Assembly (NCBI GenBank): GCA_946408385.1
Contig: CAMJSB010000002.1
Coordinates: 117,873-181,872, forward strand
Source: an uncultured bacterium
Lineage (GTDB): Bacteria; Patescibacteriota; Gracilibacteria; Absconditabacterales; Absconditicoccaceae
Length of the DNA: 64,000 nucleotides
Direction of reading: 5' to 3'
Positions 1 through 64,000 of the stretch are shown piece after piece. The notes beneath the pieces were generated by a model. The model was not told where the DNA came from, ran no database searches, and worked only from the letters and a program-made list of their open reading frames with translations. Numbering within the stretch: position 1 is the stretch's first letter; each line of letters opens with the position of its first letter. The translations under genes were made by a program, and so were the position numbers.

Positions 1-213
1 TTTAAAAAAGATAATATACTTGTTACACCCTATGAATATAATAAATTCTTTGAAATAGAAACAGGTTTACAGCTTTCTGATACAGAATATTGGACAGATT
101 TAGAAACTTTTTCTAAAATATCTTGATTAAAAGAAGCAAATTCTGATTATGTAAATTGAGAATTATGAATATTTATGTTTGATCCATATACAAAGTTTTA
201 TACAAAAAAATAA
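1..213 (+). CDS. C-terminal end of a protein of unknown function (truncated by window start)
   Basis: Open frame from base 1 to TAA 211-213 with TGA as Gly; ends ...NGELGIFMFDPYTKFYTKK*. Confidence 0.6.
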
Positions 214-216
214 ACC

Positions 217-1416
217 ATGAAAAAATTTTGACTTTTAACTACTTTATTAGCTTTTACTTTTTGTATTACTTTTGTAGGAGCTTGATATTTGGAAGAATAT
301 CCAGAATCATATACATGGGCATATAAAAATTGAATAACGACCATGAATACAATGGATAAAGCTAATATGTATGGAGAAATAACAAGAATAGAACTTTCAA
401 AAATGATAAGTAATTATGCGATAAATATATTAAAGAAAAAACCAGATACTTCCAAAAAATGTGAATTTAGTGATGTTTCTGATAAATTAAATATACAATA
501 TGATTCGTGAGTTATGAATTCTTGTCAATTATGATTAATGTGACAATGAATTACTAAATTTAGGCCGTATGATAAGGTAACAAGAGCAGAATTTTGAACT
601 ATATTATCCAGATTATTATGGTGAGATAAATATAATTGATGAAATCCATATTATAAAAAACATGTAAATCAATTGAATATAAGATGAATTATGACAAATA
701 TTTATGGTTTAACATGAAATGAATCAAGGGGTAATGTAATGGTTATGTTGAAAAGAAGTGAAACTTTATGAAATTTAAAAATTCCAAGTTTTGAAGAATT
801 GGATCATGCTGCTTTTAAATGTGAAGTGTGTTATCTTGATGGATGTGATTATGAAGATATTGATAAAAAATGATTTATAATACCATATAAAGATGGATAT
901 ATTTGATACGATTGGAGTGATAATATGGGTGATGCACGGTTACAAATAACCTATAGAAAATTAGATGATCCTTGTGATATTACTTATTCAACGGATGTGT
1001 TTCATTATAATTATGATAATATTAAAACAGCTGGTTGTGTTCTTGATTATTCATATTCTAGCAAAAAAGTTGAAAGTTTTATTTCTAAAGAAGAAGATCC
1101 ATGGAAATGTATGGATGATGCAGAAAAATATTTCTATAATTTAATTGTATGATGAGAAAAAGATGAAATTTTTACTCTTTGGATGACTTCTTTTAAAAAA
1201 GATATAGCTAATAAATCTTTTGCCAGAGATTGGCGTTCAGAAATTTATGAATGTAAGGAAAATCATAGATGAGAAGAATATAAAGGTGTTGATATAACGA
1301 GTTTTATGACTGAAACTACTTTTGATGCAGAAGGATATGAAGAAGCGATAAAAGACTATGATATTAAAGATGCCGAGATTTGATATTCTTGTATAAAAGA
1401 AATTTTAAAAAGTTAA
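217..1416 (+). CDS. Secreted protein with SLH-like N-terminal domain
   Basis: Signal peptide MKKFGLLTTLLAFTFCITFVGAG; SLH-like motif YTWAYKNGITTMNTMDKANMYGEITRIELSKMISNYA...SCQLGLMGQGITKFRPYDKVTRAEFGTILSRLLWG, shared with three other proteins in the window; TGA read as Gly. Confidence 0.85.
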
Positions 1417-1425
1417 AATAAGATT

Positions 1426-2358
1426 ATGTACACGCTAATAATTATTTCATTAATTTTCTTTGGATTAGTGTTTGGATCATTTGGTTCAGTAATTTTTTAT
1501 CGTTTATGAGAATGGCCAACCAAAGAGACTTGGAAATGATTTTTAGTTTGACGTTCAGAGTGTCCAAAATGTCATCATCAACTCAAAGTTAGAAATTTAG
1601 TTCCTATTTTTTCATGGCTTTTTCAGTGATGAAAATGTGAATATTGTAAAGCTCCTATTTCACGATTTTATCCATTTTTGGAAATTACGACAGTTTTGAT
1701 ATTTTTATGTGTATTTTTTACCTGTTCAAATAATTGAATTCCAGGTTATAATATTTGATTATTAGAATGATATATTTTCACAATTTTTATAACAATTTCG
1801 GCTCGGTTATTGTGGATAATTTTTCTTTATGATATTAAAACTTACGAATTACATATTACAGCAACTATATTTTTAGCGATAATTACACTATTTTTTACAC
1901 TGTTTTTTTGAACTAATAGATTAGAAATATTAATTTGAATATGAATTTTTGCTTTAATATTTTTTATTATATACTATTTATGAATATTTATAGCCACATT
2001 AAAATTTAAAGAAAAATCTGAATGATTTTGATTATGAGATGTAATTATAGCTCCGATTTTATGAGCACGATTAACTTTTTTTCTACAACCTAATTGAATA
2101 TTTGATTGGAATTATTTAATTTGTTTTTTTATTATTTTAAGTTGAATTATAGGTTTATTTTATTTTTTATTAAACTCTATAATCAGAAAAATTATTAAAA
2201 TAAAAAAATGAAAAAAATATGAATCTATTTGGGTAACATGAATTCCATATCTTCCATCAATGATTACAGCAACTATTATAGAAATTGTATTTTGGAATTA
2301 TTTAATTTATCGAGGAAATTTATTCTGAGATTGGTTTACAAATTTAATTTTTTTCTAA
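1426..2358 (+). CDS. pilD: Prepilin peptidase (type IV leader peptidase, A24 family)
   Basis: N-terminal GSFGSVIFYRL, two CxxC pairs (CPKCHHQL...CEYCKAPIS), FLYDIKTYELH and GLGDV catalytic Asp motifs, multiple TM segments. Confidence 0.9.
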
Positions 2359-2364
2359 ACATTA

Positions 2365-3345
2365 ATGACTGATATCGACGAATTAACCTGAGCAGAAAAT
2401 ATAAAAAATTATAGAGAATTTTCTACAAAATCAAAAATCAGACTTATAGTTTTTGTAATATTATGATTAATTAGTTATTTAGTTTGCACAATATCGTTAT
2501 TTTTTGGAAAGTGATTTATAATTCCAGCAATAAGCTTTATATTATTGTTTTTATTAATTTATTTTATAGCTTTAGACTGTTATAAAATAAAATTTCGTTA
2601 TGTATTATTAATTTTATTCTGAATATTTTTATTTGAAACTATAAGTTTTATTATATTGCTTTGATTTTCACGATATTTAGTGGTTGAATTAATATTATTT
2701 AATGTAGCTATTTGAACATTATTATTCTTATTATGCTGGCAATTAAATCATCGTACATGATTTTCACCTTTTTCTTATTTTACTGAATGATGATTTTTTA
2801 TAGTTAGTCTGTTAACTATATTTTTCTGTGTTTTTATGATGTGAAAGTATACTCAAATTCCATTCACTTGCGAAGATATTGAAGAATTTCCAAGTAAAAT
2901 AGCAGAAACAACTACAAATCCATTAAAAAAAACACGAAATAATATTGTTTCATTATTTAAGGAAGATGAAGAAGAAACTTTAAATATGCCAGAATTTTAT
3001 GAATTATGAAATCCTTTATCTAAATCTACAGATTTAGCTAGTGCTGATGCTGTTGAATGATTTTTTGTAGATTTGAGAAATACTATAGAAGATCAAACAG
3101 TTGGAATAACAAAAAAAGTTTCTAAATCTACATGTAATCAGTATATCAAAATTTTACAAAAAACTCAAAAAAGCTGATGAATTCAGATTGCAGGAATAGT
3201 GGTTGGATATTTATTATTAGTTTGAGTTTTTAAAATTTTACTTTGGGTAGTTAGTATTTTCTGATTTGTATTGTTTATTATTTTGCGTATATTTGGTGTA
3301 TATAAATATGAAAAAAGAATGGTAGAAAAGGAAGTTATTGTTTAA
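2365..3345 (+). CDS. Multi-pass membrane protein of unknown function
   Basis: Continuous frame with TGA=Gly, several hydrophobic segments, directly downstream of pilD. Confidence 0.7.
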
Positions 3346-3362
3346 TTATTATAATAAAAAAT

Positions 3363-4766
3363 ATGAAAAAAATCTGATTTTTAATGTCTTTTTTAACTTG
3401 CAGTTTATTACTAACTTGATGCCAAAATTATAATAATTTGACTACATATGATGAGCAAACTGCATGATGTGAAAAATGGATTTTATCTCATTGAGTTGAA
3501 AAAGCTGATTTTGAGCGAAAATGAAGTGAAAAAATCTGAGATATAATTGTAGTCACATGAATTCAATATGGTTATGATTGACTAGCAAATCAAGAAGTTA
3601 GCTGTGAATTTAATGAAGACGGGAAATTATTGTGAATAAAAAGTTCAAATCTTAGAAATTATGAAACCAATAATTCATGAAATGTTATAAATATGTGAGA
3701 AAATATTGTTCCATGATGATATCTTTATAGAAATTTAGATTTGGATAATGAAGAAGATAAACTGGAATATGAAGCTCTACAAAACGATAGAAATATGATT
3801 TTGAAATATCAGACAGATACTTCAGCAGCTGTAAATAAATTTATAGATGTAATTCATGATGATTTATTGGATTATTGCCAAGAATATTGAACAGGATATG
3901 AAACTATGAAATGAACAATGTATGAGAGAGATGTCTGTATGGATAATTATATCAAAGATTTGTATGAAAAACTTAGACTTAATTTAATTCTACCACAAAA
4001 AGATTATTCATGAGATGATCCAGTTCTGATTTCTTATTATAATGATTTAAGATGAGACCATCCATTCGTTCGTTATTTTGTAGATTTATATACAGAAATT
4101 GTAGATTGAGTTTGAGATTATTGACCATTACCAGAATATCCTAACATTTGACCAATTATTCAATTTGAAAATTGAGACTATTGAGGTGATGAAGAAAAAT
4201 GAAGCGAACTTGCTGAAAAATATTGAACAGGATTTTATACATACTGAAGGTGAAATGTTGAAATTGATTGAATAGAAGAAACATTAGAAGTTATTATAAG
4301 TATAGAGTCATGAATAGTTATAAACTGACAAATGTTAGATCGAATTCAGTCTGAATATTGATACAAATTGCCAATATATAAAGATGATATTGCACATTGA
4401 ACTTCTCCAATGGATTGACCATTTGTACTTCATGTAAAAGATAAGTATGATAGAGATTTTATTTATCAAATTTTTTGAGATTGAGCTTGATCAGGAGAAT
4501 TTTTGCTTATGATTTGGATGCTAGAAAATTGAAAACGAATTCCTGTGTGATGGTGCGGAAATTATTGATATGTATTATTTCCAAGATATCCATTATTGTT
4601 TGGATATAATCAGCAGTCATGAGTATGTGAAAAATGGAAAAGGTTTGATCCATTAACAATTTTTACACATGAGGAAAATCTAAATGGATGAAATATTAAG
4701 TGGTCAGTAGATAACTTTATATTCTTTCTCAGATCTCTAGAAAGTATTAGAGTTTTAAATAAATAG
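3363..4766 (+). CDS. Lipoprotein of unknown function
   Basis: Lipobox-like MKKIGFLMSFLTCSLLLTGCQN; continuous frame with many TGA=Gly codons. Confidence 0.75.
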
Positions 4767-4774
4767 TTAAATAT

Positions 4775-5410
4775 TTATAAAATTTCTTTCAAATCAGCTA
4801 AAGTAGAAATCTGAATAAAATCTATTCATTTTTTGTGTACTTGTTTGATTCATTCTTCACTTCTATTTAAATGAATTGGAGCAATTCATACATTATTTGA
4901 TCAGATTACATCAGCTTTTAAACTGTCTCAAATCATAATTATATCTTTGAAATCTACTCAAGAAAGTGATTTTAGGTATTCATAGATTTTTGGATCAGGT
5001 TTTATTGCTCATACATCGAAAGATAAAACTTCATAATCAAAATTTCATTCAGGAATCAATTTATGTAAAGGCTGAGCATAATCTTTTCATAAATTAGAAA
5101 CAACAGCAGTTTGATATCATTTAGATTTGATATAATTCAGAGCCTCTAATGTCTCTGGAAATAGAAAAGTTGACTGAATATCTTGCCTTATTTTTCCAAT
5201 AAAATCATCAGTTAGTTCAATTTTTAATCATTCATTTTCTATTTTTCATTCTTGAATATCCTTTAAAGTTACTGGATTATTCATAAAAATTTCTTTTAAA
5301 TCTTTAGACATATTAATATTATCAAAATCGTGGTCTATACAAGTTCAGTATAAATCAAAAGCAATCAGTTTTTTATCTTGATATTTGCTTAAATCTAATT
5401 GTTTGTTCAT
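4775..5410 (-). CDS. HAD-superfamily hydrolase
   Basis: Minus-strand frame MNKQLDLSKYQDKKLIAFDLYGTCID...VVSNLG...KPDPKIYEY...MIGDSLKADVIGSNNGG. Confidence 0.85.
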
Positions 5411-5418
5411 TTTATATT

Positions 5419-7077
5419 TTACTCTAAAACACAAATATTCTCAATATGATGAGTGTGGGGGAACATGTCCACTGGTTGGACTTCCTTTGCACTAAATCAC
5501 TGCTCATTTACTAGCATTTCAATATCTCTCGCCATAGTTACAGGATTACATGAAATGTAGAGAAGTTTGAATTTATATTCTTTCTTTAATTTTCCAATCC
5601 ATTCAATCACATTTGGATGTAATCATTCACGTGGAGGATCTACCACTACCACTCCGATATTTTTGATTTTTTCTTCTAATTCTGGAAATTTATTCAAAAC
5701 TTTTTCACAAGGTGAAGCTACAAAGAAACTTTGATTTTCTAGTCAGTTTATACTTGCATTTACATTTGCATCTCTGATAGCATCTTCCACAATTTCGATT
5801 CCAATTAATTCTGAATCTTTATTTTTTCCGTTATTTTGCTTCAAAAGTGAAAGTCAGATACTTCCAGCTCAGCAGTATAAATCCAATAAATTTCACTCGA
5901 TATTTCCTAGCATATTGAATGCAGTTCAGAATAATTTTTCTGCTCATAAAGTATTAGTTTGAAAGAAAGAAAAAGGAGAAATTCTGAATGTTAATTTAGT
6001 TTCATTATTCACATCAGGTTCAGATTTTTCATTCTCTGAATCAATAATTTCATCTTTATTTTTTTTACTTTGCACAAAATTTAGCTGTTCATGAATATAT
6101 CCATCTCACCAGAAAACTTTAGTTTCAGATTGGTCATTTTTTACTGTATCTGAAAGTCATTCATTATATGTGATGACAAATGTTGTCACATTTTTTTTCA
6201 AAAATTCATTAGCTTTAAAATCTTCCATCAGCTGTTCCCAAAGTTTAGTCTGTTCTGCATCTAAATTTCCAAATGAGATGGAAAGATTTACCATTAATTG
6301 CTCAGTATGGATTCATTCACGAATCACTAAATGACGAAAAAATCATTGATGAGTTTTCTGGTCAAAAACTGGTAATCATGAATTGAAACACAAAGTTTTT
6401 ATAGTTTCATAAATCTGATTCATTTTTTGGGATATTAATCCACAACTATCTACATTTACGATTTTTGCAAATTCTCATTGTTTGTGAAATCCGCAACATT
6501 GATTGGCATCTATATCATATTTATGAATTCATTCTTTCAAAATTTCTTCTTCAGATTTTCATTCTTTTATTCATTTACGAAATTCTGGATTTTGCTGTTT
6601 ATAAACTCCAAAACTAAACTCGATTTTATTTCTATATCATTTATCTAATGGCGACGGAATAATTGGCAAAATCTGGATTCTTTTTCATTTCTCTTCCAAA
6701 TTTTTATTCAGCTTTTTGAATGCATCTTCTACGAGTTGTTGTTTAATTCATAATTGAGTTTGATAACTCATCATCTGCCATTTACATCATCCACAACCTA
6801 TTCTTTCTGTTCAAGCATTAGCTTCACTGATTCATTTTGGAATGAAAAAATGAGGACAAAAAATTTCTCCATCGGCCATTTTTTCATCATATTTTTTGGT
6901 CTCCACTATATGTGCTTCGATATAATCTTTTCTCCTCTTTACTACTGTCACATCTACCGTACTTCCAGGCAAAGCTCATCATTTTATCAAAACTTTTTTT
7001 CCATCAGAAAGCGATGAAATTCAGATTCATCCATGTCAGAGTTTATAGACTTTCAGATTTTTTAGAATTGATTTCAT
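5419..7077 (-). CDS. TrmA/RlmD-family (uracil-5-)-RNA methyltransferase
   Basis: TRAM-like start, Cys cluster CPHF...GCGWCKWQ, LLDLYCGAGSIGLSL, VVVDPPREGLHP, LLYISCNPVTMARD, DMFPHTHHIENICVLE. Confidence 0.9.
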
Positions 7078-7217
7078 ATAATTTTAGTCAAAATAAATAT
7101 AATTCTGAATAAGTAAACTTTAAAGTTTTGCTTATAAAAAACAAGATTATTCCATTTGCATTTATTCGATACTTTAATATAATGAACTTTAGAATTTTAT
7201 TAGTTCATTAATTAGTC

Positions 7218-7835
7218 ATGCTTAACGAAAAACAGCTTATAGACAAATATTGAGAGATTATCAAAGAAGAAATCAATGTAAAAGATGTAGACATTTATCA
7301 ATCTGATAAACCAATTACGAAAATATATAAACCTTTATGAGGTCAGATTTCTGCTAAGTTTGGAAAAGATACATGACAGATTATTGCAAACTGAAAACAG
7401 TGAAATGTTCGTGAAATAGATGGTTGAATTGAAGTTTTTGATAATGCATGACACACATGGAAATTGGAAGAATCTGACTATGAAGTAGTTTATGAATGAC
7501 TTGATGGAACTGATACTACAGTTGAATGAAATACAATAGTAAAATTAGACCTAGAAATCACAGATGAACTCAAAAGAGAATGAACAGCTCGTGAAATTTC
7601 TAGATTTCTCAATCAAATGAGAAAAGATGCTGATTTTAGTGTAGATGCTAGAGTAAATATGCATTACTCTTCTGATAGTGAAGATATGAAAAATATCGTT
7701 AAAGAATTCGCAGAATTTCTAAAAGAAGAAGCTTTGATTATTAATATTTCAGAATGAAATTGCGACTGAGATACACGTTCAGATATATTTGAAAGTGAAA
7801 ATGGAAATGTAAAATTCTGACTAACTGTTGCATAG
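7218..7835 (+). CDS. Stand-alone protein resembling the C-terminal (DUF5915-like) region of isoleucyl-tRNA synthetase
   Basis: VKLDLEITDELKREGTAREISRFLNQMRKDADFSVDARVNMHYSS resembles the C-terminal region of IleRS; no catalytic domain present. Confidence 0.6.
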
Positions 7836-7839
7836 CTTT

Positions 7840-8060
7840 TTGTTATTCTGAGCGATAGACAAGAATCTTAAGTGTGTTATTGAAATCCTCTGCTTGCCCA
7901 TTTTAAGGGGAAATCTCCGTAGGAGAAAGGGGTTGAGATGTAAGGTTGAGAGGTTGATAGTTATAAAATCCCTCTCGGCTTGCTTTACCATGCTTAGCGT
8001 GGCGAGTCTCCCTTTAAAAAGGGAGAACAAAAGTGATACACACAAGATTTTTATTTTGTT
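7840..8060. repeat. Dispersed repeat cluster (CATTCTGAGCG/GAATCTT-type and AAATCC...CTCCCTTTNAAAAGGGAG-type)
   Basis: ttattctgagcgatagacaagaatctt and ctccctttaaaaagggag palindrome; related sequences recur around 21.3-21.7, 23.6, 26.3, 27.5, 28.3, 29.2-29.7, 30.3, 37.1 and 51.3 kb. Confidence 0.7.
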
Positions 8061-8152
8061 TCACTCCATCTGAATGACAATTTAATAGAGATAAATATAA
8101 AAAAAGCCGTAGGATAGAGATTCTTCCCACGGTTTTTTTGAAATCTAAATAC

Positions 8153-9187
8153 TTAAATGGAAACAGCTCCCTTAATAGGACCATCATGCTCATACCCGAT
8201 GAGCTCGATGTCATCCCAAGTGAAATCCAGAATATTCTTCACATCTGGATTCAGTCGGATAGATGGCAAAGGATGTGGAGTGCGAGTCAACTGTTCATTC
8301 ACTTGATTGACAAGATTCAGATAGACGTGAGCATCTCCGAAAAAATGATTGAAACGGCCAGGCTTGCGACCAGTTACATGAGCCATTAAACACAGGAATA
8401 AAGCATCTTGAGCCGTATTATACGGCACACCCAAGAATGTATCACAGCTACGCTGATATAAGTTCAGATGGAGTATATCAGGCTCGTTTGCAAAGAACTG
8501 ATAGAAGCATGGACATGGAGGTAAAAGAGTCTTGTTTTCATCTGCAGGATTCCAGAGTGAAATGATGATGCGGCGATTCTCGGGCTTGTTCTTGATTTTA
8601 TCAAGAGCAAGCATGAGCTGATCTTTTCCTTGAATGAAAGGTGATGGTATTGGGCCATCAAATCCAAAGAAAAGGGCCACCTGAATATCGGAATCAAAAT
8701 CACTCAACTTGATCTCTCCAAACCGACGAAATTGATGTCCGTATGTCCTTCCAAGTTCACCCCATTTTTTGCAAAATTCATCATCATTGAGAATTTTCTC
8801 CTCAAATTTCCTTTTTGTTGATTTCCATTCATCAGTGTAGTCAGATTTTTGATCATCTTTCCACATGTTTGCCAAGATTTCAGTTTGACCTGTTTCCTCT
8901 AGCCATTTTTTGAATGGCCATTCCGTCCAGATGTGATTGTTGTGTTCCACCAAGAAGCGAATATTCGTATCTCCGCGAAGTTTCCAGATGAGTTCCTCAA
9001 ATACAGATTTGAGACTCATTTTCTTGGTAGTCAGAAGAGGAAAATTGTGAATTAATCCTTCCTCATCTTTTTGCATTTCACATGTGTAGTGATATACTGG
9101 TAAGGTGTAAGTTCCTGTTCCAGTACGATCACCAGTCTTCACACCATTATCTAAAATGGCCTGAAGCAACTCTAAATACTGTTTCAT
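8153..9187 (-). CDS. thyA: Thymidylate synthase
   Basis: ORF-track protein 344 aa: GDRTGTGTYTLP, NRRIIISLWNP, CPCFYQFF, YQRSCDTFLGVPYN, FFGDAHVYLNLVNQ; no TGA codons. Confidence 0.97.
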   Translation of the reverse strand: MKQYLELLQAILDNGVKTGDRTGTGTYTLPVYHYTCEMQKDEEGLIHNFPLLTTKKMSLKSVFEELIWKLRGDTNIRFLVEHNNHIWTEWPFKKWLEETGQTEILANMWKDDQKSDYTDEWKSTKRKFEEKILNDDEFCKKWGELGRTYGHQFRRFGEIKLSDFDSDIQVALFFGFDGPIPSPFIQGKDQLMLALDKIKNKPENRRIIISLWNPADENKTLLPPCPCFYQFFANEPDILHLNLYQRSCDTFLGVPYNTAQDALFLCLMAHVTGRKPGRFNHFFGDAHVYLNLVNQVNEQLTRTPHPLPSIRLNPDVKNILDFTWDDIELIGYEHDGPIKGAVSI

Positions 9188-9357
9188 AAAATTAAAAATT
9201 TTTTTTGTTTATTGTTATATAATTGTTTTATTTTTTATTTATTGTATAAATTTTTATTAGAATGTCAATTAATACTTTATTAGATGTAATTTTTGTTGAA
9301 AAATGGTTTTGTATTGATACAATTATACGACAAGTTTTATATATGTTATATTTACTA

Positions 9358-11241
9358 ATGAAAAGTATCGTTAAATATTGAGTTTTTGGTCTGTTTTTAG
9401 CATGTTTTGGTGTGATAACTCCATATACATATGCAGATTCTGGAGATAATTCAGGAGTGGATACATGAAGTATTTCTGGATGAACTACTGGGGAGACTTG
9501 ATGAGTTGTGACTACATATACTGTAAATTTTGTGACAAATGGAGGATGAACATTGGAATCTCAAGTAATTACTGGTTGAGAAAAATTGGATACATCAGCT
9601 ATATCAGTACATAGAGATGGTTTCAGTTTTTCTGGATGGTTTATAGATAGCAGTTTTAAAACATGATTTGATATTGAAAATGATGTAGTAACATCAGATT
9701 TGACATTGTATGCAAAGTGGAGAGAACATAAGATAATAGTTCGTTATCATCCTAATTGATGAAAAGATGAAAGAACAAAGGAAAATCCAGCTAGAGATCC
9801 TTTGAGATATTCAGCAGGTTCGTGTGGATCAAACTGACGAAAAGTTAAATGATGAGCTGCTGTTTGTGAACTTTTTTATACGAAAAATGATTGGAATATA
9901 TCTACAGCAGCTCCAAATTATACAACAGATGGTGCAGCTTGGTATCTTTCAAAAAGATGATATGTGTGACATGATTATCGACTTCTTTGATGAACATGAA
10001 CGAATGCAAAAAAAGTTCCAGCATCTAAAAGATTTTCGCAGAATCGAAAAATAGCTCAAGAGGTATGAATGTTGGAAGAATTTAAAGCTTGAGATATTGA
10101 GTGGGATTTGTATGCGGATTGGACACCTGTAAATTATACTTTGACATATATATGACTTGAGGATTGTACATTTGAAAATGGAGAAAATCCAGCTACTTAT
10201 ACAGTGTTGTCATGAGATATTACATTAAACAATCCATCTAAGACATGATATACATTCCTTTGACGAAGTGGAACTGATATTGAATGATTGTCTACAAATG
10301 TAACGATAACATGAGATAGTATAGGAAATAGAGCATTTGAGACTGTTTGGCAAATTAATTCGTATACAATTACATATGATATAGACTGAAACAATAAAAT
10401 TATTGTGACATGAGATTATAATACAGGTGTTGCTCAGCCACAAGAACCTCAGAGAAATTGATACAAATTCTTATGATGGGATACAGAGATTCCAGAAAAG
10501 ATGCCAGCTGAAAATATAGTTATTACTGCAAAATGGGAAAAACTATGATACAGTGGAGCATGAAGAAGAAGTTCTAGTACAGAAAAAGATGACACTAAAG
10601 ATGACTGAAAAGATAAAACAGATGAAAACAAAAAATCTGATGATAATTCAAAATCAGATGGTACAGGAAATCAGGATAAAAATTCAAGTTCATGAACTGG
10701 TAACAATTCAGAACAATCAGATTGAAAAATAGATATGGATGATTTAATGAATGTTTATATGTGGGCTCGTGATAATTGAATTACAACATGAGAAACTTTG
10801 GAAGCTGCTTTGCCTGATGGATATATTGAGAGATGAGAAATGGCAAAATTGGTTGTAAATTTTATGAATGATGTATTATGAAGAGAAGTGCCAAAAAATA
10901 TTCCTAGTAAGTGTAGTCGATGAGATAAGGAAACAGAATGGGAATCAGCTGAAGAAAAGAAGTATGCAGAACAGTCATGTGCATTATGATTGATGTGAAT
11001 TTATATGCAGAATTTCAAACCTAATAAGTTGTTGGATAGAGCTGAATTTGGAACAATTGTGTCTAGAATATTATGGTGAGAAAAATATAATATACCTAAC
11101 GCAACAAATGATAATAAATATTATGTAAAACATCTAAATGAAGTAAAAAAGGAAAATTTGATTACACAGATAGAAAATCCAGAAACAATAAAAGAATTAA
11201 GAAAATGGATATGGATTGTGTTGAAAAAAATAAAGAAATAG
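9358..11241 (+). CDS. Surface protein with InlB-type repeats and C-terminal SLH-like domain
   Basis: Signal peptide; TVNFVTNGG...FSFSGWF...LYAKW, TGYTFLG[CGA]SGTDI...NRAFETVW; C-terminal ERGEMAKLVVNFMNDVLGR...CALGLMGIYMQNFKPNKLLDRAEFGTIVSRILWGEKY. In-frame ATG also at 9262. Confidence 0.85.
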
Positions 11242-11257
11242 TATTAATTTAAAAATT

Positions 11258-11285
11258 AAGGGCTGAATAAATCAGTCCTTTTTCA
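11258..11285 (+). terminator. Rho-independent terminator
   Basis: aagggctga-ataaa-tcagtccttttt hairpin plus T run after stop at 11241. Confidence 0.7.
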
Positions 11286-11472
11286 ATAAAACAAAAATTT
11301 TTATAATAAAAAATACCCAAAAATTTGACAAATTAGTAGTTTTTATATATACTTTATATATAAAATAAATTTTATTGTTTATTATATAATAAAAAGGTGA
11401 AAAATTATGGAAAACATCATAAAAAATAAAGAATATGCAGATTGGTAATATTTTATATACTAATTATAAAAG

Positions 11473-12402
11473 ATGGTGGATATTCCTACAGAAATATGAG
11501 AAAATAAAAATAATACTGAACTAAATCAATCAAAAGAAGAAATGGTTAAACGTATTGTTGAAAAGATGAAAGAAAAAGACTTAGTTGTTGATTTTTTTTG
11601 AAAAAAATCAGTTAGTAAATATTTATTAGATGATGAAAATAATAAAATAAGAAACTTTTTTACAGGGGTTGGTTTAAATATTTTAAGTGTTTTTAGTTCA
11701 TCATCAAAAGAACTAAAAAAAATTAGAGAAAATTTAAGTGTAATAAAAACAAAAACAGAACTTAATGATTTAGAAAAAACTATTATCGATAAATTAAAAG
11801 AATCAGGAAATTGACAAAATACATCAATATCATCAAATCAAATAACAAGTTATAGTTCATCATCAGAAGAAACACAAAAAACAAATAATTCATCTATAGA
11901 ATCAGAAGTAGATTCTGTAAAAGTGTGAGAAGCTGCAAGAGTGGAAAAATCAAAGCGTAAAAATCGATTATTTCCTCATGGAATGCCGAATAATTCAGAA
12001 GAAATGAAAAAATACTTAACAAAAATAAATGTTCCAATTCTTACATCAGAGTGAAAAGAAACAACACTTAATTTACGTATCCACAAAAAACTCGCGAATG
12101 AATATAAAGCGATTTTTAAGGAAATGTATGATAAAAGAATTCCAGTAAATCCATCTAAAACATGATGATACAATTGGAGATTAGTACGTGGGTCAAAAAC
12201 TAAACTATCAGAACACTGTTTTGGTTGAGCTGTAGATCTTAATTGGGATGTAAATGGATGAGTTTTTGGGAAAACAGATAGAAGTAGTCCATATTTCAAT
12301 AATAATGATACGGTAAATATATGGAAAAGACACGGTTTTTACTGGTGAGGAGATCGAAAAAAAAGAAATGATCCAATGCATTTCACATATATGGGTTGAT
12401 AA
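11473..12402 (+). CDS. M15-family D-alanyl-D-alanine carboxypeptidase (VanY-like)
   Basis: C-terminal SEHCFGGAVDLNW...IWKRHGFYWGGD[CGA]KKRNDPMHFTYMGG: metal-site SxHxxGxAxD and HF motifs. Confidence 0.85.
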
Positions 12403-12605
12403 AAATAAATAGCAAATATAATAAGTTCTTATTGTAGAATTTTTTGTTTTATTGAAAAAACAATGTAACAAAAATAATAAAAAAGATTTTTTTAAAAAAT
12501 AAAAAAAAGTCAAACTGAATGTTTGAAAAATTCGGTATTTTTTTTGCAAAATTTAAAGTTTTGATATATAATACAATGAGTCAAAAAATGACTGTTTGTT
12601 TTTAG

Positions 12606-15600
12606 TTGAATATGAAAATGGTAAAGAGAGTATGTAGTTTCTTAACATTGATAGTGTTGGTGTTAGTACAATGCTTTACATCAATCAATTATGTGTTAGC
12701 AGAAGACAATGTTGAACAAGATTTTCAAATTGAAGAAAATACGGCTCAAGAAGAATTAGATGATATTTCAGAAAGCGAAGAATCGGAAAATCTTACAGAT
12801 GAAGTTTCAAAATTACAAGAAGATGAGCAGGAAGATATAGAAAAAGAAGAGCCATCTCTAGAATTGGTAGATTACTCGTTGAGTGAAACCCAGAATTATG
12901 AAGAAAAAAATCAAAATGAAAAAGATGAACTTGAAGATTCAGAATGAGAAGAGAAAGTTAATAATTGAGAAAATACAGAAATATCGTCCGAAATACAAGA
13001 AAGTGAAGACAACCAAGAAGAAACAGAGGATATTTTAAATGGTATTCCAAATGATATTCAAGAATTACAAGAAGATGTAAAAAATGAAGAATCTCCTTCA
13101 GAAACAGAAGAGATTTATCCAATGGATACTCAAAATAACGAAGAAAAACAGATAAACAAAGATGAATATGAAAATTTTTCAGTTGATGTTTCAGAGAAAA
13201 AAGAAGTAGAAAATGCATCAGGTGATACTTTAGAATCAGAAAACCAGAATGATATAGAAAATAAAGAATCTTCTTTGACCGGAATTCAAGAGAATAACGA
13301 ATGAACAATTGATACTATTTCAGAAGAAATAAAAGAAATTATCACAAAAATCAGATATTTTTTCAAAAAAGAATGAGACAACAGATACATAAAGTATAGT
13401 AAAGATTCAAATAATATAGGAATAATTACATTAATAGATCCAAAAACATCTGCAAGTATAACAATAATGGATAAAAATCTATGAGCAGAAACTGTAGGAG
13501 TAGGTAAAAATTCGTATGGATTTTATTTTCAGTGGTGAAATAATCATGGAGTGAAATCTGTAAATTCTACCAATAAAACAACAAAAATGGCTACATATGA
13601 CGATAGTTATTATAACCGTGGTTATGATGGTAAGTGAGAATTTATAGTGTGAAATATAGATTATTGGGATGATGGGAATCATTACCATAGTTTATGGTGA
13701 AATGAATCTAAAGAAAGTTCTAGATATGGATCATGCCCCACTGGATATCATATACCAACAATAAAAGAATGGAATCAATTGTTGAATATATGGTGAAATA
13801 TTCACACTCAAGATAATTCTGAAGGTGAGACTACATTAAGATATTCGGTAAATTATTCTACAAGAAATATTCACACATTCAAAGCAGCGGCGACTCAATG
13901 TGTACAGTGAGATACAGAATGTGTAGATGAAGATAAACTTTCAAGTATTATAGAGACATTATCATCTGAACTAAAACTTCCATTAGCATGAAGTTATGAT
14001 GAAAACGGAAATTTCCATGATGGTTTATGAGTATACTGGACATCTATATCCAAAAATGGAAATACAGCATGAGTTTTTGATATAAATGCATATTTATGAG
14101 AAAGCGAAAATAATACATTATTCCATAAAGCACAAGGTCACAATATTAGATGTTTTCAAAATATAGAACCATATGAAGCACCAGTAGAGATGGAAGATCA
14201 AGAACGAGAACAAGGAACAGAAGTATGAGACAGAGAGAATATAATAGAAGTATGAAGTGAAGAAAATACAATAGAAGAAAATACAATAGAAGAAAATATT
14301 CAAAACGATGAAAATCAATGATTACACGATAATGACATATACGCAACATGACAACAAGAAGATAATGTATATACAACATGACAACAAGAAGATAATGTGT
14401 ATACAACATGACAACAAGAAGATAATGTGTATACAACATGAGTTCAAATGTATACTATTACATGGAAGAATGAAGATGGTAGTACAAGAGATACAACAAC
14501 AGTAGCATATGGACAAATGCCAACACATGTCGATCCAATTCAATCAGCAGATGCACATTATTCTTATGAATTTGCGTGATGGGAGCCTGAATTAAAAGCA
14601 GTAGAATGAGATGCTGAATATAAAGCAAAATACATATACATACCAATAGAGTATACAATCACATGGAAGAATGAAGATGGTACAATAATTGATACTACTA
14701 AAGTAGAATACGGACAGATACCAACACACAAAAATCCAATTCAACCAGCAGATGAAAAATATTCATATAAATTTATATGATGGGAACCAAAACCCAGTGA
14801 AGTGAAATGAAATACAGAATATAGAGCAAAGTATGAATATATAGTAAATAAATTTACTATAACGCGGGAAAATGAAGATTGAACAATAATCGATACTACA
14901 GAAGTACCATACGGAGAAATACCAACACATGAAGATCCAATTCAACCAGCAGATGAAAAATATTCATATGAATTTGCATGATGGGATTCAGAGATTACTG
15001 AAGTAACATGACCAGCAGAATACAGAGCAACATATAAATACATAACAAATAAATATACAGTTACACGGAAAAATGAAGATTGAACGATATTAGAAACTCA
15101 AGAGGTAGAATATGGAACTACCCCAATATACAGTGGAACTACTCCAACTAAAGAATCCACAAAAGAATTGGAATATAAATTTGTATGATGGGAACCCGTA
15201 ATTGAAGAGATAAAGTGAGATACAGTTTATACAGCTAAGTACATTGAAACACCTATAATCCAAAGTGAAGAATCTAAAGACTGAGAAGCAGAAACAGATT
15301 CCATAGAACAAGATTCAGAAAATGATAAGCAAGATGCACAAGAGATTATATCAGAACTGCAAAATAATGAAAATATACAATCCTGAACACATTGAAATGA
15401 GAATGAATGATCTTTTGGATGAAGTAGTAGCACAAATGAAGATATTACAACCAATACATCGGAATGAAAGAATGGTATACAAGAATGAAAAAAATCTGAA
15501 GAGGATCAATGATTGTTTTGATGATTATGGAAAACTCTAAAATCCTTCTTCTTAGCAGATGAAGATGGATATCTAAGATGATCCGAGACGATTGATAATA

Positions 15601-18600
15601 TAGTTGTAAATGTGGAAGCAGAGAAATGAACATTCCCAAATTGAACAGAAGTAATTATAAAATGAGTTTCACAAGATAGATTAGAGTCTATTCAAACTTC
15701 ATTAGTAGAAGATGAAAATAATAACGTTACAGAAAATGCTCAAATAGTAGCATTTGATATATCGTTTGTATATTCATGAGAAGAGATACAGCCAGAGAAA
15801 GAAGTATCAATAAAATTTAACTATAAAGAAAATTCAGATTTTCAATGAGCATCAGAGAAAGAATTAAGTGTATATCATATTGATGATGAAACTGATGAAT
15901 GAACAGAAATTCAACTAGCCAATAAAGATGGAGATGAAATAGAGATATTAGCAACAGATTTTTCTATTTATGTTTTAACACTTTCTGATAGTAATAGTAT
16001 AAAATTAACATTGAATCCAGGAAATTGAACACTTATAACGTGAAGTAATATAGTGGTTGATGAACAATGAATTTGAACGATAACATCAGTAGATGGAAAT
16101 GTAACTTTACCAGAAGCTATACGAGAAAATCATGTATTTGTATGATGGTATACATCACAAACTTCATCATTACAAAGTTTTGCATGAAATGAATGAGATG
16201 AATATCATGTAAATAATGATATTACTTTATATGCCAAATGGTGTAACGATTGATATACAATAAATACAGATAAAACATCATGTATATTGGAGTGAAATCT
16301 GAAAACTATTTTAGATCAAAATCCAAATTTTACATGGTGAGAAAAAGAAATTCCTATGCCATTGTGATGGACAAATGAGGAAGACCCAATATCTATTGTG
16401 ATGATGGATCGTAATCTTTGAGCCACAACACATGGTACAGAATCAAATGCATGGTGATATTACTATCAATGGTGAAATAACTATTGATTTACTCAGAATC
16501 CTCCTACTATTCTTAGAAATATTGCCAATATAAATTTGTCTTTATATGCACCATCAACGTATTATAGTTGAACTTATATTATATGAAAAGTGAATAATAC
16601 AACTTTCCCAAATTGGGCTACAACAGATAATTATAATATATGGTGATATTATTCAGGTACAAATGAAGCTAAGCAATGACCATGTCCAACCAATTGGCAT
16701 GTCCCTACAATTGAAGAATGGAGAATGGTAGTAGAATATTGGTCATGAAATAATGGATGAATGAATGTGTCTAATTTTAGAGCAGAATTGGCTCTTCCAT
16801 TAGCTTGATGAATTACTCGTTCAACTGCCACTCTTGAATCTGGTAATATTGCTTGATTGTATAGAACAGTAACGCCGGATACATCAAAAAGTTTTGCTTA
16901 TGATTTCATAGTTAAGAATGATTTTTATGATGTAAATTATAGTGAAAATCTTGTAAACTGACGTCAAGTGCGTTGTTTCAAGAATGAAGATGCTATAGTT
17001 CGTAGGTATACAGTAACGTATAATGATGGAATAGATAATAGAGAAATATTTGAAGATCAGATTTTCTCAGGGTTATCAAGATGAGATGATTTTCCTCAAT
17101 TTAGTTGACAAATTCCATGACGAACAGGTAATGATTGAACTTATCATGAATTTCTATGATGGTTCTTAGAATGAACTGAAATAGCTTTTGACGTGTCAGG
17201 TGCAAAAGTAATCGAAAATGTTTCATTATATGCTATGTGGACATGATGTCCAGATGGTGAAGAACCAAATGCTCTAGGTTTTTGTGTGCCAACAGCAGAG
17301 GAACAAAGAAATAGGCAGATAGTCCAAGATTTGGAGTTATATCTCTTGGCAAGTGATCAAAATAAAATACATTATACGATAATGGATCGTAATATGTGAG
17401 CTACAGAAGTATTTAATAAATATTATGATGCTCCAAATCCTGCATCTTTGGGATATTTATATCAATGGTGAAATAATTACTGATTCCCAGCTCAATGAAA
17501 TTTAGCGCAACAATGAGTTTTTATCAGAACTTCACAAGTACCAAAAAATATATGGAGTGTGTGAGTTCCATCAAATTATGCTAGTGGAACTTATTATTCA
17601 AATGCAGGTAGTCATGCATCATGGATGGGAAGCCCAAGTAAAACAGATTGAATTTGGTGATGAACGTGAGATACAAGGAATGCTAATTGATGAAATACAA
17701 CATTAGAAGCTAGACAGTGACCATGTCCAGTATGATATCATGTGCCAAGTACATTGGAATGGACGACCATTTTTACGGATTGGAGTTGATCAAATATATG
17801 AGTATCTCATGCTAAGATGCAAAATAAAATAGAAGCTATTTATAAATTTTCAGAAGATTTATTACTTCCACCTGCATGAAGAAGAGGGCCTTCCTGAGCT
17901 TTAGATTATATATCAGCTTTAAGTTATTGGTCATCAAGTCCAGCAACATCAGATGCTGTTAGAGCTGATTGACTTTATGCAAAACCAGATGATAAGATAG
18001 AAATACCAAATGCTGACTGACGTTCCAGAGCTAGATCCGTCCGCTGTGTAAAAAATGTAGTAAATACAAGTGCAACATCTATTGCAGCTGATGATATACA
18101 TTTGGATGGATGATGAAATGCTGTAATTTCAATTGATAATTGAGTGATATCAACACTCTGAACTCCTACAAGAGTAGATTCTACATTCAATGGATGGTAT
18201 ACTACATCAGATTTTTCTTGAAGTCCATTGTTTACATGAGATACAGTATCAGCGTGAAGTAGCTTGTATGCAAAGTTTACATGTAATCAGTCATGATATG
18301 TATGGAATGGAACCATATGTGAAGATTGAGTAAGACTGATCTTTGATAGTATGGGATGAACAGAGGTATCTTCACAATTAATAAAATCCGGAACTACATG
18401 AGTTAGACCAGCAGAGCCGACTAAGACTTGATATGTATTTAGTGGTTGGTATTTAACATGAGAAACAGAAAATGAATTTAACTTCACATGAACTATAATT
18501 ACAGAATCAACGATACTATATGCTCATTGGAATACATGACAATATGAAGTTAGTATAGTATCAAATAATGAAGATTATGGAACAGTGGATAGCGGTTCAA

Positions 18601-19943
18601 TAATAGCAGACTTTTGAACGCCAATTTCTACAAATGAAAATGAATTAACAATCTGATTTACAACTGTGATAGCCACGCCAGCGATAAGTGGTGAACAATA
18701 TAGCTATACATTTACTGGTTGGACATTTGAAAATTGTGGATCCGAATGATCTGAATCTGTCACTACAAATTGTGAGATTACAGCAAATTTTGATAGAATA
18801 TCAAATGGATATACTGTAACGTGGAATAATAGTGACGGAACTGCATTAGAAATAGATTTAAATGTTCCATATGGAACGATGCCAAGTTATGATTGAGAAA
18901 CTCCAACAAGTGGATGAAATATTCAGTACAGTTATACTTTTGCATGATGGAGTCCTGCGACATGAGTAGTTCAATGAGATGTAACATATACGGCTACATA
19001 TACTCAGAGTGTAAATACATATACAGTGTTAATTCAATCAAGCAATATAAATTCAGGAACTGTGACAACATGATATATAACGGTTCCATATGGAACAAAT
19101 ATTTCTAAATCTGGAAATATATTAGAAATTTGAAGTGAAACAAGTACAGCTAATCCAAATCCACAAACATGGCAATATGATTTTGCCTTTGTAGATTGGA
19201 CAGATACGTGTGGAACAACGGTAACGACATGATGTACAGTCACTGCAAATTTCCAAAGCATATTAAGAACATATACATTAGACTTGATAATTGGTACGTG
19301 AATAGAAACTATATATTATAAAGTAAATGGAGCAGATTGATTTATAAATACGTGAATAACTACTTCGTTGAGTGGAATAAAAGCTGGATCTACAATTTAT
19401 GCATATGCAGAAGCTAAGGATGGATATACATACGTAGATATAAGTGAAGCTCATCCATGGAGTGTGATGGTTACATGAAATAATGTATTCTCACCTGTAG
19501 CCACGGCAAATACTAATACACAGTATATAGTATATCATTATGTAAAGATTGCAGGACAGAGTGGATATGAATTATCCAAGACAGATACAGGAGTTGGAGT
19601 AACGGATGAAATTTTAATATTATCTTGATTAACTAAAGAATTCTTATGTGCACATTACGGAATGTGAAGTTTGACATGAACAGAATCATGACCATGAGAA
19701 GCAGTAATAGAAACAAGAATTAGATGAGATGGATCTACAAAGATATATTTATACTATATCAGAAATAAACGAACAGTAAGATTAACATGAGATGCACATG
19801 TCGAGAGCTTAGAATGAGATGGAGCAGTGCGAGAATGTGGAAGTGAGGTACCAGTAAGTGCAACACCAAAAACATGATACCATTTCGTAAGATGGGATAA
19901 AGAAGAAAAAGAAGAGAAAGAAGACAATACATCTTGAGAATAG
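12606..19943 (+). CDS. Giant (about 2445 aa) surface protein: three FISUMP-like modules plus InlB-type repeats
   Basis: Frame checked at several points with TGA=Gly; acidic N-terminus; FISUMP signatures ITIMDKNLGAET...QWGNNHG...GYHIPTIKEWN, IVMMDRNLGATT...YYQWGNNYGF...GPCPTNWHVPTIEEW, YTIMDRNMGATE...YQWGNNYGF...GPCPVGYHVPSTLEW...ARSVRCVKN; repeats YTITWKNEDGTIIDTTKVEYGQIPTH. Confidence 0.85.
14344..14440 (+). repeat. 30-bp in-frame tandem repeat (TGQQEDNVYT, about 3 copies)
   Basis: caacatgacaacaagaagataatgt(a/g)tata recurs at 14344, 14374, 14404 with partial copy at 14434. Confidence 0.9.
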
Positions 19944-20005
19944 ATAGGAAAAACTTATTAAAATTAAAAATAAAATCTCTTGAAATTTTTACATAAATGG
20001 ACAAT

Positions 20006-20036
20006 ACTAGACACTGTATTTAGCAGTGTCTATTTC
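20006..20036 (+). terminator. Hairpin terminator before murG
   Basis: agacactg-tatttag-cagtgtct followed by T-rich atttcgttt. Confidence 0.55.
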
Positions 20037-20041
20037 GTTTG

Positions 20042-21148
20042 ATGAAAAAGAAGACAATAGTTATGGCTTGAGGCGGAACGTGATGACATGTTTTTCCTAT
20101 TAAATCATTAATCGAAACTATAATTTCAGATCCAAAATATTTGGATCAAGTTAAAGAAATAATTCGATTCTGATCCAAAAATTCACTTGAGCAAGAAACT
20201 GCAAACAAATTTTGAGATAACGTCAGATTTATTTCTATTTTATCATGAAAATGGCGTAGAGAAACTCCCCTAAAATCACGCCTAAAAAATATCAGAGATT
20301 TATTCCTATTCGTAGCGGGATTTATCCAATCTACATTCTATCTACGAAAATCCAAAGCTGATGTAGTTTTCTGTAAATGATGATATGTGGCTTTGCCTGT
20401 AGTTTTCGCTGCAAAATTTCTTCGTAAACCAATTTTTGTTCATGAATCAGATACTCGTCCATGACTGGTAAATAGAATCTGAAATAAAATCTCCAAAAAA
20501 TCATTCTGTGGTTTTGATAATGTTTTTCCATGAGCTATCGTAGTCGGACAAATCCTCTCTGATGAAATAGTTCCAACATGAGATTCAAATCCAGAATTAT
20601 CCAATTCTCTAAAATCTGAAAAAAAAGATGGAAAACCTTCCATTCTCGTAATGTGATGATCTCAAGGTTCCAAAAAACTTTACGAGTGTTTAGCTGATTT
20701 ACTCAAAAAAAACGAAATTTTACGTGAGTCGTTCCATTATCACATAATTCTTTGAAAGTTAAACGAAGACTTGAAGCAGATTTTCTCAGAATTTTCATGT
20801 GTTACGACATACGATTTTCTTTCACAATCTGATATGTGAATTTTATACCAACACTGCGATATTTCACTCACTCGTGGATGAACGACTTCACTTGCAGAGC
20901 AAAAATTATTTAATCTGAAAAGTATCATAGTTCCGATACCTCGAACACACGACCAAAAACTCAATGCTGAATGGTATGTAAAAAATTTTAACGACATTAT
21001 GGTGGAACAATCCAAAGAGACTACATCCGAAGATTTACTCAATGCTCTCGTTTCACTCAAAGACTATCACAAGCCAGGAATCTCGACAGATATCCATGCA
21101 GAAATTTGAAAAGCTAAACATACGATTTTAGACTATTTACTCAAATAA
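20042..21148 (+). CDS. murG: UDP-N-acetylglucosamine--N-acetylmuramyl-(pentapeptide) pyrophosphoryl-undecaprenol N-acetylglucosamine transferase
   Basis: MAGGGTGGHVFP start (several Gly = TGA), VFCKGGYVALPVVFAA, HESDTRPGLVNR, ILVMGGSQGS, SLTRGGTTSLAEQ. Confidence 0.93.
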
Positions 21149-21175
21149 TTTTTATTTTCATATTTTCATTTCAAA

Positions 21176-24100
21176 ATGAAAAGTTTTCGCATAGTCGTAG
21201 CCCTACGATTGGCTATTTTTCCATTAATTTTTAATTTGAGTATTGCTCAGGAACTAGAGGTGAACATCAATGAATCATCATTCTGAACGAGTAATAACGA
21301 GGTTTGTCCAGCTCAGCTGGATGAAAATCCAGAAAATATAACACAAATGGATTCTTACGTCGCTGACGCTTCTCAGAATTACAATTTTTTATCATCCTGA
21401 ACCGAAGACTTGCCCCACCTAGCGGGGTGAAAAGGATCTTATGTGCAAATTGATGATTTTAGCACACAAGATTCTTCGCTAAACGCTCAGAATGACAAAG
21501 ATATACAGAAAAATAAAATGATTGTTCCCCTTTATGAAAGGTGATACCACGATTTCATTGAGGAGGGGATTTTTAATGATGACGAAGAAGTAAAAATCCT
21601 CAGTCCTCAGCAAGCTGAGCAAGCTTTGGATTTACCCCGCTTAGCGGGGCAGGTCTCCTTTCAAAAAGGAGTACAGGAAGGTGATATACCTATGGATTTC
21701 TCGGCTATGTCTCGAAATGACAACGAAAGCACACAAGATCCTTCGCTAAACGCTCAGAATAAGAAATCTCCGTTGAAAACAGAATTACAAGAAAATTTAG
21801 ACTTACCAAATCTAATTATCTCCGAAGTTTACCGGCTTTGAACAACTGAACGAATTGAAATTACAAACATTTCCGATGAAGATTTTTCATGAAAATTGAG
21901 TCTTTCGTGAGCTAAATCTTCACTATATACCAAAAATCTAAATATTCCATCATATGCTTCAATAATTCTAGCAGATAAAACAGAAATCTGACTAATAAAT
22001 GATGAAAATTTAGCCGTAAATAATGCATGATTCAATATTGCAGATTCTGATGAAATTTCAGTCAGTCTTATCTACTCTTGAAATGAAATAGATGCTTTTA
22101 GTGTAGATAAATCAGTCGTTAGCAATAATCAAATTCCAACAAGTAAACCACGTCCAACTTTCCAAAAAATTTACGATAATTGACGAGAAATACAGATTAC
22201 TACAGAGGCAGATTCTCACAATATTACATGAAGTTTTATAGCAAATCCATGAAAAATAATCATAAAAAACTGAAATCCATGGATATGAAATTGACCAACA
22301 GACTACCCTTATGATTCAGAAAATCCTTGAACATGAGAACAAATTTGAAGTTGAAACAATTCTTGAATTTGAGATGAAACATGAACTTGAAACATAACAT
22401 GAGAAAATTCAGATTTTAGTCTAATTCTTTCTGAAGTTTTTTACGATGACGACGATGAATGGATAGAAATATTCAATATTTGAAATGGAGATTTTTTCTG
22501 AGATTTAACTATTTCATGAAATATATTTTCAGACAATACAAACTATATTTACCAAAATATTCAGATTCCAGCTCATGATTTTCTAATTATCGCCGACTCA
22601 AATGAAATGTTTGATTTTTCTTCTACACACGATTGAAATGTGAATATTTTACTTAATGACTGAAACTATCCTCAGTTTTCCATTTCAGACACGGATGAAA
22701 TTCAGATTTCTTTATTTTTTTCATGACAAAAGATTGATTCATTTTTTGCACACCAATATCGAGTAAATAAGAGAGATGATTATGGAGTGTCGTTCCATAA
22801 GATTTTAACACAAAATTGACCAATTATCACGTGGTCTGCATCAAATGAAGATGTAAATCTTTCCGATGACACGTATAATTATGCCAATCCATGAGTCTTA
22901 TATACATATGCAGATGAAATAATTGATTATGGAATATCGCCAGAAGATTCTCTACAGGAAGATGATTCTTCTATAGCTGATTGCTCAAATGCGAGAAAAG
23001 ATATTATGACAATCAGTGAAGTTTTTTGGTGATGAAGCAGGTATGACCCATTTGTAGAATTTTCCATTCATGAAGATATCATGTATGATTACGATTCTTT
23101 ACTACTTTCATGAAGTCTACTTGTACAGCCAATAACTATAGACTTGGATAGGGAAACTGAAAGTTATGATAGAGAAAAATTACAGAAAAATACAAAGCTG
23201 ATTTTGACAACAAAAGTTTGAGACCTAACAGAAGCTGGACTGATAACCATTGTATATCACCCAGATTTAGAATTTAATTATTTTAGTTGAGAACTGGAAT
23301 TATATGGTATAGATGGACAAAGTAGACAAGTTTTGGACATCATAAAAATTACAACTTGATCATTAGAAAAATCAAATTATCACGAAGGTTACGTTCATTC
23401 ATGTGGAGATAATATGGACAACATAGATAATTTTTCGCCAGGATTCGATGAATCAGCTTTAAAGTATTTTTCTACTACTTCACAATATAACGAAAAGATA
23501 GTTGAGAAGGTAAAATATGTGTGATGATGAGGTGGATGCTCCTGTCCAAGTAAAGATGAACTTTGTTGAACTATTTCATGAAATGTTGTCCAAACAGGAG
23601 ATATAATTTGAACATGAAGTACACAAGATTCTTCATTACATTCAGAATGACAGAGTTGAAGTATAGTGGATTCTTCGGAGCAAGCTCCTCAGAATGACGG
23701 AAAGCAAATAAAAATAGTTTCATTAGAACCAAAAAGTCCTGAATCTATTACTTTACAATCATTCCTCACATATGATATTGATTTCAAAAATCATAACTAT
23801 TACCTAAAAACCTCTACAGCCACAACAAAGAAATACATAGACGGAATTCTATACTCAAATACAATCGATACATTCACCAAAAATTTCTGATTTGTGGATG
23901 CATGAGCATGTGTTTATCTCTATTCATGAGATTCAAAATTAGATTCATACTGCTATTCCTCACAGAAAACAGAAAAGGAAACAAAAGAAGAAAAATCAGA
24001 TAATTTTAATCCATCCGATTATCAGCTTTCTATTACACATATTGACTACGATCCAGAGTGAAGTGATGCATGAAATGAAACTATCACCATTAAATCAAAT

Positions 24101-26008
24101 TCTTCCAAATCACTTGACCTTTCCAAAATTAAAATGAAAGTGAATGCGACGAATAAAAAAGTGACATGAATTCTCGAGCCATATTCCACACTCACTCTAA
24201 AATGATCGTTCTGATTTCCAAATTCCACAAAAGATAATTCAGACGTTGTTGTAATTCTATTCTATGATAATCATATTTTCTCGACTTATACATATAATCC
24301 AAATAAGCCAAAAGTAGAAATTCCACAGTGAGCTGTGAAAGTCTATTCAGTCATTGATGGAGATACTTTCCGTTATCGTAAAGAAGACTGAAGTTTACAA
24401 TCTGTTCGTTTACTCTGAGTAGATGCACCTGAATCAAATACAGCTCGTTATCGCACGACAGAATGTTTCTGAAAAGAAGCTAAGAATTATTTAACTAACC
24501 TACTCAAAAATCAGTATGTAACCATCGAATTTGATCAAAATTCAGCATCTTCAGATGCTTATGGTAGAATGCTTGCCTATGTTTATCTAGATTGAAAACT
24601 CGTAAACGAAACATTAATCGCAGAATGATATGCCAAAGAATATACATACAAAACAGCATATTCACAGCAATCAGCTTTCAAACAAGCTGAAGAAAACGCC
24701 AAAAGGAGTGAAAAATGACTTCGATCTTCAGCAATTTGTGGAAAATCTATCGAAGAAGAACCTGAAGCTTGGGGAATCGATTACGAGAAACTTTCTATCA
24801 AAATATCCAGTGTGATTTATGATCCAGACGGTACAGATTCATGAAATGAAATTGTCCAACTCAATGTCGACAACTCTCAAATTTCTACAGTTAGTTCCAT
24901 TGATTTTTCTGATAATTTTAGTCTGACTATCTTTCCACGAAGTGAATATGCTACATGAACTACAAAGACCAAAAAGCTAACAGAAATGGGAAATTTTGAC
25001 CTTTCTTCATCTTCAAATATTACTCTAAAATGAAATTTCTGACTGCCAAATAATCGTGCAACATGTGTAAGTTTAAATCAATGAAGCTATACTTTCGGCA
25101 CACGATGCTACAATCCAAATGGCTCACTTTCAGAGGAAGAACTAGTACTTTCATGACAAGTTTCATCTTCACTTCCAAATGTAAAAATACAGTCAATAAT
25201 TCCAAATCCATCATGAAAAGATAGCTGAAAAGAAGAAATTTCACTACTATGGACACCATCACAAGATTTTCCAGAATCTCTAAATTTGCTGGATTTAAGT
25301 CCAGATTTTTCTCTACTTATAAATTGAAAAACCAAAAAGAAATTAGTCTGAAGTCTAGTTCCAAACCAAAAAATCACAATTAAATGATCGTTCAGTTTCC
25401 CAAATTCTGCATCATGTGTTTCGTTACTCTATAAGTGAGAAGAGTTGGATAAATTTTGTTACTGAAAAGCATCCGATGGTGTAAAATTCAACTCAAACAA
25501 TACTTCAATTCGTGAAATTCCAGCAGAAGAATTAGCAATAGTCAAAAAAATCACACTCGTTAGACAATGAGATAAACTCTGTATTTCATACAATAAAACT
25601 AAATTTTCATGTAAAAGTATTCCAAATTCAACTACAGAGAAAAATAAAAAACTACTTTCAATGCAAAATTCATATATAGCAGAAATTCAAAAATATTTGA
25701 AAAATAATTATTCAATGCTTTACTATAACTCAGAATTAAAAGAATATTTTGATTTATACACTACTGCGAAAAAGACTATAAAATCATGAAATTATCAGTT
25801 TGAACGAAATTGAAAAATAATAGCAGTTAACGATATTATTACTCTATTTTCAGACAAGTATGAAATGGATTCAAAGGAATACTTTATTTCAAAAATTCAG
25901 TCATTAATGCCTGAAAATATAAGTTTAGCTTTACTTCAATTTCAAGATAAATACAATAATTCGTTAGTTGAAAAGTCTGATTTAGATTTCCTATCTCTCA
26001 ATCAATAG
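21176..26008 (+). CDS. Large (about 1610 aa) secreted protein with lamin-tail-like domains and a thermonuclease (SNase) domain
   Basis: LTD-like IILSEVFYDDDDEWIEIFNIGNGDFFGDLTISG; SNase VKVYSVIDGDTFRYR...VRLLGVDAPESNTARYRTTECFGKEAKNYL...YGRMLAYVYLDGKLVNETLIAEGYAKEYTY. Confidence 0.85.
21268..21790. repeat. Dispersed repeat elements embedded in frame in the nuclease CDS
   Basis: attctgaacgag, gattcttcgctaaacgctcagaatgac, ccttcgctaaacgctcagaat, ggtctcctttcaaaaaggag match intergenic copies. Confidence 0.75.
23613..23705. repeat. Dispersed repeat element embedded in frame in the nuclease CDS
   Basis: gattcttcattacattcagaatgacag...gattcttcggagcaagctcctcagaatgacgg. Confidence 0.8.
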
Positions 26009-26009
26009 T

Positions 26010-27437
26010 ATGAAAAAAATTCACATTTCTATGATAAATCTCTGATGTAACAAAAATTTAGTAGATAGTCAGCTATTTTTGTGAAAACTTTTGGGTGAAA
26101 ATGGAGATAAAATCGAATATTATTCCGATCCTTACGAAAAAAACGTTGAAATTGTTATTCTCAATACATGTAGTTTCATTTCTTCTGGTCGTGAGGAAAT
26201 GTTTCAAACAGTAGAAAAACTACTTTCAAAAAAGAAAAAAGTCTGCATTATTTGATGTGGTGTTCAATATTTTGAAAAGCTGTTGAAATCATCCAGAACG
26301 ACCCAGAGCATAGCGAATGGGGAAGTGAAGGATCCAGGCAATACACCTATGGATTCTTCGGCTAATGCCTCAGAATGACAACTAAAACAGGAGCTTCAAA
26401 GATGGGAGAAAATGCTCAAAAATGAAGATATTTCTTATCTTTCACGAAATGATTTAACCCTCGCAAATTTGCAAAATCTCACGAAACGTAGTCAGACTTT
26501 CGATGATTTTTGTCGATATTCTGCTCCTAGATTGCTTACAAATTACGAGAATCGCTATGAATACCTCAAAATCGCAGAATGATGTAATAATTCCTGCGCG
26601 TTTTGTATAATTCCACAAATTAGGTGAAAACTAACTTCCCTACCAATTAAATCTGTTCTCGTAGAGGCAGAAAATCTACTCAAGCAATGAATAGAAGAAT
26701 TGATTATAGTTGCGCAAGATACAATGAGATATGGGACAGATTTTTCATCAAAATCCCAATTATTACCATTACTTCATGAATTAGACAAACTTCCATACGA
26801 TTTCAAATATCGCATTTTGTATTTATATCCAGATATTCTGACTCTGAAACAGCTGGAAGAATTCGCTAGTTTAAAGAAATTTATACCATATTTTGATATT
26901 CCATTGCAGCATATTTCTCCAAAATTACTCAAATCAATGGGGCGTTTTTATGATGATAAAATGATTCACATATTACTGAAATGAATTCGTAAACTATTTC
27001 CAAATTCATTTATTCGTACAAATATTATAGTTTGATTTCCATGAGAAACAGATGAAGATATGGAGCTTCTTCAATCATTTCTCGATGAAGATTATTTTGA
27101 TAATATAGCACTTTTTGAGTATCACGATGAACCATTGGCAAAATCTTCAGTATTCGAAAATAAGGTTCCTGACAACATTATTCAATCTCGCTTTAAAATA
27201 ATTCGCTGACAGGTAGATAAACTTTTGAAGGCTCGTGAAAAGAAAAGAAAATGAAAAAATCAGATTGGATTTGTAGAGTGAATTAAAGAGAAAAAAGGTC
27301 AGATTTTTCTTTCTATTCGTCCAGAGATTAATTGTCCAGAAATAGATCCAGTGGATGAAGTGAAACTGGAAAATGTAATTCAGTGTTTTGATGGGGAGGA
27401 GATTGAGATTGGCTCTAGGATTGAGTATGTTTGTTAG
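26010..27437 (+). CDS. rimO: Ribosomal protein S12 methylthiotransferase (radical SAM, MiaB/RimO family)
   Basis: [68 protein letters not shown]. Confidence 0.9.
26286..26384. repeat. Dispersed repeat element inserted in frame inside rimO
   Basis: ccagaacgacccagagcatagcgaatgg...gattcttcggctaatgcctcagaatgacaa encodes SSRTTQSIANGEVKDPGNTPMDSSANASEGQ. Confidence 0.8.
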
Positions 27438-27615
27438 TATGTCATTCAGAGGGAGTGAAACGACCGAAGAATCCAGAAAGCTTTACGTTTCCTGGATCCT
27501 TCACTATGTTCAGGATGACAAGTTTGACGCAGACAACCCCTCAGTCCTTCGGACAGCTCCCCTTACAGGGAGCAAAATTACCTCTCTGTGAGGAGAGGGG
27601 GACCGCTCGCGGTGG
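27438..27615. repeat. Intergenic dispersed repeat cluster
   Basis: tcattcagagggagtgaaacgaccgaagaatccagaaagc...ttcactatgttcaggatgaca...ccccttacagggagc...ctctctgtgaggagaggggg. Confidence 0.8.
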
Positions 27616-27676
27616 AAAGGTTGCCTAAAATAAAAAAAGTCCCACATTTGTGGGGCTTTTGTAATATTCAACAACC

Positions 27677-28138
27677 TTATTTTTCTAGGGCATCAAGCTC
27701 TTTTTTAGTAGAAGCGATGTCTTTATCAATCTTTTTAATCATATCATCTCTTCCTTTAGCTTTAAATTTCTTTTTGAAATCTTCAAGCTTAGCGATATTT
27801 GCTTTAAGTCATTGAATCTTTTCAGTTTTGTGAGCTTCTTCATATTCCATTTTTTGAAGTTCAGCCTCATATTCATCAAAATTAATTCAATTTGGTAGAC
27901 TTTTTTGTTTTTCCTCAGGTTCTGGCATAGATTCTAGTCAGAATCTTCTATCTATTAAATTATTGAAATAATTCTGAAGATGAGCTCGATCTCCTAATCC
28001 CATAAAAGGACCTTCGAATTCGGGTTGACGATAACTTTTTCTGAAGTTGTTGAACTCCTGAGGATTATCAAATTCTTTTTCAAATTCTTCCTCTTTTCAG
28101 TTGTTGTTTCTGTAAACATAGACTTTTCATTTGAACAT
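27677..28138 (-). CDS. Coiled-coil hypothetical protein
   Basis: Minus-strand frame MFKGKVYVYRNNNGKEEEFEKEF...KKIDKDIASTKKELDALEK*, charged and helical. Confidence 0.7.
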
Positions 28139-28246
28139 TTTTATATTGGTTAGGAAATAAAAGTAGCACCATTTTGGTGACAGTGCTATTATAGACGAAA
28201 ATTTTTAAAATGCAAGTTTTTTTGAAGATTTTTTTTGTGTGTGTTT

Positions 28247-28350
28247 TTGTGTCATTCAGAGGCTCATTTATGAGACAAAGAATTCATTTGTTTTACATTT
28301 TTTTTCTGGATTCTTCACTACGTTCAGAATGACAAGCGTGATGTTATCTG
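28247..28350. repeat. Intergenic dispersed repeat copy
   Basis: tcattcagaggctc...ctggattcttcactacgttcagaatgacaag. Confidence 0.7.
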
Positions 28351-28390
28351 GATTTTTCGACTGAAGCTAAGAATGATATAAAAAATAATT

Positions 28391-29161
28391 TTAAGCAATG
28401 AAAAGTTGTTCAAGTGAAATTCGGTCAAGCTCCTCCAACCTTTTGTTGCTTAAATTCTCAGGGATAACGAAACTATCTCATTTCTTGCTAATCATCTTGG
28501 AGATCTTTCATAAAGTTTTCCTACTGTATGGAGAAAATAAATCTAAAAATCTGATCAATTCATCAAATGAAATATTTGGAACCTTGTTTTTCTTTACAAG
28601 TCAGATTAAACAACTTTTTACTTTTGGAGCAGGAGAAAATGCTTTTTGGGGAACGGTTTTAAGATATTGGACTTCATACGCATAATTCAAAATCCAATAC
28701 AGATATGATTTTTTGTCAGCATCGAAGCGGAGTTTCTGTCAAACTTCATCCTGAACCATAAAAAGTCAGCCTGCAAACTCCCCTTTCCCATCTCAGAAAA
28801 ACATTCTGAGAATTGGAGAAGTGATATAATATGGCAAATTTCACACGACAAAAGTCTGATTTTTCTTTCATTCAAACTGCCCTAAATCTCACTGGAGCAC
28901 ATCTCACCAAATAATTTTTGCAGTTCAACTCTCCTTTTGAGCCACCACTTCTTCCAAGATTTTCTTCAAAGTTTCATCCTTTTCAAAAAGAACAAAGTCT
29001 GGAGAAATATTCAGAATTAGCTTAGTTATAGATCATTTTCATGGTCAGATTTCGATTAGGGTTTTACAATTATTTCTATCATAAAAATCCAGTGCTTTAT
29101 TGGCAATTCGGTGTCTGATAGTCGAATCAGTGAGAAAGTTTTGTCAGAGATATGTAGACAT
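28391..29161 (-). CDS. rsmA: 16S rRNA dimethyladenosine transferase (KsgA/RsmA)
   Basis: Minus-strand MSTYLGQNFLTDSTIRH...LIEIGPGKGSITKLIL...FVVGNLPYYITSPILRMFF...VPQKAFSPAPKVKS. Confidence 0.92.
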
Positions 29162-29214
29162 GATATTTGAAATTTAAACACTGTCAGTATAGGGAATTTT
29201 GGAAAGTTTGCAAT

Positions 29215-29680
29215 AGTCTCTCGTTCAGAGGGAGTTCGCCACGCACCGCTTGGCGGTGTAAACTAGCGGGGTAAACGACCGAAGAATCCAGAAAACTTAT
29301 TTGTTTATCCTGGATTCTTCACTGCGTTCAGAATGACACGGTAATACCCGCAGATTTTTCGCTATCGCTCAGAATGACTTATTTAGAATGATCTGAAAAT
29401 ATCTGCTCTATTTTTGAGGTCTTCGTCTTCTGTCTTTTGTCACTCTGAGGAGAGTAATGACGAAGAGTCTTGTGGGCTTGATTCATTCGCTTCTCACCTA
29501 AGATCCTTCGCCAAGGCTCAGGATGACATATTATTATCTATGGATTCTTCGTTATGCTCAGGATGATGAGGTTCTATGAGTGTGTCATTCAGAGGGAGTG
29601 AAGCGGCCGAAGAATCCACTGACTGTCATGCTTTCCTGGATTCTTCACCTTCGGTTCAGAATGACGGAGAAATTAATGAA
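29215..29680. repeat. Array of dispersed palindromic repeats, partly inside the higA-like CDS
   Basis: Several copies of cattcagagggag...cgaccgaagaatccag...tcctggattcttcactgcgttcagaatgaca and variants. Confidence 0.85.
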
Positions 29681-29904
29681 TAGTCATAATCTACTTGCTT
29701 CAAAATCCAGTATTTCATTGGAGTTCAGAGAGTTTGATGTAGTAAGTAATCTCGTTGAATTGTAATATTTCTTTTTCATTTTAAGAGTTCGTTTACTTCG
29801 CTAACTTTTTTTCACAAAATAGATGAAAAAGCTTTTTGAGTAAGTCATTTTTCCTTGATGAGAACTTGTAATTCTATTCATGGATGCTGTAGCATGTTGT
29901 CCAT
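29383..29904 (-). CDS. HigA-like XRE-family antitoxin/regulator with repeat-derived C-terminal tail
   Basis: MDNMLQHPGIELQVLIKEKGLTQKAFSSILGKKVSEVNELLKGKRNITI...LGTPMKYWILKQVDYDYSLI resembles HPGEILKE..GLTQ..A..LG(V)...I.ELLNGKR.IT...LGTS..FWL; frame then runs through repeats to TAA 29383-29385. Confidence 0.72.
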
Positions 29905-29919
29905 TTTGTTGTCTAAAAG

Positions 29920-30086
29920 TTCACTACTTTAGTGAAATTCACTTATTCGATGAAACAGTGAATTTTTCTAAGTATAATCCAAAAAAAAATAAATGCAAAT
30001 TTTTTCACACTTTCTGTGAAATAGTGAATTTTTAAAAATAGGTATCATTTTTTCACTGAAATAGTGAAATTCACTATTGTTGTGAA
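29920..30086. promoter_or_regulatory. Cluster of 17-bp palindromes TTCACT-N5-AGTGAA upstream of the higA-like gene
   Basis: 29920-29936 ttcactactttagtgaa; 30004-30020 ttcacactttctgtgaa; 30052-30068 ttcactgaaatagtgaa; 30070-30086 ttcactattgttgtgaa; split variant 29938-29962. Confidence 0.75.
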
Positions 30087-30224
30087 TTTTTTATATAAAA
30101 TGGAAAGATATTGTAGTTGGGGAGTCTGATTTTTTTAATTTTTTTGGTGTCAAAAAGTGGGGTATGACATAATATTATATATATAGCATTTTTTTATGAA
30201 ATTTTTTGGAATATTTTTTGGTTT

Positions 30225-30410
30225 TTCAGATGGAGCTCGCCCCAGATAGTGGGGTAAATGACCGAAGAATCCAGAAAAACTTATTTATTTATCCTGGATT
30301 TTTCGCTGACGCTCAAAGTGACAAGCGTGGTGTTTTTTTTGAATCTTTCGCTACGCTCAGAATGACGGTAATAAACTTAAGATTCTTCGTTACGCTCAGA
30401 ATAACAAAGG
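30225..30410. repeat. Intergenic dispersed repeat cluster
   Basis: gaccgaagaatccag...tcctggatttttcgctgacgctcaaagtgacaag...gaatctttcgctacgctcagaatgacgg...gattcttcgttacgctcagaataac. Confidence 0.8.
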
Positions 30411-30772
30411 AATATCAAAAAAATAAACCAACAAAAAGTCAAGCTAAACTAAAAAACAAGAAAATATAATTCAAGACAGAGAAAACTCATCAAAAATGGT
30501 ACAGAATTGTATGAATTTTGTCTAATTTTGTCACAAATTTGGAAGTCTGTCGTAATCTCAACTGTAAGGGTCGTTCTCTGTCTATAAAGTATTGGAACAT
30601 GCTTGCAGATGCCCAAATTCATTATCCCTGTTTGGTGAGGATGGGGGATCATCGACATGCGAGATATTCGCGAATCTTGGATGATCTTGACAACAGTGAG
30701 GCAACATTTTATCTTTTATTCCCTTTAATTAGGGCAAAAAGTTGTATAGATGTCCACCTTAGTCAAAATCTC

Positions 30773-30800
30773 TTGCATTTGTGTCTAATATTTTTATACT
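30773..30800 (+). promoter_or_regulatory. Putative sigma70-type promoter of SLH/S-layer gene
   Basis: TTGCAT (30773-30778) N16 TATACT (30795-30800). Confidence 0.6.
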
Positions 30801-30888
30801 GAGAATTAGTTTACTGTGTGGAGACACAGAAACCCAACCCTGTTTGGTAATTTATTTGTGACTTTTTATTTTTATTCAACAAAACAAC

Positions 30889-33800
30889 ATGAACATTAAA
30901 AAATTGTTCGCAATCTTGGCTGGAGTGTCAATGCTTGCACAGACAGTTGTTCCTGCTGGAGTTTCTGCTGCTACTTACAGCGAAGAACTTCAAGAGGCTT
31001 ACGACTGGGCTTATTCAAAAGGAGTTACAACAATGTCTCCTATCGATAACGCCAACATGTATGGTGCTATCACAAGAGCCGAAATGGCTAAAATGTTATC
31101 TGTATACGCTAAAGAAGTTTTAGGTAAGACACCTGACACATCTAAGGCTTGTACATTCTCAGACATCGATTCAGTTAAAGGAGATCTTCACGATTTCATT
31201 ATTGAATCTTGTCAATTAGGTATCATGGGTCAAGGAATCACTGCATTCAGACCATATGCTACAATTACAAGAGCTGAATTCGGTACAGCTTTATCTAGAG
31301 TTTTATATGGTGATGTAAATAACGGAGGAACTCCTTTCTACGCTAAACACCTTGATGCTCTTAAAGCTGACGGAATTATGACTCAAATCGATAATCCTGA
31401 AAACAGAGATGAAATTAGAGGATACGTAATGCTTATGCTTATGAGATCTGAAAAAACATCTGGAATCGATTGTGATGATCCTGTTGTAAAATTAGCATGT
31501 TCTATGGAAACAGATGAATGTCCTGCTGCATGTAAAGAAGGAGCTAAAGAAACAGATGAAGATGGAAACGTTGTTAAATCTGGAAGTTTGTCAGTTTCTT
31601 CAAGTGCTGCTGATGATAGAAAGGTAGTTGTAGCTAGCGATGGTTTCGCAGTTTCTGATCTTGATACATTAACATTCAAGACTTCAGAAGAAGTTACACT
31701 TCAAAAAGTAGTTCTTGAAAAGTATGGATATTCAACATCTTCAGATTTAATATCTAATGTATGGTTAGAAGATGAAGATGGAAAAGAGGTATCTAACAAA
31801 GCTAAACCAAACACAAAATGATTGGTTAACTTAACTATTAAAAAAGACTATAAATCTATAGATGGAACTTTCAATGCAACTATAGTAGTTGAAACAAATA
31901 GTTGAGCTAAAGTTGGAGGAACTCTTGGATTCAAAGTTACTGATGTAAGTTCATCAGCTAAAGATGTTGATTTGGGAAATTATAAAGCTTATACATATGA
32001 TGTAGTTGCTTATGATGGAACTGAAGCAAAAGTTACAGCTAAAGGATGATCTAAAGACTACAATTATGAAGGAAAAGCTGTTGAAATTTCTAAATTCAAG
32101 ATTAAAGCTCCAGACGATTCAGCTATAAAAGTTGCTGGATTCACATTAACAAATTCTGGAAGTCTTGATATTTATGACAACATAGATGCTGAAGATGTAG
32201 AAGTTTCTATTGATGGAAAAGTTGTTAAAGCTAATATAAGTATCAATAAGTCTGAGGAAATGAGTGTTTCTCTTAAAGAAGAGTTAGAGATAGCTGCAAA
32301 GGCTCAGGTTGAGATAATTGTTTCAGCTTCATTTAATGATGACTTTGAAGATTATGGAACTTCAATTATGCTTAAGATAGAGAAACCATCTGACTTATCT
32401 GCTACAGATAAAAACAATGCTAGAATTACTGTAAATACAGAATCTGCTAAATGGGTAGAATATGTGATTAATGGAGGTAAGGTTAGAATTACTACTACTA
32501 AGCTAGGAAATGTAGATGCTTCTATCAATTCAACAGATATCCTTATAGCTTCTGGATACATTACTGTAGGAGAAGATCTTGAAAAAGGAAAACTTATAGT
32601 AACTGTAACATGAAGCGGAGAGGCTCTTGAAGCTATGAAATTAGAAATAGCTGGAGATGAATATGATGGAGAAACAAAGGATAATGGAAAAACATGGACT
32701 TTCGATAATATAGAAATTAGTGAATCTGGAAAAATTAGATTATATGTAGATATTCTTGATAAACCAGAATATGAAAATGCTACACTTCAATTCTCAATTG
32801 AAGGATGGGATAGTTTCAAATACACAAATGGAGATAAAAACTCTAAAGTTGATGTATCTGGATCATTAACAATCTCTAAACTTAACCTTAATCCTGCTGA
32901 AGGAACTTTGGTTAATAAATTATCTTCAAGTGATGATGTAGAATTCAATAATAATGAATTAAATACTGAAGTTGTATTTGATGGAACTTATAAAGCTGAC
33001 AAACAAGATATCAATCTTAATTCATTCACTATAAGCACAACTGCTTATACTGGAGTTTCAAAGATTAAATTCTACTTATATGTAGATGATATGAATAGTT
33101 CAGTTGCTGATGTTACAATTACAAAAGATTCTCTTAGCGGAGCAGATTCATTTAACGATGTTCTAGTTGAGGCTGGAAAAGAAGTTAAAGTAAAAGTTGA
33201 GGCTGAAATCGATGCTAAAGAAGCAACTGCTCCATTCAAAGTTGGTAAATTCAATGTTGTACTAGATGGAGAAGATGAAAATGATAATGTTGCTGGACAT
33301 GCAGAAAGAAAGACTGCTAACATAATGATTGTTAACCAAGGATCTGCTACTGTTGAAGAAGGAGATGTAGCTAAGAATGTTGTTCTTAGAAAAGCTAACA
33401 GCTCTACTATAGCTCAATTCTTAGTAAAACCTGATGCAGCTAACAGAGTTACTCTTGAAGAAATTAGTTTCGATCTTGCTTTCACGCCAACTGCTGGTGC
33501 TGAAGATTATGATGGAAATGTAGACTTATATGTTAAAGGATCTAAAAAGACCCTTAAGAAGAGCGGAAACTCATACGAAGCTGAATTTACTACTGATGTA
33601 GATTCTGAAGGAGTTAAAGTTACTGTTGAACTTGATGATGAATTTGATGGAGAAGTTTCTTTGACTAATCTTAAAGTAAACGACAAAGAGATTAAGAATA
33701 AGGATTTCAACAAGAAATTCGTTGAAGCTGTAGTATGGTTCGCTGATCAAAAGAGTGATGATGATAACACAACATTCAAGTTCGGAATTGATAAAAAAGG

Positions 33801-34176
33801 TTCTGATAGTGTTGAAAATGTTACATTAATCCTTGCTAATGGAGATGAGGTAGTAATTAATAATGGAAATGAACTTAAAGCTAGCACACCTTATGATGTA
33901 ACTAATAAAGCATCTCAGCAAGATGTTGTAGGTATTAAATATACTGTGAATGGTGGTACTGTAGAAACACCAGCTGTTCCATGTGAAGAAGCTGATATTA
34001 CAGCAGCTACTGAAGGTGACGCATGTTATAGTGGTACAGCATGAACTACAATAAAAACACCAGCAGTTATAGGTGGATACATAGAAATCAGTAATAATCC
34101 ATATGCTGACATGTTCAAGATTGGAATGAAAGACGATGGAGCTCAAGTTAGAGTTTCTAGATTAAAGAACTCTTAG
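30889..34176 (+). CDS. SLH-domain surface protein, candidate major S-layer protein (about 1095 aa)
   Basis: Signal peptide MNIKKLFAILAGVSMLAQTVVPAGVSA; SLH-like EELQEAYDWAYSKGVTTMSPIDNANMYGAITRAEMAKMLSVYA...ACTFSDI...CQLGIMGQGITAFRPYATITRAEFGTALSRVLYGD; low-complexity beta-rich remainder; only a few TGA codons. Confidence 0.88.
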
Positions 34177-34197
34177 TCTATTGTCCTACATAACGAA

Positions 34198-34230
34198 AAG
34201 ACTCTATCCTTCGGGATGGAGTTTTTTCTA
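34198..34230 (+). terminator. Rho-independent terminator of S-layer-like gene
   Basis: actctatcc-TTCG-ggatggagt followed by ttttttc. Confidence 0.9.
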
Positions 34231-34267
34231 CTATGATTTTTCCCTTGAGAAATTCTTAATTATATTT

Positions 34268-37057
34268 ATGCTACCACGATGAAGAATTATTTTTTTATTC
34301 AGTCAAAAATTTATGAATTTTATAACAAATATACTAAAATTATTAATAAAACTGCGTTATAATGTAAGTATTACATGACTTGAATTGTTAAATTCTGATG
34401 AATCTAAACTAATTTTTCCGTCTCATGTTGCATTGATGGATCCTATTATTTTATTCGCATATTTGTGAAAGAAAAAAAAGTTAAACCCAGTTGTAACAGA
34501 AAATTATTATAACGTTCCAGCTTTAAAGCGGATGTTTAAATTAATTTGAAGTATCCCTGTGCCAGATTTATTTTGAAGTAAAGATAAAGAGCTTGATGCT
34601 TCTGCAATAGTAGGAGATGTAATATCTGCATTAAAGAACAATCATAATGTATTACTTTATCCCCAATGAGCATTGGCTCGTCAATGATTCCAATCCATTG
34701 TAGGTAAGAAAATAGCTTTTTATGCAACTCAACAATCTCCAAAAGATACAAAGATTTTGACTATAAATATACGTTGACTCTGGGGGTCTCGTTCATCTTG
34801 GGCGTGGACATGAAAATCTCCTAGTCTTATAATTTTTCTTTTGAAATGATTACGGTTTACACTTTTAAATTTATTTTTCTTTATTCCAAAGAGATATGTA
34901 GAAATTGAAATTAAAGATTCTACAGAACAGCTCCATAAAGCAGGGAAAAAATGAATCGATACTTTCAATCAAGAATTGGAGAAAATATATAACTCAAAAT
35001 GAGAAGAAAGACTGAATTATCTTACAGGTTTGTGTTGGTATAATACTACAAAAAATCACAAAGAACCTAGTGTAATTAAGTGATCAATTAGAGATTTACA
35101 AAGAACATCATTTAATTCCAATGTTGAAATTCCTGAAAAAGTTGTGGATAAGATTGTATCCATTATCAAAAAGATAAAGCCTGAATATTTATGAAAGTTT
35201 GATTTAAATACAAATTTGGTTTTGGATTGTTTTTTTGATTCATTAGATATGGCAGAGTTAAAATCAACAGTTCAGTCAGAGTTTGAAAACTCATCAAATC
35301 CTCCACTACTGGATCTAAAAACTGTTTGAGATGTGGCAATGATGGCAATATGAAAATCTATTACGGATGAAGAATTAAAACCGTGTAATTGGAATGCAAC
35401 TAAGGATGGTAGAGTGATTTATTCGCATGTGAAATCTATTCTTAAGGAAAATTCAACGATTTTAAGTTTAATGAAAGAAACTTTCAAAAGTGGCAAAAAA
35501 CTTAGTTTTTGTTATGATTCACTATTTTGAGTACAGAGTAGGAATGATTTTATAGTCAAAGCTTATTTGATAGCAGATTTGCTCAAAAAAATGCCGTGAG
35601 AAAGAATTGCTATAATGTTACCATCATTAAGTGTGACTTCTTTATTGATAGTATGATGCTATTTGGCAAAAAAAATCCCAGTTATGTTAAACTGGACTCA
35701 GTCGCATGAAGCTTTTTCTCACTGTATAAAAACACAAAATGTAGAAGTAATTCTGACTGCTAAATCATTTTTTCAGAAGATTCAGACTCCATGGTTGAAA
35801 AAGTATAATATGGCTTTTTTTGAAGATATATTGAAAGATATTTCGTTGACTCAAAAAATTAAGGCATTTTTTAATGCTATGAGATTTAAAATTCCTACAA
35901 ATATTTCAAAAATTGCTGTAGTTTTGTTTACTTCATGAAGTGAAGCTTTACCAAAAACCGTAGAATTGACCCATGAAAATATTTTGAATGATATACTATG
36001 AACAGCTTGATTGGTATGACTAAAGATGAATGATGTGGAATTGTGTTATTTGCCACCATTCCACTCGTTTGGATTTATTCTTTGAATTGCTATTCCGTTG
36101 ATAACTTGAGTCAGAGTAGTATTTACTCCAGATCCTAATGATTCCAAAACTATTGCAAATTTAACTGAACATACTAAAACTACATTTATTGCATCTACTC
36201 CAACGTTTCTGAATGGAATAGTTCAAGTAGCCAAAGAAAATCAACTTAGTTCTTTGCGTTTTGCTGTAGTATGAGCAGAAAAGTGTCCCAAAGAATTGTT
36301 TATGAAATTTTCTAAAAAAGCTCCAGACGCTGCAATTATTGAGTGATATTGAATTACTGAATGTAGTCCAATCATTGCTGTAAATCCATTCAAACGTAAT
36401 GCAAAAATTAAAAGATGAACAGTCTGACTACCTATTTTATGAGAAAGTGTGAAAATTGTAAATATAGAAACAAATGAAGAACTTCCAATTGGTCAAGAAT
36501 GAATGATTCTTGTTAGGTGACTGAATATGTTTTGATGATATATAGATCCAAATCTCGAATCTCCATTTGTTGAAATAAATGGAAATCAACGGTATAAGAC
36601 ATGAGATTTGTGATTCTTTGATAAAGATGGATATTTAACTATATCGTGAAGGTTGAAGAGATTTGTAAAAATTGCGTGAGAGATGATTTCTCTTCCAGCT
36701 ATTGAAACGACACTCTCTCATAAGCGGAAAAACGATGACGGAACTGACTGTTTAGCGATTGAGGCGGAAGAGAAAGATTGAAATGTAAAATTAACGTTAT
36801 TTACTACAGAAAAGATAAGTAAATCTGAAGTAAATAATTATCTTCATGAGCAATGAGCCAGAAATCTAGTTAGTATCGATTCAATAATTCAAATAAAAGA
36901 GATCCCAATGCTTGGAACATGAAAGGTAGATTATGTTCAGTTAAAATCATTTTTACAATCTTGAGTATCGAAACAATCTGGTAAAACTAGATCAAAATCT
37001 AATTTAAAAACGAATGAAAAAACTTCATTTTCTAAAAAACAAAAAAGTAAGCTATAG
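34268..37057 (+). CDS. Three-domain fusion: PlsC-like acyltransferase, acyl carrier protein-like domain, AMP-dependent acyl-ACP/CoA synthetase (Aas-like)
   Basis: Acyltransferase LIFPSHVALMDPIILFAY...LLYPQGALARQG...INIRGLWGSRSS; ACP-like TNLVLDCFFDSLDMAELKSTVQ...LKTVGDVA; AMP-ligase VVLFTSGSEALPKTVELTHENI...IIEGYGITECSPI...[CGG]YKTGDLGFFDKDGYLTISGRLKRFVKIAGEMISLPAIE. Confidence 0.85.
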
Positions 37058-37114
37058 TATTTTATTTTCATCATTTTGAGATATTAGCCAAAAATCCGCT
37101 TCGTGATTTATTTG

Positions 37115-37245
37115 TCATCCTGAGTGTCAGCTTGTCTAGCACCGCTCAACGGTGTAAACTAACTGGATGAAGATCTTAGGTGAAAAATGGATAAGCAATA
37201 TAAGATTCTTCATTACATTACACTTTGTTCAGAATAACAGGTTGA
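37115..37245. repeat. Intergenic dispersed repeat copy
   Basis: tcatcctgagtgtcag...caccgctcaacggtgtaaacta...agattcttcattacattacactttgttcagaataaca. Confidence 0.7.
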
Positions 37246-37365
37246 TATAAAATTATATTCGGCATTTTATTTATCTTTTCTTTTTTGTCAAAAAAATCTT
37301 TCTCTTGCAATTCACTCCAAAAATAATATCTTAAATCTAGATTTATAAAAATCTTCACGTTATAC

Positions 37366-38304
37366 ATGGAAATCAAAAAGATAGATACTACTACACAGAA
37401 ACAGACAATTCTTGCTTCTAGGCCAGATAGTTTTGATGATTTTATTGGGCAGTCTCATATCAAAAAGATGCTCCAAACAGCTATTATTAGTGCCAAAAAA
37501 AGAAACTGACCACTATGACATATTCTTTTTTCATGACCAAGCTGATTTTGAAAAACTACAATGGCTCATATTATTTCCCAAGAATTATGTGTAAATAATA
37601 AGGTAATTACAGCATACGCGATTTCCAAACCTAGCGAAATAGTCAGTATTCTCAATGCTTTAGAATCATGAGATATCTTATTTATCGATGAAATTCATCG
37701 TCTCAAGCCGAATGTGGAAGAGGTTCTTTATACAGCAATGGAGGACTTTGTGGTCGATATGGTGATGCCAGAGTGATGAAATATCAGAATTCCAATTAAT
37801 CCATTTACCTTAATCTGAGCCACTACAAAACCAGAAATGCTATCCAAACCGATGAAGAATCGTTTCGTTTATTCCTTCCATTTGGTAGATTACACTGATG
37901 CTGAAAAATCCATAATTATTCAGAGATATCTCCAGGTTTACGATGTTCATCACGATTCATCTATCCCATCAGAAATTGCCAAAAAAGTGGATTCAGTTCC
38001 GAGGGAAATTCATAATTTATGTATAAAAATTCGTGATTATTGCATAGAAAAATGAATTAAAAATCTGACTTCTTCAGAATTATCACAATTCTTCCAACAT
38101 GCTCAAATTCATGATGGAGGGTTGACTCCTCTACATGAGAGATATTTGGAAGTTTTAGCTCAATATGATAGACCGATCTGACTCAGAGTAATAGCTACAC
38201 AACTTTGAATGTGAGAAAAAGCTGTGGAAGATGATATTGAACCATTATTACTCAAACTCTGAAGAATAGAGAAAACTACACAGTGAAGAATCCTTTCTAG
38301 ATAA
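37366..38304 (+). CDS. ruvB: Holliday junction branch migration DNA helicase
   Basis: [21 protein letters not shown], Walker [22 protein letters not shown] (Gly = TGA), [46 protein letters not shown]. Confidence 0.93.
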
Positions 38305-38390
38305 TATTGATAGTTATTTTAATCATAAAACTTGAAATGCGATTACAAATCGTTATCTAAATATCAGATTTATAGTTTAATTACTTTATT

Positions 38391-38885
38391 ATGAAAAAAT
38401 TTTTTTGAATACTATCCTTGTTGTGAATATTAGCTCTTTCATGATGTGGAACTTCAAATGTGGTGGAGTATAATGACAAATTTGTGGCCATTGTTAAAGA
38501 GTGTACTGATGCAAACCAAGCCTTATACCAAAATTATAATTCTGAGCTAACAACCCTTGATTCTATAGAACAATCTGTGCATGATAATATAATTATATGT
38601 CAGTGAGCTCAAGAAAAAGCATCAAAAATATGAAATTATGATGGGGATTCTAGTTTAAAAGATGGTGTAGTTAATTTATTGGCCATGGAAGTTGATTATC
38701 TTAAAAAATTTGCAGCTACTAAACCTTATCGAAATATAGATAGTCTGACTGACGAAAATAGAGAAGCTTATAAGTGAATAGTTAACGATTTAAATGAGAG
38801 TCAAAATGTATTGAATAAGCAATTTACTGATTTACAAAATATACAGGAAGAATTTGCTGCAAAACATTGATTAAATTTAGAATAG
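38391..38885 (+). CDS. Lipoprotein of unknown function
   Basis: Lipobox MKKFFGILSLLGILALSGCG. Confidence 0.75.
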
Positions 38886-38894
38886 TAAAAATAT

Positions 38895-38923
38895 AAAATC
38901 CTGATTTAATTCAGGATTTTTTT
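38895..38923 (+). terminator. Rho-independent terminator
   Basis: aatcctga-tttaat-tcaggattttttt. Confidence 0.85.
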
Positions 38924-39115
38924 GTAAGTAAAATTTTTATGCAAGAGTAAGGGAAAATATTCTAAATTAAAAACTTTATTATCGTATAGTTTTATAAAAT
39001 GTCAAGATGAAGATTCCGCATGAATTGGTTAAATATCTATAAAACACTAATTTATAACTAGTGTTTTACAATAAAAATATTTGTCATATTTTATATAAAA
39101 TAGTTGCTAAAAAGC

Positions 39116-39143
39116 TTGAAATTCATTTTTATTCTCCTAATAT
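39116..39143 (+). promoter_or_regulatory. Putative promoter of HU gene
   Basis: TTGAAA N16 TAATAT. Confidence 0.5.
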
Positions 39144-39187
39144 AACTTTCGTACGAAGTACTTTTTATTTCATACTTATTAGTACTA

Positions 39188-39463
39188 ATGACTAAAACTG
39201 CATTAATCGCTAGCTTAGCAGAAGAATTAGGAGTTTCTAAGAAACTAGCTGCTGAATTAGTAAACGCTTTCATCGACACTGTAATGAATGGTGTTAAAAA
39301 AGAAGGAGAAGTTAGAATTCAAGGATTCGGAACTTTCAAAGCTTCAAAAAGAAAGGCTAGAGAAGGAGTTAATCCTCAAAATCCTTCACAAAAAATCAAA
39401 ATCCCTGCAATGAAAGTTGTTACATTCAAAGCTGGATCTGAATTCAAAGCTATGGTTAAATAG
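39188..39463 (+). CDS. hup: HU-family DNA-binding protein
   Basis: MTKTALIASLAEELGVSKKLAAELVNAFIDTVMNGVKKEGEVRIQGFGTFKASKRKAREGVNPQNPSQKIKIPAMKVVTFKAGSEFKAMVK. Confidence 0.97.
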   Translation: MTKTALIASLAEELGVSKKLAAELVNAFIDTVMNGVKKEGEVRIQGFGTFKASKRKAREGVNPQNPSQKIKIPAMKVVTFKAGSEFKAMVK

Positions 39464-39483
39464 TTATAAACCAAATACTTTGC

Positions 39484-39516
39484 AAAAATCCCAGACTTCG
39501 GTCCGGGATTTTTTTG
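39484..39516 (+). terminator. Rho-independent terminator of HU gene
   Basis: atcccagac-ttcg-gtccgggattttttt. Confidence 0.85.
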
Positions 39517-39545
39517 AAATTTAGTTGGAATTGTTTTTTACAGTT

Positions 39546-40196
39546 TTACACTGGCCAACTAGTATAAATATCTATATGATTCTTATTAACTTTGCTTCAC
39601 ACATCATAAACCCTCCCTGGTCAGAGGGTTGTCATAATGAGTGTTCATCTTGGAAATTGTCTTTCATCTGCAGCAACTATAATGTATCAGTTCATATCCC
39701 TTATTGTTCAGTCCTTTCCATAATTCCGTATTTTCTGATTATTAGGTATTTTTTCCAATCACTGCCTCCCTCTATCTTCATTTAATATTTTTCTTATTAT
39801 CCATTCAATATTCTCAACTGGGAATTTTCACTTCCCGCTCTTGTAAGTATCTTTATCAGTATAATATGTTTCATAATGCGTTATATGTTTTTTTCTACCA
39901 TTTTTGGTCATTACCAAAGAATTTTCATATGTGGGATTTGTTGCACGACGTTTTCCAGTTCTTTTAAGCCTTTCTTTTACTCAAGGCACACTATAAGTCG
40001 CAGTTTTACTTAATTTTATTCATCAAAAAGAATCAGTAGGAGGGAATTTTACTCATGATTCAATCGATTCTGTAGACTCAGATTTAGCAGACATAATATC
40101 TTTTTCTAGTATCTCCTGTTCTCTTCTAGACTCACTTAGAGCGTTTTTTGCTTCTAAATTTTCCATATCAGGGGCATTTTTATATATTTCATTCAT
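39546..40196 (-). CDS. 3D-domain (RlpA/3D-like) protein
   Basis: Minus-strand frame MNEIYKNAPDMENLEAKNALSESRREQE...; C-terminal DMNGYIIVAADERQFPRGTLIMTTLGPGRVYDVGSKVNKNHIDIYTSWPV resembles 3D domain (…VAVDP..IPLGT…G.ikGnriDIY). Confidence 0.6.
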
Positions 40197-40354
40197 TTTT
40201 ATGAAAATAAAATATAAAATAAAAAAACACATATATTATATCTGAAAATATAAAATTTGTCAAAATTTTTGAGACATTTCCATGAAATAAAACTTTATTT
40301 GATTTTTCAATAAAATCTCATACATTCAAATCATGTTTACATAATCTTTTTTTA

Positions 40355-41224
40355 ATGCAATCAGAACAAAAATACACACTCCAAAATATAGATTCATTCG
40401 AGTTAAACCATATCTTTGATTGTTGACAATGTTTTCGTCGAAATAAAGGAAAAGACTGAAGTTATACATGAATTTTCTGAAATAATATTTTAAACGTTCA
40501 AAAAAAAATTGATTCAATTGATTTTTCATGAATTGTTGACTGAGATATTAAATCTATTGTGGATCAATATTTTGACCTAGATAGGAATTATTCTAAAATA
40601 CAATCTCAGCTTTCGAAAGTAGATAAATATATGAAAGAGAGTATTCAATATGGACATTGAATCAGAGTTTTAAATCAAGATTTACGAGAAACTATAATTT
40701 CATTTATCATTTCTGCAAATAATAATATCCCAAGAATTAAATGAATTATCGAGAGATTGTCACAAAAACATTGAACAGAAATTGACCGAAATGGACAACC
40801 ATATTTTACTTTCCCAACAGCAGAGCAACTCAAAGACGTGAGCATTTCAGATTATAGAAAACTCTGATTATGATTTAGAGATCAAAGATTATACGAAACT
40901 ACAAGAATGATTCTTGATGGGAAAATAGACTTAAATTCACTCTATAAAAAAGATACCCAGACTGTTAAAAATGAATTATTAAATCTCAGTTGAATTTGAC
41001 CAAAAGTAGCAGATTGCATTCTCTTATTCTCTGACTTAAAAAGATTAGAAGTTTTTCCTATTGATGTACGAGTTCGTAGAGTAATGAACGAATTATATAT
41101 CCATAATCAAGATGAAACTAAAGTAAATAAAAATCAGATTCAAAAACTCGCTCACGAAAAATTTTGAGATTATGCATGATTGGCACAAGAATATCTTTTC
41201 TATCGAGCAAGGACAAAACTTTAG
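40355..41224 (+). CDS. 8-oxoguanine DNA glycosylase (OGG1-type HhH-GPD)
   Basis: FDCGQCFR[CGA]NK, QDL[CGA]ETIISFIISANNNIPRIKGIIERL, LLNLSGIGPKVADCILLFS, FPIDV[CGA]VRRVMNELY. Confidence 0.88.
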
Positions 41225-41239
41225 CTAAAAAATATCTTT

Positions 41240-41490
41240 TCTTGATATTTATTACTATATTTTTATAAGGAAAATAATCTTAGTTAAGTAATCCTTGTTT
41301 TTTTTAGTTTTTACACCATAAAAATGCCAATCAAAAAAACTTCAGAAAAGAAGACGCCAGCCCAAAAGTCATGAGAAAAAAAGACAACGGTTAAAAAAGC
41401 CACGGAAAAAAATAAATCAGAAATTAAAATATGCCCTTACTGCTGAAATGAAATAAAGGAAAAGGCTATAAAATGCCAGTATTGCGGAGA
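41240..41490 (+). repeat. Direct repeat copy 1 (promoter region plus 5' end of zinc-ribbon gene)
   Basis: Near-identical to the upstream region and 5' end of the 42153 gene (atgccaatcaaaaaaacttcagaaaagaagacgcca...). Confidence 0.9.
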
Positions 41491-42022
41491 ATTTTTTGAT
41501 AGTCCAAATAAAATGAGAAATAAGGTAGTGCAGGGTGTTTCAGAATATTCAATGGATAATGATGTTGAATACACAGAAAATTCTTTTGCAAGTTTTATAA
41601 CATGAAGCAAACTTAATAGAATCTGAAGAGCAAAATATGTGGCTAGAGGGTTTGTATTAACTTTAATGTTGTATGCATGTTTACTCATTTTAGCGTGAAT
41701 TGTATCAGGTTTGTCAGGTTCAAATGCTGAAAATATTATGGCAATTCCTATGATAGCCTTTTTAGGTGTTTCTTTATACTGAAATATTATTCTTAATAAT
41801 AAGAGATTACATGATTACTGATCATCATGATGGCGACAATTACTATTATTTGTGCCAATAGCTAATATTGTACTTTTGTTGTGTATGTATTTTGGGTCGT
41901 GAAATGAATGAGAAAATCAGTATTGAAAACCTAGTGAAACTAAGACACGAGAAAAAGTTCTGACGGTTATATATGTTGTGTTTTTAGTTTTCATGCTTAT
42001 AGCAGCACTTTCAGCAAATTAA
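41324..42022 (+). CDS. Zinc-ribbon plus DUF805-like membrane protein
   Basis: ICPYCGNEIKEKAIKCQYCGEFF; SLYGNIILNNKRLHDYGSSGWRQLLLFVPIANIVLLLCMYFGSGNEGENQYG typical DUF805. Confidence 0.82.
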
Positions 42023-42059
42023 TCATAAATTAGTATATTAAAAATCATAAAAAATATAT

Positions 42060-42322
42060 TATAAAAAATTCTTGATATTTATTATTATATTTTTATAAGG
42101 TAAGTAATCCAAGATAAGGAGTTCTTGTTTTTTTAGTTTTTATCTTATAAAAATGCCAATCAAAAAAACTTCAGAAAAGAAGACGCCAACCAAAAAGTCA
42201 TGAGAAAAAAAGACAACGGTTAAAAAAGCCACGGAAAAAAATAAATCAGAAATTAAAATATGCCCTTACTGCTGAAATGAAATAAAGGAAAAGGCTATAA
42301 AATGCCAGTATTGCGGAGAATG
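42060..42322 (+). repeat. Direct repeat copy 2
   Basis: See copy 1. Confidence 0.9.
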
Positions 42323-43364
42323 GTTTCAAAAAAAATCTACGACAAGAAGCGAATGAGAAAATAGAGAAACAAGAAGATCTACTGCCAAAGCAATTGACCA
42401 CAAAGAAAATTCTTTTGTGAGTTTTATAACATGAACAGATCTTAATAGAATCTGAAGGGCAAAGTATCTTGCAAGAAGTGTGGTGTTTGACTTACTTATT
42501 TACGTATGTATGTTGTTCGCATGATGAATTATTTCAGCTTTTGTGAACACAGATGTAGGGGGAGTAATGAATATCATTTTAGCTCTTATTGTGCTAGCTG
42601 TTTGTGGATTAGCTTTATATTGAAATATAGTTCTTAATAATAAAAGATTACACGATTGGTGATGGTCATGATGGGCTCAGTTGTTGCTATTAGTTCCATT
42701 TGTAAATTTTATCTTTTCAATATGTATGCGAGTTATTCCATGAAATAAATGAGAAAATGAATATGGAGAGCATTGTAATAGTAAAACACGAGAAAAGGTT
42801 GTAGCAATAATCTGTGTATGAATAATCCCATTATGAATCCTTATTGCTGCATTGATGCCAAGAATGCAATCAGCCCAAGGTAGAGCAAGAGATGTATCAC
42901 GTAAGACAGCTTTATCTCAATTGCAGACAGCTATAGTAACTTATCAATCAGATTATGGTAAATGGCCAGGAATGGATAGAGCGAAAAATTGAATACCAGT
43001 ATCTGAAATACAATCAGAACTTATCTCTGCTGGAATGTCAGATGTGCCAAGGGATCCATTGAGAGACGTTAAATTAACTTGATTATGATCTTATCAGGGG
43101 GACGGTGAAGGTAATTATGCATATATAGTTTCCAAAAGAAATGGTATAGATAATTGATGATTTGTATTGATGGCAAAAACTGAAGTACCATGATCATCTA
43201 ATTGGGTAGTTTGTGATGATGGTGAATGAAAAATAAATACAGAAACAGATTTATCGAATATTATGCTATGTGATATGGTAGAAAAGTGAAATTATTGTTC
43301 AAATTCAAATTGACACTGTACATATTCATCAGAAGGTGAATTGAGATACATATTAACGTTTTAG
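42153..43364 (+). CDS. Zinc-ribbon plus DUF805-like membrane protein fused to a pseudopilin (T2S protein G-like) C-terminal domain
   Basis: ICPYCGNEIKEKAIKCQYCGEWF; LNNKRLHDWGWSGWAQLLLLVPFVN; then AALMPRMQSAQGRARDVSRKTALSQLQTAIVTYQSDYGKWP...SDVPRDPLRD. Confidence 0.8.
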
Positions 43365-43380
43365 GAATTGTTAATACAAA

Positions 43381-43413
43381 AAACTCTTAGGACAAAGACC
43401 TAAGAGTTTTTTA
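43381..43413. terminator. Bidirectional terminator between convergent genes
   Basis: aaactcttagg-acaaag-acctaagagttttttaa. Confidence 0.85.
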
Positions 43414-43425
43414 ATACAAATTTTT

Positions 43426-46092
43426 TTATTCTCCATCTTCCCATCTTTGGAAACGTTTAGATTTTTTCATGTACACAGACAAAATAGTTCAAATTCCAAT
43501 AAATATAGCTAATATCATTCACATTTCTTCCCAGATTTCAGCACTTAATGGCTGTAAATCAAACAATGTATTAATTCATGGAATGTAAACTACACCAAAG
43601 GCCAATCCAAATGCTCACAATAATGCTCAAATTAGCCATTTATTACTAAATAAACTTAATCCATACTGAGAACGAATAATCTGAATTTTAACTAATTCAC
43701 TCGCAGCCATAAATAGGAATACAGAGCTCCTAGCCATTTCTACATCTACATCATAATGTCTTAGGAATAGATATAAACTACCAATTACTACACTACTAGA
43801 AAGCAGAATAATATTCAATATCATTCTTCCATCGATTAGTCATTGACTAGCTTTACGAGGTTTACGATTCATTACATTTGGATTAATTGGATCTATTCAT
43901 AATGCAATTGCAGGTAATCAATCTGTAATTACGTTCAACCATAACAAATGAATTGCTAGTAGTGGAATAGGTACTCAAATCAAACTAGCTACGAATAGAA
44001 TTGCAATTTCACATATATTTGAAACTATCATATAGTTTACAAATTTTTGGATGTTGTCATAAATTCATCTTCATTCCTCTACTGCATTTACGATTGATTT
44101 GAAATTATCATCAGTTAGAATCATGTCAGCAGCTTCTTTGGTTACATCGGTTCCAGTGATTCACATTCATACTCCAATGTCTGCGGCTTTAATTGATGGT
44201 GCATCATTTACTCCATCTCACGTCATTGCCACTACATTTCATCTTCATCTCAAAATATTTACAATTTCCTGTTTGTCTGATGGATTTACTCTGGCAATTA
44301 CTCCTACAGTTTCGAGTAATTTGACTTTATTCTTAGACTTTTCAAAATCTGCTCCAGTAATTACATCTCCTTCGATTCCAAGTTCTCTTGCGATAGCTCA
44401 TGCTGTTACTTTATTATCTCATGTAATCATAATTACACGAATTCATGCATTTTTACATGTAGTAATGGAATCTTTCACTTCTTCACGTGGAGGATCAATC
44501 ATCGCTTGAAGTCCTACGAAAGTTAGATTCTTTTCTTCTTTTCATTCACCAAAAGCAAATCATAAAACTCTGAGTGCCTGCTCAGAGAATGTAGCAGCTT
44601 GATTGAGAATCTGCTTTTTCATATTTTTATCCAAATCTTTCACTTCTCAATTAATCAAAATTGTATCACACAATGGCAATAGTCATTCGATAGCTCATTT
44701 AGTATAAATCAGAATTTTTGGTAATTTTGAGATATAAGATTTCTTATATTTAGATTCATCAGCATTTTTACTTGATACTTTTCTAGCAAAAATCTCACTC
44801 ATCATTTTTCTCTCACTATCAAATGGAATTTCATCAATCCATTCCCAATCGTTGAGAAAATCTTCTTCTTTCATTCATGCTTTATATGCACTTACGAGCA
44901 ATGATCATTCTGTAGGGTCTCAAATTATTTCATTATTGTGTAATTTAGCAGTATTACACATCATCCCTATACTCAAAAGTGGGCGCAATCATTCAATTGG
45001 AGCGGAAAACTCTCACTTTGTAGAATATCATCTTCCAGTTACATCAACTATTTCTCCATTTACAAATAATTTCGTCACTGTCATTTCATTCTTCGTAAGA
45101 GTTCCAGTTTTATCTGTACAAATAATATTTACACTTCCAAGAGTTTCTACAGATGATAAACGTCTAACCAATACATTTTTCTTTACAAATCTTTTCACTC
45201 CTAGTCATAATGAAATGGTTACCACAGCCGGTAATCACTCAGGAATTGCAGCTACAGCTAAAGCAACAGCAGCCAAAAATGCCTGTTGAAAATCTATATG
45301 TGAAACTAGTCGATATACAATGAAAATAATTATACAAATCACAACAGCAGCGATTCAAAGAATCTTTGAAAGATTGTTCAGTTTTTTCTCTAGAGTTGTA
45401 GTTTTCTCCGGAGCATCTTCCAGCATTCATGCAATTTTTCACATTTCTGTATCCATTCCTATCGCAGTGACTACTGCTCTTCCGCGTCATTTAGTAGTCA
45501 TAGTCCCACTAAATACCATATTTTTCATATCGGCTAAGACGGAAGTTTCTCCAATTGTTGCAATATGTTTTTCTACAGGCACACTTTCTCATGTTAAAAT
45601 AGCTTCTTCTACTTCCAAATTTACAGCTTCAAAAAGTCTGGCATCTGCTGGAATTTTATCTCCAGCTTCGAGTAAAATCACATCTCAGATGGTCAATTCG
45701 CTTACATCTACTAAAGTTTCTTTTCCATCTCTGAGTACTTTCGCTTTTAATCATGCCATCTTTTTCAATGACTGAATCGCTTTATCAGCTTTATATTCCT
45801 GGAAAAATCATAGCAAAGCATTTAAAACAACCACAGCTCAAATAATGATAGCATCCATTCATTCTCCAATCAAAGAAGAAATTATCGCAGCAATAACTAG
45901 AATTATCACTAACGGCGATGTGAATTGAGACAAAAATATTTTGAAAGCAGAATTATTATTCTTTGATTGAATTGCATTTGGTCAGAATAATTCATTTCTC
46001 TGTTTTGCTTCTTTTTCAGAAATTCAATTTTCCGAAGTTTGCAATTCCTTAAGTAAATCACTAAATTCCATTTGATAAGCATTTTGTTTCAT
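43426..46092 (-). CDS. Cation-transporting P-type ATPase (P2/Ca2+-type)
   Basis: Minus-strand frame: [99 protein letters not shown]. Confidence 0.95.
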
Positions 46093-46126
46093 TTTTTATT
46101 TATAATTTTTATATAAAATCAGATTT

Positions 46127-46387
46127 TTATTGTTTTGCATTTTCTACAGGTTCAGATAATTCATCTATTTTTCCATCATCTATTAATAATATGCCTAATC
46201 ATATCACAATACATATTATGGAGCTAATAATTGGATATTTTGGGAAAAGAAGTATGGTAAGTAAATCCTGAACTCATTTCCATAGCATTACAACTGCCAA
46301 AAAAATTAGAAATATATTTAGATTTGATTTGTGATCTTTTCTAAATCTTCTAATCTTTTTAAGTATTCTTTTTGAGAATTTAAGCAT
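46127..46387 (-). CDS. Small two-TM membrane protein
   Basis: MLKFSKRILKKIRRFRKDHKSNLNIFLIFLAVVMLWKWVQDLLTILLFPKYP...; paralogous to 46411-46674. Confidence 0.65.
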
Positions 46388-46410
46388 GATATATAGTTAA
46401 ATACTAAATG

Positions 46411-46674
46411 TTATCTGTTTTTGTTCCTGTGAGGTTCTTCTTCTAGTTCTCATAATCTTCAATCATCCCATAAAAGTACAATAATTCCCACAATAATACA
46501 TGTTATGTTGCTTACTAATTGGTTCTCTGGTAAAATATACATTTCTAGCAAATCCCAAACTCATCTCCATATCATAATTATTGCTACACATTCAATGAGA
46601 ATGTTTACATTTGAATTATGGTTTTCCTTAAATTTTTTAAATTTCCTTAACAGTTTTTTTATAAATTTATTCAT
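46411..46674 (-). CDS. Small two-TM membrane protein (paralog)
   Basis: MNKFIKKLLRKFKKFKENHNSNVNILIECVAIIMI...DLLEMYILPENQ... Confidence 0.65.
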
Positions 46675-46854
46675 AATTTTTATTCTGTATAAAATCTTAT
46701 AATTTATTATATTCCAAAAACGAAAAAATGCAAAAAATCACAGAGAAAATTAATACAAAAATTTAAATATGAAAAAATCTGCACAAATTTGTCACAAAAT
46801 TAGATTTCTTTCGTATACTATAGTGAAAGGGTTTAATATTTTTTATTTGGGAGA

Positions 46855-48336
46855 ATGAGGCTTTCAGAGTATTTCAGACAACAACACTTACAAGAAATGC
46901 CAGCTCATCTCAAGAGCGAGCTTTTTTCTCGTATCCAAAAAGAAAAAAACTGAATAGAAATTTCGACCAAAATTTCATCCAAAATATTTTTCTTTGCATC
47001 CAAAAGAATTATGTATGCTTCATTAGCAGCGATTCTTGTATTTGTTGTCTTTGGGTGATTAGTTTTGGATAAGACACAAGTAGTAGATTTCTGAATCTTT
47101 TCAGTAAAACAGAACAATACTCCAAATGGTGTTTTTGCTGATTATATAGCAGAGATAGTTGAATTTAATGGAGAATATTCTTTGGTTAGAGATGGAAAAA
47201 CTGTACTAAATTCAGATAAATTAAATACTATTAAAGATGGGGATATTGTTTCATTTCCAGAGTGAACTGACTTGATATTCAATTTAGAGGATTGAACTCA
47301 AGCCAAGATAGTTTGACCAGCAGAATTTTCTATAACTAAAACTGAAAAATGATACCAGATTTCTTTGTTTGATGGTAAATTTTTCAGAATTTATAGTCCA
47401 GAAAACTCATCAAATATGGAGATAGTTACTCCAGATTTTTCTATTTCTCAGGAGAAAGATCAGGTTTTGGATCTTCATATTGCCAAAGAGGAAAATGGAG
47501 AAATGTTGGTAAAAAATGATGGAGATAAGATTATAGTAAAGACTAAAAAATCAGAAAAAAAATCAGAAATTAAACAAGTATCTAGTGAATTGGTTGCTAT
47601 CAATCCAAATTCTGAAAAAATTAATGTAATCGAGAATGGTGAAGTAATGCTGAATTTTATGGCTAAAAATAATATTTCGGCTACATTTACTTTATCTACG
47701 GAAGATGTGAAGTGGCCAGAAATCAAGCACGAAGAAAAGAATGATCAAATTGCTATGCAACCAAAACAAGAGCCAAAACAACATACACAGAATGTAAAAA
47801 CTGAAGAAGTAGAGCAGGTAACAACCAAGGAAACAGCAGTTGAAGCTGTGGCAGAAAAAGACCCTTTGTTGGAATGATTAAAAGAGATAATATCAGCAGA
47901 TGATAAAGAGGTTTGAGAAATTAATGAAGATATTACAGCACAATTATGATTATCATCAGAAGATTCTCAGAAAGTGCCATCTACTACTCAGATGCAAACG
48001 TTAAAAACAAATCTGAATAGTTTCTTTCTTATGAATACATTTGAAAGTATTTATAATAATGATAGAGCGGCCCAAAGCATCTCAAGATTAGCAGATCGTA
48101 TCAATTCTATTTCATCCAGTTTCTGATATTCATATAGAGCGAGTTCAGATTTGTCTAGTATTAAATCAACTACCCAATCATTAAAATCTGAGCTTGAAAA
48201 AGATTATTATATTTCACCATCTTACATCCTTCAGCTGGAGAAAGTAGCCAACTGGTGTGACGAACTCAAAAATCCATCAAAATCAGATTGGGAGAGTTTA
48301 AAATCAAATCTACCAACATATTTAAGATTAATGTAA
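46855..48336 (+). CDS. Single-TM FecR-like / anti-sigma-like membrane protein
   Basis: N-terminal MRLSEYFRQQHLQEMPAHLKSELFSRI, TM YASLAAILVFVVFGGLVL, FecR-like region IVEFNGEYSLVRDGKTVLNSDKLNTIKDGDIVSFPEGTDLIFNLEDGTQAKIVGPAEFSI. Confidence 0.7.
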
Positions 48337-48352
48337 TTCTTTATATAATTAG

Positions 48353-48380
48353 AATCTCAGCTTTATGCTGAGGTTTTTTA
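48353..48380 (+). terminator. Rho-independent terminator
   Basis: ctcagc-tttat-gctgag-gtttttta. Confidence 0.85.
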
Positions 48381-48453
48381 TAATTGAAATTATCAAAATT
48401 TTTACTATCTTTATACTCGCTAAATAAAAGATTTTTATTTATCATTTATTATT

Positions 48454-51400
48454 ATGAAAAAACATTTTTTAAAAGTAGCATTATGACTCATTGGAATAAT
48501 GGGGACATTAGCGATATGAGTGACAAAAGCTGAATATTCTCAGGTTATCAACATCACATGATTTGATGTAGATACACCAAACCAACTAATTCAAAGCTTT
48601 ACTCAAAAACGAGAAGATTTAGAACTGTATTTTGTAAGTAGCACTTGAAACATATCTCATTATACAATAATGGACAGAAATATGTGAGCAAAGGAAGTAT
48701 TCAACTGAGATTTTGATTCATACAACACCTGATCATTTTGATATCAATATCAGTGGTGAAATAATTACTGATTTGAGCATTGCTATGAAAACAATTGTGA
48801 CACATTTACTAATAATTCAGGTTTCATATCCACAGTTCCATATGAAGTATGGGGTGCCTATATGCCATCTAAATATGCTAGAAATACTCGGGCTACTGGT
48901 AATCCTAATGTATCTAATAGTGACTATCGCAGAAATAATTGGATGGTTTGACTAGATAATAATACTACATGGAAATGAAACAATATATGGTGATGATCTT
49001 GAGATTCTTATAATTGAAACTGACCTTGAACTGCAATAGATAGAAAAGGTCCATGCCCTGATGGCTATTATGTACCAAGTACTTATGATTTTGAAATATT
49101 TTATAAACTGCGAAAGGCTACATGAAGATCATCTTTTTCACTAGATTTACTTTTACCTTTAGCATGAAGCTATCGTGAATCATATAATTTTAAAATTTCC
49201 GGATTAGGCTGATCTTATCTTTTATCATCTCCAAAGAGTGTATATAGATCAGATTTTTTTTCTGTCAGTAAAAATGGTTGGGTAAATGGTTGAGTTAATC
49301 ATGATTCAGTTGTTGCTAATCCAACAGCTAGAGGGCTATCTATTCGTTGTTTTAAAAATTTAAATAATGACTTGAGTACTGACTTTTCTTTACACTTGAA
49401 TTGATGAACTAGGGCAGTAATAGCTTTTACGGGTAATGTCTGAAAATGAAAAATTACCACACTTTCAACCCCAATTAAAACAAATTATATATTCTTAGGT
49501 CGATTTGATGCTGAATTTGATTGAAATGAAGTAAAAACATGAAGTATTGTGCCTAATAATTTGTATGCAAGATGGTGATGATGTATGGATGGATATGAAG
49601 AAAACGAAGGAAAGACGGCCTGTTTAATGAAAACATACACTATAACATACAATTTGAACTGATGAACTAATAGTACACTTAATCCATGAACATACACAGT
49701 TGGAACACCAACAATTACATTAAAAAATGCGACAAGAAATTGATTTGTTTTTGATTGATGGTATTCCGATGAAGATTTTACAACAAAAGTTACAAGCATT
49801 ACAAAATGAAGTACATGAGATATAACATTATATGCAAAGTGGTGATGATGTATGGATGGATATGAAGAAAATGAAGAAAAAACAGAATGTTTGATGAAAA
49901 CTTACACTATAACATACAATTTGAACTGATGAACTAATAGTACACTTAATTCATGAACATACACAGTTGAAACTCCAACAATTACATTAAAAAATGCGAC
50001 AAGAAATTGATTTGTTTTTGATTGATGGTATTCCGATGAAGATTTTACAACAAAAGTTACAAGCATTACAAAATGAAGTACATGAGATATAACATTATAT
50101 GCAAAGTGGTGATGATGTATGGATGGATATGAAGAAAATGAAGAAAAAACAGAATGTTTGATGAAAACTTACACTATAACATACAATTTGAACTGATGAA
50201 CTAATAGTACACTTAATTCATGAACATACACAGTTGAAACTCCAACAATTACATTAAAAAATGCGACAAGAAATTGATTTGTTTTTGATTGATGGTATTC
50301 CGATGAAGATTTTACAACAAAAGTTACAAGCATTACAAAATGAAGTACATGAGATATAACATTATATGCAAAGTGGTGATGTGAAGATTGATATATAGAA
50401 AATGAATCAAGAACAGCTTGTGAGAAAATTAGAGTAGACTTTGATGCAAATGGGTGAACATTTAGTGATAATAACAATATTTATACTGTAATAAAATCTA
50501 AACAAGTTCTATGAAAAATAATGAGAACCTTACATACTGCAAATTTGGATGATAACGGTAATTATACAAATGAATTTAATTGACAGGCTATAAATGGATA
50601 TACTACAAGCTTAAATCCATACACTTCATGATGAATAACAACATATCCAATTTATTCTCCTTCACTTATGTATTTTGAAGAAGAAAATGTTGAAAAACTT
50701 GATGTATCAATAAAGTATTGATGAAGCCCTTATTGTACTCCATGATATATAATACTATGGACATGAGATCGTAGACAGTTTGATGCAAATTATAATCCAT
50801 GAAATACAGGGTTATCGGTTTTATATATCGGAGATTTCCCAAGTTACTGAGAAAATAGTGAAAAGTCAGTAGAAATAGAGTGAGATGCATTCACAATATA
50901 TCAAAATAATTGATGTCCTAGTTACTGATTCTTTGCAAATATTTCCTGGGAATGAGTAGTAGATTTAGCATATGAAGATGATGCTTTTGATAATATTCCA
51001 GAGCCTACACGAGAATGACATAGCTTTAAATGATGGTATTTAAGTGATGGTACAAAGTTTAATACATGAAATGTGTCTACATGAGAAATAATAAAAGCAT
51101 ATGCAAAATGGGAATGTGCAGATGAATATGAAAACAAATGATGAGAATGTGTAAAAAAATCTTCATGATCAAGTGGATGAGGAGGTAGAGGTTGAGGATG
51201 AGCTACCAAACCAGATACACCAAAAGAGGAACAGAAACCTGCTGATACTTCAGAGCAAGTTCCTCAGAGTGATAATAGTGCCTCATCTTGAGCGAATGTA
51301 AAAACACCAGAAAATAATTCTTCAGAGCAAACTCCTCAGAATGACAGTAATACACCAATGGATTCTTCGATTTCGTCTCAGAATAACGGGAAAACATACT

Positions 51401-51891
51401 CCACAGAATTTCAAGAAGCATATGAATTTGCAAAATGAAAGTGAATTACCACTATGCCAACTATCCAAAAAGCTGATATGGATGGAAAACTTACTAGAAT
51501 AGCAATGGCTAAAATGTTATCTCAATATGCTATGAATGTCCTCTGACAAAAACCTGCAAATATCATTACTCCAAAATTCAATGATGTAACTGAGAAAATG
51601 GATTCTGACTACGATGACTGAGTAACTCTTGCATATCAATTATGAATCATGTGACAGAATATGCCAAATAATAAATTTAGACCAAATGATGAAGTAACGA
51701 GATGAGAATTTGTCACAGCATTATCTAGAATGCTATATAATACATCAGATGGAGAATATAGATCAACGCCAAAGTATTATACACATCATATGGAGAAGAT
51801 GGAAGGAGAGTGAATAGTAACGAATACTAATCCGAACATGAAAGAATTGCGTGGATATGTAATGATAATGTTGATGAGAAGTGCGAAATAA
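48454..51891 (+). CDS. Surface protein: FISUMP module, tandem InlB-type repeats, C-terminal SLH-like domain (about 1145 aa)
   Basis: YTIMDRNMGAKE...YQYQWGNNYGF...GPCPDGYYVPSTYDF...LSIRCFKN; three copies of KTYTITYNLNGGTNSTLN...FVFDGWYSDEDFTTKVTSITKGSTGDITLYAKWG; C-terminal FAKGKGITTMPTIQKADMDGKLTRIAMAKMLSQYAMNVLGQKP...YQLGIMGQNMPNNKFRPNDEVTRGEFVTALSRMLY. Confidence 0.88.
49627..50390 (+). repeat. 267-bp (89 aa) near-identical tandem repeats
   Basis: atgaaaac(a/t)tacactataacatacaatttgaactgatgaactaatagtac at 49627, 49894 and 50161 (period 267). Confidence 0.92.
51246..51390. repeat. Dispersed repeat elements embedded in frame in the SLH protein linker
   Basis: acttcagagcaagttcctcagagtgat...tcttcagagcaaactcctcagaatgacag...gattcttcgatttcgtctcagaataacgg. 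Confidence 0.8.
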
Positions 51892-51912
51892 TCCACACCA
51901 CAACAAGCTGTA

Positions 51913-51940
51913 GAGCCCCATTGTCAAAGGGGCTTTTTTT
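51913..51940 (+). terminator. Rho-independent terminator
   Basis: gcccc-attgtcaaa-ggggcttttttt. Confidence 0.85.
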
Positions 51941-52003
51941 GTTGCAAATATGAAGATTTTTACTACAAAATTATGTATTACTTTACACTATAAATCATAC
52001 AAT

Positions 52004-52780
52004 ATGAAAAAAATAATCTGTTTTGATTTGGATGGAACGCTTGCTCCAAGTAAGGAAAGACTAGATGATGAAATGGTTGATTTAGTCAATCAGCTCTTGG
52101 AAAAATACTACATGTCGGTGATTACATGATGATGACCAGATCGTTTTCAGAGACAGATTTTTGATTATATTACTACAGATGAAAATTTATTGAGTAAATT
52201 CATTGCATGTCCAAATTGTGGTACAAAAATGCTTAGACATGAAAATGGACAGCGAAATAAATTGTATAGTTTAGACTTCACACCAGAAGAAAAGAAAAAA
52301 ATTCTGGACAGTATGAATGAGGTGATGGATTTATTAAATCTAAGACCAGAAAAAACTCGATGAGATATTGTAGAGGATAGATGATCTCAAATAACATTTT
52401 CAGCACTTTGACAGAATGCTCCACTTCAGGAAAAACAGTTTTGGGATCCGGATTTTAAAAAGAGAAATGTAATCAAAGCTGAATTAGAAAAGAGAATTTC
52501 TGAATTTTCCATCAATTCAGGCTGAACCACATCCATAGATATTACCATGAAATGAGTGGATAAAGCATTTGCTATAAAGAAAATAATGGAATATAATCCT
52601 TTCAAATTGGAAGATATTCTGTTTATTTGAGATGCGATTTTCCCAGGTTGAAACGACTATCCGCCATTCACTATTTGAACTGACTGTATCAAGACAGATG
52701 GGGTATCTCATACCAAAGAAATTATAAAAAATCTGATAGAAAGCGATAATCTAGAAAATTGATTATTTTACAAAGAATAA
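52004..52780 (+). CDS. HAD-superfamily phosphatase (phosphomannomutase-like, HAD-IIB)
   Basis: IICFDLDGTLAPSKERLDDEMVDLV...VITGGGPDRF...GTTSIDITMKGVDKAFAIKKI...ILFIGDAIFPGGNDYPPF. Confidence 0.88.
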
Positions 52781-53003
52781 TCAGTTTAATATAACTTTGA
52801 CAAAGTTGCCATTATTAGACACCAAATAATATGTCAAAATCATACATAATATGGTATTACATACAGAACCAAGAAATATATAAAATATAAAAATAAGAAA
52901 CATAAAAAATCTGAACTGAAATTTTTTCATCTCGACAAAAAAAGTTCCCAAAATTTTCACTAACACCCCAAACAACCTATCAAAAAAAAATCGTAAAAAA
53001 CCC

Positions 53004-53031
53004 TTGCATTTTTATAGCAATTATATAAGAT
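53004..53031 (+). promoter_or_regulatory. Putative rRNA operon promoter
   Basis: TTGCAT N16 TAAGAT upstream of 23S. Confidence 0.5.
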
Positions 53032-53095
53032 AGACATCGCAACGTTGAAGACAACATGTCTAGACACGTATGCAGATGTGGGTACTTAACAGTAG

Positions 53096-53127
53096 TATAA
53101 TATATTACATTATTTTCGAAAGAAAAA
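53096..53127 (+). other. 5' half of 23S precursor processing stem
   Basis: tataatatattacattattttcgaaagaaaa is near-perfectly complementary to ttttcttttgaaaatatgtaatatattata (about 56033-56062). Confidence 0.8.
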
Positions 53128-53133
53128 TTTTTT

Positions 53134-56035
<2,902 letters not shown>

Positions 56036-56154
56036 CTTTTGAAAATATGTAATATATTATACTATTGTTAATAGTACTGTGGTCTTTGTAAGATATCTTG
56101 AATTTTATGGTTGATTAGTTATATTATTCAGGCTTATTTAAATTCTGGTTTATA

Positions 56155-56282
56155 CAAACGGTGGTGCTGATGTGGACTGTGGAAACACCTGTTCCCATTC
56201 CGAATACAGTAGTTAAGCACAATCCAGTCGATGATACTGGTCTTATTAAGGCTGGGAAAGTAGATTAGCGCTACCATTTGTA
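56155..56282 (+). rRNA. 5S ribosomal RNA (approximate ends)
   Basis: tgtggaaacacctgttcccattccgaatacagtagttaagcac...; terminal stem tacaaacggt/accatttgta. Confidence 0.9.
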
Positions 56283-56314
56283 TGGACGAGAATTCATACA
56301 AAGATTTGATCTTT

Positions 56315-56349
56315 AATAGTACGAGAAAGAGATTGAGTACAGATGTATA
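56315..56349 (+). other. 5' half of 16S precursor processing stem
   Basis: aatagtacgagaaagagattgagtacagatgtata pairs with catacatctggttactcaatttctttctagtactatt at 57876-57912. Confidence 0.8.
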
Positions 56350-56351
56350 CT

Positions 56352-57860
<1,509 letters not shown>

Positions 57861-57917
57861 CAACTTATAACCTATCATACATCTGGTTACTCAATTTCTT
57901 TCTAGTACTATTGAATC

Positions 57918-57952
57918 TAAAAACTCTGATTTCGGTCAGAGTTTTTTTTTAT
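57918..57952 (+). terminator. Terminator of rRNA operon after 16S
   Basis: aaaactctga-tttcgg-tcagagttttttttt. Confidence 0.88.
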
Positions 57953-58029
57953 TCCAGAAAGATTTGAAATTGGTCATATTTTTGGTATACGTAAAAATAT
58001 AGGGATTTTAAATTTTATGTTTTATAGTT

Positions 58030-59004
58030 ATGCCAACTTCAAGTAAAAAGGATATAAAAATATGTCCTTATTGTGCGAATGAAATTAAAGCATGAGCTAA
58101 AAAATGTATGTATTGTAAAGAAAGTCTAATTGAAGAAAAAGAGTTTAATAATGAAGCTCTAGAAGTAAAACAAGAAGATAACAAAACTAAAAGAATTTGG
58201 TGACGAATATTAGCACTTTCAATACCTATTGTAGCAATTATGTGGTTTATTATCTCCATAATTTTTTACATTATTGGTGCAAGTACTTGAGGATGATCAG
58301 AATTAATCTTTACTATCCAAAAGTCTATTAATTGGATATTATGAATTTTATGCATTTTATCATTTTTTTTCACCATACGATGAATCATTATACTTTCACG
58401 TTCCAATTCAAAATCTAATTTAATACAAGATGGAGATGAAATAGATTTGGGAAATGTAAAATCTAGTATTAAACTTGCAGACATAACAAAATGATTTATG
58501 TATGGATATATTATACGAGTTTGTATAGATTTTCTAGTAGTATTTTCCTGATGATATATATCAGAATGAACTGAAATATTTTTGAATTTTATATTTATTA
58601 TAGGAGCTCTTGTATCGCAAATAGTTCGGTGGTTTAAAACATACAGATGATTACAGAAAGCACAAATCTGATGATTAACATTCCCAACATGATGGTGACG
58701 ATTAGCTTTTTGATGGATTTGTCCAATAGCATGCTTATATATGCCTTATCAGATAGTTAGAGATATTATGAATACATATAAATTAAAAACATGAAAAAGT
58801 GTTAAATGATCAATCGTTTGACGATGGTGGGCTATATCTTTAATAGGTGGAGCTGTAAGCTCAGCCATGCTTAGACAATCTTGAAATTGAGATTTGTCGA
58901 TAATAATATTTTCATATGTGCTTGATATACTAGAATATATATTGTTTATAGTGCTTCTCACAAAAATCCAGAATATGCAAAAAGAATATATAAAAAGCTA
59001 CTAA
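58030..59004 (+). CDS. Zinc-ribbon plus DUF4328-like multi-TM membrane protein
   Basis: ICPYCANEIKAGAKKCMYCKE; TGWGRLAFGWICPIACLYMPYQIVRDIMNTYK...VGRWWAISLIGG. Confidence 0.75.
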
Positions 59005-59025
59005 AATATTTTATTATGTGCGATG

Positions 59026-59670
59026 TTATTCTAATTTATAATTATATTTTTTTGCAAAATCTTTTTGTGTATCAACTATTACTCATCGAGCATCATCAAC
59101 TTTTTGTCATGAGTTTCTAAGAGATTCTGTATCTTTTTCTAGATTAGAAAAATCTTTTCATTTATCTGGGTATAGGTATAAGATATAATCCTCGTATTCG
59201 TTTAGGAAGGAAATAGCCAAATTGGTGAAATTTTCAGAAGCTTCTTGGAGTCTAAAATCTCATTTCCATCATCAAAGTGATATAACGTTAGATTTTGATA
59301 CTTTGCAAATTGATAGTCCGTCGATAACTATTTGGTGTAACTCATTATAGCTAAGATCTCATGGGTTGTCTGGAATATTATCAAAAGAATTATAACATGC
59401 AGAAACGTTATCTACTATAGTATCATTATAAGATATTAAATTTGAAGAACTTGATTTGTTACCGGAAAAATAGGAAATAATTATTACTAAGAAAATAAAA
59501 ATAACGGTTCAAATAATTATTTTTACATAAAGTGGCATAGATGTTTTATTGTATTCATTTGTTATATTATCAGTTGTTTTGTTGAAAAACTCTCAACAAT
59601 ATTGGCATTTTAGTGCTCATTCCTTAATGCTATTAGCACAGTAGGGGCATTCTTTGTAACCTTGTTTCAT
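59026..59670 (-). CDS. Zinc-ribbon single-TM protein
   Basis: MKQGYKECPYCANSIKEGALKCQYCGEFFNKTT...VKIIIGTVIFIFLVIIISYFSG. Confidence 0.75.
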
Positions 59671-59893
59671 GTGTTATAGTTTAAAATATAAAACATATTA
59701 TGATTCATAATAAAATATTTTAGCCTTACAAGAGATTGTTTTAAATTTAATAAAAATTTGGCAGATTTAGTATAGATTTATGTATTGGATAGCTTTAGGA
59801 AATATTGTATTTTTTGCCAAATTTTTCTTGTTTTTCGATTCCATAACTGTATTCTAACTCACGATATTTTTACTTGAACAAGAGTGGTAAATA

Positions 59894-60769
59894 ATGCTTT
59901 TACAAGATTTATTACAGAATCCTGAATATAAACAAAAATTCGTTTTGGAGAAGTTTATCCAAGAAGTTCTCCAGATTTCTCGTGAAGAAATGTGGATGCA
60001 AATGGATAAGGAGATTTCTGGACCAGAAGTAGATCAGATTTTGACATACTATCGTGCATATGTAGAGGATAAAAAGCCTATGGAATACATACTTGGACAT
60101 GTAGATTTTTTTCAAGTTCCATTTATCGTTAATGAAAATACACTCATTCCTCGTCCAGAAACTGAATATATGATCACAGCGGTTACAGAATATACCAAAG
60201 AAAACCTAGATTCAAAAAATCAGAAATGAATATTATTAGATATCTGAACATGATGTGGAGTGCTCTGAATCTCAGTTCTTCTCCAAAATCCTGATTCATA
60301 TGACCAAATATTTTTTTCAGACATTTCTACTGGAGCGCTTTTTGTAGCACAAAAAAATTATGAAAATCTGATTGAAAAGAAATATGACCATGAATTTTTA
60401 CAGTCCGATTTAGTTTCTTTTATTTCTGATAAATCACTTGATACTAGTAAACCAACCACTTTGGTGGCGAATCTCCCATATATTCCAGATGAAACATTTG
60501 ATGAAAATTCTCCAGATAATGTGCAGAAACGAGAACCAAGGATGGCATTCGTATGATGAGATGATGGATTAGATCTTTATAGGAAAATGTTTAACCAACT
60601 CTTTGACTTCAAATCACAATGAAAAATCTGAAAAGTGATGATGTTTCTAGAAATGATGACACGGCAAGTTGAAATTTTAGAGAAAGAATTCTGAGATAAA
60701 CTAAGTTTTGAAGAGGTGAAAACTTTTCATTTCAATATTCGCATAGTCAAAGCATCTTTTAAAGACTAA
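59894..60769 (+). CDS. prmC: Peptide chain release factor N5-glutamine methyltransferase
   Basis: PMEYILGHVDFFQVPFIVNENTLIPRPETEYM, LLDIGTGCGVLGISVLLQNP, LVANLPYIPDE, EPRMAFVGGDDGLDLYR. Confidence 0.93.
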
Positions 60770-60882
60770 AATTACTAAAAAAGTCAAATTAAACCAATAA
60801 AAAAAGTCAGAGTTTTTTTGACTTTTTTTGTGTTTCTGAATATAATTATTTTGGAAACTTTATTTCCTTGAATTAAACAAAA

Positions 60883-63621
60883 ATGGAAGAAAATCAAACA
60901 AATCAGAATTTAAATCAACAACCTGTTCAACCACAGCAACCAGCTCAGCCACAACCTGAGCAAGTTCAGCAATCCGTTCAAAATCAACAGGTTCAACAAC
61001 AAACTGTTCAATGACAACAGCAACCTGCAGAGCAGCCTAGTGTTTCTATGCAGATTCAGCAGTTACTTGTTAAACAGCAACAATATCAACAACAATATAA
61101 TCAGCTGGTTGATTATGTGAAAAAAACTCCAAATTTACCTATTGAACAGGTGAATCAAATAAAAGCTCAATTAGATCAACTTAATGCTCTTTTTGTACAA
61201 TGAAAACAGCAATTACAAGCATTATGATATAATCAAGTGCAGGTAAATAAGCCTACAGAAGTAAAAAAATGAGCTGTATCTAATTTCTCACTCAAAAAAA
61301 TAGCTATCTGATGTGGAATAGTGTTATTGTTGATATTTGCAGGTTTTTTTGTAACTTTATCTTCATTAATAAAAAATCCAAATGCTCTACTGTGAATCTG
61401 AGTAGATGCATCAACTGCTAAAATGTTACTCCAAGCATTTACGTGATTGTTATTCTGAAGTGTTATTCTTTTGATGTTATGAGTGATTGTTTCAAATATT
61501 TACAGATTGATTACTGTAAAAAATCAATGAAAATGAAAATTTGTTCGATGATTAATGGGATGAATTATTTGAACCGCGATAATGTGAGTATTAATGTGAT
61601 TAGTATTTTGATGGATATGAAAAATTGTTACGGAAGTGGAACAAATCGATTATGATATAATTCAGCCTTATCTTGTATGAAGAGTAGAAAACGAATGAAA
61701 TGATGAATTTGCTCACCCATATAGAAATCAAGATATGGTTGGTGTAGGTGAAAATTATCCACTTATTGCTCCATCGGAAATGGCATATTCTCTTAGATGG
61801 GATGAATTAATAAAATTAGCGAATAAAGAATTACCAGCAGGGTACGATATAGTTAATATAAAACTTTTATGTGGAGATAAAGACAACACAATACTAGAGA
61901 TATATGATACAGCAGGAGCTAATCGTAGATTCAACTGAACATGTTTGTATTCAGAAAAATGAACGTATACTTACTGAATAGAAGTAACGTATGACAACAC
62001 TGTGACTAAGGAAAAGAAGACTGAAACATACAGATTAAAGTCTTTAGATTTTACATCAGAATTATCAATATATAAAGTGAATAGATCAAGTGGTTCATCT
62101 AATGCAACATCAAGTAAATTATCTAGTGAAGGATGAGAATACATACTTTGACAAGCTCCAGTAAAAGTAACAGTAGATACTACACAAATTTTCCGTGATT
62201 TTTCTACTAAATGATATGAAGTTCAATGGGATATGGATTGAGATTTTACAAATGATAGAATTAACCAAGTTAGTTTCGATTATTCATATAAGGTACCACA
62301 AGTTTACTATGTTACATATAAATTCCCAGAAATAAAAGACGATGTGTGGTATAGATTTCCAGTTAGAGTAGAGCCAAGTGATAATCCAATATGTGATGTG
62401 AATGTGGAAAATTTTCCGTGAACAAATAAGTTTCAGATTGCTACAGATTTTATAGATGGATCTTCAGCGGCTACTATTTCATCATATAGATACACTATAC
62501 GAAATAGAGCTACAAATCAGATTTTGAAAGAATTAAAAGAAGAATGACAAAAAATTGTTTATGAATTCCCAGATAAATGAAACTATTTTGTAGTGGTAGA
62601 TTATGTTACTGTAGATTGAAAAAAATGACAATGTGAATCCAATTTAATTCAACTTGAAAAAGAGGAATTTAATATCCAATATTCACTTCTAGCCAAAGAT
62701 TTAGATTCGTGAAAATTTAAAGAATTATGTAATTCTCAGAATGCTGATTACAACAATTGTACAGAAATAAATCTAGAAACTCTACCTCAAACATATCAAT
62801 TAAAAATACAGTCTATCACTCCATCTACAAATGAAATATCTAAAGCTGTCTATTTAGAAGACAATATAGAGTCATTAGAAAATACTCATGCATTATTGGA
62901 AGAAAATAATTCTTATGAATTTACAGTTAATAAAGAATGAGAATATGAATTAAGAATCGTTGTAGCTGATAAAAGCAGCTGAATAGATGATTCAACAAAA
63001 GTTATAAAAATAACAGCCAACAAACCAGATATAGTTTGAATTATCTCAGTTATGTCTAATGAAACTGATCCAAAAGAAAGGAAACAGATTTCTGAATGAT
63101 TTTCTCCATTGACAGTAATTTTGGATGCGTCAAAAACAGAAATAAATATTCCATGAGATGAAGTTGTCTATTTTACACGGGATTTTTGAGATGGACAAGT
63201 AAAGAAAAATCAGCAAAATGGTATAGTTTCTCACACATACAATTATGACTATGCTAATGAGAATTGAGTATTTACTCCAAAAGTTACTGTAAAAACTCTA
63301 CAATGACAAACTAAAGAATTTTTATGACCAACACTTCATGTAAAAAAACAACTTATCGACCTAAATTTAACATCAACAACACATCCATCTGGACAAGCTC
63401 CTGTTAATAGTCTAGTTGGATTTTTGGCAGAGTTTAGTTGATTGCCTGAGGAAATGACACGAGATTTCTGAGATTGAACACCTGCATATACATGTCAAAG
63501 AAGAGATTGCGCAGAACGGGATCATTCTTATAATAAGCCATGACTTTATACAATTAAAGTAAGTTTGGATTTCGAAGAAATCCAACAAGTAGAACAAACA
63601 ATGACTTTCAAAGTTTACTAG
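60883..63621 (+). CDS. Membrane-anchored surface protein with Gln-rich N-terminus and PKD-like domains (about 912 aa)
   Basis: MEENQTNQNLNQQPVQPQQPAQPQPEQ...; TM segments; PKD-like VYFTRDFGDGQVKKNQQNGIVSHTYNYDYANENGVFTPKVTV and EMTRDFGDGTPAYTCQRRDCAERDHSYNKPGLYTIKVSL. Confidence 0.8.
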
Positions 63622-63946
63622 AAATTTCAAAAAACATAAAATATTAAAAAGCTGACACCTATAGACATGACTATAATATTTTTACAATTTCAAAAAATGT
63701 AAAAATTAAATCAGTTTATAACTAGTAAATTAAATAGTCACTTTTTATGCTCCAATTTTTTTAAGCATATTGACTAATAAAACTCGTCAAAAAAAATATT
63801 AAAATTCTAGGCATAAGAATTTACCTTTAATTTTTTACAACCATTTTTTTAAAAAATATATAAAATAATATAAAATACTCTTGATTTTTATTCTGATTTT
63901 TGTATATACTCTGATACTGTTTATTATAACAGTTGGAAAATGCTGT

Positions 63947-64000
63947 GCGGATATGATGTAGTTGGTGTAGCATAGCAGACTTCAGCTCTGCTTGTACGGG
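63947..64000 (+). tRNA. tRNA with anticodon UCA (candidate tRNA-Gly reading UGA), truncated by window end
   Basis: Acceptor 5' GCGGATA, D-stem ATGT/GCAT, anticodon stem GCAGA/TCTGC enclosing CTTCAGC; anticodon TCA at 63982-63984; 5' GCGG matches bacterial tRNA-Gly. Confidence 0.85.

Follow-up and report, generated by a model that had tools for sequence, protein, structure and literature searches.

Codon reassignment has often been argued to cut a lineage off from gene exchange. The genomes of the Absconditabacterales offer a natural test of such code isolation, with markers at the level of single codons. Because incoming genes carry two reassigned signals, namely TGA and the codons CGA and CGG (CGR), alleles that are unadapted, partly adapted, or native can be distinguished, dated, and matched to function. 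CGA and CGG encode Trp in Absconditabacteria (PMC8629427), and phages compatible with code 11 have been predicted for these bacteria (PMC10746230). According to PMC8080830, a relative is thought to take up DNA of its host via ComEC/ComEA and carries genes obtained by horizontal gene transfer (HGT). Transfer of thyA into Patescibacteria is described in PMC12455944.

Here, we describe a thyA gene coding for a thymidylate synthase of 344 amino acids at positions 8153..9187 (minus strand) of the window, by which we mean the whole stretch of 64,000 nucleotides that was analyzed. It is very probable that thyA genes of standard-code donors have repeatedly replaced the resident thyA in place in a recoded host.

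Codon usage and composition of the window thyA

The encoded protein matches Pfam family Thymidylat_synt (PF00303) over its whole length (positions 1-265 of 266) with 284 bits (E=1e-84), the cut-off of the family being 24.3 bits. A sequence-only reading had proposed that the gene is an immigrant from a donor in which TGA is a stop codon and CGN encodes Arg, as it has about 21 Gly codons and no TGA. The exact count is 0 TGA in 21 Gly codons (GGA 11, GGT 7, GGC 2, and GGG 1) versus 63.2% TGA among the Gly codons of the host genome (G000; 577 genes called in code 25 on 839 kb, which include the window). At the host's rate, the chance of such a count is P=7.6e-10. The comparison of codon usage and GC with the genome likewise marks the gene as foreign. 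Its GC (0.41) and its GC3 both lie at the 99.8th percentile of 524 host genes and its codon score at the 0.2nd. The proposed immigrant origin is supported by four independent signals: the absence of TGA, the foreign composition and codon choice, the position of CGR in Arg columns, and the conflict of gene tree and divergence with the hosts. The recurrence and the exchange at one site described below went beyond the reach of that reading.

Decoding of TGA and CGA/CGG in the host

TGA is read as Gly in this host, as seen from its share of 63% of the Gly codons and from the code-25 open reading frames on both sides of thyA. In a comparison of native genes of G000 with those of five relatives, 76 exchanges of CGA/CGG with TGG were counted against two with Arg codons, both exceptions coming from one pair at 46% identity. 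In thyA and the thymidine kinase gene tdk, by contrast, CGA/CGG swap with Arg codons 12 times and never with TGG (p=3e-13 versus native genes), which indicates that the host reads CGR as Trp, whereas the CGR codons of thyA originally stood for Arg. Across the order, CGA/CGG likewise lie in Trp columns of TGA-bearing ThyA and in Arg columns of TGA-free ThyA. The host's tRNA-UCG and tRNA-CCG carry G73 and A/G1:U72 and have no A20, which are the criteria for Trp in such tRNAs given in PMC8629427. Codon exchange and tRNA features together indicate decoding of CGA/CGG as Trp in this host. At single residues, CGA131 of SufS stands at an invariant Trp column and CGA174 of QueA at a conserved Arg, the latter being the single contrary case in the host. 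Alignments of ArgRS and QueA were also tried as a test of CGA decoding and gave a mixed outcome; the codon-exchange test was used instead. No release factor with a PCRF domain, RF1 included, was found in the 839 kb read of G000, and the tRNA loci that were read did not include tRNA-Gly(UCA); both are probably gaps of the assembly, which is 88.6% complete.

Arginine positions and predicted function

The window ThyA has CGA at residue 311 (8255..8257, minus strand) and CGG at residue 155 (8723..8725, minus strand), exactly where the sequence-only reading had placed them (8257-8255 and 8725-8723). Residue 155 is Arg-like in a variable column. Residue 311 had been called usually Lys/Arg, which is roughly right for this variable position (K 12, E 7, unambiguous Arg 3, and Trp 1 among relatives); in the alignment, Arg is encoded there by CGT and AGG in the sister alleles of G040 and G039. 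The predicted unadapted substitutions apply to these two variable positions and go no further, as the conserved Arg residues are all encoded by CGC, CGT, or AGG. Since the gene also ends in TAA rather than TGA, it would be expressible in the recoded host, where Arg155 and Arg311 alone, both at tolerant positions, would become Trp.

The catalytic Cys225 is present along with R205/R206 (CGC CGC), R246 (CGT), D249, N257, H287, and Y289, so the catalytic Cys, the phosphate-binding Arg, the dUMP-selecting Asn, and the Asp/His/Tyr classes are all matched, none by CGA or CGG. These conserved residues suggest that the protein may be an active enzyme. At residues 225-227 (8507-8515, minus strand), PCPC[FL]YQ takes the place of the canonical PCH after the catalytic Cys, both in the window ThyA and in the five ThyA closest to it.

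CGR makes up 14% of the Arg codons in immigrant ThyA versus 26% in standard-code references (p=6e-4), which either a filter or base composition could explain. In the standard-code ThyA of three other genomes, CGA/CGG fall on Arg positions that are invariant or nearly so (G035, L181:14361-15185; G001, copy G001b, L172:10862-11656; and G010, L178:3342-4172), in the first two at position 126. In contrast, CGR is decoded as Trp in the native genes of these hosts or of related ones. In G035, where no other thymidylate-synthase gene was found, the gene carries CGA at R126, the catalytic-site position in E. coli, and CGG at an invariant Arg. Strict Trp decoding is expected to ruin this enzyme, which would then depend on dual decoding for its function. 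A reading in which the chromosomal thyA site stays permanently open to the exchange of standard-code genes, with CGA/CGG partly still read as Arg there, seems rather unlikely to us.

The ends of imported genes display the expected cost of the code difference directly, as C-terminal read-through. In G039, G012, G015, and G016, TGA stands exactly after the last ThyA residue, and code-25 translation runs on for 26, 43, 16, and 26 residues, respectively. TGA is the stop codon of 7 of the 40 complete standard-code reference thyA genes; the terminal TGA of the four relatives is the donor's stop, now a sense codon.

In genus g1 (eight genomes), four genomes have ThyA and all have SHMT, which is TGA-bearing, yet neither DHFR_1 nor RibD_C gave a match that would account for dihydrofolate recycling. 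A RibD_C reductase replacing the missing DHFR was thus ruled out.

Probable exchange of thyA at a conserved locus

In G000 and its congeners G035, G039, and G040, thyA and one and the same DUF5915 gene (7218..7835, plus strand) run toward each other; this native left neighbor with 13 TGA is conserved and anchors the locus. The right neighbor (9262..11241, plus strand), common to G039, is also native (43 TGA) and codes for a surface protein with Listeria-Bacteroides repeats (Flg_new). Between the convergent genes lies a hairpin between A/T runs (8100..8139, unstranded), which is kept in all four of these genomes, also in G035 with its unrelated thyA, and is likely a two-way terminator. On the other side, G000, G040, G039, and G035 all retain the part of the thyA upstream leader (9188..9261, minus strand) that adjoins the ATG (AAATTTTTAATTTATG-like).

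The locus of G035 holds a TGA-free thyA of 264 amino acids with only 36% identity, i.e., an unrelated allele. Nucleotide identity between G035 and G040 is 0.83-1.0 in DUF5915 and near the thyA stop, about 0.5 inside thyA, and 0.7-0.8 in the start codon region and leader. Non-orthologous thyA genes thus lie between the same conserved neighbors (G035 versus G040, G000, and G039), as in displacement in situ. In genus g4, different TGA-free thyA genes (G010/G003 versus G007) occupy one spot between the native thyA and ackA. As a standard-code thyA is found here and an unrelated standard-code allele at the same spot in a relative, thyA has repeatedly crossed the genetic-code boundary. ThyX was considered as an occupant of the locus in G036 and G038 and was rejected, since ThyX of both is located elsewhere.

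The proposed course of events starts with a thyA from a donor with the standard code (TGA as stop, CGN as Arg), which would have been taken up by an Absconditabacteria-type host with TGA as Gly and CGA/CGG as Trp. Entry may have occurred by DNA uptake or phage, and homologous flanks may have served as the mechanism of exchange. The incoming gene would then have replaced the older thyA coding sequence, while the start region and the terminator on either side stayed those of the host. This would be a recurrent event, since the standard-code thyA at this locus differ among congeners in their divergence or are wholly unrelated.

The window also contains a lineage-specific insert with short dispersed repeats (7836..8080, unstranded; about 245 bp), of which pieces of 28-41 bp are found again elsewhere in the genome. 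The congeners are without it at this locus; it is absent from G040 and G035, and G039 has its own, shorter insert. Repeats are therefore present as had been noted, but calling thyA flanked by them was too strong, because the insert lies on one side only. For this reason, and since congeners do without it, the repeat is an unlikely transfer vehicle.

ThyA across the order and its source

Of the 49 genomes of the order, 29 have ThyA. Two kinds of copies occur, TGA-bearing ones in which CGR stands for Trp, frequently next to folA, and TGA-free ones in which CGR stands for Arg. In many genomes, TGA-free ThyA of several lineages stand beside the native TGA-bearing ThyA or replace it. The one-contig genome G001 has both kinds, its TGA-free and its TGA-bearing folA-thyA pairs lying about 28 kb apart. 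On the gene tree, the TGA-free ThyA require six label changes, at least three of which are forced by well-supported branches. TGA-free ThyA of G042 and G004 are placed among the native copies, the CGR of G042 lying in Trp columns; the TGA count by itself is thus not diagnostic.

The window gene belongs to a long-type clade of six members from four genera (G000, G039, G026b, G040, G012, and G007). Vertical grouping with TGA-using relatives, the outcome that would have contradicted the sequence-only reading, was not seen, as this clade is wholly TGA-free and TGA-bearing ThyA, including those of the sister family f157, fall outside it. The f157 proteins, the closest TGA-bearing homologues, were examined as vertical relatives and rejected, with 42-44% identity and a position outside the clade.

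A scan of GTDB r220 gave no match above 45-47% except in three recoded genomes. Samples of the phylum and class, phages, plasmids, and IMG/VR gave nothing above this level either, and no donor was found. The standard-code origin is thus suggested by the code signature and not by a named donor. Less probably, a standard-code phage or plasmid of these hosts serves as the reservoir and spreads thyA and tdk among them. All known members of the long-type clade come from recoded hosts, of four genera, and yet are written in the standard code, thyA is common on phages, and the phages predicted in PMC10746230 would fit such a role. On the other hand, no phage or viral contig exceeded about 47% identity, and phage genes were not recognised beside thyA in the neighborhoods listed.

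A single import into the ancestor of the genus, followed by vertical descent in which TGA has not yet been gained, with G035 alone replaced later, would account for the related alleles at the same locus in G000, G039, and G040 and for their conserved flanks. This is unlikely, as the divergence of thyA at fourfold sites is greater than that of native genes of the hosts, both between G000 and G039 (46/74 versus 352/902, p=1e-4) and between G000 and G040 (37/71 versus 723/1881, p=0.025). In addition, the allele of G026 from another genus interrupts the clade and is less diverged from G000 than native genes are (31/78 versus 181/305, p=0.002). If the allele dated back to the ancestor of G000, G039, and G040, the probability that 0 of 30 GGA codons became TGA at the native exchange rate would be about 0.0025; judged by this GGA test alone, vertical residence without TGA gain in this subclade is unlikely. 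Elsewhere, thyA at the same locus also diverges more at fourfold sites than native genes (G045-G046, 0.60 versus 0.48; G010-G003, 0.70 versus 0.52).

TGA-poor and TGA-free genes of the hosts

Repeated replacement also has to be weighed against a native thyA under high expression or other selection against TGA, since native expressed genes do shun this codon (6/84 in an S-layer-like gene, 5/40 in RuBisCO, 15/62 in PPDK, and 0/10 in L7/L12) and a FabH-like gene of G045 and G046 is TGA-free with host-like divergence. This alternative is very improbable. TGA-poor expressed host genes (L7/L12, RpoC, PPDK, S-layer-like, and RuBisCO) have low to median GC3 and codon scores that are median or better; in the S-layer-like, RuBisCO, PPDK, and L7/L12 genes, codon choice is host-like, with CGA/CGG nearly absent. 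The window thyA, in contrast, has foreign GC3 and codon score and carries CGR at Arg sites, and native ThyA of relatives have up to 17 TGA. The notion that a standard-code contaminant fragment was joined to a recoded contig, prompted by the mostly metagenomic assemblies and the 22 contigs of the window genome, is barely credible given that three further assemblies of the genus have thyA in this position, that it lies between native genes on a 182-kb contig, and that the one-contig genome G001 shows the same phenomenon.

The S-layer-like gene (30781-34176, plus strand, 1131 amino acids) has host-like codon choice, and its avoidance of TGA goes with presumed high expression, not with foreign origin. 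For the FabH-like gene (named from its N-terminal sequence only; L174:16556-17632 and L176:3607-4689; divergence 0.42 versus 0.48), either long residence without TGA gain or repeated exchange may apply. The tdk gene of G000 (G000:C1:125392-125964, L118) has 0 TGA in 16 Gly codons, host-like GC3, and CGR at Arg sites, one at a column where all other compared Tdk have Arg or CGR. Among the other Tdk aligned from the order, 6 of 10 are TGA-free, plus one more outside the close group of G000. Further candidate standard-code immigrants in G000 are a PIN-PhoH gene (G000:C1:1008-2342, 0/20 TGA), a PmbA/TldD-like gene (G000:C1:151842-153584, 0/34), and an NDK gene (G000:C4:49387-49806, 0/9), all with foreign GC3.

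Comparison with known systems

These observations say that a code difference slows or filters the acquisition of genes and is no full barrier, even for a core enzyme of DNA precursor synthesis. As a protein, the window ThyA resembles the long-insert form of PF00303 in Lactobacillus casei and Enterococcus, matching the family over its whole length with the catalytic residues in place, but it differs from that form in its identity of about 40%, in having PCPC[FL]YQ instead of PCH, and in residing in a genome with another code. The locus resembles xenologous gene displacement in situ, with unrelated coding sequences between conserved flanks (G035 versus G040, G000, and G039); it differs in that displacement recurs serially at a single locus and takes place across a code boundary, as marked by both TGA and CGA/CGG.

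HGT into Patescibacteria as described in PMC12455944 concerns the same gene, thyA, and the 126 HGT genes of Vampirococcus (PMC8080830) concern the same lineage, with UGA as Gly, as recipient. In the accessible parts of both sources, code-mismatch signatures, fossil TGA stops, and same-site exchange are not described. The code-11-compatible phages of code-25 bacteria (PMC10746230) are alike in that TGA-free standard-code genes are predicted to be used in recoded hosts; those, however, are phage genomes matched by CRISPR spacers, whereas here a resident chromosomal housekeeping gene is concerned. Same-site exchange across a code boundary was not reported in the literature searched, subscription papers and preprints being outside its scope. 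Transfer of thyA into CPR bacteria is already known, and what is new is its serial exchange at the same site across a code boundary.

Follow-up and report, generated by a model that had tools for sequence, protein, structure and literature searches.

A contig-end gene fragment assigned to the UGA-reading tRNA-Gly(UCA) of an SR1/Absconditabacteria bacterium

The DNA analyzed here, referred to as the window, is a stretch of 64,000 nucleotides (G000:C2:117873-181872, G000 being the assembly to which it belongs), and its final position, base 181872, is the last base of contig C2. The terminal bases 63947-64000 of the window, GCGGATATGATGTAGTTGGTGTAGCATAGCAGACTTCAGCTCTGCTTGTACGGG, form the beginning (54 nt) of a tRNA gene whose full length is 74 nt and whose anticodon is UCA (Table 1). 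The initial annotation had recognized the 5′ two-thirds of a tRNA at this place, in line with the match to the Rfam tRNA model RF00005, which spans exactly these bases and covers model positions 1-51 of 71, the 3′ end being cut. As expected for a truncated gene, the score of this match (26.7 bits, E = 0.0016) was just below the gathering score of 29 bits. The incompleteness of the gene also accounts for the absence of any tRNA call by ARAGORN within the 64-kb window. The acceptor strand, D-stem, anticodon stem and anticodon loop listed initially were all found, together with the 5′ strand of a T-stem.

Table 1. Coordinates of the tRNA fragment, its parts and other features of the window.
Feature	Coordinates	Strand	Basis or remark
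tRNA-Gly(UCA) gene, 5′ 54 nt, tRNA positions 1 to 53	63947..64000	+	contig-end truncation; Rfam match; identical to orthologue positions 1-54
5′ acceptor strand GCGGATA, positions 1-7	63947..63953	+	partner TATCCGC and U73 from orthologues
D-arm ATGT / loop AGTTGGTGTA / GCAT	63956..63973	+	sequence, Rfam match
Anticodon arm GCAGA / CTTCAGC / TCTGC	63975..63991	+	sequence, Rfam match
Anticodon UCA, expected to read UGA	63982..63984	+	unchanged in 14 distinct orthologous sequences
T-stem 5′ strand ACGGG	63996..64000	+	orthologues; partner CCCGT beyond contig end
RuvB	37366-38301		compared with solved homologue
Ca-type P-ATPase	43429-46092	-	compared with solved homologue
RimO	26010-27434		compared with solved homologue
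8-oxoguanine glycosylase ORF	40355-41221	+	CGA/CGG codons compared with 4ejy
Very long ORF, 2445 aa	12606-19943	+	table 25
Very long ORF, 1610 aa	21176-26008	+	table 25
Region almost without ORFs of at least 100 aa	52800-58000		table 25

Since the window ends with the contig, the tRNA gene is cut, and no extension is possible within its own genome. Neither a second copy nor an overlapping contig end was found in the same assembly with the last 25 bases of the fragment, allowing up to three mismatches. Completion of the gene downstream was assessed in orthologues. In a family search, the tRNA was present in 43 of 50 genomes and in all 27 of those of high quality (at least 90% complete and at most 5% contaminated). 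The complete orthologues have a length of 74 nt, and 59 of them were collected from close relatives, eight being identical to the fragment at 54 of 54 positions, e.g., GCGGATATGATGTAGTTGGTGTAGCATAGCAGACTTCAGCTCTGCTTGTACGGGTTCAAGTCCCGTTATCCGCT. These orthologues provide a 3′ acceptor strand UAUCCGC, U73 and a normal 5-bp T-arm, with no long variable arm. Over 14 distinct orthologous sequences, the stem positions hold 100% standard pairs, and compensatory double changes were observed at five acceptor pairs. The cloverleaf, with a 7-bp acceptor stem, D and anticodon stems and a 5-bp T-stem, is truncated in the window and complete in these 14 sequences. G1-C72, C2-G71, the anticodon UCA and U73 are invariant among them, G3-C70 is found in 13 of the 14, and the anticodon loop of the orthologues varies only at position 32.

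By class-wide BLAST, the tRNA sequence was recognizable essentially only inside the family, with a single 25-base T-arm match outside it. The holders found in a pattern scan of GTDB genomes were named candidate division SR1, Absconditabacteria, Gracilibacteria or unassigned bins; they include RAAC1_SR1_1, and one bin is labeled Peribacteria. In relatives, tRNA-Tyr, tRNA-Ala, tRNA-Arg(UCU) and tRNA-Glu(CUC) are encoded downstream, usually a few hundred bases on, and these same tRNAs are missing among the 31 tRNA matches of the present assembly, whose completeness is 88.55%. Because the downstream tRNAs of the relatives are exactly those lacking here, the contig break appears to have removed the adjacent segment, and the truncation is thus a matter of assembly. 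The 3′ 20 nt of this copy are missing from the assembly, their sequence here being that found in relatives. Judging from the latter, the sequence past the contig end is expected to run ...TTCAAGTCCCGTTATCCGCT, then to reach the tRNA-Tyr, -Ala, -Arg(UCU) and -Glu(CUC) genes within a few hundred bases.

In 2021, tRNAs(UCA) were classed as glycine acceptors by G1:C72, C2:G71, G3:C70 and U73 (PMC8629427). When this rule was applied here, the UCA anticodon and all of these determinants were found, G1, C2 and G3 being read from the window itself, and C70, G71, C72 and U73 being supplied by those orthologues that match the fragment at all 54 shared positions. The CGC at positions 70-72 and the U73 predicted initially are hence present in the orthologues, where they complete the pairs with G1, C2 and G3. 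The tRNA-Gly(UCC) of the same genome (GCGGGTG...CACCCGC-U) has the same three pairs and U73, which supports the glycine identity proposed in the initial annotation. As regards overall similarity within the genome, no tRNA was clearly the closest to tRNA(UCA), with 52 identities to tRNA-Leu and 51 to tRNA-Gly(UCC) over unequal lengths. The bacterial glycine determinants comprise G1-C72, C2-G71, G3-C70, U73 and C35, and C36 is also a determinant in bacterial tRNA-Gly (PMC9976931). As a counterpoint to the glycine reading, however, A36 stands here in place of C36, as any reader of UGA needs. One dimeric-type glycyl-tRNA synthetase (GlyRS) was found above cut-off in the genome (contig C6, about 53989-55413), which gave no match to the alpha-subunit type. 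Because a UGA reader has lost C36, anticodon recognition by GlyRS may have relaxed. That the single dimeric GlyRS of the lineage does charge both tRNA-Gly(UCC) and tRNA-Gly(UCA) through such relaxed recognition is a tentative suggestion, which we consider possible but rather doubtful.

The meaning of UGA was assessed in three proteins of the window, RuvB, the Ca-type P-ATPase and RimO, which were compared with solved homologues, UGA being read as X. In the best homologue, glycine occupied 35 of the 63 aligned UGA columns (56%, the background share being 6.6%; P about 4e-25), and neither Trp nor Cys was found in any of these 63 columns. The share was similar for columns coded by GGN, 21 of 31 of which hold glycine. 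When BLOSUM62 scores were summed over the UGA columns, glycine was the best of the 20 residues, with 174 versus 12 for the next. UGA was found at conserved glycine positions, as in NCBI table 25. Among these are the invariant glycines in the RuvB Walker A motif and in two motifs of the Ca-ATPase, TGES and TGDGVNDAP. In the 23 main ORFs of the window, UGA is the commonest glycine codon (779 of 1,130 glycine codons), and its frequency amounts to 55 per 1,000 codons. These ORFs end with TAA in 13 cases and TAG in 10. Table 25 had been used to call them, which by itself leaves no room for UGA stops, and the evidence lies in ORF length and homology. The initial reading of UGA as glycine in the window is sustained by these columns.

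No prfB (RF2) match above cut-off was obtained in the 50 family genomes. Sub-threshold matches were seen in 47 of the 50, with scores of 200-270 bits in the relatives. These matches were rejected as RF2: none reached the cut-off, and the one examined over its full length proved to be RF1, scoring 442 bits (prfA cut-off, 423) and carrying the tripeptide PET. This tripeptide is that of RF1, whereas RF2 would have SPF. In the family, RF2 is thus absent and RF1 kept, as in table 25. In the present assembly (88.6% complete) RF1 was not found, and the gene most likely lies in the missing part. SelA was absent in 50 of 50 family genomes. In the proposed mechanism, the lineage has lost RF2, the competitor that terminates at UGA, and the stop codons are UAA and UAG, read by RF1. 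The dimeric GlyRS would charge tRNA(UCA) with glycine via G1-C72, C2-G71, G3-C70, U73 and C35, and the UCA anticodon of the charged tRNA would then read UGA as glycine. For this particular tRNA, glycylation and decoding are proposed by analogy with published work on close relatives. The orthologues, the UGA columns and the absence of RF2 and SelA support the initial interpretation of the fragment as the likely decoding tRNA. The fragment is almost certainly the 5′ portion of a tRNA-Gly(UCA) gene that occurs once in an SR1/Absconditabacteria genome and whose product reads UGA as glycine.

Other identities were considered for this gene. The complete orthologues were printed by ARAGORN as ‘tRNA-SeC,’ a label due to their UCA anticodon, which would correspond to a tRNA-Sec inserting selenocysteine at UGA. 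Such an identity is extremely improbable, since the 7-bp acceptor stem and the 5-bp T-stem add up to 12 bp instead of the 13-bp acceptor/T domain required, and since the variable region has 4 nt and forms no long arm. It is refuted by the missing SelA and by the frequency of a codon that moreover falls at glycine columns, and the tRNA does not belong to the tRNA-Sec class, from which the initial annotation had also set it apart. The plain ARAGORN call is hence wrong in the present case. No more credit can be given to charging with tryptophan or cysteine, although UCA serves as the tRNA-Trp anticodon in mycoplasma, where UGA means Trp, and bacterial Cys identity includes U73 together with C35 and A36 (PMC9976931). 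Indeed, neither residue occurs at the UGA columns of the homologues, C2-G71 is found here versus G2-C71 in tRNA-Cys, and U73 is found versus the G73 used as Trp criterion in PMC8629427. Separate tRNA-Trp(CCA) and tRNA-Cys(GCA) exist as well, and glycylation has already been reported for SR1 according to PMC13293708.

The location of the fragment in the last 54 bases of the contig could also suggest a pseudogene or an assembly artefact. However, this is made exceedingly unlikely by complete orthologues that match the fragment at every position in separate assemblies, and by the fact that the tRNAs missing here are those downstream in relatives, as if the contig break had taken the adjacent segment. 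The tRNA-Gly(UCA) reading concerns a code and a tRNA known since 2013, and the initial annotation had missed that the system is well known.

The study of Campbell et al. from that year was published in PNAS (110:5540). As related in PMC13293708, the UGA = Gly code of SR1/Absconditabacteria (NCBI table 25) and the glycylation of tRNA-Gly(UCA) by GlyRS go back to this study. PMC8629427 counts UGA = Gly among the known bacterial codes and, for Absconditabacteria and Gracilibacteria, credits it to Campbell et al. (2013) together with Rinke et al. (2013). The present tRNA shares its anticodon, glycine acceptor determinants and lineage with the SR1/Absconditabacteria tRNA-Gly(UCA), without substantive difference, being the copy of another species truncated at a contig end. 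UGA also encodes glycine in the sister lineage Gracilibacteria/BD1-5, for which proteomics gave 97 peptides unique to UGA = Gly versus three for UGA = Trp (Hanke et al., 2014, PMC4032931), whereas the tRNA itself is too diverged for BLAST outside the family of the window, the T-arm match mentioned above excepted. In Mycoplasma and relatives, UGA is likewise read by a UCA anticodon after RF2 loss (PMC4695839), but this tRNA-Trp(UCA) carries Trp and not Gly. The expected decoding tRNA is thus confirmed in another member of a lineage of known code, which adds little as a discovery.

A further reassignment, CGA/CGG = Trp, was predicted for Absconditabacteria (PMC8629427). In the 8-oxoguanine glycosylase ORF, five CGA/CGG codons correspond to W, W, Y, W and Y in the homologue 4ejy and none to Arg, while two further CGA/CGG columns in other proteins gave one Lys and one unclear position. 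A tRNA(CCG) with a Trp-like G73 was found at G000:C6:65734-65804. CGA and CGG look like Trp codons in this genome. Since these data agree with the published prediction, the code is not fully described by NCBI table 25, and the window is to be read with UGA as Gly and CGA/CGG probably as Trp. Besides, two very long ORFs and several kb almost devoid of ORFs were observed in the window (Table 1).
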